This document shows, in pieces, positions 1 through 64,000 of a stretch of 64,000 nucleotides of DNA (the first letter of the stretch is position 1; every line of letters starts with the position of its first letter). Position numbers and translations under genes: made by a program. Under the pieces are notes generated by a model that saw only the letters and a list, made by a program, of their open reading frames with translations, made no database searches and had not been told where the DNA came from. The stretch covers positions 2,086,501 through 2,150,500 of the forward strand of contig CM067534.1 of assembly GCA_034509925.1 (NCBI GenBank), read 5' to 3'. Source of the DNA: Hirudinaria manillensis (lineage: Eukaryota; Annelida; Clitellata; Hirudinida; Hirudinidae).

Positions 1-86
1 AATCAAATGGCCAGTTGATGACTCAAGAATTTGTATTAACAGGGAGGAAACATCAATTGCCACTGCACAAGTATTGTTACATTTGA
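1..86 (+). CDS. Possible 3' end of a PTIP-like gene (partial)
   Basis: An open frame from base 3 to a TGA at 84-86 contains the string EFVLTG followed by 13 residues and a stop. As I remember human PTIP (PAXIP1), its last residues also run EFVLTG plus about 14 residues. The frame stops 60 bases before the first exon of the PTIP-like gene that follows, so this would be the end of a separate upstream copy. The match is only about 6 identical residues in a short tail, and the rest lies outside the window. It could instead be chance, or an exon of another gene. Confidence 0.33.
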   Translation, partial: SNGQLMTQEFVLTGRKHQLPLHKYCYI

Positions 87-146
87 ATATTGATCACTCT
101 TTAGGATCAATAATAAGATCACTCAAGGTCGCTAAATATTTTACAG

Positions 147-2241
147 GAACCTTCCCTTGAGGTGCAATTTTTTGGCCACAAACCAGATGAAAATTGTGAG
201 TTTCAAAATAACTATAATTTAAGGCTTTATATTCGTGCAAGGCATGGAAACCAGAACATAATTTTTTTTAAATTTCACATGGGCCATGTTTTACTTGTTG
301 TAGTATCTCCAGCAGCTTTTCTGAATGGCTGCATTTTTCATATTTGCGATTATCAAAGTGATCTTGCAAAGGAAGAGATTGATTTGTGGGAACGGGTTAG
401 TAGTAAGATGTCCATCCATAGGTTTTACTCGCATTTATTGAATCTCATACAAAACTTAAGTAAATTGTAAAACAATCAAATATTTATATTAGAAATAACT
501 GCTAGTTTCTTTTATGCTTAAGGTGTGTGTTTCAATATTTCATAATCTCAGAAATAGTTTAATTCTAAGATGAGATAATACATGGATACATCCAAATTCC
601 AATTAGCATTTAGTTGCAATTTTTTTTTCTGAGCACCAAACATGGTTACATCTTAAACTATGCTAGAATTCTGTTATACAAACCATGAAGTTTGTCAAAA
701 CTTTGTCACGAATTATTTGCGAGTCTATAATTGATGCCTATCTAATGGCTTAGTTGTGATTGGTTAATGGCAGGTGATTGAATTTCATGGTGGACAAGTC
801 GATAATCAGTATTCAGCCAGAGTTACACATGTGCTTTGTGAACATCAAAAGTCCCCCACTTTTCACCAGGTGAGTTTGGCTGTATTTGAGGGTCAAGATT
901 GTTTGATGTGGTCTCCTTCCAGGCACTGAAGGACAACAAGAGAATTGTAACAGCATGTTGGTTGAATGATTGTTTGGTGGAGAAAAGTATGTTAGTCCCT
1001 TCCAGTGTCCTACATGTTCCCCAGCCATTTGGCAAGGAGAAGCCATGTGCAAATCAGGTACTTATCATTTCCTTATGTCAAGCATGTGCTTAAATATTAC
1101 TTTTTCACATTATTTATATTTAATATTGTGATTATTTAGAAAATAACCAAAAAGTGCCAAGGTTTTATGGCATAGCCAAATATATTCCTAAAATCTGCTT
1201 CAAAGTTACATAAAGAATGTTCCTTAATGCAGATTATTTCCATAACAAATTTCATGGGAGAAGAACGAACCCAAATAAAGAAGATTGTCCTGTTGCTTGG
1301 GGCATGGTACTCAGGATGTATGACAAGAGCAGTGTCTGCACTGGTGGCTAAAAGGTAAGGATCGTTGAGTATCATATGAAGCTGGAAATGATTATGTGAT
1401 CTAACCATTATGACATAACATAGAACTACAGGAAAAGAAATGCTTAACAAGAAGGCATTCAAAATACACAAGTTTATATTAGAATTTAGAGGTGTCTAGA
1501 TGTTGAAGTGAAACAAATTGAGGATTGACCTTGTCAGCAAAACTAAGTTATATAATTTCATCATAATTGTAGTCCTAGTGGTTCAAAGTACAACAAAGCA
1601 TTGGAGTGGAATGTACCGGTTGTCAGCCTTGATTGGCTCATTGAACTGGCTTTTGGAAATTTGGAAGCATTGCAACTTCCTATATCGAAACAATATAAAA
1701 ACTTTGATTGTGGGGGACTCTCCAACATGCAAGAAAGAATACTTCATCTCATGAGTTAGTTGTCTCTTTTTGGAGCATTTATTTAGGAGCAATCCTTTAT
1801 TTTTTGGTTACTGAATAGGAGCACATTTTATTAATAGTTACAAAATCATGGGCATGCAATTTAAGCTGAAATATTTGAATTAGAACTGAACTAGTTATCT
1901 AAGCATTTTTCAGTAATTGTTCCAAACTAATTCACTCAGTTTTGGTCAAACGGTTTGGCTAAAAACATTTGTATTGAATAATTTGTAATAATTCATCATA
2001 ATTTATATTAAGTTATTGGATTATATTTCAGATGGCTGGAAATTACCTCTAAAGGTTGAAAAGGACACACAGAAGGTATGTTGATATTGAACATATTCCT
2101 TGTCAAAAGAATGATTGCAACCTTTAATAAATTCCCAAGGAGTGCAACGATTCAACACACAATCAACTTCAATCCTTGCCAATTGACCATGAAGTCTGCA
2201 GGACAGTCTTTGAGAATAAGGAAAACCTAATCAGTGAATGA
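147..2241 (+). CDS. PAXIP1: PTIP-like protein with BRCT3-BRCT4 only
   Basis: PTIP is a nuclear BRCT-repeat adaptor of the MLL3/4 methyltransferase complexes and of the DNA-damage response. Exons read as 147-195, 304-395, 774-869, 923-1057, 1233-1354, 1573-1754, 2032-2075 and 2140-2241, all with GT-AG borders and consistent phases. The product begins with the linker motif QFFGHKPDE (FGHDP in vertebrates), then GCIFHICDY, the BRCT3 core THVLCEHQ and VTACWLNDCL, and the BRCT4 core with EWNVPVVSLDWL and GNLEALQLP. It then has GWKLPLKV, which matches the vertebrate AWRVPLKV just after BRCT4. The last exon gives 34 more codons to TGA at 2239-2241 and holds no BRCT fold. The C-terminal BRCT5-BRCT6 pair is therefore missing. 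No start codon is visible: the first exon begins at an acceptor with stops upstream. It may be a partial duplicate or have a remote first exon. Confidence 0.8.
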
Positions 2242-2464
2242 CTTCCTTGTGCCTCAATTACACTTGCAATTACTGGAGAACTATTTGAGAGACTGAAATA
2301 AACAACATAATATTTTTGCAGTATGATTTTTTTAAAAAGTCCAATTCTTGCAAGGTCATTTATCTTAAAGAAAAAAGTAAAGGAAGTTGAGCATTCTCAT
2401 GTTGGCATAATCCGAAGCTTTAAGACCAGGGAATTATAGAGACAAAAATTAAATCACAAATCTT

Positions 2465-5400
2465 TCATTTTTTCTTTGAGCCTTTTTCTTTACCCTTTTT
2501 TGGTGCATTTTCATATTTTTCCAGGAGTTTGTTCCAAGGTCTGTCTTTAAAGCCACTGCTTCTAATCAGGGGTCCGTGTGAGATTTCAATCTGTCTATCA
2601 TCCATCTTCTCTTTTAGAGCCATGAAGGAGGCATTGACACGGGTCTCCTGATGTTGTGAAAACATTCAGGCTAAATAGAACCGAAAACACAAAACATTTG
2701 ATACCGAAGCCTATCGTCTTAACGATTCTGATAAGTCTTTTAAAACAGAACTTCAAATTTTTTGAACTGCAGCAATATAGCTTTTGTGAACTCTATAAAA
2801 CATGCTTGGTTTCTGTAAATATGACAACTATTGTTTCACTAAAAAAATAATGAATCAACCCCCATGTCAAGTACTTGCAGACCACTTCTGTCATTTGCAC
2901 TGACAGCTTGAAGCAGAGCTAAAGAACCTGCATCATCAATGTTGTTTTGACCAATCTGCAAAGTCAATAAAAATTAACAGCTTGTTGGAGATAATTGTCA
3001 GCATTGGCAAACTTTTAAAACTGTCAAAGTTTCATTCAGTTTTATTCCTCTGGCAATGTTCTTTGCACAGTCAGTGGTGAGGAAGTTACCAGAAATGTCC
3101 AAGTATTGCAAATTGTGGTTGTGCTTGAGGCATTTGATAAGACTAGGACATTCTTTGTCACACAGTCCATTGTGGGATAGGTCAAGCCATGATATAGATT
3201 GATTCTCCTTCAAGATGATTAATCTGTAGTTGTAGCAAGTTTATTGCAAAACAGTAGATATTTCTGATCAAATTATGAATAAATTGGGGCCTTAACAAGT
3301 ACTGAGGTGATACTCATCCCAAGTATCCTCTATAAATAATAAAAAAAAGTCTGATCAGTGAAACTGAATTGTCAAAAGATCTAATTTGATCAATGGTGAT
3401 GGCTCAGTGCAGTGCTTTCCAAACTTAAACATTCCATAACATGGCAACTTTAATGAAATCTTTTCTACCGGTGGCGCCCTTTCACCAGATTATGAAACTG
3501 CTCAAATTACATTTGCATAAATTTTTTTCAGACATAACTAAATAAAATGCAAGTAAACCAGTCTCAAATGAAAATATAAATCACTGAATCATGGAAGTGC
3601 ACTTGACTGGATGGACTTCAATCAAATTAACAAGAAGGTTTGAGAACCCAATCTAAAACTGACCACTCCCAGGTCATGTGTGGCAAATGCCGTGAAATCA
3701 CATGTTCCATCAGTCATAGATGGCACACCATCTGTGCAAATAACAAACCATTTCCATTGAAGAAAGTTGGAAAATATTTCAAAGACGTCTTCTCCCTTCA
3801 TTTTGATAAGTCCCTTGCAAAATAGAAACTGTTCAGACATTTCTGTGCTGCTTGGAAATCTTACAAAGGCAAGCAACTGAGATCATAGCAAATGTCTTTA
3901 GTCTTGAGGCAACATACATTATTAACAGTTCAAATAAAATTTTTATATTACAATGCCTTGCCATGGCACCACCCTTAGCCTATGCCCACAGCGTTACCTT
4001 GTCGTGGCACCCATGTTAGGAACAATTGGCTTAGTGGATATTATTTGAATCTGAGAAGTGGTTATAACATACAAAGTAAAATCAGGTCCAAAACATCTGG
4101 GAATTATGGCATCAAGCAGCAAAATCATTCCTTTTTGCAAAGGGCAGAAAATAAATAAATTAAATTTCAAAAGATTCTATGCACACCCTGATTCCTAGTA
4201 ATAGCCTTTGGGCTTGGCTTCCGTTGAAGTTGTTCCAGCTAAGGTCCAGCTTCTCAAGGGACCAATTACTGGCTGCAAAAAAAATCAAAGTTTATCTTTC
4301 CCTTAAGATTGGCTATTCATGTTTCTATCAAATGAAATGCTCTTCATATTTTTCTGATTTATTGGCTTAATTAGCAAAATCTAACCTAAGGCAGCTTGGA
4401 AACATTTTTCTGGATCAGCAGGAAATTGGCCCAATTTGTTGTTGCTCAGAAGTAATGTCTTTATCTTCCCTTCTTCCTGATTAACAAGTAACAGGTAACG
4501 TGAAATAGCTAGAAGGTAGCTGATCATATTTATATAGCACCTTGATTGCATCTGCAATTGCGGGCAAGCTCCTATCAGTAATGTGATTCCCTAAAAAGAG
4601 TTGGTTTTCCTTGTATATTAAATTTTCAACAAACACATGAAACATTTAATCTACTAAGTAAAATTCTGAATAAACTATACCTAATTGACACAAAACATTT
4701 TTTTAACAGTTTCTACATTTTTATTCGACTTTCATCTGTAGTTTTACCAAAACTTGTGGGAAAGTTGAGTTTCGAGCCTCATCACATTTGGAAAACATGA
4801 TTGAACAAAACCATGATATCAGAATTTGAGTACGAATAGGGAAGGGGAAATTGTGCATCCCATAGCTATTCCAACCTCTAGAGGCACCCACCTTGTCATG
4901 TACGTCTTGGTGGAAAACCGTATCATGAACCCATTAACAATGGAATGACATCAAGAATTCAATAACTACTTATGTTTTGAAACATTAAGCGTAAAATATT
5001 TTTCACAATGTTACCTGAGAAATTCAGAGTGAATCCTGTCTTAGCTAATGATTCAAGAATTTTGCAACATCCAACATCACCAATATCATTATATGATATA
5101 TCCTGCAACATTAAAAGTAGAATTAATAGCAAATCTCAGTTAAGAATGCCTGAAATATTTACAAGATCGAGTAATATATCATTTTCCTGCAAGAGATTTG
5201 CCAAATGCATAGCACCTTGATCTTTTATGTTGTTCCCCGCAATGTCCAGTGATGTAACAGTTAAATTTTCCTTGAGTGTAAAATTTACAGAACTTAATCG
5301 TGAAATAGGTTCACATTGATGAACTTACCGATAACAACTTGCACATGGCTTGAATCTCATCACAATCAATGCCCTGGTTGCGCATTGTGATGCTTTTGTC

Positions 5401-6557
5401 ATGAAGATGCAGAAAGAAGTTCTTATTGGGAATTATACCAGCATTATAGCAAGAATTGATGTAGTCAACTTGTGAATGGTCAAGCTGGTTTTTGCACTCT
5501 AAGTTATCAAAAATACTACATATTCATGACAAGGAGACTGAAGTATTTTACAAAATTATGATTGCTTAAGTGCATTATACCTTTTCAATTTCAGCTTGGA
5601 ATAATTTACTACATGTCATCCATCTTTATATCGCCATGTGGATAAGTAATGTTTCCCGATAATACTTATTTAACTATATTATTTATTTAAGTCTCTCTTA
5701 GTTTATTCTATGATCCAAATCTATTTATTATATATTATGGCCATGCAACAGACCATTGCTGCTTGAAAGATCAGTTATGAAAAATGCCTCATCATCAGAT
5801 GCTTCCCAAGCCACACCATCCCTCACATGATCAAAGACTCCTTCATAAGGGTCAGGCCAAAAACTATCAGGATAAATCCTTAAATATTTACAAAGCATTT
5901 TAAATGATCATTTTGATATTGTAATTTCAATTTACAGTTCATTATTATGACTTAGCAAAACTCTGGCCTTAGGCTGTGTACAGCTTATGCATTCCATTAT
6001 AATATTCCAATTCCTAGTGTCCCAAAGCTATTTATTATTATATCTGGTCTAGTCTGGCCCTATTATGCCTTCTCAAAGTACTGAAATGGCCTAATGACAA
6101 AACCTTTGCTGACTAGGGCAATGCTAGTTATGCCCCTGTCATATTCATAATTTATCTTGATGGGGATGTAAACTTTGGAAGTGATTGTTTTTTGCTCATT
6201 CTAAGATTGCTATGCAATTGCAGAATTTCCCATAATGCAGCTCTTCCAAAAATTTCAAAGGTAAATAAATTTCTATTTGCAACTCATTATGTTGAAAAAG
6301 CTGTGGAAAGCTAATTACAGTTATATAATAGTTAAAGCACATGTCAGAAATGGAATGTTATTTACACACAATAATCAAAATACAAATAAATCTGAACGCA
6401 GGAACTCTGAAGTTTACCCTGACTTGTACATTTCAACATCTTCTGAAGGTGAAACGTATAAATAAGGAGAAATTGCAGCAGGATCCGTCTTGACCTTTTC
6501 CATATGTGTATTTTCGAGGAGGCAAATATCATATGTGTTAGCCTGGTTCACCTCCAT
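2465..6557 (-). CDS. LRRC74-type leucine-rich-repeat protein
   Basis: The ATG at 6557-6555 opens an acidic N-terminal segment. The next exon at about 5730-5880 encodes DPYEGVFDHV. The exon at about 5330-5510 carries the family signature around YINSCYNAGIIPNKNFFLHL, followed by a string of ribonuclease-inhibitor-type LRRs, one or two per exon (about 5170-5275, 5010-5100, 4540-4620, 4385-4480, 4185-4275, 3000-3210). Repeat cores include LTVTSLDIAGNNIKDQGA, LEKLDLSWNNFNG and ISWLDLSHNGL. The final exon at 2465-2650 ends in a lysine-rich tail. LRRC74A/B and LRRC34 share this N-terminal signature and repeat type; their biochemical role is poorly defined and binding to partner proteins is inferred. 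An intron of about 0.9 kb between LRR exons (about 3230-4180) holds a decayed hAT transposon. Exon borders are approximate. Confidence 0.75.
3410..4033 (-). mobile_element. Decayed hAT transposon fragment in an intron
   Basis: On the minus strand, 3622-3876 reads as an open fragment with SEQFLFCKGLIK, GEDVFEIF and VICTDGVPSM. The last string matches the CTDGAPSM-type motif around a catalytic Asp in hAT/ZBED5/SCAND3-like transposases. The left flank starts CAGTGCTTTCCAAAC, typical of hAT ends. A short related segment, with a GTGGCACC motif repeated, lies at about 3962-4033. The frame is shortened and no full domain survives, so this is a fossil. Its limits are approximate and no target duplication was found. 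Confidence 0.6.
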
Positions 6558-7874
6558 GTTCGACTCAGGATTATAATTATGAATTCAATACAAAAAATTA
6601 CAAAACTTTTATAAATGCTACTTTATAGACATTGGAGGATCATTTATAGGTTTAACGGCTAGTCTCTCAAACAGATTCACAAAAATTCAATCTTATGAAC
6701 ATTTACTACCGAGCTTTGCTTGGATAGCTGATCCATTCCCAAGTTTTTCACGCATTGGTCATTAGGAACGGTTGCCAAAACGATTCATTATTCTTATATT
6801 GCATGCTAAGCTTTATTATTTAGGTCAGTTTTTAAATTTATTTAAATGTCGAAAAATTTGGCTACATTAAAAATCTTAACAACTACTTTTGTTAAAACAC
6901 ATTTCATTTTTATTTTAATTTCAACTATGATCGTCACTTCACTGCATGGTTTTCAAAAAATAGAGAGCAGGATGCCGGCATCGGGAACATCATTCCAATC
7001 TTGAAATCAATTCTAACCTCCCCTCCAGTTTTACACATGTACTATCCCACGATTTAATCCACAGCTAAATTAATTCCACCCACACATTTGCCTTTCATGA
7101 CTGCATGAATGTTGGCTAAACAAAAATACGGTGCCGACTCTTGCCACCAGGGGAAACGCAACCGCGGCCCCGTCCAAACTAAATCATATTCATGCTTGCT
7201 TGGCACTAAAAAAAAACAGAACCGACTCGACCAGTTCCAACATCTTAAAAGGCGTAGCCCCGCCTCCAAACGAAATAAAGCCTCGGTCGCCCACCATCCG
7301 CACAAAAACCTAGAACTTGAAACCCCTCTAGACCAGGACAGTTTACCTGCAAGCAACCACCCCACTGAACGCCAAGAGGCAGACAACCAACCAACGAAGC
7401 AGCGACCAGGCACCAGGAGCTATCAGCTCAATATCCAAACTTAAACTAAAACAATCACAAAACTGCTTTCCATCCCCCAAACCCAGACAAGAAAAAGTAA
7501 CACCTATAGGGAAGGGCAGTAATGGCTCAAACACAAAGCAGTATTCCAAGCAATGCCCAGTAACCTCAAAACTAACAACATCAAAGAAGGTGACTGACCC
7601 AGGATATTATCTTTCATCATCCAACCAAAAATAGCAACCTTTAAAAGCCAGAAAAATTGCATCAGTGACCTTGATGCCATTAGAAGCTTGCCATGCACAC
7701 AGATTTCTTTTATGGAAACAACTTACATAATGAACAAATGACAACTACAACACATCTTACAACTAACACCAGCTCAGGAAGATGTGACAAGACAAATATA
7801 ATAAAAACACTGTCTGACACAGTCAATAAAAAAAAAGTGTCTCAATATTGGAGTGTTTAGGGTCCAAGGAGAGC
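6558..7874. other. Intergenic region / probable 3' UTR of HMGA
   Basis: This lies upstream of the LRR gene and downstream of the HMGA stop codon. 7050-7700 is richer in GC than its surroundings and open for 110-120 codons on both strands, but no family was recognised and no convincing exon was built. It is best read as the long untranslated tail of HMGA or as unclassified sequence. No let-7 seed match was noticed on the minus strand. Confidence 0.4.
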
Positions 7875-9062
7875 TCAATCCTCATCTTCTGAGACTTGAT
7901 CCTCATCTTCTGATTTCTTCTTCTCCTAAAAAAAGCAAAATTCTCATTTAATGCCACTTTTCAAAGTTAAAATTAAGACATGGGCACACAAAATCCTCAC
8001 CTTCCTTGGTCTGCCTCTGCGCTTCGAACTAGGTGCTACCTAGAAGTTGAAAAATAAGTTAAGACCAACATACATCACCAATTACACAACATACCAAAAG
8101 ATTTTCAATGCTCTAAAAACAGATGGTCTGCACTAAAAAAGAGGAGACCACATAATGATCAAAACTACAAATAGGAACGTTCTTGTTCACCTTTGAGATT
8201 TCTGACTTTGTTGAACCTTTAGGTCTTCCTCTAGTCTTCTTCTCCCCAGGTTCAGCCACTGGCTTAGGAGGCTTCTTAAATTGAGATTTTCATAATTTAA
8301 TCAAACTATGCTTCAAACAAATGCATTATAAATCAATATATGTGAAATTTGAAAATGTGAGACAAAAGCATCAGATACCAGAAAAAAAACCATGCAGAAC
8401 AAACCATGCAAAATATAAAGTTCAGAAAATATTAACCAGTATATAATTCATGAAACTTATCAAACAACTGACTTGATTTGACATCAAACAGCTATGCAAA
8501 AGCATCCTCATCTAAGTAATCATTAGGTCACTAAGGGGTAATTGAAGATGTAAACAAGAAACACGTCCTGCATAATTCCTCAACCTACTTAAGAGACACA
8601 ATATCAATTAACAAAACTATCAATATGGACAATAATAAGAACACTTCATATTAATCAAGATTGTCATTCCACTAAATCATGCACTGCATATGCAGTCAAA
8701 CGGAATAACTACCCAATATTGATTATGGTAGTTAAATAGTTTATCTAGCTTTAGAAGCGCATTAAACAAAAGCTCATAAAATAAAAATCTAAACATAAAT
8801 CAAGCGAACAAAAAGAACTACCATATCACAATATGCAAACGACGTCGGCTCCGACAAGTCACTGCTTCGTGACATGTCTTACGCACTCCGAAAAACTAAT
8901 TTCTTTGTCTAACACGACATGACATATTACTTTTTCCGAGAGGTCTTTTTTTGGTCTACCACGACCTTTTTTGACTTCTGGAGCAGAATCATCGGAATCC
9001 TCAGCTAATTTCCGTGCTGTCGCTTCCTTCCTAGATGCTTTCGTCGGCGCTTTCTCGGACAT
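7875..9062 (-). CDS. HMGA: HMGA-like AT-hook chromatin protein
   Basis: HMGA proteins are small unstructured nuclear factors that bind the minor groove of AT-rich DNA and help assemble enhancer complexes. Four exons join without frame change: 8931-9062, 8191-8274, 8001-8039 and 7875-7925, giving 101 residues (vertebrate HMGA1/2 are about 107). Each of the first three exons carries one AT-hook: GRGRPKK, TRGRPKG and RRGRPRK. The last exon is a short acidic tail of Glu/Asp with three Ser (KKSEDEDQVSEDED). One hook per exon plus an acidic last exon is the vertebrate HMGA arrangement. The start at 9062 (MSEKAPTKAS) was chosen over an upstream in-frame ATG because it resembles the family N-terminus. 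Hook residues are intact. It is divergently arranged with GCN2, 1.26 kb apart. Confidence 0.85.
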
Positions 9063-10324
9063 TTCGCAAAGCAATGCCAGGCACAACCAGGGACCCAGCA
9101 GAGGCGCACAAAACAGCGTAAACCGCCAATTATGTTACTTATTTGTTAAGGCTGGCGTCAAAGATCTTGCGTAGTTTTGAGTTATCATAAAATTATTTTA
9201 AACTTGATTTTTATTATGATTGAACATGCCTTACGTTAATAAAGTGGAATTAAAGTTTTACATTACCAGACAAGACTTTAAATTATTTTTTTAATGACTT
9301 TCTGAGGCCAGTGCGTAGTAGTCCTAAAACGTCCTCTGGTGTTACGAAGAAATATAAGTGTTTTTAATTCTTTCAAATTAAATTCGAAAGTTAGCTTGAA
9401 TTAAAAAGCATATAAATAGAGTGCTATACCAATCTTATTGTAGATTTAGAAGAACACAATATGGCTAAAGCCCCACTCAGAGATTTTGTATCTGCGGGAT
9501 ATATTATTTCTCTGTAAGACTGTACGAATATTGCACTATACTATGACCTAAGCTGCATAATCGAATTGGTAGGGCTGTTAGTGCAAGATGTACAAATATT
9601 TTCATGGACAGAATTAAAATATTTAAGAAATTTTATTATTGCTCTATTTATGATTTATCTCTGCATTCATTATTGTTTGTGTTTAATGTTTAGAATAAAA
9701 TCGATTTACCATGATTTGGAATGATTTACAAAGAAACATTTGTTTAAGACCTGTTTGTAACATTAATTTTTAATAATTTTAATTAATTTAATGTCAAGTA
9801 ACAGTCATCTTGAATCATTTTCAGGAATCTATTATTGTTCGAGCACGAAATATTTGGCTCTAAATGTTTTTAGTTAAAAAAGTAATAAAAATAGATTACC
9901 TTTATTTTAATCATTTGAATTTGGGATATTTATTAAATACCAGGTATATATTTGATTTCACTTTTAGTTTGGTTTGCCAAGCAGAGTACGTGTTTTGATT
10001 TTGTTATTGCTTACCAAGTGTTAATGTTATAAAGAATATACTAAAGTCAAGCCGTGTTCAAATATATATTTCTATGCTTTTTTAAATAATTATCACTTTT
10101 GGACGGACATATTTGCGACGTTATTTGCTTGAAGCTGCGCATCGCGGTTTGCTTTGGAACTTTTACATTTTATTACAATTGTGTGAATGCTCCGAAATAT
10201 ATTATTAACAAATGTTATGTTAAATTTTGATTTTAACAACTGTAGGTAGTATACGTAAGTTTCCAAGTCTATCTCTGCTTTTCTAGGAAACCGATTCAGT
10301 GAAAAACGCTATTGTGGCATCCAA
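9063..10324. promoter_or_regulatory. Shared upstream region of HMGA and GCN2
   Basis: About 1.26 kb separates the two start codons, which point away from each other, so both promoters must lie here. The sequence is very AT-rich; a TATAAATAG at about 9411-9419 is one possible core element but is not placed convincingly. No coding exon, RNA gene or repeat was recognised. Confidence 0.4.
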
Positions 10325-17757
<7,433 letters not shown>

Positions 17758-17787
17758 GAAGACTGCTCTGTTATGGCAGAACAAAGA

Positions 17788-18321
17788 TTAACTTCCTTCC
17801 TCAATGTTCACATTTTTAAAATTTTCTGAAGCTCCCAAGAATCTGAATTCTTCTTTTAGCTTCAATATTAAGGCATGGGCTTCCTTCAGCTCTGAGGTCA
17901 AATATTCAAATTCTTTTATTTTATCTTGAAGGGACTTTTGCAAATGTTTTAATTCAAGTTGGGCCATTAGTTGGCCATCAATAAAATTCGTATTATAATT
18001 GATATTGGCTCGGAACTTTTTAAAGTGATTCGATTCGTAAGAATTGTATAAGAAGTGAGATGACCCTTCTTGTTGTGGACGTTGCTGGAAGGTACATCTA
18101 AAAGAGTCCCAAACTACCTCACCCTCTTCCAAGGAGGGGGATTTCTCTCGGACTTTAGATGAGATTTCGTTTCCTCGATAAGTGTTATTGAGTTCAGGCG
18201 CATCTGAATGAGTTTGGAGCAGGACGTGAGGTGCATCGGGACTTTCTGAGTTCTTTGCTTCTGGCTGATTCAATTCTGAGGACAACATATCGAGATCTTC
18301 AGTCATTAAATTATCACTCAA
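17788..18321 (-). CDS. Unrecognised 177-residue coiled-coil protein
   Basis: A single uninterrupted frame starts at ATG 18321 (MSDNLMTEDLDML) and ends 30 bp from the GCN2 stop on the opposite strand. Residues 1-75 are acidic and polar and look disordered. A central patch contains VVWDSFRCTF. From about residue 118 to 162 there is a heptad-like helix (LMAQLELKHLQKSLQDKIKE onward, rich in Leu, Lys and Glu), i.e. a coiled coil. No signal peptide or membrane segment is seen. I do not recognise the family; a centrosomal, kinetochore or adaptor role would be a guess. Length, clean composition and the tight fit against GCN2 favour a real gene, possibly with upstream exons not found. Confidence 0.6.
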   Translation of the reverse strand: MSDNLMTEDLDMLSSELNQPEAKNSESPDAPHVLLQTHSDAPELNNTYRGNEISSKVREKSPSLEEGEVVWDSFRCTFQQRPQQEGSSHFLYNSYESNHFKKFRANINYNTNFIDGQLMAQLELKHLQKSLQDKIKEFEYLTSELKEAHALILKLKEEFRFLGASENFKNVNIEEGS

Positions 18322-20166
18322 TTATCCATTGGCCGTGGAAGTATTTTTAATCAAGTTCGCCACTAGGCTCGCGTTATTATGCCCCCCATAACGGGAACGA
18401 TCTCTCCGGGGCAGCAACACGAACAGAGGCTGGCGGTGAATCGTCTCTATCCTTGTGCAATTAATTTTTCATATGGGGAGGAGTCGCAATGAAGGAGGAG
18501 CTGTAGTATGTTCAAAAAAGTGGTTATTTTTTTATATATTTAGTAATATATTTTATAATATTTAACTGAGATATTTTAAATATATTTAACGCATCAAAAT
18601 TATTTGTTATTATTAGATGTGTTTTATGTTTGTCTTTTTGCTTATTTTTTTACGATATAGACCAAAACAAGTGGCGTCATAAAACCCAATAAAATTATAC
18701 TGAGAACGCGGCATACCCCGGATGAGGGTACCCTTAAAATTAACCTGAAATGGCGGCCTGTATGTAACCGAGCTGGATAACGAACACGTTCGAGCTTTCT
18801 TTCAGACTTCGTGATGGGGTGGGGAAATTTTATTGTATTGATTAATAAGTACCAATTGGTTAATATAAAGGGGGCTATTCATAAAATACTTAAGCCAAAA
18901 TTTAACCCCCTTCCCCTAGTCTACAAAAATTCGTTTTTATCTTGATCCTTCCTCATCGGTTTTTTGCCACAAAACCAATAAGAGTTGTTGTAACATTTAT
19001 GTTATTATTGGCGGAAATCCATATTTTGCTAAACCCTCCTACTTCTAAGTCCGCAAAAATCCACTTTTGGCTTCGTCCTCTTTCCACCCCATCTTTTGTG
19101 GATGTTTTTTGTAGACTACCCCAATTAAATAATTTGCTGGTTAAAGATAAATGATTTATAGATTAAAATAAAAAATATCGAAATTCTATATTAGAAACTA
19201 AGAAAAAGAGCCAAAAAATAAATTCTCAAAGACATCATATTTTCCGAGTTTTCCCCCCAAAAGCATGTATATAGATCTACTCTGTCTAGAAACTCTTCCA
19301 GATTCTTCCATGCTTATGATATTGCAATTGCATTGTCTATCTTGGGAATTCTGGCGGAAAGAAAAAGAATATGAACTTGAACAATTTTAAAGCATCAAAC
19401 CAAATGAATGTCAAGAAATTCAAAACTCAAAATTTTATATTAAACCTGTTAGAAACATTTAATGTAAGTTTTGGATCAATTTTAGGAGAGTTCATTTAAA
19501 AATATTAGCTTTTGGTTAGCCAACAAATGACCAAAATTGCCAGCGTTGGTCCCCATGTTGATGGGGCTGTGATTAATATTATTACTTCTAGAGACATTTC
19601 AGTGACTTTTGATGTGAAACAACAGGAGGTGGGCTACTAAACCGTGTTAGGACTCTCCTTTGAAAATAGATGGTGTAACATCTTTTTAGCATTTGTGGCT
19701 TTTTCCGACAATTTTCATGATGCATTGGATTTATTTATTTAAAATAAATTTACAATAAAAGTTAAATTGACTATAGCTAATTACCCTTTCAATTTTCATT
19801 GCTGATAGTTAAAGAGAATACTGTCGATTTGAAGTAAATGAAAACAGGGTATTTCTCAAAGTTTGTGCAAGTATTTATAAGTAATTCATTTATAAAAACA
19901 GCTTGGAGTTCCCTTACAGGCTCTCCGCAGTTTCAAAAGCCCAAAAGTCAGGGACCATCAGTTTTTCAAGGGGGAAACCCGAACGAGAGCCATGGAGAAC
20001 GTTAGCGTGTTCATTACATACAAAAATTCTTGCGACAGTCCAAGTACTGATTTAACATGCAACGCAATCGAAAGCGCTTTGACCCCTTCACTTTTAAACT
20101 CTATGCACTGTAAAGTTAAAGGTTACGAGTAACTTTTGCTGGTTGCTTTGCTGGGTTTATGCAGAA
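18322..20166. other. Intergenic region with a MITE-like repeat
   Basis: This stretch holds the upstream regions of the coiled-coil gene (-) and DECR1 (+). It contains a candidate palindromic repeat (listed separately) and, at about 19552-19568, CCCCATGTTGATGGGG, an imperfect palindrome whose core recurs near 45500. No exon was recognised. Confidence 0.4.
18916..19119. repeat. MITE-like inverted repeat
   Basis: The left arm CTAGTCTACAAAAA (18916-18929) is mirrored by TTTTTTGTAGACTAC at 19105-19119. Between them lie two diverged direct copies of a unit of about 50 bases, each beginning with a stretch like CTACAAAAATTC or CCGCAAAAATCC and followed by TT-rich sequence with CTTCCTC or GTCCTC. This is the structure of a small non-autonomous DNA transposon. 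The outer ends and target duplication were not resolved. Confidence 0.4.
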
Positions 20167-21886
<1,720 letters not shown>

Positions 21887-22407
21887 ACAGACCCCCTAAA
21901 TGAAACTAATTTCATCCAAATTTCACTTTCACACGTAATGGAAGGACTGAATGAACCAAAAAGTGCAAACTACTTCGGTTATTCACTGAATTTCAACTCG
22001 TTTACTGTTGAGCTAATCATGTGGTTGTTCTAAGACATCTTTCTCGTCTACGCTTGCTGAAAATCAGATATTTATATGTTCCTTATATACATGAATTTGC
22101 ATGTTTATAAAATCTTTTTAGAATGGAAATCAACAAAATTAATTTGTTTAATAATATATTGTGGACTTATGAGAACTTTGGTGAATAAAAGCAATGAAAA
22201 CAATAGAAATCTAAACTGACCGAAGAGTGAAAAACAAAAAAAAATCGCAAGACAAACGCAAAACAACCCAAAGTTGTTTAAATATGCACAAGTCAATTAA
22301 TGGGATGCTTATTAGAAATCATTACCAATCAAACTGATCAATCATTATCGAGGCATGGCTTAAATTTTCATTTTTGCTTGCCACAGTCAGCAATGCATTC
22401 GAGATCT
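21887..22407. other. Convergent 3' ends of DECR1 and ELL
   Basis: The two genes end 521 bp apart, pointing at each other. An AATAAA at 22184-22189 could serve DECR1 polyadenylation. No other feature was recognised. Confidence 0.4.
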
Positions 22408-24619
22408 TCAATTATTTGTTGAACAGATTTCATTCTGGCATTCATATTCGACAATCCTTTGCTTCAAGACGTGCAGTTTCTTGTGCAGTTCGCCATACCT
22501 CAGCTTTTCCTCCATGTGTTGTTGATTCTTTCGCAGAAGGTCGTATTCAGAGTAAATTTTAGAAAGGACATTCTGCATTCAAAAAAAAAGTAATTCCCAA
22601 GAATTCTCAAAGTATTAGAAATAATGTAATAAAATAAGAATAAATTTAATGATCTATTGATCTGCCTACCATATATGGTTCCGTTTTGAATGTTTCATGC
22701 TTCAAGTCTTCCACAAACTGACGCAACCTTACGAGACGGTCGCGATTCTTTTGATGTAGATCACCATATGTTGCATAGTCTTTCTCATACTCGCACCTGT
22801 ACGCATAAGCCTCCTCCTGGTTGCAAATTGGAGGGTACAATCTGAATGATAAAATTGTTTTCATCTATCAGCAAAGCAAAAACTTTCAACCTACATAGAG
22901 TTCCATAATGAATATTTTAACTATTGCTAAAATTACTAATAATAACAAATGCTAGGAACTCCACTGAATCAGAGTAATAAATTCAGATTGCTTAAACAAT
23001 GGTAAATGTTAGGATTTATTACCCTTCGTAGTCCTTTTCGTCACTGACATCCTGTGCATCTGCATGAAAAAAACTCGAAAATTTATTTTGAAAACCATTT
23101 GTTACCATGCAAAGCATTCTCATAAATCACCATTTTCAATGTTCTTCATGGCATCCATGGTTTCTTTACCCTTGTGAGCTATTCGTGGCTTTTTGGAAAC
23201 AGTCGCCTCAGCGTTACCATGGAGAGGATCAAGGACCTAACAAAAATCATGCGAACAAATTAAAAACAACAAATGTTTCTCCAGAACATTTAATGCTAAT
23301 GCTATCAAAAATTGAAATAGAATTAAATTAAAGTATAAAGCCATTATTCATTAACCAAGCAATAATAAAACTCTAAGAAATAAAAGCTGATGAAACTCAA
23401 TTTTGATTTGATCATTGCTTTAAGATTTAAAAGCAAATCATTTACAAAAGTCAATCTCACTACAGAAACTTAAGACTCCAACCTAATATAATACGTTATA
23501 TGAGTGAATTTTTGAGGCACAAACCATAACCTGAGAAGAGGCATCAGGCAATGAGGCAGCAGGTGAAGAACACTGAGAAGCATCTGGAGCAGGTCTTTTC
23601 CTTGAAGAAAGGCTACAATGAATTCGACCGGTTAAAACAATGCTCAAATAAAATAACAGACTTGAGAGGTGCCACTCTTGTATTTTTGCGAGCAGTAAAA
23701 TCAACGGAATCATTTCCAGAGAAAGCTTGGCTGGGCTTTACAGCAGCTTCTGGCTTTCTTGGCTTAGGAACCACCAGAATTTTCCTCGGTTCAAGAGGTG
23801 CTGCTGAGTGCTTTGCCTTAAAGTTTGCCATCTTTCTTTCATGATCTTTGAACTTTATTTCTTTAATACTAAAATGCATATTTACTACAAAGTTTAACAT
23901 TTTAAAGCCAAATAGTGATGCTTAGATGTTGTAAACTCAAGTACAGCCTTACCAGTTTTTTTTGGATTCTTGTTCAACCATTGACATCTTCTCCAAAGTA
24001 TTTTGAAATACATCATCTGAAGCTTTGATGACCAACTTGTGAGAAAAGGCACCCAAATGTTTAAATGTACTGTTGCTACCAGAAGTAAATATTTCTTGTG
24101 AAGTTAAGCTAAATGCTGCATGGGGAGCTAAAATATAATTAACCTGCTTGCACAACCAAAGCATTCGGTCAAGCCATCGTTGCCTTCGTGAGTTAAATTG
24201 AAGGAATATGACTTTATGAGTTCTCTGCCATTAGAATGCCTTACTGGAACTTGCAAGAACTTGTAATTAAAGAGGTGACTGTTAGCAACTATCAATATTT
24301 ATTTCACATTTAAATATAAATGATAAAAATAGCACCCACTCCTTCTGTGCCATCAAATTGAATTTTCAGACCAGTCTTCAGACTCTTAGAATAGATTGAA
24401 GTCACATTAACGTTCATGTTAAGCAATTGTCACAAAAACGAAAGTAGTAAATAAACCAATTTTCATGCTTAGCATCTATTTTACAAAATGTTGAGGCTTA
24501 GAAACCTTTGCCTGGAACTCTTCTAAAGACTTCAACGACGAGTCAGTAAGCTTGACAAAACATTTCGAGCACTTTGACGAATGAATACCGCCATAACCCA
24601 ACTTGACAGTGAAAGACAT
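22408..24619 (-). CDS. ELL: RNA polymerase II elongation factor ELL
   Basis: ELL suppresses transient pausing by RNA polymerase II and is part of super-elongation and little-elongation complexes. The N-terminal ELL domain starts at ATG 24619 with MSFTVKLGYGG and CFVKLTDSSLKSLEEF, continues through exons at about 24345-24415 and 24165-24262, and includes ASDDVFQNTLEKMSMVEQES (about 23955-24070), matching ATDDSYQ...RMTQAEEE in vertebrates. The middle region (about 23525-23880) is basic and proline-rich. The C-terminal occludin/ELL domain occupies exons at about 22667-22850 (YPPICNQEEAYAYRCEYEKD) and 22408-22573, ending in a helix with LHKKLHVLKQRIVEYE; TGA is at 22408-22410. It is shorter than human ELL (621 residues) because the middle linker is small. 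It could equally be the single ancestor of ELL/ELL2/ELL3. Some small middle exons are approximate. Confidence 0.9.
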
Positions 24620-25990
24620 ATTTATCCTTAAATCAAATATCGTCTGCGGCCAATCTATATAAACTATTCTTTCCAAATCCACCCGACAGGAAATAAAGGC
24701 TGAGAGAATTGTCTAAGGCAAACACCGGTACCTTCAAACTCGTTGCACTCTAGAAATATTTAGAACACATAGTGTTCTGCCTTCGGCCGTTTGATTACTT
24801 TTATATAATTTAAGTTAGGAATCAGCTAATAATTCAATAAAAAATTGTTTTAATATATTTTTGAAACAAAGTGCATATTAATTTCACTGGGAAAATATCC
24901 ACCACATTCAACAGTTTCTGCCTTAGGTAACTACACATGCATCTACTAAATCTTAATATCTTGTTTATGTAAAACTTACATAAATGCATGAAAACATTAA
25001 AACCTAAGATAGATGTTTTGAAGTAGATCAGTACAATTAACGCGGTTGTGCTCACACTGCGCTTCATAAATTTGGCCCAGGTAGGGAAGATCTTTCTAAG
25101 AAGTGGTGATTGCATGGACATAATTTTCGTAAGATGTAGTGCAAGAATTGCAGACTTATCAAATTGATTGCGCTGAGTATCAAGTCTAAATGTATATTAA
25201 AAGTCCAGCAGAAAATCGTGTCCTTCATAAAACATTGATTATCTTTTGTCTGATACTGCTAGTGAAATTGATGCAGTAACTGCCATAATTCGATCCTAGT
25301 GAAATTGCAGATGAAATTTCAGACTTTAGAAATTCAAATTACTATACGTTAGAAAATAATTAGAGGATGAGGTCGTTTCCAAAATACATGAACTAGCTGC
25401 AGATCACGATTCAATAGATTGCGCATAGGGTTGCAATGGATTGCAGGAGTGCAAAACAGAAACAGCCAAATAATTCTTGATTTGAAAAGCTGGTGAAAAG
25501 AAGTAGATATTCTGAATGTTGGACTTGATCAAAGAGAACTATCAAAAATCGCGTGCAAGGTATCAACTTGAAACCTGCACGGGCCGGACTTGAGCAAAAA
25601 AATTCGGCCCGTGCAGGTCTCTAGCATCAATGTCTAACAAAAGACCACATTTCTGCAGTTCACATAATTTACATCGCTTTATACAAGCTCAAATATACTA
25701 TATAACTTAAATATCAAATATAAAGAGCAATAGTCCTCGTTTTCATTATTAATCGGTTATTCTGGCCTCTAGATGTATGTTACAACAAGGTGGAATACAT
25801 TCCGATTAATTTAATATATTAACTATCCAGTAGCGAAATGGACATTGACAAACTAGGAATCGCGTGCAAGATGTATGAAAACGTGAGCGAAGCACGATTT
25901 TAAGTCACACCATAACCGACGAGGAAAATATTTTGTGTCGAATAGCAGATTGAAAAGCGAATTTCTTAAAAATATTTTATTGAAAATTAG
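24620..25990. other. Intergenic region between ELL and TBP with a GC hairpin
   Basis: No exon was recognised. The stretch contains a GC-rich hairpin at 25573-25618 (listed separately) and a repeated ATCGCGTGCAAG word at about 25548 and 25859. Confidence 0.4.
25573..25618. repeat. Perfect 14-bp inverted repeat with GC-rich arms
   Basis: ACCTGCACGGGCCG at 25573-25586 is exactly mirrored by CGGCCCGTGCAGGT at 25605-25618 around an 18-nt AT-richer loop. It stands out in AT-rich surroundings. It may be the fused or terminal part of a small transposon, or a structured RNA element; neither is shown. Confidence 0.75.
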
Positions 25991-27512
25991 TTAAGATTTC
26001 TTAAAGTGCTTTACTAAGGCGTAGACTTTCTTAAATGCATCCATTACGTCTTCCGCTTTTTTAGCTCCTGCAGACAAAATTAATTAAAAACTAATTTTAT
26101 GAAGATCTTCGGTTAGTTTGGTATATGGTAAATATTGGGTTCAATCCAACGATATCACGTGGCTTATGCTATTTATATATATGGCATAGGTAATCACCTG
26201 TTATAACGAGCTTTCCGGACGCGAAAATCAGTATGGTAACTTTTGGATCTATCATTTTGTAAACCAAACCAGGGAATACTTCAGGCTCAAAGCTGTAAAA
26301 CATATTTCACACATTTTTTAATATAAATACGTAATAAATATAAAACCAATTTCAATTGAAAAGTGGCTACGAACTGAGAAAACTTTCTATGTGAAATGCT
26401 GAGTAATTCGAGCCTTATCTGGAATTTTACATCACAACTTCCGACCACATTTTGAACTTTAAAGTCTCCGAACTTTACCTAAATGAAATGAAGATTGCAA
26501 TATTTTGATTTTTTTAGCTTTAAAATTAATCTGATAACACCTTGAATCCCATCTTTTGAAGAATCCTAGCGAATTTCCTCGAAGCTAGTTTGGCCGATTC
26601 TTCGCTAAAAAAAATTTATCGGTTTATTATATTTCTACAAATTTCCGAGTCACTATAATTTAAACCAAAAGAGCACTGTAAGTCCTAAATGAACCACCAC
26701 CTTCTCGATGGAGAATAAAGCGCAAATAATAAAATATAAATACAGTAAATTCAAAATAAAAATATAGTAAATTAATAGGACCTCTTTGTTCCTGCGCAAA
26801 CGACTTTGCCGGAATTAAAAATTAGAGCAGTTGCTTTTGGCTCCCTTATTCTCATAATAACCGCGGAGAATCTTTTGGGGTTATATTCCGCATTTCTCGC
26901 CTTTTCCGCAATTCTATTCAAATCAAGCTTGCATTCTAAGTCCACAGTTGAAACCACGTTTCTGAAATTAAATGGATGGAATATTGGGATATTTATATGG
27001 ACGACTGTAATGGGGGAGTGATTATGCTAAGACGTACTGTACGCTTGGTTTAATCAAGGGCTCATCTATACAAGATGGAGGAAGATGAATTCCGTTATTA
27101 AATATTGTTTCGTTGCATGCTGTTGGTACATCTGTTCTGGTTACCGCCTGTTCTGGTTCAACTCCCTTGTTAGAATGCGACCAAGAATGCTGCTGCACGT
27201 TTGCCATTTCGGGATTGGAAATGGTTATCAATTCTGGCGGAACAGATGAAACATTCAAGTCGTTGATGCGAGGAAACGTTTCAAGTTGTCTGAGTTCCGG
27301 AAGGGATGCCTGTTAACCATATGCATCTTCGTTAACTATGCAGCATAAATGTGATTAACTACATTTAAAGCTAAGATATCTTAAAGGATTCTCTTGATTG
27401 CAACCTCAATATCATTATTAGATGTTATTAATAAATGTGCTTAGGAAGTTACTTATCTAAAATTTATGAATACCTGAATTCCATTGAAAAGATACAACGA
27501 ATACGGATCCAT
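25991..27512 (-). CDS. TBP: TATA-box-binding protein
   Basis: TBP bends promoter DNA and nucleates preinitiation complexes for all three nuclear RNA polymerases. The start is ATG 27512 (MDPYSLYLF). An N-terminal exon (about 27040-27310) encodes an unusual region with [17 protein letters not shown] and no glutamine tract. The conserved saddle follows: first repeat [35 protein letters not shown] and [13 protein letters not shown] (about 26780-26955), [21 protein letters not shown] sequence (about 26540-26605), then second repeat [14 protein letters not shown] (about 26380-26478), [14 protein letters not shown] and [14 protein letters not shown] (about 26205-26292, then 25991-26070). The four DNA-kinking phenylalanines (in KRFSAV, LIFNSG, EVFPGL, LIFASG) are present. 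The core is more divergent from human TBP than usual, so it might be a TBP paralogue such as TBPL2. Confidence 0.92.
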
Positions 27513-28488
27513 GTTTTATTCAATAGGATGCGATGACGGGGAGTCCACTGAAAGAAAAGAGACATAAAAGCTTGTGGTCGTATGTCACACTTCCCATTTG
27601 TAGTTTTACAGCTTCGTGTCTTCGTTTCAAAAAATATTTGTTTAATGAATTAAAGGGCGCCCTTTTTGTTTTTGCGATCCCCTTAGTCAAAAGACTCACT
27701 ATTAAAATTGCATAATGTAATTCATTGATAATCTAACCTATCGGTTTGAAAACTCGGTGCACATTATTACATATTCAAACTTTTGTTTTGAACAATAACT
27801 AGGTAAAGCTATTAGAAGATCCAAAATCATTCACTGAAATTTGTAAAGTTTTAAATAGATTTTATGAAATTTGTGATTTGGAAAACCAAAATGCATTTGA
27901 TGAGAATGTTAATATTAATCTATTTTATTTAAACAATATTAGGACCGTTTAGATTCAACTCGTAGTACAAATGAAAAAGCGATCACCCAGAACTGAATCA
28001 TTTCTCAACAATCAACAGTCAATAATCAGTTTGTAGTCATTTCAATACTCAATATTTCAAAAAAATCGTGCAATTACATCTCCAATTTTGACTTTTTAAA
28101 AATAGATTTTGCATGATAGCATAAATTTCTTTAAAGATTTCAGATTCCTTCTGGATATTAAAAAAATTTACAATTTTTTTCTGTTTTATAAATTTGTGTT
28201 TTAATGCATTTCTATGTAAAAATCGTGACCGACAAATTTATTTATTGCTCTTTGATTTATCCTATGAATGCCAATATTTTAGAAAAACTCATTCGCTACC
28301 TGCCTATTTTTGTTGTTTCTGGATCGGGGACTTGATTTTACTGTATCGCAGACTTTAGTTCTGTTTGAATAATAATTAACTTTTATTGAAAAATAAACGT
28401 GACCTCATCTTCTCGAGAAAGACAAATTTTGCGATTAGCCGTAGGTAATGTGGCATAACATTCTCTGACATGAAACATAAGTACTAAA
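27513..28488. promoter_or_regulatory. Divergent promoter region of TBP and ZDHHC
   Basis: The two start codons face away from each other with 976 bp between them, so both promoters lie here. The sequence is strongly AT-rich. No clear core element or exon was recognised. Confidence 0.4.
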
Positions 28489-29753
28489 ATGGATGGCTCT
28501 GAAGAAAGAGGACCAATTATAAAAGTTGTTGGTAGGGTGAGACCAAATGATAGGATTGATGATGGAGTGAGGATTGTCGATTGCCAGCCGTTTTGGCTTC
28601 AGTTGGGCCTCGTGTGGCCCAGCTCTTTAAACTATTTCTGGCTTGTGAATGACGCTTGTGGTGTAATATGTGCATTCCTTACATGGATTCTGATAGTTTA
28701 TGCTCACTTTGTGGTTTTTCTTGTAATTCTGTTTTCGTCCCCATACACTACTCATAGTGTTATCAACGGCTTTTTGTTCGAATGCATAGCAGTACTTGCA
28801 TGCACATCTCATTTGAAGGCAATGCTTTCTGATCCTGTAAGTTTTTGTTTTTTAGCAGTTCAATAATGAATAGTTGATACAATGATTTTGGTTGTAATAA
28901 ATTTTTTTAGGGGGCAGTTCCCAGAGGGAATGCCACTCCAGAATGCATAGATAAGATGAACTTTGCAGATGGTCAAATAGTATATAAATGTCCAAAATGT
29001 GACTCTATAAAACCAGAACGAGCTCATCACTGCAGGTAAGAAAACCCATTGAATAAAAGTGGAGCTTATTTTATTTGAAATATATGCAAAATTTTAGTGT
29101 CTGCAAGAGATGCATCAAAAAGATGGACCACCACTGCCCTTGGGTGAATAATTGTGTGGGAGAAAGCAACCAGAAATTTTTTGTTTTATTTACAGTTAGT
29201 TCTTGGATTTAAAGTAAATTAATTGAATTATTTGAACCTTTTTTAATTGTGTTGCAGTTGTACATCTGCCTAATGTCATGCCATGCATTGTACCTCTCAT
29301 TCTTCTTCTTTGTCACCTGCATGAGTTCTGAGTTTACAGGTGAATGTGATGTTGTTTTACTTTCACTCATATACTTATCACAATTTTTGTTTATAGGTAA
29401 TTGCTTGTATTTCTCATCTGCAACCACAACGATCTTCATCATGATGCTAATTGTTGAGGCTCTTCTTTTTGGAATATTCACTGCAATCATGTATTGCTCT
29501 CAAATGTCTTCCATTTGCATTGATGAAACAGTTGGTTCATACTTTTCTGTAGCTTTTCACGTAATGTTACGTTTAAGATATTCTAATATTTAAGGGAATT
29601 GAACAACTTAAACGGGACAGATCGAACGGAAACCGAAACTCGTGGCTGTCGAACATGAAGCATGTGTTTGGCCACAAGTTATCTCTGAAATGGTTGTCTC
29701 CGTTCCATCCTCCTGTGACTTACGATTATGAAGGAGACATGTATTTAGTGTGA
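28489..29753 (+). CDS. ZDHHC3: DHHC palmitoyltransferase, ZDHHC3/7 type
   Basis: Golgi-type protein S-acyltransferases attach palmitate to cysteines of many substrates. Exons: 28489-28836, 28911-29035, 29098-29194, 29258-29339, 29397-29530 and 29595-29753. Four membrane helices are visible: two in exon 1 ([20 protein letters not shown] and the stretch around [10 protein letters not shown]), two after the DHHC region ([17 protein letters not shown] and [20 protein letters not shown]). The cysteine-rich domain reads [19 protein letters not shown] then [19 protein letters not shown] with the catalytic DHHC. DPG follows helix 2, and DETGIEQL follows helix 4. The tail contains SNMKHVFGH, as in ZDHHC3/7. 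The 57-nt intron 29340-29396 keeps an open frame, but removal restores family spacing. One gene probably stands for the ZDHHC3/ZDHHC7 ancestor. Confidence 0.93.
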
Positions 29754-30360
29754 TTGCATTTGTAGTGCTTGGAATGCTGTTTGTGTAGGCTATCACTGTT
29801 GATGCTTGCCTATTTGGATTGTTGGGAGATTCATAGGTTGTAACAAAACTGCTCATTTCTGCAAGAGTTATTTTAATCAAGGCCTGAAGTTTAAGATTAT
29901 TTTTATTGTTTTTTTTTACTAGGATAACATAAATTCATTTGATAGATGTTAATTGTTCAAGTTCTGCCGTGCAATTGGAATACATAAATTATGTAGTCAT
30001 TTCGATTATTATGTAAAATTTGGTTATCATTTAAATGTGGGACTTATGTCTTTCTCCCAAGTGAACTGGATAAGTTCTCAATATAATCAAATTAAATCAG
30101 AGTTGTTTAATTGCTTTGAGATTTAAGCTGTATAGGCTACAAGATAATCTTGCAGATATTTTAAGAATATATGGGATATTCACTGGTTGGATAATTGTTT
30201 TCTTTTTTGTTATGTTTGTGGAAGCATTTGAGCCAAGGTTAAAAAATATTTCCAGAATGTAATGTGCAGACACAAAATAAACATTACAAAAGGGAGTAGG
30301 TGGGGTTTAGTGGAAGAATGCCAGGTGCAAACTCTGCGATAGAACCGAGGCATGTGCTCA
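29754..30360. other. Intergenic region downstream of ZDHHC
   Basis: AT-rich sequence with no recognised exon or repeat; it holds the 3' UTR of the ZDHHC gene. Confidence 0.35.
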
Positions 30361-30965
30361 CCAATTGCGTACCAGGCCCTTGCCGAAGGCCGGTACATGT
30401 AGCCTCCAGGTCATAAAAGCAGCATCGGAAGATCTACTCATGCTCATGCTTTATCTCCGACTCTACAAAAGCGATTCCAAGGATGGACAACGTTGCGAAG
30501 GCAAGCTGCTGGACCGTCTATGCCGACATAGAAGGAATGAGGCACCATCCCAGGTACTAATTGCTTATGTCACCGTCGGCAGACGTCATCACCTTGGTGA
30601 AACTGACGGTTCCATGGGAAGACAGATTCGAGTACAGTAATGGGCTCATAGCGATAAGGTATGCAGATCTATCAGTGGAGCTGGAAGCAGAAGAGTGACC
30701 TCTTTCTAAACGAAGTTTGCTAGGGGGGCGTAGTCATCAAGTCGACGTATGCCTTCCTCATGTGGATCGGTTTGTCGTGCCGGAAAGAACGGAGGTTATG
30801 ATAAGAATGAAACATCTAAGATTCTGGATCTAACAAATGAGAGGCCAGAAAAAGTCTTCGAAGGCCACGACGGAAGGATCGGAGAAAGCCGTCGATCTCC
30901 GGTTTCAATAATTCACCAGAACGGCGGGGCCAATTCATCAACCGAGAAGGCGAGGGACACGCCTG
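30361..30965 (+). mobile_element. Decayed non-LTR-type retroelement 3' fragment
   Basis: Read across frames on the plus strand, 30490-30680 gives VYADIEGMRHHP, then SADVITLVKLTVPWEDRFEY and IRYADLSVELE. This is the conserved C-terminal segment (ADIEG..HHP, ELTVPWE, then a tyrosine-aspartate-leucine motif) found after the reverse transcriptase in many invertebrate retroelement polyproteins, probably a nuclease-like domain. Stops and frame changes show it is dead. The region is GC-richer than its surroundings. No reverse transcriptase core remains; borders are approximate. Confidence 0.5.
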
Positions 30966-31208
30966 ATTGTTGAAATGTGAAGAGGTAAAAATTAAAATTT
31001 AATTGTCATACAGTTCTTAGATGTCTAAATTTACTGTATCTTTTTTTTTATAGTAAGATGTATTCGAATCTCACTTGAGCTCAGAACCAAAACCAACTGG
31101 ATGCTGAGTAGATATACATAGGAAGAGACTCCAAAGATTTCAGTCGAGAAGTACTTGGAAGGAAATTAAAAAATACCCTATTTTTATTTGCCATTTCATC
31201 GTTTAATG

Positions 31209-31610
31209 GTCCAGTGGTTCTTCACCTTTTTTTGGGACGCAATTCACCTCGACCCCCAAAAAAATTTGGCGACACACCAATGTCGCTCACATCCCTTTCC
31301 CACCTGAAATCAATATTTCACCACAAAGTTAGTGAAAATTTTTATGGTTATTTAACTTATTAGAATTTATTTGCCTAAATACCTCGTCAACTCCTCCATA
31401 AAAACGCAAAAGTCCGCTTTTTTTGTAGGTATCTTCATTGTAGGCTTTATCCCAGAACTGATTTCTTGAGAATTGCTTGTACAATGCAGTTCAGCAAGCA
31501 TTTCTTGTTCGCTGAAATCAGCCCCATTGATTTTGTCATTTAGGAAGGGATTCAATAGCCACAATGTTTTCTGAACATCTGTCACACACATGTATTGCGA
31601 GACCGGTTAA
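31209..31610 (-). mobile_element. hAT transposon remnant with terminal repeats
   Basis: The left end CAGTGGTTCTTCACCTTTTT (from 31211) and the right end CCGGTTAAGAACTCCTG (to about 31620) are inverted relatives, of the common hAT type CAGTGGTTCTCAACC. The minus strand at 31367-31591 encodes WLLNPFLND, SEQEMLAELHC and SGIKPTM, matching the C-terminal part of SCAND3/ZBED-like hAT transposases (NPFE ... TEQEQLIEL). It is internally deleted. A clear 8-bp target duplication was not found. Confidence 0.6.
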
Positions 31611-31625
31611 GAACTCCTGGTCTAG

Positions 31626-33837
31626 TGTGTCTTAGGAGAGGGTAGGGTCATTCTTGAATGTGCCCCTTCAAGTCAAAAGAGCTATTTTCAAAGCAGCAAA
31701 ATCTGGAAAATTGCCATTAACATTAACTCAGATTTACGAAAAAATGACCCATCCCCAGAATGCGTAAGGGGCTTCAAAAGGGCCAAGTTTGAAGATGGAG
31801 GATCTCCAGGTTGAACACTTACCCGGCCTTGCTAGCACGACCTTTGTGACACGGTCTTATTCCTTTTGGCCAGCCTCTAATCGATGAGCTGGCTTGGGAT
31901 TATTTTTGTGAGTGATTTCAACCGACTACATGACTTATCTCCTCGAACGCCAGCAGGGCTTCTGACTTATAGAACTCTTTCTGCACTCGGAACTTCCTTC
32001 TAGATCTAAACAGTGGCTTGACTTGTCGCTCACAGAGTTGTTGAACATCTATTTTCGTAGATGGTCAATACAACTAACCATGACTTGTTTAGTCATTTTT
32101 CGTGACGAGTAAAAGTTTTGTGTTTGAATATTATGTCTTTGAGGCCTTTAAAGCTAATATTTATTTCTTCTGGTATTATTTTTGATCAAAATGAATTACC
32201 GTCCCGTCCCCTATTACCTCTAATTTTGACCCATACCCTCGATAATCTTGTTAAGTACTTCTTTAAATCCGTTACTACCGTTAATTTGTCACTCTCTAAT
32301 ATAACGCTTGCAAATGCCAGTAATTTAAGAATAAAGTTAAACTACATCGTAATTGTGTCTGGTTATTCAATTATTGGATCCGATTGGACACGCCCACTTT
32401 GAAAAATAAGATTGAGTCCCTTGATTTGACCGTTATAGGCTAAATTATTATTTAGCTTACCTCTTGAAATCTTTATGTATCATAAAAGGGATGTCATGAC
32501 AACTCTATTGTTTGTATAGCGCCCCTAACCGGATAAGCTCTTCGGTGGTACATATTGGATTTCAGCACATTGTATTACTAACATTGTTTGTGGGAGAGCA
32601 GCACACTCAGCTTACATGCGCGTTCAATTTGAACGGTTCCGATGTATTCATCAGAGTTTTCCTCCATCGACGTGGCCCTCATACCCTTCATAGACATTAC
32701 AATTGCCAGCTCAGGTTTTGAGAAGAGCCGGGCCACTTACAAAAAGCTTTCTCTACGACTACCTCGGTTATTTATAATCTTATGTAAACATGGCAACGAT
32801 AACTCTCTAAACATAATTACTTGACATTTCTGGTAATATAAATGACAATGATGTCTCCAAAATAAAATATTCATTCATATCATGTTTCTGCGAAATGCTT
32901 TCCTTGAAATTGACCTCTCCCAGCCTTCGAGGCTCAACGTCACTTCGAAAATGGCAAAGGTAAAATATTGTGTGAAAACTGCTTTCGGAGTCATAAAATT
33001 TTTAACCCAAAACATGTTTTCAAAGGTAAAACAGATAAAATGTTATTAATTGTTTCGTTTATGTAAGTGACCTCGGCGTAAATGTTTCTGACTCACTGAT
33101 TTCGCCGTCCTTGTAGATCATGGATTTTTCTTCATTAATTTTTCACAAATCAAAATCAGTTTCCAATGATTTGATCATGAATAAATCGACTTAAAAACGC
33201 CAAAATGTTTACCGCTAGTTTTGGTTCAAAAATTAAACAACAATGAGTAAAGTTACTAATAAATAAAAAAAAAATTGAAAATGAAATTGCAGTTGAAAAG
33301 GAAATATAGAAAAATATTTGATAATTTTAAGAAAGTTAAAATAATGTCTCATCACGTTTCTACAATGAAATTCGCCAGTGAATGATAAGTCTCTTAAAAA
33401 GTTTGACAGCTTTTAGTGGAATGCAGTGTATGACAGTAACAGCAGCTTTAACTACAGAAAAGACTAATGGTCTGAAAATAGCTTGCGTACGACTTTATCG
33501 TAGACAAAAAAAAAATGAGCGCTAGTGAATCCAAGTGCGTCGCTTCTCAAAAATATCCAAACAACAATTAACTTCAAAACTCTCAGTCCACTTTTAATAC
33601 TTAAAAATTAAAAAGTGAAAAGATAGAATCATAAAAGTTGAACGCCTTTGCAAATGCCAACATAATTTGTTGTTTGGAAAGCAGTTGTTACTGTAATCGA
33701 AAGATGCTGTAAATAATGCCAACACATCAAATAGAGCACTTCAGTTGCTTGGACAAAATATCTATTTGAGAAAGATTTGCATAGAAAACATAATAATGAA
33801 ATAAAATGTTAATCGATGTTTGCTAATCTCTCGCCGT
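31626..33837. other. Intergenic region upstream of the protocadherin 3' end
   Basis: No exon was supported. Short ORFs at 32118-32402 and 32512-32824 match nothing I know. The patchwork of GC-richer segments (31800-32000, 32500-32720) suggests further old transposon debris. The last few hundred bases should contain the 3' UTR of the protocadherin. Confidence 0.35.
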
Positions 33838-36800
33838 CTACAGCATTTGTGGAACTTCTTCAGCAATGGATCTATGGTTTAAAGCGGTTTTGTCCTGGAA
33901 TGACTTCAAGGTGACGTTTTCACTTTCCAGCGAAGACCCGTGAAGGAACGGCCTCGGGGCGAATGGTCTTGTATATAAACCAACGTATGTGGGTGAGGAT
34001 CTGACCGGGAAGTTTGATCTCATCAGAAGGGGATGAGATTCGTTCAAAGGTCCCAGAGCATCCCCGTTGCTCTGGTTGTTTCCAATGACGCTTTTGGTGA
34101 CAGTCGAAGGGTCCTCATTAAACCTGTTTGAGGCCAGTCTGTTGAGTGATGGAATGGTACTATATTCGTGAATGTTGTACATCTGGGCTTTTATGGGGTT
34201 TTCACAGTTAAGCCACCTGGAAAAGCTTTGTTTTCTCTGCTGTACTGCCTGCATCAGCCACTCTGGACTTGAACTCGGGGGAATATTGTTTGGGTCATCT
34301 TCAATATTAAATTAATTAGATCAATATTCTCTCAGTGAATTAAGTCGATATAATCTCAAACTAGCTATGGAAACCAAAGAAAATAATTCAGACTAAAATA
34401 TTTACTGTAATCAGAGGAGGTGTAAATAGGTCTGGTCGACTGATAAATACCGCTTTCAATTTCGCTATTCAGTCTGCAACAATCAACATATTTGACATTC
34501 TTGAATGCCGAAGATTTGTTGCTGTAGAGAGTGTCGCTGGGCAATCCAGGAGAATCACACTGGTAGTAATTTCCTGATCCAACGTTTATTCCAACATCGG
34601 ATGTGGCCGAATGGAGGCGGGATGATCGCCTATCCAATGTCATCTTGAAGAGACATAGCGTGCGAAATGATGATTAATGTTCTAAAATAATCACTTAAAT
34701 ATATTTAACATTCGTACCGGTGATGGTGCTGGGATATCGCTGTTAAGATTTGCTAAAATCAAAGCATCCGTGTTGTCCAATTCATCTGAGGCAATGAAGC
34801 TGCCCCTAATTTGGCTTCTACTTTCTGAGGACATGCATTGACTTCCCCTTTCGCTGTTTCCTCCTTCAACGTGACATGGGTTGAACTTTATGTCAGACTC
34901 GTAAGTTTCCACCGCAACTTTGTTCTTCGGGACCCCTGGACTTTTGTTAGGCCGTTTTACCGCTTTTCTCTGACTTACTGAGCAAACCACGCAGATGAGA
35001 AAAATGATGATCAAGAAGCATCCAGCCGCAACGCCTACAACAACAGCTAGGTGAGCTTCCGTCAAAATTCTGTGAACGGTTATAGGACGAGCCACAGAAT
35101 GGAGAGCAGAAAGAGAATCAACATAAACTTCCAACGTGGCAATGGTCATTTTCTGAGGAGTACCCGAATCTTTTACCATGACAACCACGTTAAAGGCGCT
35201 TATATCAGGAGGCAACGATGAATTGAGAAAGACTTCCCCCGTATTGGGATCAATTCTAAAAAGGTCAACCGGGCTGCTTTGAGAAATTGAATAAGAAAGC
35301 GTCGAATTATTGCCCAAGTCAGCATCTTTGGCCACTACCTTTGCAATGGCTTGATTGATTGGGGTATCTCTGGAGATATAAACGGTATCATTGCCAGAGA
35401 CTGGAAACTCAACAATTGGTGGATTATCGTTCTCGTCAAGAACATGGACATTGATTTCGGCCGTATCCTGGAAATGAGGGGCTTGTTCGTCTCTGACAAT
35501 GACCTGAAGGGTGTATACCTCTCTTTCTTCTCTATTCAAGGGTCGCGTAACGTTTATCATTCCTGTTTTCGAGTCGATTTTAAACAATCGATGATTCACT
35601 CCAGAATTTTGTTCGAAAAGATAAACACTTTTTGAGTCCAGATCAAGATCAACAGCAGAAACCTTTCCAAGCTCAGATTTTCCTGATTTATTTTCTATAA
35701 TGGAAAAATTATACGAGGGCTGTTTGAATCGAGGTGGCTCGTCATTCATGTCAGCTACACTGACAGTGACCGTCGCCGTGGAAGATTTTTTATGGGGTTC
35801 ACTCGCCGCATCCTTAGCGACAACTTTTAAAATATAAAAACTATTCTTTTCACGATCGAGTGGAACAGTTGTCCATAAAGCTCCACTGAAAATAATAAAA
35901 TTAAAACGTCCGGTTATCACTCTGAATAGGTAAGTGTGCAAACTTCAACCTTTTTTCGTCGATTTGAAAAACTCCTTCCGCACCCGATTGGAGAGAGTAT
36001 GTGACTTCACCGTTCGGTCCTTTGTCTGCGTCGATGGCACGTACGTAAAAGTTTTTCTGAGGAAGATGAAATTATGAAGCAATGAAATCTATGTCAAGGG
36101 ATCTCGAATCTTTCTCACCTCGAACGGCGTATTGTTTTCGAGCACTGTGATGTTGTATGTGGTGCTGCTGAACTTGGGCGAGTTATCGTTGACGTCGGTG
36201 ATGTTGACGTAATAAGAAGCATTGCTCGACAAAGGAGGTTGTCCTCCGTCGTGGCAACTTATGATCAGTAAATGACGTTCACTAGTCTCTCGGTCGAGAT
36301 GAGAATTCGTTTCGATCGTGAAGTCGTTCGTTCCTCGCCTTCTCGACATGCGATAAGGATGAGTCTTGGACTGCGTTCATAGAAAAACACTGCAAACTTA
36401 TGCGCGCATAACATATTAAGTTTAATTTTGCGAACATTATATTAATATTTAATATCATGATTATTAATCTGCGCATCTTAGTAGATCGTACAAGTATTCA
36501 TTTGAACCCGCTGTTGAATTCGTGAATCATCAAATTGTTCGAAGCAGCTACAGAACTGTTTTAAAAGATTTAATATTTATTTACAGTGGTTCAGGGGATG
36601 TCTCTAATGTCCCTAATACTCTTCCATTCTAAGATTCATAAAAAATTAGTCCTACCTTATGTCTAATATATTTACTTAATCATACTAATATCTGCTTACA
36701 ATTATCAGACTTAACCCTTAAATTATATTTTCCCCTTTGGCTCGGGTAAAAACATTGTTCCCCATCATCCCCGGTCAATTACTAGTTCCAATGTGCCAAA

Positions 36801-38191
36801 GTTTTCTAGATTAGCTATTGCAATATAGTTTCTTCATCCAACTCAAAACCCTAGCAATCGTTATACAAAAAAATTACTTTGATGAATACACTTTCCAAAG
36901 AAATCAAAAGTTTTACTTAATTAAGGATATTTTATTTATAGGGTTGTATTTTTAATATTACCTGGTTGAAGGTAAGTTGACATTGTATGAAACCCATGGC
37001 GTCACCGTCGTCATCGCTAACAGAAAATTGCACGATAAAGGTCCCGATTGGAGCGTCCTCCGAAATACTGGTTCCATAAACTTCGTCACTAGTGTCTTCA
37101 AACTTGATCTTGGGATGATTGTCGTTAATATTTTCTACATTTATTATAACAGAAGTCTCGGAAGTTAAAGGTTCGGCTCCATGATCCTGTGCAAGAACCT
37201 CGAGCCGAATCGATGGAGTCTGTTCGTAATTCAAACTCTTCAGTTGTTTTATGATGCCCGATTGTGGATCGATATGAAAATACTGCTTGTAAGAATCCAA
37301 AGTTTTGTTTGAAAATGAATATTTTACATTTCCATTCATGTCTGCATCCTTATCTATTGCTCTCACTTGTATGAGATTGTCTTTCTTAGGAGCATTTTCA
37401 GTGACGTTGACGTGGAAGGAACTCTGCACAAATTCAGGATTGTGTTCATTGAGGTCAAGTACTGTCACTTCTATGGTAGCAGATCCCGTCTTTGGGGGGT
37501 TACCGCCATCTATTGCCAAAATTTTAAGCAAGTACGAACTCTGTTCCTCTCTGTCGAGTGGCTCATTTGACATCAAAATCACGTCTCTGATCTGGCCATC
37601 TGGTGATCTATCTTGCCTCAGTGAGAATTTTTCCAAGTTTTTGGGGTCTTGGTTTGGATCCAAAGTGTAGTTTACGACTCCATAAGCTGGACTGTCAGGG
37701 TCTTTGGCGAGGTACACATAAAAGAATTTCCCAGGATTTGTTGATTCTGATATGTTCGTTTTCATGTGGCTTCTAAGGAACTGTGGAGGATTGTCATTGA
37801 TATCTTCTATTTCAATTTCGACTTTGACAAGTTCAAAGTGAGGCTGAGTGGCCACGGTAAACTTTAAGATGCACTCGGTCAGTTGAGAACACATGGCTTC
37901 TCTGTCCAGTCTTCCGATTGACCTCAGTAAACCCTTTTCGTCAAAGTCCAGCAGTTTGGAATTGTTGTCATTTCCTGAGAACATTCGAAACTTCACTGCT
38001 TCTTTATTAAATTTATCCGATAATTGAAACTCTTTCCTCAAATCGACCAGAATGGAGCCGCTGGAAGTTTCTTCTTGAACTTTTTTTCTTATCGTCTGCG
38101 GTGCGTTGCTCGAAACCAAACTGCAGAGGAAACATGAGAAGAAAAGATGAATCAGACAATGGTGAATCATTTTCGACTTTCTAAACTCCAT
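33838..38191 (-). CDS. Delta-1-like protocadherin (7 cadherin repeats)
   Basis: A single-pass adhesion receptor. Six exons join in frame: 36962-38191, 36119-36370, 35950-36056, 34718-35885, 34406-34643 and 33838-34298, for 1151 residues. The start MEFRKSKM leads into a hydrophobic signal peptide (LIHLFFSCFLCSLVSS). Seven extracellular cadherin repeats follow, shown by six linker motifs of the DINDNPPQF, DLNEHNPEF, NINDNHPKI, DVNDNSPKF, DMNDEPPRF and DENDNPPIV kind and a seventh repeat before the membrane. DRE motifs (LDREAM, LDREEQ, LDRETS, LDREKN) are intact. The helix VVVGVAAGCFLIIIFLICVV is followed by a cytoplasmic tail of about 330 residues over three exons, Ser-rich with no catenin-binding region recognised. 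Seven repeats match delta-1 protocadherins (PCDH1/7/9/11) of vertebrates. The large repeats-in-one-exon style (three and a half repeats in exon 1) resembles protocadherins. Confidence 0.92.
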
Positions 38192-40763
38192 GAAGACGAA
38201 TTATCCTGCAATAAATTAACTTTATTATTGTACATTATATCAATATAATTAAAAAACATAAAGTATATCTGTGTTACAATGGTATATATGGTTATGTATC
38301 GACCCAAGCAATTGAAGCCGTTACTTAATGAGATTTAAAACCTTAAGTTGAATTAGTTTGGAACGTTTCACTATCGTAATAAACGATCAATCGGATGTTA
38401 AATTAAATCTTACATGAATGAAAACTCCTTCGATTAAAAACATAGTTTTAAATAAAATTCAATTTATTTATTTTGATGTTAATAAATCATAATTATTGTT
38501 AAATTGTTATTAAATACAATTCAATGTAATTATAATTATTGTTATTATCATCATACCGGTCAAGTTTGTTTAAGGTAACTGATGAGATTAAATGTTGAAA
38601 ATGTCCTATGAATAACATAATTCGTAATAATATATATTCGATAATCGTAATATAATGTATATATACATATTATTACGAATATTATACTATATTATATATA
38701 TATATATAAGATTCATCACGTAAGATTCAGATCTTTAATTATTCCAGCCCAATATAATAAATTGTTAATCAAAAGCCAAATGAATGTAAATTCCCCTCGA
38801 AATATCATTGGACAATTATTCGCCGGGAATAGAAATGAAAGGAAAGGTGATAAGTTGTGACGTTGGGGACCTTGACATAATAAGCAGCAGGGTGACCAGC
38901 TTATGACTCATCGAAGCAACAGCTGAAACCCTGCAGACCACACAGCATGTGACCATCGCAGCTGCTTTTATTGTTATCATTTTAACCAATAGGTCTTCTA
39001 ATTATTCTTCTCATAATAATTATTATTAATATTTTCGAGTAATTATAATTATATTTTAAAATTTGTTTTGTGCCTTTTAAAAAAATGTAATTACTTCTTT
39101 ATCACATAAATCACATCCCGACGGTTTTCTTGTCGGTAATATTATTATTAATAAATATTAGTATTATTGTAAATAATGTTGCTTTTACTATCGCCGACGC
39201 GGTTATTATTGTTGGCCTCCAGTGAAACAAGGAGCACAGTTCGTTTTCGAATGTATTTTCACCAGAATGTGAAATGGGATATTTTTTAAATCTTGCAAAC
39301 ATTTCACTTTAAGCGACAATCTTGTCGTAAGACAATCAGAGATCAATTACTTCGAGTTGGAATTATGTGCCATCATCCAAATGCAATTAACCTACGAAAC
39401 GATGAAGCATTTTCGAAAATTGTTGTTTGTTATTATCGAACTTAATCATACGGCTTCTGGCATAAATTCCTGACATCCAATCAAAGCATTATGTTGGTCG
39501 TCTGCAGAATAAGTGTAACCCGCGAAATAAATTTAATACTATATTTCATTTTATATGAATTTATTAGTGATTACAAATGCTTGAAGAGGATGTGCTAAAG
39601 GTCTGGAAAATGAATTGAAAGCTTTAATGAAGTGAAAAATTAGAAAAAGTCTGGCACGATTATGCGGAAGTTAAATTTTAAAAATACAAAACAAAGTTGG
39701 AAATAAATATTTTTAGAACTACTTAAAACATTGTAAAAAAAAATATTGCTTGGATAACATTTTCGACATATATCCTGATATATTTAACATATCCTGAAAT
39801 CCAATAGTTAACGTCTCGAAAGTCTCTTAATGTGTAACGTTAAAACGAACAGCAATTGGACGATTCAATTACTGAGAAGTTCACGTCGATTAAACGAAGA
39901 TGAATTGATTTAAAGACGATGCTAACCATGCGGTGGCATTTTCCAGGTCAGTAACTTCCATGCAAATCTATCTACTTGTTGCATTCATCGACGTTGCTTC
40001 CTTTTAAGGGAGCTGTTTGCTCACCGTCCACTCGTCATTCCATCCTGCGAACCGCCACGCAAGAAATGCTTTCTCCCGTCCCCCGTTCAGCAGGACACGT
40101 GATAATCAACCAACAAAATGGCTGTTGTTAAGTCGTTCAGACTCGAACGCGGGCAAATGCGTAGTGTTCGGTTTATTAGCTCTTTTTGTTAGGAGACTGA
40201 AGTACGTTCCATCAAAAGAGTTGCAAGGCTTATATAAGCAGGCAAATAATGATTGTTTTAACATTAAAGTTATATTTTTGCCAGGCTTCTCTGGCCTTTG
40301 AAGATAAATTCCATTAGTCAGCAAATTGTTACTTGAAATGCCCGACCGGAGAGGTTCAGGAAGGTTCTTTTGTAACTTTTAGAACATTGAGAGAAGACGG
40401 ATTTGTCTATCACAAGCAAAAAAGCTTGGAATTTTCCGGTTTAGCAGAAAAGCAATTGAAAGGATAGCAGGAACCCTTTACATCGACTTGCATAGCAGAT
40501 AAGAAATGATGAATTGAGCTTTACAGCTACCAAGACACACAAAAACAGTCGGAGTGTCGCATCCTTTAACTTTCTTTAAAAAAAACATTTTCTAAACGTT
40601 CTTAACTTAAATTTAAAACCGAACAGATAAATCTAATTTCTTGAACGGTTAACGGCACCCGAGCGACATATCTTAAAAACATTCACAACCATTTCTCCTA
40701 ACTCATGAGGTTAATGTGTTATGTAAAGCAGTTTAAATTAAAAATAAATCCTTATTTAAATAG
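38192..40763. other. Long AT-rich intergenic region upstream of the protocadherin
   Basis: Mostly AT-rich, with a (TA) run at 38690-38710 and an inverted repeat (listed separately). A GC-richer island at about 38820-38970 contains a TGACTCA (AP-1-like) word and two CAGCTG E-boxes and could be a protocadherin enhancer; this is inference. No coding exon was supported. Confidence 0.4.
38620..38680. repeat. Perfect 14-bp AT-rich inverted repeat
   Basis: ATTCGTAATAATAT (38620-38633) is mirrored by ATATTATTACGAAT (38667-38680) with 33 nt between. The interval is itself rich in TA dinucleotides. It may be a small palindromic transposon remnant or simple-sequence hairpin. Confidence 0.65.
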
Positions 40764-40887
40764 TTGAAAAGTCGTGCAAATGATTGTCCGCTGTTGAAGA
40801 GATCAATATCAATATTGGTGCTGCATTCCAGCTCAGGATGCCTGGAGCAGCTGCAGACCTCCTTCAGCCGACCTGTGCAGATCGGCA

Positions 40888-41163
40888 TTGAAACTTGGAA
40901 ACATCACCATTCATGCAGCGACTGCAGAAATGCCATCCTTCCTCTTTTATTCCGTCCAAAGTCTAAAAGTGTCATTGAAGTCTATGAATGGTACGCGTCA
41001 ATTCCTGAAGTGCTCCCTTGATAACTTCATGTTGTCGCTTCAGCAATTGACGACTGACATCCAGGCTTCACAAGAAGACATTAGCCCGGCACGCTTGATG
41101 GAAGCATGCAAGTGTCAGATGAGACAGCGCATAAGTCTTACCCGCTGCAGGGTCTTCAGATGA
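40888..41163 (+). CDS. Unassigned ORF, possible gene
   Basis: An open frame of 91 codons whose frame extends upstream of its first ATG-like codon. The amino-acid composition looks protein-like (LDNFMLSLQQLTTDIQASQE, then SPARLMEACKCQ) and suggests helix. Local GC is higher than in flanking DNA, as for exons elsewhere in this window. I do not recognise a family. It might be an exon of an unfound gene, a retroelement fragment, or chance. Confidence 0.25.
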   Translation: MKLGNITIHAATAEMPSFLFYSVQSLKVSLKSMNGTRQFLKCSLDNFMLSLQQLTTDIQASQEDISPARLMEACKCQMRQRISLTRCRVFR

Positions 41164-41166
41164 GCA

Positions 41167-41415
41167 ATGGGGTTCAGTGTTGAGTGTGAAGGGAAGGTTT
41201 TGCTATTGGAAATAGTATCACATTGGAAGGCACTTCTGCATCACATCCTTGTAATCGTCTCGGCCGCATACTTGTACGCCTTTAATCCCAAGCTTTGGTT
41301 CAATTGCAACGATGGCTTTTACGCAGGAGATGCAATCTGCTCGTCTCTTGGTTTGCATGGAAATGCGAGGAAATTGGACTTGAAAGAGTCAAGTCAGTCA
41401 ATCTATGAAATGTAA
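41167..41415 (+). CDS. Unassigned ORF, possible gene
   Basis: An open frame of 82 codons beginning three bases after the stop of the ORF at 40888-41163, in another frame. It contains a hydrophobic stretch (ALLHHILVIVSAAYLYAF) that could span a membrane, and a Cys-containing stretch after it. No family is recognised. Its opposite strand is also partly open (ADCISCVKAIVAIEPKLGIK), so strand is uncertain. Confidence 0.22.
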   Translation: MGFSVECEGKVLLLEIVSHWKALLHHILVIVSAAYLYAFNPKLWFNCNDGFYAGDAICSSLGLHGNARKLDLKESSQSIYEM

Positions 41416-42832
41416 GCAGGAAATAAATAAAAATCTTCACACCAGATAAAGATCGATAGTATGGCTCTGATCATCCTCAAACGGGCATAATGAGACGCGG
41501 TGTTTGTTCGTGGCAGGCTCTATAACAGCAAGGCAGCGATGCGAATAATCTAAATGGCAATATCATTACAGTCATAAATTCAACAGACGTTCGTTTTTTG
41601 TTCATAATGTCATGGAATCTCTTGCGCAGTTCTTTTAACTCTCAAATAACCAATAAATCCAAAATTATCTTTTAAGTCCACTTCTAATAAAATTAATTGA
41701 AAATTTAATCATCTTTGTCTGATACAAATTAGATCTGCTCGAGCAAAATATGTAGTTTATGTATCTTAGAATTCTATAATGAATATTTTAGGAGCCTTTA
41801 GTATCTTTAAGGTGTTAACCGAGAGATTAAGGCGATGCAATATTTCCGGCGCTTTTTTGTGCATTGCTATCCACCCGAAGTATTTTGATTGATAGAGCAT
41901 CATTTGTCGCTTTATGAGATCGGCAGTACCTATGCTTTCCTAGGTTGTTGTCTGTGATGAATTTAAACTTGATAAGGGTATTTCAGACAAATTGTGGTTG
42001 ATGCAACCTTTTCATTAAGTCATAAACTTGAGTGCTTTGCTGACAATCTTGTCCTATAGTTTTAAAACGATAGAATGTAATGCCTCCGAGTCAACTCACG
42101 TAAGATTAATTAAATGTCTACTTAAGATAAAAACAATAAATTGCCTCAGAAAAAATTTTAGATATGTACGCAATCATACTAATGGGCAAGTCCACAGAAA
42201 TCCGGCTTCTGACCACATGAGAAATGGGAAATGACAACGCAATGCCCTGCACATTTTTTTTTACAATTTTGGACCCACAAACACACCAGAGAATAAATTG
42301 GCCACCAATCTTCATAATCCATGGGAAGAAATTATTTCACAAAAGCTAAGAAGTCTACTAAAATTTTGAGTTCAAAAGCTGAACCACAAACATACTGAAT
42401 TACGTATGTGAAGGCAAGTCTTGACTTGGGAACCCTCCCCATAAACCACAAACATAAAAAAAGGCATGATAACCATTATGGGGGACTTAATGCCTAGCCT
42501 GGCATCTGACCAAAACTACCTCTGGCAATGAAAACAAGTGAGATCATTTTTGGGCAAAATGATCAACAAAACACCCTTACAAAATTGACCCTATGTCCAA
42601 ATTGAATAATGAATTCTTCAAAGTTGTAAGTTACATGCCCAATATAATTTTTTTACTTGTGAAAAATGAACAAATATTCTGCGAATTCAAATCATCATCC
42701 AGTTTCTTTTTTTATTTTTCACATAAATTGGCAAAAGTAATTTCTTCATAATTTAATGTAATTGGCAGTGCTGCTAATTAATAATATATCTTTGAGCGCA
42801 TGTTCGCATCTTGACTTGGCTTTATTTTTCTT
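41416..42832. other. Intergenic region before DTD1 3' end
   Basis: AT-rich sequence with no recognised exon, RNA gene or repeat. The right part is presumably the 3' UTR of DTD1. Confidence 0.35.
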
Positions 42833-44863
42833 TCATTCTCCATCCTGAAAATTAAAATATTTACATAAGTAATTATGAATTTTATACCATAAATTTTACA
42901 AGAAAAAAAAGGTCATCATTAAGTAAACCAAAATGAATTAATTAACAGTCTAAGTATTTATTTAGTCTAAAGCACCTGAGGAATATATTCAAATATCTTA
43001 AGATGAACTGCACAAATTATAGTTTTGAAAAATTGCATACAAACATAAAAATATCATATTAATTTTTACTACACAATGTATGCATTTATTACTTAGTCAT
43101 GGCTAACTATACAGTCAAACCTCCACACTATGCCACCTATTGGGACTGAGAAAAAGTGGCATAGTAACGAGGGTTTGTAAAAACGGCTTTATTTTCTCAA
43201 GTCACCCGTTAGCTCAGTCTAAAGCTCTTAAGAATCGTTGGCTGGCGCATCTTCTTTTGGCAGATCTCGTGCATCTCGTTGTCTAGCTGATCACATGCTT
43301 GCATCACACAAGACTTTCCACTTCTCTGCTTCATGAACTTCCGAACGGTGCTCCATGCGCACTGGGCTTCCTCGAACCGAATGATTTCCTCCCCAACAGT
43401 TATCTCGTCTTCACTTTCTACCGACCCCTTGCTGCACAGCATCTCCTCCGCAAAAAGTTTGCCAACTTCACCGACGTTATACAAAGTGAGATGTGTAATA
43501 AGTTAATCAAATTTTTGTTGTAAAAGTCGAGAGTCACCAAAGCACGATGATTAGTGCACATTTTGCGAAAATGCATAAAAATTATAATAGCATTTACATA
43601 AAAAAATTCAAATAACCTTGCTCTGACTGTCAAGCCAAATGGTGACAGGGCCATCATTTGTGATATCCACAGACATGTAAGCCCCAAACTTTCCATCTGT
43701 AACAAGTGTATCATTGAAATTGCCATTAACTTTCAAGTCTACTCAAAATTACCCTTGATCATGTATGGATTGTATTTTGCAGAAAGTTCTGAAAGAAACT
43801 GCTGATAAAACTCCTGAGATTTGTCAGTTCCCATAGATTTATGGAAATCAGGCTTGTTTCCTTTGCAAACAGAATGCAATGTAAACTGAAAAGAGTATTT
43901 CATTTGAATATCTTCATTAGAATTAATAAGACCACAACAATAGACATTTCTTTGTTTTAAACAAGTTTCCACTTTTCAACATGTTTCTAGGCCTTAGCTA
44001 TTTTCAAAATAATTAGAAATCTAAGAAAAAGTGAGCTCATATCTGACAGCTAGAATTCGAAGCTCAAACATAGAATATGGAAAAGAATGATCATCCTTAA
44101 TTGCAATGTGCAGAAAAAGTTATTTATTCTGATTGCACCACAACTCAGAACCCCAACAGAAAAATTAGTAATAACTTACCTGACTAACACAAAGAATTTC
44201 TAGACTTTTATCCATGACACTCGAAGACCATCGTTTTCCATCATCATTATCAAAAATTCTGAGATTCAGAACTTTCCTAACACTAAAGAAATAGATTAAA
44301 TAGTTAAATGATAAATGGACACCCAATATTATGAATATAGAATTATAAATTTCCATACCACAATGTGTTTTACAAAGTTGATAAGGTGTACACTTATTTA
44401 CAAATTTGCATCAAACCTCTAACATGTATTCCATATCTTTAATGGTATCATCCTTTGATATGCCCACTAGAACACAAATGCCCTTCCCAATGTGGCTAAT
44501 AGATTCACCATTAACTAAAGCAAATAAATGAATTTACTTTTTAATATCACTGCAAAGATATAGATGATGTGTGTACCAAATTTAATGCTTTCTAACAAAG
44601 TCATATGACAGCATTTGTAAAAATGAACAGGAAAGCAATATAATATCATAAAGCATGCAAAAAAATAAAAATTACTTGGTATAACTAATGGTATATAAAA
44701 TATCTAATTCATATAATACTATTCATATATTCTAAAACATCTAGGTCTGATACATTTTAGAACCTATGCTTGGTGCCACTTTGACTTGAGTTAGAAACCT
44801 GTAAAATCTTGCAATATGATTCAAACTTAGTTGTTGGAGCCATGTCTTCATATATTTGCATAA

Positions 44864-44902
<39 letters not shown>

Positions 44903-45209
44903 TACTGTGAAAACATTTTCAAAATAGTTATATGTAATCTTCTCAGTTATGGGTTGGGTAATTACTTGCTTTGGTTGGCTGCATTGCCATAATGATCATG
45001 GCTACTAAGCAAGATTCTTATGAAGACGAGCTTATTGACAATCTAATAAACTTGATAAAATAAAAGAACAAGTTATTTTATTAATAAATAGCCATTATCT
45101 TACGCATTCATATTATACTGATATAATGTATGAAAATCTCGTAAAATAATCTTTATATGTGCGTACCCATAACTCGTGCCCCAGTCACTCTTTGTATCAA
45201 AGCCCTCAT
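42833..45209 (-). CDS. DTD1: D-aminoacyl-tRNA deacylase
   Basis: DTD removes D-amino acids (and glycine from tRNA-Ala) mischarged on tRNA, a proofreading step. The start ATG 45209 gives MRALIQRVTGARVM. Following exons: about 44418-44520 (IGKGICVLVGISKDDT), about 44184-44279 (KVLNLRIFDNDDGKRWSSSV and ILCVSQ), 43753-43885 (FTLHSVCKGNKPDFH), 43617-43696 (DGKFGAYM and NDGPVTIWLDS), and a 12-base last exon 42833-42844 (Asp-Gly-Glu-stop). Both active-site signatures are intact: SQFTL (split by an intron after Gln) and GPVTI with the Gly-cisPro pair. The protein ends soon after the core, without the charged C-terminal extension of human DTD1. The intron before the last exon contains a pogo/Tigger remnant. 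Confidence 0.93.
43112..43484 (-). mobile_element. pogo/Tigger DNA transposon, truncated
   Basis: A terminal repeat starts CAGTCAAACCTCCACACTAT at 43112 after a TA dinucleotide and continues with GGGACTGAGAAAAAGTGGCA, the typical Tigger/pogo end. The minus strand at 43209-43484 encodes 91 residues with ESEDEITVGEE, AWSTVRKFMKQR and RQPTILKSF, matching the C-terminal end of Tigger-type transposases (RQTKITDFF-like finish). The DDE catalytic part and the other terminal repeat are missing. It lies inside the last intron of DTD1. Confidence 0.65.
44867..44896. repeat. (TA)n microsatellite
   Basis: An uninterrupted run of about 15 TA units lies in intron 1 of DTD1. Confidence 0.85.
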
Positions 45210-45971
45210 CTTTAGACAATAGCTTTGCGTTGAGTCCCCTTTACTTTTGCAAAATAAATCACACTGCGACCGAAACAAGTTTCCTAAATATCGGCTCAAA
45301 AACAACTGAGTGAATATTTATTTACGTATGTGTTCGAATAATCACATCAAGAATATTTACATTTTATCTTATCCCTTGGTTGCCTGGGGGCTAAATGTAT
45401 GCTTCTTTTTTTTAAATCTTGCATTTGAAACCCAGCAAGTACAAACAGGCGGGGCTTAAAAGAGTTCCACTGGGTCCAAAAATTGGTGTCCGCGTACCCA
45501 TGTTGATGGGATCCCGTCACATTTGGTTTCTATAAGGAAAGTTCCCAGGCAAAAATCCTGCAGGTTAACTACATGCTACCCACCCAAAATTATTATTTTA
45601 TAATTTGGCAGGCGTTAATTATTTTATTTCTCAGTTTATTCCGAAACTAATGTTTACCAATCTATAAAATGTTTATTGAGAAACATCGTCATCACTTTCT
45701 TCCCAGATAACACATCCCGGAGGGGCCCGCCCGGGCATATTTGCGTTTGTCCGCGGGGGCGAAAGGGACCCGTGCGGGCTGCCCTATTAAGCTCGGGTTG
45801 TCCTGCCCTGCCTTCAGTCGAGGGTTGCCAGCCATTAAACCCGGGCTACCCAGCCTAATCCCAGCCACTATACATGCCCAGCCACATTCCGGCACCATTA
45901 ATCGCGTATCGACCGTATCCAATCAACAACTATTAACTAATGAACTATACGTATAAATTTATTTACAAAAA
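45210..45971. other. Intergenic region with a GC-rich segment
   Basis: This is the upstream region of DTD1. 45705-45900 is markedly GC-rich (GGGGCCCGCCCGGGC, CCCGGGCTACCCAGCC) and open on both strands, but is repetitive in style and matches no gene; it looks like transposon-derived sequence. At about 45497 an ACCCATGTTGATGGG word echoes the one near 19553. Confidence 0.4.
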
Positions 45972-46230
45972 TCATTCATTCACCGACATTCTCTGTTGAC
46001 TTCCAGCTCCTCCATCTCTGTCATTCCCAAACCATTTGCGAAGTCCATTCTCCAAATCTTGGATGGTGGAGGTTAATGTGTTTGCATTCTTCTTCACTAC
46101 AAACCCATTGATCTGGGCTAGATCATCTCCAGTTTGCAAGGTCCCCCTTTTGGTGTGTTTGATGGGCAAGCATGTTTTTATAGTTTCTGAACTGAACTTG
46201 TATAGAGTGACAAATAAATTGGTTTTAATA
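45972..46230 (-). CDS. Unassigned ORF, possible last exon
   Basis: A minus-strand frame with protein-like composition runs from about 46230 to a stop at 45972, containing SETIKTCLPIKHTKRGTL, DLAQINGFVVKK and DLENGLRKWFGNDRD. A longer plus-strand frame (46036-46680, 214 codons) overlaps it, but its composition is less protein-like. No family is recognised for either. It could be an exon of a small gene between LENG8 and DTD1, or a transposon gag-like fragment. Confidence 0.25.
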
Positions 46231-46958
46231 ACCTATCGGTTGACGCGATCGAGTCGGCGCCACTCAGGGGTCGTTTCAAAGTATGGCCGTCACAGGTTGC
46301 TTTCATCCCGAGACTTCTTTTTGCCGCAAACCGCGAGCGGTCCGATAGCAGTCGCAGAAAATCACTCGATATACCAGGACATACCCCATCATCATCAAAT
46401 ACCCTTTACATCAGAAGCGCGAGTTCAAGACTGCCATCTAAGTCCATCATGGAATACAAACTCACTAAACACGCATGAACACTGCTCAATAACTCTGCAG
46501 ACGACAGGATCCTCAAAGTCAAGACAGTTTAGATATGGAAAGTATTTCCAAGCACAAAATAGAGACCATAAAGAACAACAGTTTAGACTTCCCCCCCCCA
46601 AAAAAAAAACCAGCACAATATTAATAATTTCCGGTGATGGGACGGGCAGATCGGAACTCGCCAGAAACAATCTCCACTAACATCACTAATGGAAACTCCA
46701 TGAGTGCAAAAACTCAAACAAGCCCTCAGCTAACTATTGGGCCAAGGCTAAGGATTTCACATACTGTCTAATACCAAATTAACATGACATTGCCGCCATG
46801 CAAGAACCTGATAATCATAATTACCACACAAACTTTTATTAAAAAATAAAACATTAACACTAAGCAGATACAATGAAAACAAAGAAATGATAGAGACTAC
46901 CTTTCCAGAAGCGCAATTGTCATTAGCCTGTTATATTTAATCGTTATCAACTACAGAA
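46231..46958. other. Intergenic region downstream of LENG8
   Basis: It contains a homopolymer junction of about nine C followed by ten A at 46591-46609 and the overlapping unassigned plus-strand frame. The right part should be the LENG8 3' UTR. Nothing else was recognised. Confidence 0.35.
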
Positions 46959-49849
46959 TCATAATACTTGGAGAATGCCTGCGTTCAGCTTACAATCAAT
47001 GTTTGTTCTATCTGTTGAAACAATCACAGACATCTTAGCCAAGAATTCTAAACATTTTTCTTCATTTCCAAAAGCCAGGAAACTGGAAAGCATGCTGAGT
47101 GCAATAGATGGGCGATACCTGCATAAAAAGATATGAAAATTATTGAAGATCAATGGTAATGTGAGGCACAAGAAGGACACATACAACGATGGAAAATTAC
47201 CAAAAAAATATAATGTAACTTACGATTTGAGAATTGCTTTCAATGCATTTTTTCTTTCACGCTCAACAAACCACTCTATAATGTAACCTGACATGTTTGG
47301 TGAGCTGAGGTACAACTTGAAAAATTTAACATAGTTTGAGAGGGACCATGCAGATCTCAACTGAAGGGCATGCATTATTGATTTGTCTTTTTTCTGTGCA
47401 GAGTCTAAGGAAGCAATGACTGTTGAGAGGTCTGTAACAAAAAATGATTGAATTAGTCAAAAAGAAATAGGTATTCAGATTAATATTTCTTACCGAGGGT
47501 GTTTTTTGTGAAGATGTAATAAAGAATTCTATAAGCTGTGAATTCTAAAACATTGCCCTCAATGCCCTCACTATAAAGAGCCTTTAATTGTGTCTGACAC
47601 TGGTTGAATTCCTCATGATCCCCCTTTTCTATTGCAATTCTAGCATGAATCTCGTAGACTTTTACCGTGAAGTCATCTCTAATCCCTTGTACCTGGGAAA
47701 ACATCGTAAATTAATAATTGTACAGGGTAATAAAAAGTCATTAACTTACTGTTAGATCCTGCCGAACTGATTTAAGTTGTTCACAGACGTACACGTAGTC
47801 CTGGCTTGACACCCACTTACTTTTAATCATTTCCAAAGACTTTTGCAGAACATACAATGGTCTCACAGCAGAGGCTTCAGGTGCCTGTTATATCCATTAT
47901 TAAACATTGTAATAATTGAACTGATGAATAATATAAAATTAATAAAAACCAATAAAAATTTGATTAATGCTAAAATTTGTTAACAACTTACAGAAGTCAG
48001 TCTTAGGTAATTCTTTTCCAAGTTTTGACATGTTCCTATGATATGCAGAGAACTCCAATCTGCATCTTCCATGTCAACCACTGAATCCTACAGCATAAAG
48101 AAAAGCATAAACATAAAGTTAGGATAACCTAATGAAATTAGTTAAATGGCTATCATAAAAGTTGAAAAACTTTAACCACCTGAATAGTAGAATTTAATTG
48201 CAAAGGTTCTTCTCTTTTTTCCTTCACCAATTCTCCAAACCTAGCAGCACGGGATTCCAATTTCTTTTCATCGCGATCGAACTGAAACTTCTCCTTACTG
48301 AGAAAGCCAATAAATTGCTAAACATCAAGTAATTAGACATGCATTGTAAATATAAAAATAAACTACCTCAATTGTTTTACTTTTTTCTTTAGATTTTTGG
48401 TCATGTTGCCTCGTCCCGTACTCTTTCCATTTTCATTCTTATCACCTGACTTTGGAGATCTGGAATCACATCAAAATCAAAATTACAGAATATTCGGAAA
48501 AATATCGTAAAGCTTTTACAAGAACTTCACTTACTTCTTCAGTCGTTTGTTCTTTGGTGGGCTGGGTGAACTGGAACTGCTATCAGAAGAGTTTGAACTT
48601 GATGAACGAATTCTTTGGAAGCCTGGAGACTCCCATCTGGATTTCCTTGCTTTCCGTGGAGTCTGTAAAGTACCTAACCTGTTTGAAGCCTGTAAAAAAT
48701 TAGAGCATGATAATTTATTTGGCATTACATCCCTTTGTTTGGGAGATAATGTCAACACTGGTTCATTGTCCCAAGGATGTGAAAATGCGGTGTTGTTTTT
48801 CATAGCATCCAACAGGACTTGTTTTAACTTTGCTTCCATTTTATCCCTGTCTTTCTCATCAACACTTGCAAAACACTTTTGGACATAATTTTTCAATGAC
48901 GGAGGCCATTCTTTGGTTTTTCCATCCTTAGATGGACTATCGGATTGTAATTTATCGTTACCTTCCCTCTGGCTCTCTTCTGTGCTTGAGCTACTTGTAA
49001 GTCTTTGTTTTGTTGTATCATTTTGTAAAATCTTACAAGATTCCTCGTTGTTCTGAGAGAAACTTGTTTGCAAAGGTTCAGCTTTTTGATTGTCTGTCTC
49101 CTCATCATGAAATAGGCTTTTCTTTGGGAATTTCTGATGAGACTTAAAGGAGAACTTAATTAATTTGTTATTTTGGGATGGCTGAGAGTTTAAATATGTT
49201 GAAGTTGTTGGTTGCATGTTAGATCCCAAAGATGAAGAATCCGTTAAGCAACTTTGTGAAGCATTTGACGAGCTGTGCTGCGGCATATGTACAGAAGGTG
49301 ACTGGAAATAGATAGACCTAAAGGTAGAATCATTCTTTGTCTCTGAAAACGTTTCAGTAGGCAAAGGTTTTTGATCTAACTTGACTTGAGTGCTTGGGTT
49401 TGTGTTCTGAAACTCTTGAGGAGGTGGAGGTGGTGGAGGGGGTAAAGTAAAATTTGGAGATTGCTGGTTGTAAGGATACTGGTAATAATTGCTTGGATAC
49501 ATGTTACAATAGCTATACATGTTGCAATAATTATAGTATTGGTTGTAGTAGTGGGCCTGTGACATAGTATTATTGCCATAGTAAAACTGGGGGGTAGCCT
49601 TGCTGGATGATGACTTTGGAACAGTTAAATTCAATTTCTCAAGAGCCTCTTTTGCTTTCGTCCAAGGGTTTTCAAATGACTCACCTCTGAGAAAAAAATC
49701 ATTAATTTTAATTTAAACGCAAAATTCAATCGCAAATAGACATCAAGTAAAAAAATATCAAAGGGACTAAAACTTGGACCTAGTACATTCAGTTATACTT
49801 ACAGATTTACGTTTTCCTTCGACGCCTCTTGAACCGAAGATATCTCCAT
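46959..49849 (-). CDS. LENG8: SAC3/GANP-family protein LENG8
   Basis: LENG8 is the animal relative of yeast Thp3, a nuclear SAC3/GANP-domain protein linked to mRNA processing and nuclear retention. Exon 1 (49803-49849) starts [15 protein letters not shown]; exon 2 (48535-49686) gives [15 protein letters not shown], a Tyr/Asn-rich segment, an eight-proline run, a Ser-rich linker, [15 protein letters not shown] (as WPQDMKEYVERCFTA in human) and an Arg/Ser-rich end. Smaller exons follow: about 48250-48300, 48005-48085 ([17 protein letters not shown]), 47757-47885 ([11 protein letters not shown]), about 47493-47693 ([50 protein letters not shown]), about 47224-47432 ([31 protein letters not shown]) and 46959-47119 ([24 protein letters not shown]). 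TGA is at 46959-46961. Length and domain order match the family. Confidence 0.95.
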
Positions 49850-50939
49850 CATTCGTAGAAACGGGAAACAGCGAACAGTCCAAAAAAATTGTTTACCAAT
49901 ATGGTCGGCAATTAGGTAGTTCTACTTTACATAATCGCATGAGCTCTATTAAGAATCAAAGACATGAAATATTTTAACTAATAAAGAAATGATTATTTTT
50001 AATTATTTATTGGTTAATCTATATTTCAAAAATATGATTTATAAGCAAAAACATATAAATATTATATACAATTTATTTATTGTAAAATTATAGTACGTTA
50101 AGTGTTAGAGATATCTACTAAGTAATCTAACAATGAAAGAATCAAATTTTATTTTGGAAAGGTAGAGTTCTTTCTAAATAAAATTTCTAAACCATTTATT
50201 TTAACATTTAATCCTTGGATGCCCAAGTAGTCTGACACTTAAGTCTAGGCTTGATCAGGCTGAAGATTGCCGCCTGCATGATGAAATATTGCTGGTTGAT
50301 CAACGCAACTAGCTGGCTAGCGGGTTGGATAGTGCCCAGTGAACACTCAAGGTGGCTGGCTAGCCGGCTGAAACCGGCGCTAACAAGATTTCGCTCCGTG
50401 TTGCGAAGTCCAATTTTTTTTTTAAAGAGTTTATTTAATATTGTAGAAGAAACTTGGAACACAAACGATTGTAACCTAGGCGAAATAATAAATGTAAAGT
50501 AAATTCGTCGTACTTATTTGGTTTATCTTAGACTTTGCGCATTGGACGTTGCGGGTCTTTATACATGACAATATTAATATTTTCCCCCGAATCTTTGGAT
50601 GTCACCGAGCATTTCAACCTTACATAAAAGTTCTATGTGTTTGTCGGTCCAGCCACCAAAAGTTAATGCATCAGCGTCATTTCTTATCTGTGATGCTGCC
50701 TGTAATGGCTACACAATATAAAATCTATACATATCCTTTAAAAACCCGCCTATCAATGATGAACGGGCGAGAAGCATTATATCAACGTTCTTTTCAAACA
50801 ATTCACAAAGCCACGTCTTGTCCCCTATAAAGTTATATCTTAATGAATTATCTGAACAATTGCACCAGTCTAATGATATAGTCCCAATACTCCAGCTCTA
50901 TTTTTCTGGCTCCTCAACGTTAGGTGACTCAAAGTCACC
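49850..50939. other. Intergenic region and possible LINE 5' part
   Basis: The left half is AT-rich and holds the LENG8 promoter. From about 50540 composition changes and may already belong to the LINE that is recognisable from 50940. A direct word TGGCTAGC/CTGGCTAG cluster at 50312-50365 is unexplained. No exon was supported. Confidence 0.35.
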
Positions 50940-51366
50940 GAAATCATGGATTTAACCCAATACGAAGGCATCGATGTTTTCTTCATGACCGAAACCTGGC
51001 ACGACATAGGCTTAACCGCCATCGACCGCTTCAGAGCAGCCGCTCTCACCATGCCCTCGCGACCCTTGTCTGAGTTAATCTCTGCTTCCTTTCAAATCAA
51101 AGGCCATCGCCTAGCAACCCACAACGCAATTCAGGAATTCACCTTGTCCCTCTCGTCCATATGCATCCGCATTTGCCCGCCCGACCCATGGTTCGACCAC
51201 AAACTCGCAACTCAAACAGGAACTTGAGGCGCCTCGAGAAAGTAGCGCTATCGACTCAGCCGATCCCGACGTCTCGGAGCGGAGGTCACACCAGACTGCC
51301 TCAGGCGCCACATCAAAAGCAAGAGAGAATCCTACTAGAAAAGTTCCATCGGGACTGCAAGTCGGC
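50940..51366 (+). mobile_element. LINE, endonuclease-side part
   Basis: The plus strand at about 50946-51010 reads DLTQYEGIDVFFMTETWHD, the GIDV..LTETWH core of the apurinic endonuclease domain of jockey/CR1-type LINEs. After a gap, 51175-51366 gives PPDPWFDHKLAT and, in a shifted frame, EKFHRDCKSAL, the usual segment between endonuclease and reverse transcriptase. Several frameshifts and stops show it is inactive. The element continues at 52246 after a nested hAT insertion. Confidence 0.7.
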
Positions 51367-51374
51367 CTTGTGGG
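51367..51374. repeat. Left 8-bp target duplication (CTTGTGGG)
   Basis: CTTGTGGG directly precedes the hAT-type terminal repeat and recurs at 52238-52245 directly after its other end. Confidence 0.88.
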
Positions 51375-52237
51375 TAGTGAACGACCGGGGACCCCGGACC
51401 CGGATGAACCCCGGCCTTTTTTACCACCGGGGTCCCGGTCCCGGCTTTTTAACATTCCCCGGCCCCGGTCCCGCCCCGGCTTAAATTCAACCGGGTTTTA
51501 GCCGGGGGTAAACAAAAGTCGAATTTTTAGCGTTGTCAACTTAAATAAAATTTATTCATCATCCGACGAATCATAAAATATATCGTTCGGAGAGTTAAAG
51601 TCCTCAGGTACCCATTCACCAATAATATTTCATGGAACTTTCTGGAAAATCCATCAGTCATCCTAGATATCCAATCTCCTCGTAGCTTTTAATTTAAAAA
51701 AAAAACATTACTGGATTCCTCAACAAGATTCAGGTACCTCCCCTCGAAAGGAGCCCGAGAAAGTTTCCTTAACTCGATGGAGTTAAATAAACATCATCGG
51801 CTGGAACCTGGAATGATGTCCTTAAAACTACCGTTTAACTTTCATCACTATTGCGTTCACAAAACAGTAATCAATTAGTATTCAATAAGATTTGATTTTC
51901 ATGAGATTCTATCAACGATTTAATGTTTTTCTAAGTTTTCGCAACGGAGCGTGGAAGAGTTGTCGTTGTGAAATTTTTTTTTAATTACAGGTTTTACAGA
52001 ATCTCTTTGACATAATAAGCATACTTATATATTATTTGACGTTTACAACATGTTTAGAGAATAAAAGCACCGTTAGTTAACGTTATTATAGATGGCCTCC
52101 CCAACCCCGGCTTTAACCCCGGCCCCGGCTAGCCCCGGCCCGCCTGAACCCCGGTCCCGGCTGCCCCCGGCAACCGCTCCCCCTACCCCGGTCCCGGCCC
52201 CGGTCCCGGCTAAAATTGTCGCCCCGGTCGATCACTA
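51375..52237. mobile_element. Non-autonomous hAT element with GC-rich subterminal repeats
   Basis: An 863-bp element with terminal inverted repeats TAGTGAACGACCGGGG (51375-51390) and, inverted at the other end, TAGTGATCGACCGGGG (52222-52237 on the minus strand), 15 of 16 identical. It is bounded by identical 8-bp duplications CTTGTGGG, the length typical of hAT elements. Both subterminal zones (about 51380-51510 and 52097-52230) consist of many CCCCGG, GGTCCCGG and CCCCGGCT words, while the centre (about 51520-52090) is AT-rich and has no coding capacity. It is inserted in a LINE, so it is younger. Subterminal repeats are the usual transposase-binding arrangement in hAT elements; here they are unusually dense. 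Confidence 0.88.
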
Positions 52238-52245
52238 CTTGTGGG
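52238..52245. repeat. Right 8-bp target duplication (CTTGTGGG)
   Basis: Second copy of the target site, matching 51367-51374 exactly. Confidence 0.88.
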
Positions 52246-52920
52246 CTCGATTAACTCCATTATGGGTAGAGGCAAGGTTTCACAACCACTCCCTCTGTGC
52301 AGACAGCTTCCTTCACCTCCAAGATCGAGAAAGTTCGGGCCGCCTGGTCCTCCGCTCTGCTCCTGTTCCGCCGGTCACTCCACTCGCCAAGTTCCAGAGG
52401 ACAAATATAGCCGTGGTAACGAGAATGATTCATACCCTATCAATCAAGCAGTGCTCGCTCAACCCCATGCCCACCTGGCTCCTCAAGAAAATATCTATGT
52501 CCACCGCACCAATCTTCACCAACTCCATCACCGCCAGCAAATACCCAAAACCTTTCAAATCCTGTCACATCATCCCTCTACTGAAAAAAACCTAGCCTTG
52601 ACCCAGAAGACGTCAGCTCCTATTGGCCCATCTACAATCTCTCCGCTTTCTCAAAAATCTTGGAGCGCCTCGTGCTCCGCAGGGTCACAGTCAACCTGAA
52701 CCGCTACAACCTCCTTCCTGCACACCAATCTGCCTACCTTCAACACCACTCCGCCGAAACCGCCGTCCTTCGCGTCTCCTCGGACCTCTTCCAAGCGGCG
52801 GGAGCCGGCTAGGTGTCGCTGCTCGACCTCCTCGACCTTTCAGTCGCCTTCGATACTGTCGATCAAGACATCTTCCTCCAACGACTTGATATATCTTTCA
52901 GCTTCGCGGGTTGGGTCCTT
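52246..52920 (+). mobile_element. LINE, reverse-transcriptase part (truncated)
   Basis: Continuation of the LINE after the hAT insertion. INSIMGRGK at 52243-52275 is the linker, then SIKQCSLNPMPTWLLKK, SCHIIPLLKKT, and across frame changes YWPIYNLSAFSKILERLVL, LLPAHQSAYLQHHSAETAVL and LLDLSVAFDTVDQDIFLQRL, i.e. the fingers and palm of a jockey/CR1-like reverse transcriptase up to the first catalytic Asp motif. Similarity stops at about 52910, before the YxDD box, so the 3' half is missing. Frameshifts and a stop make it a pseudogene. Confidence 0.82.
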
Positions 52921-53839
52921 TAGTGGTCAGTCATTAGATGAGACCAAAAGGGCTATCAAAATGGATTAAATATTGGAACCATTAATTAAAACTGGAATGC
53001 GTATATACTTTAAGTAGCACAATTGTATTCATGCAAAAGATTTTGTTTTTGCCAACGTCTGTTGCACAGCTGATAATTGGATTACAGTCGTACGTTCGGT
53101 ATACTGGTTAAACGATTTAATTGAACATTTCCTAACTTAAGAATGTTCCACTCTTTTTAAAAATAAAGATTTAGACGACCAGCATGTCCTCCGTCAAAAG
53201 TACTTAGATTTTGGAAACTTTTATGCTACTGATGCTATAACTTTGTTAGCGAATGTTTTGTAATAATTTCAAAATTATATTATGAATGGTAATGTCAAGG
53301 CAAGTATTAATAATAATTCTTAAAATAATTTAAGGTTTTAATTTGGTGAGGGATTTTTTAAAAATTGATTGCGTTGGTTAGCAATCTGAATTTAAAAAAA
53401 ATAAAGCATAAAATTGTTTTATTTTAATTGTTTTAATATTCATCATAGAAATATTACTATTACAATAAATGAAAATAGTCACATCTGAAACCGGCTCTGT
53501 GGATATTTGCTATCCTGACATCTTGCAATTGAGGCTGCTGGTAGTCGAGGGTTTTTTTCGGGAAGAGTGAGTTCAAATTTGGAGGGACTGGCATTAGGGT
53601 AGTGGCATAATTTGGATGGCTAGATGATTTGGCCGGAAGTCAACCTTTTGCGTTATGGTAGATGGGTGGCCGATATTCATAACATTGTAAATAAAATGTC
53701 TAATTTATTAGTAAGAGTGGCTGGCCACTCCAAACGAAAGCAAATATTGACGAAAATGTTCATGCTGTTTATTAAATGCGTTTTAATAATTTTATAGTTT
53801 TGCTCGATTTTACACCAGATCTACACTTCATTTTTCAAA
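52921..53839. other. Intergenic region upstream of adducin
   Basis: AT-rich sequence; no exon, repeat or RNA gene was recognised. It must contain the adducin promoter. Confidence 0.35.
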
Positions 53840-56801
53840 ATGGCCCTAAATGGAGATTTGCAATCAAGCATTCACGAAAGTAGGTTATTATTATGCTTCA
53901 GCAAAATGGATGTTCAATTTTCATTTTGTGCTTTGTATATAGTAAGATGGATAAAGCTAAGATGTTATTTCCAGATTTCCAAAATGGTTCTCCTACCAAA
54001 AAAGGTTTGATAGGCTTTTGTAATATTTTAAAATAAAAGTGGAAATAATTACTTGAGTCTTCTAGGTTTTTGGAGAGGTGTTCAGCCGATTGCTGATATT
54101 AGAGGGGCAGATACTTTGAATTACAGGAAAGGTGAAAAGATTCTGAGGTGTAAGTTGGCAACATGTGCAAGACTGGTGGATTGTTTTGGATGGTCAACTG
54201 ATGCCCTTGTATTTGCCAGTGTAAGAAAATTGATTTCCATTACTTTGCATATTGTTTTTCAATCTGAATACATGAATACAATTGAAAAAAAATAAAAACT
54301 TGAAGGCTAGAGTTGATAAGTCCATCAACCAACTACTATGTTTGCCTTCTACATTGGAATGTCAAGAGGTGACAGCTGGTAGCTTGATTAAGCTGGACTT
54401 CCAAGGCAATATTATAGATTCAGGAGCTACTGAATTAGGAGTTGATCTGAGTGATGTTCTCTTTCACTCCTCTGTTTTCTCATCAAGAGAAGACCTTAAT
54501 GTTCTCCTATTTATATCTTCTCCTTCAACAGTTTCTGTAGGAAGCTTTTAATTTATAATGAGATTCAGTTGAATTTAGATCATGTTTTTTTTTATAATGA
54601 ATAGATGTCAGCTTTGAAATGTGGCTTATTGCCACTTTGCCAAGAAGCAATGTTGGTTGGCAAAGTTGGATATCTGGAATTGGGAGGGAATGAATTGGAT
54701 CAAGTTGACAGTAAAGTTATTGAAGAATCTTTTACTAAGGATAACAAGGTTTGAATAGAAAGAAGTACAGAATGGCTGCTACAATAATGAATGCGATCAT
54801 TGTCAGGTATTGTTTGTGAGGAACTATGGTGTACTCATTGGTGGAGAATCAGTGGAAGAATTGTTCTTCATCACCAGTTGCATAATGGATGCTATTGAAA
54901 CACAGGTGTCTTAAAGTTGGCATCCACATAGAAATTTGATCTTTTTTGTAAATCGATTTATTTTTAGTTGAATTTGTTACCATTCGGACTTGAGAATTTG
55001 CACATTGCAAGTGCAGAAGCACAAGAAAATGTGAGCAGGAGTCTCAAGCAGTCACCAACTGGTGATCAGATGAGGAATGATTGGAGAGTTGCGGATGTCC
55101 ATTTTCAGGCTCTTGTTAGACTCCTTGACAATGCTGTGAGTTTCTCACATGACTTTATAAGTATTTATTTACATTTTAAATATACAATATTTAATCAAGC
55201 CTTGGTGAACATTCAATGTAAGATTTCCATCTTGAAGGCATAATATAAAGCTTTCTTATCAGATTTTCTTATCAGATTTTCTAATTTTTTAAATTTTATT
55301 CAGACACAAGTTTACCTTGCGAAAAAGTAGCTTTTTGCTGGACTACACAAACATTTCATTAGCCTAATTTTATTAATTCATTTTGACTGTCCCTTTTTGG
55401 CTTCCTTGATCATCAGAGCCATTAATGACATTCTCGTGCATATGTTTAAACCATTTAAAATATTATCAAAATGTGAACAAGTCATAAAAACATACTAAAT
55501 TGTGCCAATAACCTGCATTAAAATTTGTTAATAGTAAATTCAACAATTTACAAAACAGCGTGATATTGTCAGACGTATTTAATTCATCTACAATTTAAAA
55601 TCAAGTATAAAAATTAATGCCTGCAAAATGAATTGTAATTAATACATCTAAAAACTTATTTAAAAAATTTGGTACCAAATCATATCAAATACTGATTTGT
55701 TCATAATTCATTTTATATTGGTTTTCATAGGGATATTCAACTGGTTATGTCAGTGATGATTCAGCTTCAAAAAGAGCTGTCAGGTCACATAGCACAACTG
55801 AAATTGCACCGACCCCACTGTCAATGATCAGTGATGGCAGGTTAGTTAACAGCAAAGATGTGTGTTTATTGCCTGCTGCCTGAGATGGCAACCTTGATAA
55901 CTTGCAGAAGATCCGCATTGGACCGTACTATGACTCCCACCAACTTTCAGCGCATCGAGTCTGCAGGACCAGCGAGCAGTAAACATCGCTCGGCAAGAGT
56001 GAGTCATTCATTTGAATTCATTTTGCATTTTAAACTCATTTAAATTGTAAATGGATGGTTTAAACATACCTTGACATTGCAGTGGATCGTGGAGACTGGA
56101 TTCTTTAACAAACCTCGATCCTCTTCTGTGAGAATCATGAACACGAACAGGTTTGCACCCCAAGGAAGTAATCCAAAGGAATTAAAACAGAAAGTCAAGG
56201 AGGTGGATATATCAATCTATCCTATGAATTTATTTGGTTAAAAGGCAGCTATGTTTTTCAGATTAGGAGAGAGTATTATGATGATACTATAACATCTGGT
56301 CCACAGTCTAGTGTCCTGGAAGGAGTGACATGGGAGGAAGCTCAGAAAATTAAGGTTTATAATTTTGATTGCTATCATGAATTTGTTAGCCATTACAAGA
56401 TAGTTTGACATTTATGTATGCATGTCCTAGGGATTTTTGTTGTTATGAGGTATCTAGGTATTTTTTTCTCATAGGTTTGAAATTATTATGGCAATATTAG
56501 AATTCAAAAGCTAGACTTACTAAACATAACAAATGGAATTAAAGTAACACAAAAGAATTGTCAAAATCTTGGAAATCCTATTGCACAGGCCAGCGGAGGA
56601 CCTGCTGGTGATGGAGTTCGAGTATCAGCAGCCAGCAGGGGAATCATTCAAAGGGACCATCAAAAGGAAGCTCTGTTTTACAAGAATTACACTCTTGGAA
56701 ATCCTTTTGAAAACATCACTGACCATGATTTGGAGAAATACAAGGAAGAGGTTGAGAAGAAGAATAGGCAGCCCTCAAGCAAGGTGCTGATGGATTTTTG
56801 A
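53840..56801 (+). CDS. Adducin without the C-terminal tail
   Basis: Adducin caps actin filaments and links them to spectrin at the membrane. Exons: 53840-53879, 53975-54004, 54066-54220, 54306-54536, 54605-54748, 54807-54905, 54968-55135, 55731-55840, 55908-55998, 56083-56202, 56262-56354 and 56589-56801. The class II aldolase-like head is clear: CKLATCARLVDCFGWS, TAGSLIKLDFQGNIIDSG, CGLLPLCQEAMLVG, VLFVRNYGVLIGGESVEE and VHFQALVRLLDNAGYSTGY. The neck follows (MNTNRFAPQGSNPKEL, SGPQSSVLEGV, FENITDHDLEKYKEEVEKK). The residues aligned with the vertebrate HIHT stretch read FISSPST, so the metal-binding histidines of true aldolases are gone. The frame ends at TGA 56799-56801 just after the neck; the Ser-rich tail and the lysine-rich MARCKS-related segment (actin, spectrin and calmodulin binding) are not present, and no later exon was seen. 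Confidence 0.88.
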
Positions 56802-57473
56802 ACCAAGCTTATAGATATTCTTATTTTATAGAATTTTTAATTCATTTTTTAGTGAACTGAGAATCTATTGGATGAGTTTCAAGGCTTGACAACATCCCTT
56901 ACTGAATTTTTCGACAATTGATTAATCATTTTCTAAAAAGCTTTTGATTTAAATGCTTGAACACTTCACCATTTCCAAGAACCATAGTGTGCAAAATGTT
57001 GTAAATAGCCATAAATATGCAGCTTTCTTATAATGTAAGCATTTAGTGTTTCAGATTTTTAGAATATCTGCTTTTGCTGTGATTGCGTATGTAGCAAATT
57101 TGTTTTCACTAACTAAACTAATTTTGTTGGCATAAATACCTTAAAAACATTTTGTGATGCAGTTTCTGGATGAGTGTGCAAATACAACACTACCATATTT
57201 CTTGGTTTCTAACTCTTGCTCCAAAAAAAATCTAAGGATATTGTCCTGATTAGAGCCTATAGGTTCCTATTGGATCTTCAGACTTGTTGTCCACATTTTA
57301 ATCAACCATTTCTTTAATGCGTGGCTACACAACTCTTGGTAGTGCCATTGAACTATTGCAAACCTATTTGAGCTTTCATCAACAAGAAATCCTTCAATTT
57401 ATGTTTGGAATTAACCTCTATAAACATTTAAAAGCAATTCTGACGAACAATAAAACTGTCATAAATGTTGTCT
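56802..57473. other. Convergent 3' region of adducin and STK36
   Basis: The two genes end 673 bp apart facing each other. AT-rich; no lysine-rich exon that could supply the missing adducin tail was found. A short plus-strand frame (57317-57547) overlaps the STK36 last exon and has no support. Confidence 0.4.
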
Positions 57474-60400
57474 TTACTGGTCAAGTTCCTTCATCAAGAG
57501 GGGGATTTGTGCTTTCAGTGAAAAGACGGTGGGGTTTAGAGAATTGAGAGATGATCGGGATGTCCAAGAGGGGTTTGGTGATTGTTGACCTTTTAGACTT
57601 TCTTCCAAGCATATCAGTACTTTGTGGGCATTTTGTGCTATCATCTCCTGGATAGAAGACTAGGTAAATTTGTTTTGCCAATAGGAAGTTGAAAGTAACA
57701 TTACCTTCTTCAGTTCGGGATGTTCCACCAGTGTTCTCAAAGACAACATAGCACTTTCTTTGGCCATAATGTCCTCATCTGCATCAGATATAGTCTGAAG
57801 CAGTCTACAATTTTAGAATGATGTGCCATTGGAAAATTTGTGGATAAGAAACAAATTAATTTAAGAACCTGGCAACCACGTTATGCTCCAAGAGGGTTGG
57901 AATCATTTTAGGTGAATAGACAACTAGATTTCCCAAGGCAACTAAAATATATGTTAATCATAAATGTAAGTTGATATTGTCCTAGCAATGTTAAGATACC
58001 TGCTGCATTGCATTTAGTCTTCAGAAGTTGATCGTCAAGCAGTCTCAAGAGAATGGAGACTGATGGTTTTAGATCCAAATCCAACTTATCACTCCTTGTT
58101 TTGAAGGCAAGATTTCCAAACAGATAGCAAGCACTCTGAAATATAGATTAAAATATTTCTTGATGGATAGCAATCTTGATCAAGATACAGCTTAATCTCG
58201 CTTTTTAACCTTTCGAACTTGAGCCGATTTACTTTCTAAACAATTCAGGATCTTTTCCAATGTTCTGTTCCTAGATTAGAATAAACCAAGTTGATTCCCA
58301 TTTAATAAATAAAAAAAGGATTGGGAAAATAATTTAGTTTTTGACGGTTTAAAATTGGAAATTATATAAACTTAATTGCTATGATATGTATCTTGGAACT
58401 CTTGAATAACCATATTACTAAGTTCCAGAATACTTGATGAAGATTATGTTTCAATGCATTTAAATTTATATAACTTATATAAAAAATAATGAATGGATAA
58501 AGATAATATTATTAATGGATTGAAATGACTACTCTAATGATAGAAGCTGGATACGTGATGCAGACGAATGTTTAATGAAGTTTCCAAAGAAACTGCATGT
58601 CCTTGCTCTCACATATTCATCTGAATGGTCTAACAATTTGTCCATTGATGAAAAACCTGCTCAATTGATTTTCATCTTAATAATTCTTTCTGTATAATTG
58701 CTTAATTATTATGTCTAACTTTGAGAGATCTTGAAGACTTTGCTGATGATAGTTATGTATTTGAAAGAAGTTCTTAAAAGGTGACCACTGATTGAAAGCA
58801 GGTCACACAGAACAGAATTGTTGATAGGGTCCAAAAGGGTCTGACTCAGGTAATCCTGTACCTGAGATATAGTAATATATTTGTATCAATGAAAAAATCA
58901 TATTCGTTTTTGAAGTTTTGAATAAAATTATTTTCTCGAATGATGAGCATTTACTTAACACTTACTTACAGTAACTTACTTGTTCGTGCTCAGTAAGGGT
59001 ATCAGCAAATTCTGAAACAAAAGCTTCTGACGAAATGACTAGTCGTGCCAAAAGTCCAATCAGAAGATCAAGATTCTCTACAGGGAATTGACTGATGATG
59101 AGGAGGAGTTTTGTTGTGATGAACATATCTGAGTAGCACCTGCAATAATATTTTGTTTATATAGCTACTGACACACATCCATACAAGACTTTACTGTCAC
59201 CTGTAGATCATCTCCAGAGATATTTCATTTAATTCAACCACAAATGGAGAGCATAGCATTTGAACAACAGAAGTGACAATTTCTTGCATGATGTTGCACT
59301 TATCTTCACTGAAACACAATTTGTGTCAATCATAGTCAATGTATATAACCGCATCATGAAGAAAAAGTCACTACTTTGTAAAATAAGTTAAGAAGTCAAT
59401 GGAAAGGATTCTGGTGATGGATTGCAAAAAGTCAGAGTTAGCTTCAAGCATTTTGCTGCTGAGAGTAGGGCATTCCTAGTATACAAAAATTCTAGTATTG
59501 ATATTAAGTAAACACTACAAATAATAATAATAATAATAATAACAACTTTTTAGGAATTTGTAAGAAATACCTAAAAGATAAACCTTAAGAAAAATAATTG
59601 AAAACATTTGGAGTAAAATAGAGAGTCCTTCCTGTGATAAGAACTTCCATTGAGGAGTCGCTGAGTCAATTTGTTCTTCCAAGAAAATAGCAAGCTTCTC
59701 ACACATAATATCAAACAATCCCAGACCAACAATCTGACTACACATTTCCATTGCATCCCTTTCACGTTTGTTCTGTATTATTTTAAAATTGTTAAACAAA
59801 ACAATTCACACTCAAACAAATTTTGAGTTTGTTAACCAAAAGTGTATGCAGTAACAGAGAAGAAAGGCCATCAAACCATCCAAAAGGAATGTCCATGTCC
59901 ACCTGGAAAACAATGGAAAACTTGTAATAGTACATGAAATGACTCCAATTCATTCTCATTAGTTGTGAAAGAATTACTTTAGGCAAGAAAATCCATATCT
60001 GAGTAATTATTATTCACTATAAGGTAAGTTAAACTTTAGAAAAACCTGGTGAAATTTATTGAAGCATTCTATTGAAACAGAGATGAGACTTCCAATATCA
60101 TCACAGAAGAAATTTTTCTGGCATTTGCACAGGATGTGAGACAATGCCAACTGTTTAAAAATGTCAGACTTAAGATGATTCAAAGTGTTTCCCTCAGGCA
60201 CCTTACCTTGACTATGACATTTGGATTGTTGATCATTCTTAACATTAAAAATTTCTCCTCTGATATAACCCTATGATGCATGAATATCAATAAAGAAACA
60301 ATAACAACATAATTAAATCAAATTCTAAATTTGAATTGAACCCACACTCTAGGGATGATAGGAGATTTGAACATCAAAACCATCAACAAAAGGGCCACTT

Positions 60401-63400
60401 GCTCTGAACAGTCATTCTAATAATACAAGATACAAGAATATTTCTGTCTAACTCAACTATAATCATTTGAAAATATGTGAAATGTGTTATAATATGGCTT
60501 TGTCTGACCTGGGCCATTGGATGCATTTCAACCTCCTTATCCAACATATCAATCAAAATCTTTATTATGTCTTCTCGGCTTGTTATTAGAGAAGATAATT
60601 TTTCATTGTAAGAAGCAAGTTGCAAAATCTGTTTGAGAGAAAATGTTGAGTATAAGTTAAATAATCTAAACATCATTATTAAAAGGACTGGTCGTTATTA
60701 ATGAGTTAGGAATGATTATTACTAAAAGGATATAACTAAAAAAGGCTATGACACCTTAATGGCAGAAAACTGTGTAAGTGAACTTTCAAGGCAGGAAAAC
60801 AAATAATCCAAGAGAGATTCATTGCTGGAAATACACTGTAATAAGGAATTCTTAAACAAAGATAGAGAAGGATGATGAGCCAGTGAAGATATTAGATTTA
60901 AAAGCTTGCATTCTTTATGATCTGAAAAAAAAAATGAATTGTTAACATTACAAATAAAAATTTAATGTTGCAACATCCATAATTTTCTAAAATTTATAAA
61001 ACCTCGATTAAAATTTACAATACAGTAAAACATGCCTATATGGACAGCTAGATTTTGCACAAAAAAGTGTGCCTGTGGACAGGTTACTCATTTTATTGGA
61101 TGTCCATATTAAACTAAAATTAGTTTCTAGAAAAAATGGCCCAAAGGACAGGTTTTACTCTATTCTTGGGTAACCCAATTCAAAGGTTTACTGTATAACA
61201 AAAAAATTATTTCCAATTCCTCAACCTGTGGGACATTTATGCCTAACAAGAAAAACTTTTAAAAGTGAGTTGGAAGATGATGCCATCTCCATGACCATGC
61301 TTGCATCTTCAACAAATATTTGCTTCAAGATATCAGCACAGGTGTGCAGACATTGCATCTGATAATAACACTTTCATTATCACTATTAATCACAAGTTAT
61401 TAAATCTTCAATATTATATAAAGTTTTTATAAGTTATTATTCCAGCAATTAAGTAGTTAAGTAGAACAATTAGTTGAGCAAAGACTATTTATGAAAAAAA
61501 TCCTGAATTTATTTATATTTAATTTAAAACATTGAAAAATATAAACCAAATCCATAGTAACACGTTGGTTGTCATCTCCAATGACTCTACTTTGAGTTGA
61601 AAACAATTCCATGTGACAATCAAAATATATTGATATTTCTTTTAATATTTCCCGAAACCTTGAAAATATTTCATTTTATTCAAAACAAATGATTCACAAT
61701 GAATAGTAATTATGGATAATATTTGCATTATCACTAACTATTCAGATATTTTTTAATATTTTGTAATCAGCACTAAAATTATATGGATGATCCATGCATA
61801 CCATTACAATCACAAAAGCTTCTGTAAATAATGTTGACAAATTTCAAGTTCTAGCTCAGAACTTTACTACCAGGTATATTAGTGATGTTCATAGAGGACA
61901 GAATGAGGAACTATGTTATCCTTCTCATTCAGTTTATTTCCATAAGCATCCGTGGTTAAAACTTCCACTTTGTTGCAATTTATCTAGGTATTCAATTCCT
62001 AGCCATTTTTAAACAATGACACAACTACATATGACTACATAAATAACTAAATCAATTGATATGAAACTTAAATTTGGTGACAATTATTGTAAATTGGTGC
62101 AACAAATCTGCTCACATTTCTTGAGTGCCAACTTCCTTCATATTGACCTGTGTAAACAATTTGAAATAAGTGTCTATTAGTGATGTTAATTCATTGAAAT
62201 GTCCTTGTGTCTAAAAGGAAAAAAATCTGTTTAATAGAAAATCAGTCTGATTTATTTGTTAATACTTTACAACATTTTGGTAAGAATGAGAAATTTCTTT
62301 AAGCAGAGTTGCCATGAGACCAGTTTCTTGAATGAAGGCAATAACATCATCCAAATGGCTAAGGACAATTGAGATTGAGTTAGTGAGTTCATGTTTAACC
62401 ATCACCTTTTAAGTCAATAGTATCATACCCGGATGCTTCTTTTAAAACTTTCGACATAATTTTTCCAATAACATCCAATCCTTCTTTTGTTTCATTTAGC
62501 TTGTTCTTTATTTTAATTTTTGTGGATTCATCTTTCATCAATGGAAGGATTTCAATACTTTCAGTTTTAGCCATAACTTCCAAGAAATGTTCATCCTGAA
62601 AACAAATACAAGTTATTTGCAATTGTGAAAGAGCTCTTGCTGGAGCTCAATGTGCAGCAACTTTAACTTGAAAATTGGCTTTTTGCATGATTCTATTCAA
62701 ATGGAGATAAGATTTTTATGTAATTCAATTGCTTATCCCAAAATCACAAACTTTTTCTAATATGTCCAAATTTTTAACCCCGTTTTCAGCCCAGGCTTCT
62801 AATTTGGCTTTCCTCTATTATAAAAATAAGTTATAATTACATAAAGTTTTACAAACAGGTTTATTAGTGAATGATTTCAAACCCTTGCAGCACCAAGTAA
62901 CTTGGAAGGACCCTGTCGGACCACTGTTTTCATCTTCACTTGTTTTTCTTTCTCAATGATCATGGAAGCAGTTGGACTACTTGTGAGAGGACACTTCAAA
63001 CTCATTTCAAGTTGGTGTGCAACTGTAGAAACTGGAATGCTATAACAATAATTGTATACATTAAAAAATATTAATTTTTTCACCTCCAACATCATCTCTG
63101 ACAAATGAATGATGAAGAAGTGCAGGCCATGACAGTCTCTTCTGGGGGTCTTTAATAAGCAAACCATTTAAAAAGTCTTTCATTGAGTCAGGCATGTCAA
63201 CTGGCCATTTAACATTTTGTCTTGTGATTTGAGGTATCAACTGGAAGATGCTCGTTGCATAAAATGGAGGATGACCAGTGAAACATTCAAATAAAATGCA
63301 TCCAAGAGCCCTGTTGAAAATTAATGACACAGATTAACAAGATGTAATAAAAAGATTTCGAAATGCAAGTGAAAATGACAAAAAATCTACAGGAAATATA

Positions 63401-64000
63401 CCAGAGATCTGCTGTATGATCATAAGGCTTTTCATCAATGAGTTCTGGAGCCATATAAAGTGGTGTGCCCTAAAAAATGAGAAATATGAATCCCTATATT
63501 ATATGGACATCACAAAAATCTGAAATATTATTTACAAATTAAATTTACCTTGATAGAGGTTAAAACTAAAGTGTCTGAACTCATAGCTCTGGCAAACCCA
63601 AAATCACACAATTTCACACCATCTTTAGCTAACAAAATATTTTGAGGTTTCATGTCCCTGTGCAAAATTCTGTGAGAATGAAGATAGTGCAAGGCTAAAA
63701 CAAGCTGCACAGCTATTTGATGGACCTAACAAATTAAAATTATTAGATTTATCCTATGACAATTATTCTGATTTAAGCAACTTACAACATCGTAGGAAAG
63801 TTTCTTGTCATTCTCAAGGATCTGGAATAATTCGCCTTCCGCATAATCGGTCACAACTACAAATTCCTTACTGGTCTCAAAACTGTCAATCATTTCAATA
63901 ATATGAGAATGACGAACATTACGCATTATTTCAATTTCCCGTTTTAAATTTTTTAACTCTTTCTCTTTTTTCCCGATTTTGGGAATGAATTTTAAAGCCA
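57474..64000 (-). CDS. STK36: Fused-type serine/threonine kinase STK36 (5' end outside window)
   Basis: STK36/Fused acts in ciliary construction and, in some animals, in Hedgehog signalling. The window edge cuts the first exon after the catalytic Lys ([18 protein letters not shown]). The kinase is complete downstream: [18 protein letters not shown] (about 63800-63930), [18 protein letters not shown] and [20 protein letters not shown] (63552-63725), [20 protein letters not shown] (about 63400-63470), [20 protein letters not shown] and [17 protein letters not shown] (about 63080-63310). HRD, DFG and APE are intact, and the wording is nearly that of human STK36. A long C-terminal region of helical repeats (ARM/HEAT-like) follows in many small exons from about 63000 to 57474, as in animal STK36. 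The last exon 57474-57659 reads [20 protein letters not shown] to LLMKELDQ and a TAA at 57474-57476. Middle exons were not all phased. Confidence 0.93.
59518..59541. repeat. (AAT)n microsatellite
   Basis: About eight AAT units in an STK36 intron. Confidence 0.85.
61023..61193. mobile_element. 171-bp MITE, pogo/Tc1-like
   Basis: Lies in an STK36 intron. It starts CAGTAAAACATGCC and ends GGTTTACTG, an inverted pair (CAGTAAAAC / CAGTAAACC), and is flanked by TA on both sides (61021-61022 and 61194-61195), the target of Tc1/mariner/pogo elements. An internal word GGACAGGTTTTACTC (from about 61147) repeats the terminal sequence inverted. It has no coding capacity. Confidence 0.6.

What the first reader, a model, noticed from the sequence alone, without database searches (positions are those of the whole stretch)
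51367..52245. Intact-ended non-autonomous hAT element nested in a LINE, with dense CCCCGG subterminal repeats
Directly seen: 16-bp terminal repeats with 15 matches (TAGTGAACGACCGGGG and TAGTGATCGACCGGGG), identical 8-bp flanks CTTGTGGG, and removal of the 863-bp insert plus one flank rejoins recognisable LINE sequence. The two ends are packed with CCGGGG/GGTCCCGG words in an otherwise AT-rich genome, while the centre is AT-rich and non-coding. Such GC-rich end zones could be transposase-binding arrays or local CpG islands. Known: hAT elements make 8-bp duplications and often carry subterminal repeats. Inference: recent activity, since ends and duplications are nearly perfect.
Basis: partly seen in the sequence, partly recalled or inferred. 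Interest (0 to 1): 0.7.

Follow-up and report, generated by a model that had tools for sequence, protein, structure and literature searches.

The report
Deletion-derived hAT transposon with CCCCGG ends
This is a small cut-and-paste jumping gene that lost its own enzyme gene by internal deletion and landed in an older retroelement; it belongs to a family of dozens of similar copies in this genome and is an ordinary, well-documented kind of mobile DNA.

Summary
Window 51375-52237 is an 863-bp element with 16-bp terminal inverted repeats and a perfect 8-bp duplication, inserted in a decayed LINE; 18 of 23 other LINE matches run uninterrupted through the site. It is not unique: 154 exact ends occur genome-wide (60 + 94; reversed-pattern control 0), forming 64 element-sized pairs, 53 with identical duplications. 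One nearly full-span copy with the same ends encodes a 659-aa, five-exon BED/hATC transposase matching Hermes (E 3e-13). The window element is that sequence minus about 2.3 kb, a deletion shared by 10 of 10 examined copies of its type; a 1.15-kb type and two or more others are separate deletions. The ends hold 10 + 12 YCCCGG-type words, far above shuffles, and vary partly in 6-bp steps: plausibly BED-binding arrays, though binding is inferred. Three transposase-bearing copies were found; each has visible lesions. The TIR mismatch is a family trait (50 of 64 pairs), not decay. The window copy is 1.9% from its subfamily consensus. Verdict: an ordinary Ds-like hAT derivative; a new family, not a new kind.

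The parts
51367..51374 (.). left copy of the 8-bp target site duplication, CTTGTGGG
51375..51390 (+). left terminal inverted repeat TAGTGAACGACCGGGG (the transposase 3'-side end)
51391..51509 (+). left subterminal array of YCCCGG-type hexamers (element 17-135)
51555..51614 (-). relic of the last 20 codons of the transposase frame
   Evidence: C9:2138055-2138114, 95%
51609..51612 (.). junction of the internal deletion (element 237|238; body 225|2506 of the full-span copy; 3-bp TAC overlap)
51612..52094 (-). AT-rich remainder, matching the 5' side (upstream of the start codon) of the full-span copy
52095..52221 (+). right subterminal array of YCCCGG-type hexamers (element 721-847)
52222..52237 (-). 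right terminal inverted repeat TAGTGATCGACCGGGG (the transposase 5'-side end)
52238..52245 (.). right copy of the 8-bp target site duplication, CTTGTGGG
51247..51366 (+). host LINE, left flank (decayed)
52246..52686 (+). host LINE, right flank; protein-level match to a LINE relative with two stops in the first block and one in the second
   Evidence: C9:2138733-2139104 and C9:2139079-2139186

Best explanation
A non-autonomous hAT transposon of the Ds-del / MITE-like kind. A roughly 3.1-kb element coding for a BED-finger hAT transposase suffered an internal deletion of about 2.3 kb that removed the start codon and nearly all of the coding sequence but kept both terminal inverted repeats and both hexamer arrays. 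The deleted form was copied around the genome by transposase supplied in trans, making 8-bp duplications, and one copy landed in an already ageing LINE. Shown: ends, duplications, copy number, shared deletion junction, related sequence with transposase. Inferred: that the BED fingers bind the YCCCGG arrays, that the deletion arose by failed repair after excision (3-bp overlap at the junction), and that transposase came from a full-length relative now damaged or absent in this assembly.
For: 154 exact ends, control 0. 64 pairs 300-3800 bp apart after one mispair was dropped: 53 with identical 8-bp duplications, 61 with at most one mismatch. Spans: 40 at 1050-1250 bp, 16 at 798-873, 3 at 881-960, 3 at or below 650, 1 at 725, 1 at 1381. 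Full-span copy C6:4780770-4785068: both ends present (one mismatch in the right TIR), flanks CAAAGGAC/CTAAGAAC (6 of 8), a 1147-bp copy with its own perfect GGAGTTAG duplication nested in its right end; about 3144 bp without that insert and its second duplication. Splicing at GT-AG sites gives an open 659-aa frame in five exons (4 splice combinations stay open, 653-659 aa). Pfam: hATC 5e-11 and BED 1e-5, both over cut-off; DUF659 and hAT-like RNase-H only below cut-off. PDB: Hermes 3.4e-13. Deletion junctions in 43 extracted copies: 10 at 225|2506 (window type), 29 at about 596|2611, 2 at 573|2806, 1 at 408|2829, 1 at 599|2663.
Against: No undamaged transposase source was found. The only full-span copy is split by a nested copy and has His where the two other copies have the Asp that aligns with an Asp of Hermes (in one search the alignment is offset by one there); C13 copy: 5' half only, with stops; C6:5488904 copy: 5' part only in the 3.4 kb fetched, frame disturbed, its right end not fetched but no exact end listed near it. 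Fit to the Ac-type target rule is only partial: 13 of 53 duplications match nTnnnnAn exactly. No binding or mobility test was possible.
Confidence: 0.95

Rival explanations
1. The GC-rich zones are host CpG islands or a local compositional accident, and the element is incidental.
For: The zones are CpG-rich (o/e 1.02 and 0.94 against 0.60 for the window), and C/G sites in CpG show no excess of transitions among copies, as for unmethylated DNA.
Against: The zones move with the element: all 43 extracted copies have 6-13 words in the left 150 bp and 3-13 in the right; words exceed composition-matched shuffles. The middle of the element is also CpG-rich for its composition (o/e 1.34).
Confidence: 0.02
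2. The 1.15-kb sister type is more than junk: its retained hATC (dimerisation) fragment is translated and poisons the transposase, like the KP repressor of P elements (KP recalled), and so controls the whole family including the window type.
For: hATC fragment over Pfam cut-off; 15 of 26 long copies have neither stop nor frameshifting gap in the 170-codon frame; nonsynonymous/synonymous ratio of changes from consensus 0.41; distinct changes 25 synonymous, 40 nonsynonymous against 19.1 and 47.2 expected, P 0.058 and 0.038; ORF diverges half as fast as the right half (0.0091 against 0.0176 per site).
Against: No in-frame ATG in the consensus frame; 8 of 26 copies carry stops and 5 frameshifting gaps; distinct nonsense changes 5 against 3.6 expected, P(stop<=obs) 0.86; singletons alone are not significant (P 0.15); the untranslated left end is as slow as the ORF (0.0082).
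Confidence: 0.05
3. The family is mobilised by an unrelated hAT transposase of the same genome (cross-mobilisation), the found relative being only a fossil.
For: No undamaged matching transposase was found, while other hAT-like frames exist, e.g. C9:988372-990579 (BED and hATC) and C2:4498917.
Against: No matching ends near those loci: L043 and L044 have none within 2 mismatches, and their protein identity to the family is 21-24% over most of the match. The long and short types retain the ends of the family's own transposase copy.
Confidence: 0.07

Closest known systems
Ds elements of maize (Ds-del class) derived from Ac
   Same: Internal-deletion derivatives keeping TIRs and subterminal hexamer arrays; 8-bp duplications; move on the parent's transposase (PMC3260210, passages seen).
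   Different: Hexamer is YCCCGG here against AAACGG in Ac; animal-like genome (taxon not established); parent damaged here; no mobility test.
Mar, a hAT MITE family of Drosophila
   Same: Short copies with conserved duplications, originated by internal deletion, with only relic full-length copies left (PMC3517528, passages seen).
   Different: Mar has Buster-type duplications nnnTAnnn; here only 1 of 53 has TA at the centre and the ends differ.
Hermes (Musca domestica) and its BED/subterminal-repeat system
   Same: Only hAT transposase among the PDB matches; BED finger plus hATC; repeat words mostly in one orientation along the element (CCCGG 8 left and 12 right against CCGGG 4 left and 0 right on the + strand), as Hermes repeats are antisense at the left and sense at the right end (PMC10368747, passages seen).
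   Different: Hermes words are AAGT-type; here GC-rich hexamers, often in tandem; sequence similarity is remote.
hAT-derived CGG-binding proteins (CGGBP1 and kin)
   Same: BED plus Hermes-type DNA-binding domains, often preferring CGG or CGC, with motif matches in subterminal regions of the source hATs (PMC8097297, part 1 of 3 read). CGG-containing arrays here fit that preference.
   Different: Those are mostly domesticated host proteins; binding by this transposase is untested.
BuT2 (Drosophila, Tip group)
   Same: Five-exon gene of similar size (643 aa), 8-bp duplications, about 3 kb, deletion derivatives (PMC3942097, passages seen).
   Different: No phylogeny was built here, so placement in Ac, Buster or Tip is open; the Tip target preference was not given in the passages seen.

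Membership tests
hAT superfamily | 8-bp target site duplications | tested here: met
   53 of 64 pairs identical, 61 of 64 with at most one mismatch; window copy perfect
hAT superfamily | short terminal inverted repeats shared with a transposase-bearing element | tested here: met
   16-bp TIR; full-span copy C6:4780770-4785068 has the same ends
hAT superfamily | transposase with hATC dimerisation domain, BED finger and RNase-H core | tested here: met
   hATC and BED over Pfam cut-off; RNase-H/DUF659 below cut-off but Hermes matched over residues 148-626
hAT superfamily | catalytic DDE residues in the transposase | tested here: inconclusive
   first Asp and the hATC-side Glu regions align with Hermes; second Asp is present in two copies and aligned in one but His in the full-span copy. 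Identity of the Hermes residues is recalled
Ac group of hAT (target rule nTnnnnAn, recalled) | duplication consensus nTnnnnAn | tested here: inconclusive
   T at 2 / A at 7 57% each; 13 of 53 exact against 0.106 background, P 0.003; pyrimidine-2/purine-7 in 39 of 53 against 0.253, P 2e-13; background from the window only; no phylogeny
Buster group of hAT | duplication consensus nnnTAnnn | tested here: not met
   1 of 53 against 0.074 background
Non-autonomous deletion derivative (Ds-del / MITE-like) | internal deletion of the parent with both ends kept, multiplied with one junction | tested here: met
   10 of 10 examined copies of the type share junction 225|2506
Non-autonomous deletion derivative (Ds-del / MITE-like) | mobilised in trans by the parent's transposase | not testable with these tools
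   needs an excision or transposition assay

The most novel reading that the evidence does not exclude
The family's most numerous short form keeps a piece of the transposase gene (the dimerisation domain) that is still weakly protected from change, so that deletion derivatives both parasitise and restrain their parent; together with YCCCGG arrays that grow and shrink in 6-bp steps, this would be a natural series for watching transposase and binding sites evolve against each other.
Probability: 0.05. Interest if true: 0.5.

Novelty: new member of a known kind. Interest (0 to 1): 0.2.

Why it matters
It supplies a cleanly documented hAT family with a transposase-bearing relative, several independent deletion types and dozens of dated copies in one genome, useful for annotation and as a comparative series for subterminal arrays. 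The CGG-rich arrays fit the CGG preference reported for many hAT-derived BED proteins (PMC8097297), which makes a simple binding test worthwhile. As a kind of element it is ordinary.

Tried and rejected
Repressor reading for the hATC fragment of the long type: tested by start codon, stops and substitution pattern; not supported, not fully excluded. Mosaic origin of the window copy (left end from the long type): only 9 informative left-end columns, 6 of them in one indel, so no conclusion. CpG decay of the ends: none seen. PF14372 search: no match, but nothing rang in its control genomes either, so it says nothing. Inverted-repeat searches around two other hAT-like genes (L043, L044) gave only many short AT-rich pairs, and showed no obvious ends. 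Organism: 13 large scaffolds (lengths) recall ctenophores (n = 13 in abstracts listed), but nothing here tests that; left open. Novelty in print: only the five listings were looked at; no Repbase or Dfam comparison was possible, so this family may already have a repeat-library name. Sampling: 29 of 43 extracted copies are of the long type largely because many loci came from a hATC search, so type counts should be taken from spans instead. Only 40 of 176 candidates were scored and 150 of 308; counts there are lower bounds.

Full report
What is there. The element lies at 51375-52237, between two copies of CTTGTGGG, with 16-bp TIRs. Its two ends are GC-rich and hold 22 YCCCGG-type words (10 + 12), none of which is expected in such number from composition: shuffles of each end average 0.45 and 0.77, maximum 5 and 6 in 5000. 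The window as a whole is 35.6% GC.

It is one of many. A genome search (148 Mb, 23 contigs) gave 69 matches to the 863-bp query with 40 of 176 candidates scored. Exact-end searches gave 60 sites with C at the first flanking base and 94 with A, G or T, 154 in all; the backward-read control gave 0 in both. Nearest-end pairing gave 65 pairs, one of them a mispair that I dropped; of the 64 left, 53 have identical 8-bp duplications and 61 at most one mismatch. Among the 64, 40 span 1050-1250 bp and 16 span 798-873 bp. In 50 of 64 pairs one end has A and the other T at TIR base 7; 13 have T at both and 1 has A at both.

The relative that carries the gene. hATC searches (68 matches) showed that the 1.15-kb copies carry a hATC fragment, on the minus strand in window orientation. 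A BED search (6 matches) pointed to C6:4782672 with hATC at C6:4784571. That copy runs from C6:4780770 to 4785068: its right end (one TIR mismatch, flank CAAAGGAC) is separated from its body by a nested 1147-bp copy with its own perfect GGAGTTAG duplication, and its left end has flank CTAAGAAC, 6 of 8 matching. The body codes for five blocks joined by short GT-AG introns, 659 aa in the longest open combination. BED and hATC pass the Pfam cut-offs, DUF659 and hAT-like RNase-H do not; Hermes is matched at E 3.4e-13.

Is any source intact? The first-exon protein found three family copies (the other matches were more distant: 21-54% identity). The full-span copy has an open frame but His at a place where the other two copies have Asp, and that Asp aligns with an Asp of Hermes when the C6:5488904 copy is the query. 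The C13:5461928 copy has its right end but only the 5' half of the gene, with stops. The C6:5488904 copy shows only the 5' part in the 3.4 kb fetched, with a disturbed frame; its right end lay beyond the stretch, but no exact end is listed nearby. Only the full-span copy matches the hATC query from residue 1; most of the other strong matches start at residue 11 or 12, as the shared deletion predicts. I conclude that no undamaged source is visible in this assembly; effects of the lesions on activity are inferred.

Origin of the window type. In all 10 copies of its type examined the sequence jumps from body position 225 to 2506, with a 3-bp overlap TAC at the window junction. Another 29 of the 43 extracted copies jump near 596|2611, 2 at 573|2806, 1 at 408|2829 and 1 at 599|2663. 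Thus several separate internal deletions, two of them strongly multiplied.

Age. K2P distance to the subfamily consensus: window type 0.007-0.030, median 0.019, window copy 0.019; long type 0.004-0.026, median 0.015; closest pairs 0.0085 and 0.0017. No clock for this organism was available.

The arrays. Words are mostly in one orientation along the element: CCCGG 8 left and 12 right, CCGGG 4 left and 0 right. Distinct indels that are multiples of 6: 14 of 21 in the left end, 10 of 27 in the right end, 4 of 49 in the middle (36 copies, events defined by alignment to a consensus). Against a strong constraint on the arrays: agreement with the majority base is not higher inside words than outside them in the ends (0.977 against 0.989), the right array is missing in part in several copies (3-5 words in 6 of 43), and the middle is nearly as conserved (0.973). 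So the arrays are a shared, slippage-prone feature; their role as BED-binding sites rests on the Ac and Hermes precedents (PMC3260210 and PMC10368747, passages seen) and on the CGG preference of related proteins (PMC8097297, part 1 of 3 read).

Target choice. Duplications favour pyrimidine at 2 and purine at 7 (39 of 53; window background 0.253) and match nTnnnnAn in 13 of 53 (background 0.106); TA at the centre occurs in 1 of 53. This argues against Buster and is compatible with Ac; the nTnnnnAn rule for Ac is recalled, and no tree was built.

Host. Flank matches elsewhere span the site (18 of 23), one aligned in detail. A LINE relative shows RVT_1 at E 2e-6, slightly under the Pfam cut-off, and long open frames occur in further relatives; the window LINE has stops, so the insertion sits in a decayed element.

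Verdict. A real, well-formed, deletion-derived hAT family; a new member of a known kind.

Noticed in passing
window 36769-36784 (minus strand): A lone sequence with 2 mismatches to the family's end pattern; flank GTTCCAAT has no second copy in the window and no further similarity to the element was found.
   Followed up: partly
L058 (C9:1871634-1875704): Two family ends 4071 bp apart with the same flanks GTGGAGGG: apparently an 863-type copy with about 3.2 kb of other DNA inserted near its right end.
   Followed up: partly
L053 (C1:8744213-8745593): 1381-bp composite with a second, inverted left end at its right side and non-matching flanks.
   Followed up: no
L039 4576-6276 minus strand (C3:5468602): A 566-aa open frame (bacterial-code listing, TTG start) with a hATC match, no family ends within 2 mismatches; possibly a domesticated hAT gene.
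   Followed up: no
L009 and L010 (C1:2977159 and C12:2646266): Two long-type copies on different chromosomes with different duplications, 0.17% apart: the closest pair among 26 long copies.
   Followed up: no
long-type copies, consensus 600-1150 against 1-600: The right half diverges about twice as fast as the left end and ORF (0.0176 against 0.0082 and 0.0091 per site); the short type shows no such clear step. Unexplained.
   Followed up: partly
window as a whole: CpG o/e is 0.60, yet C/G sites in CpG show no excess of transitions among family copies (0.0090 against 0.0118 in the short type, 0.0115 against 0.0098 in the long type).
   Followed up: no
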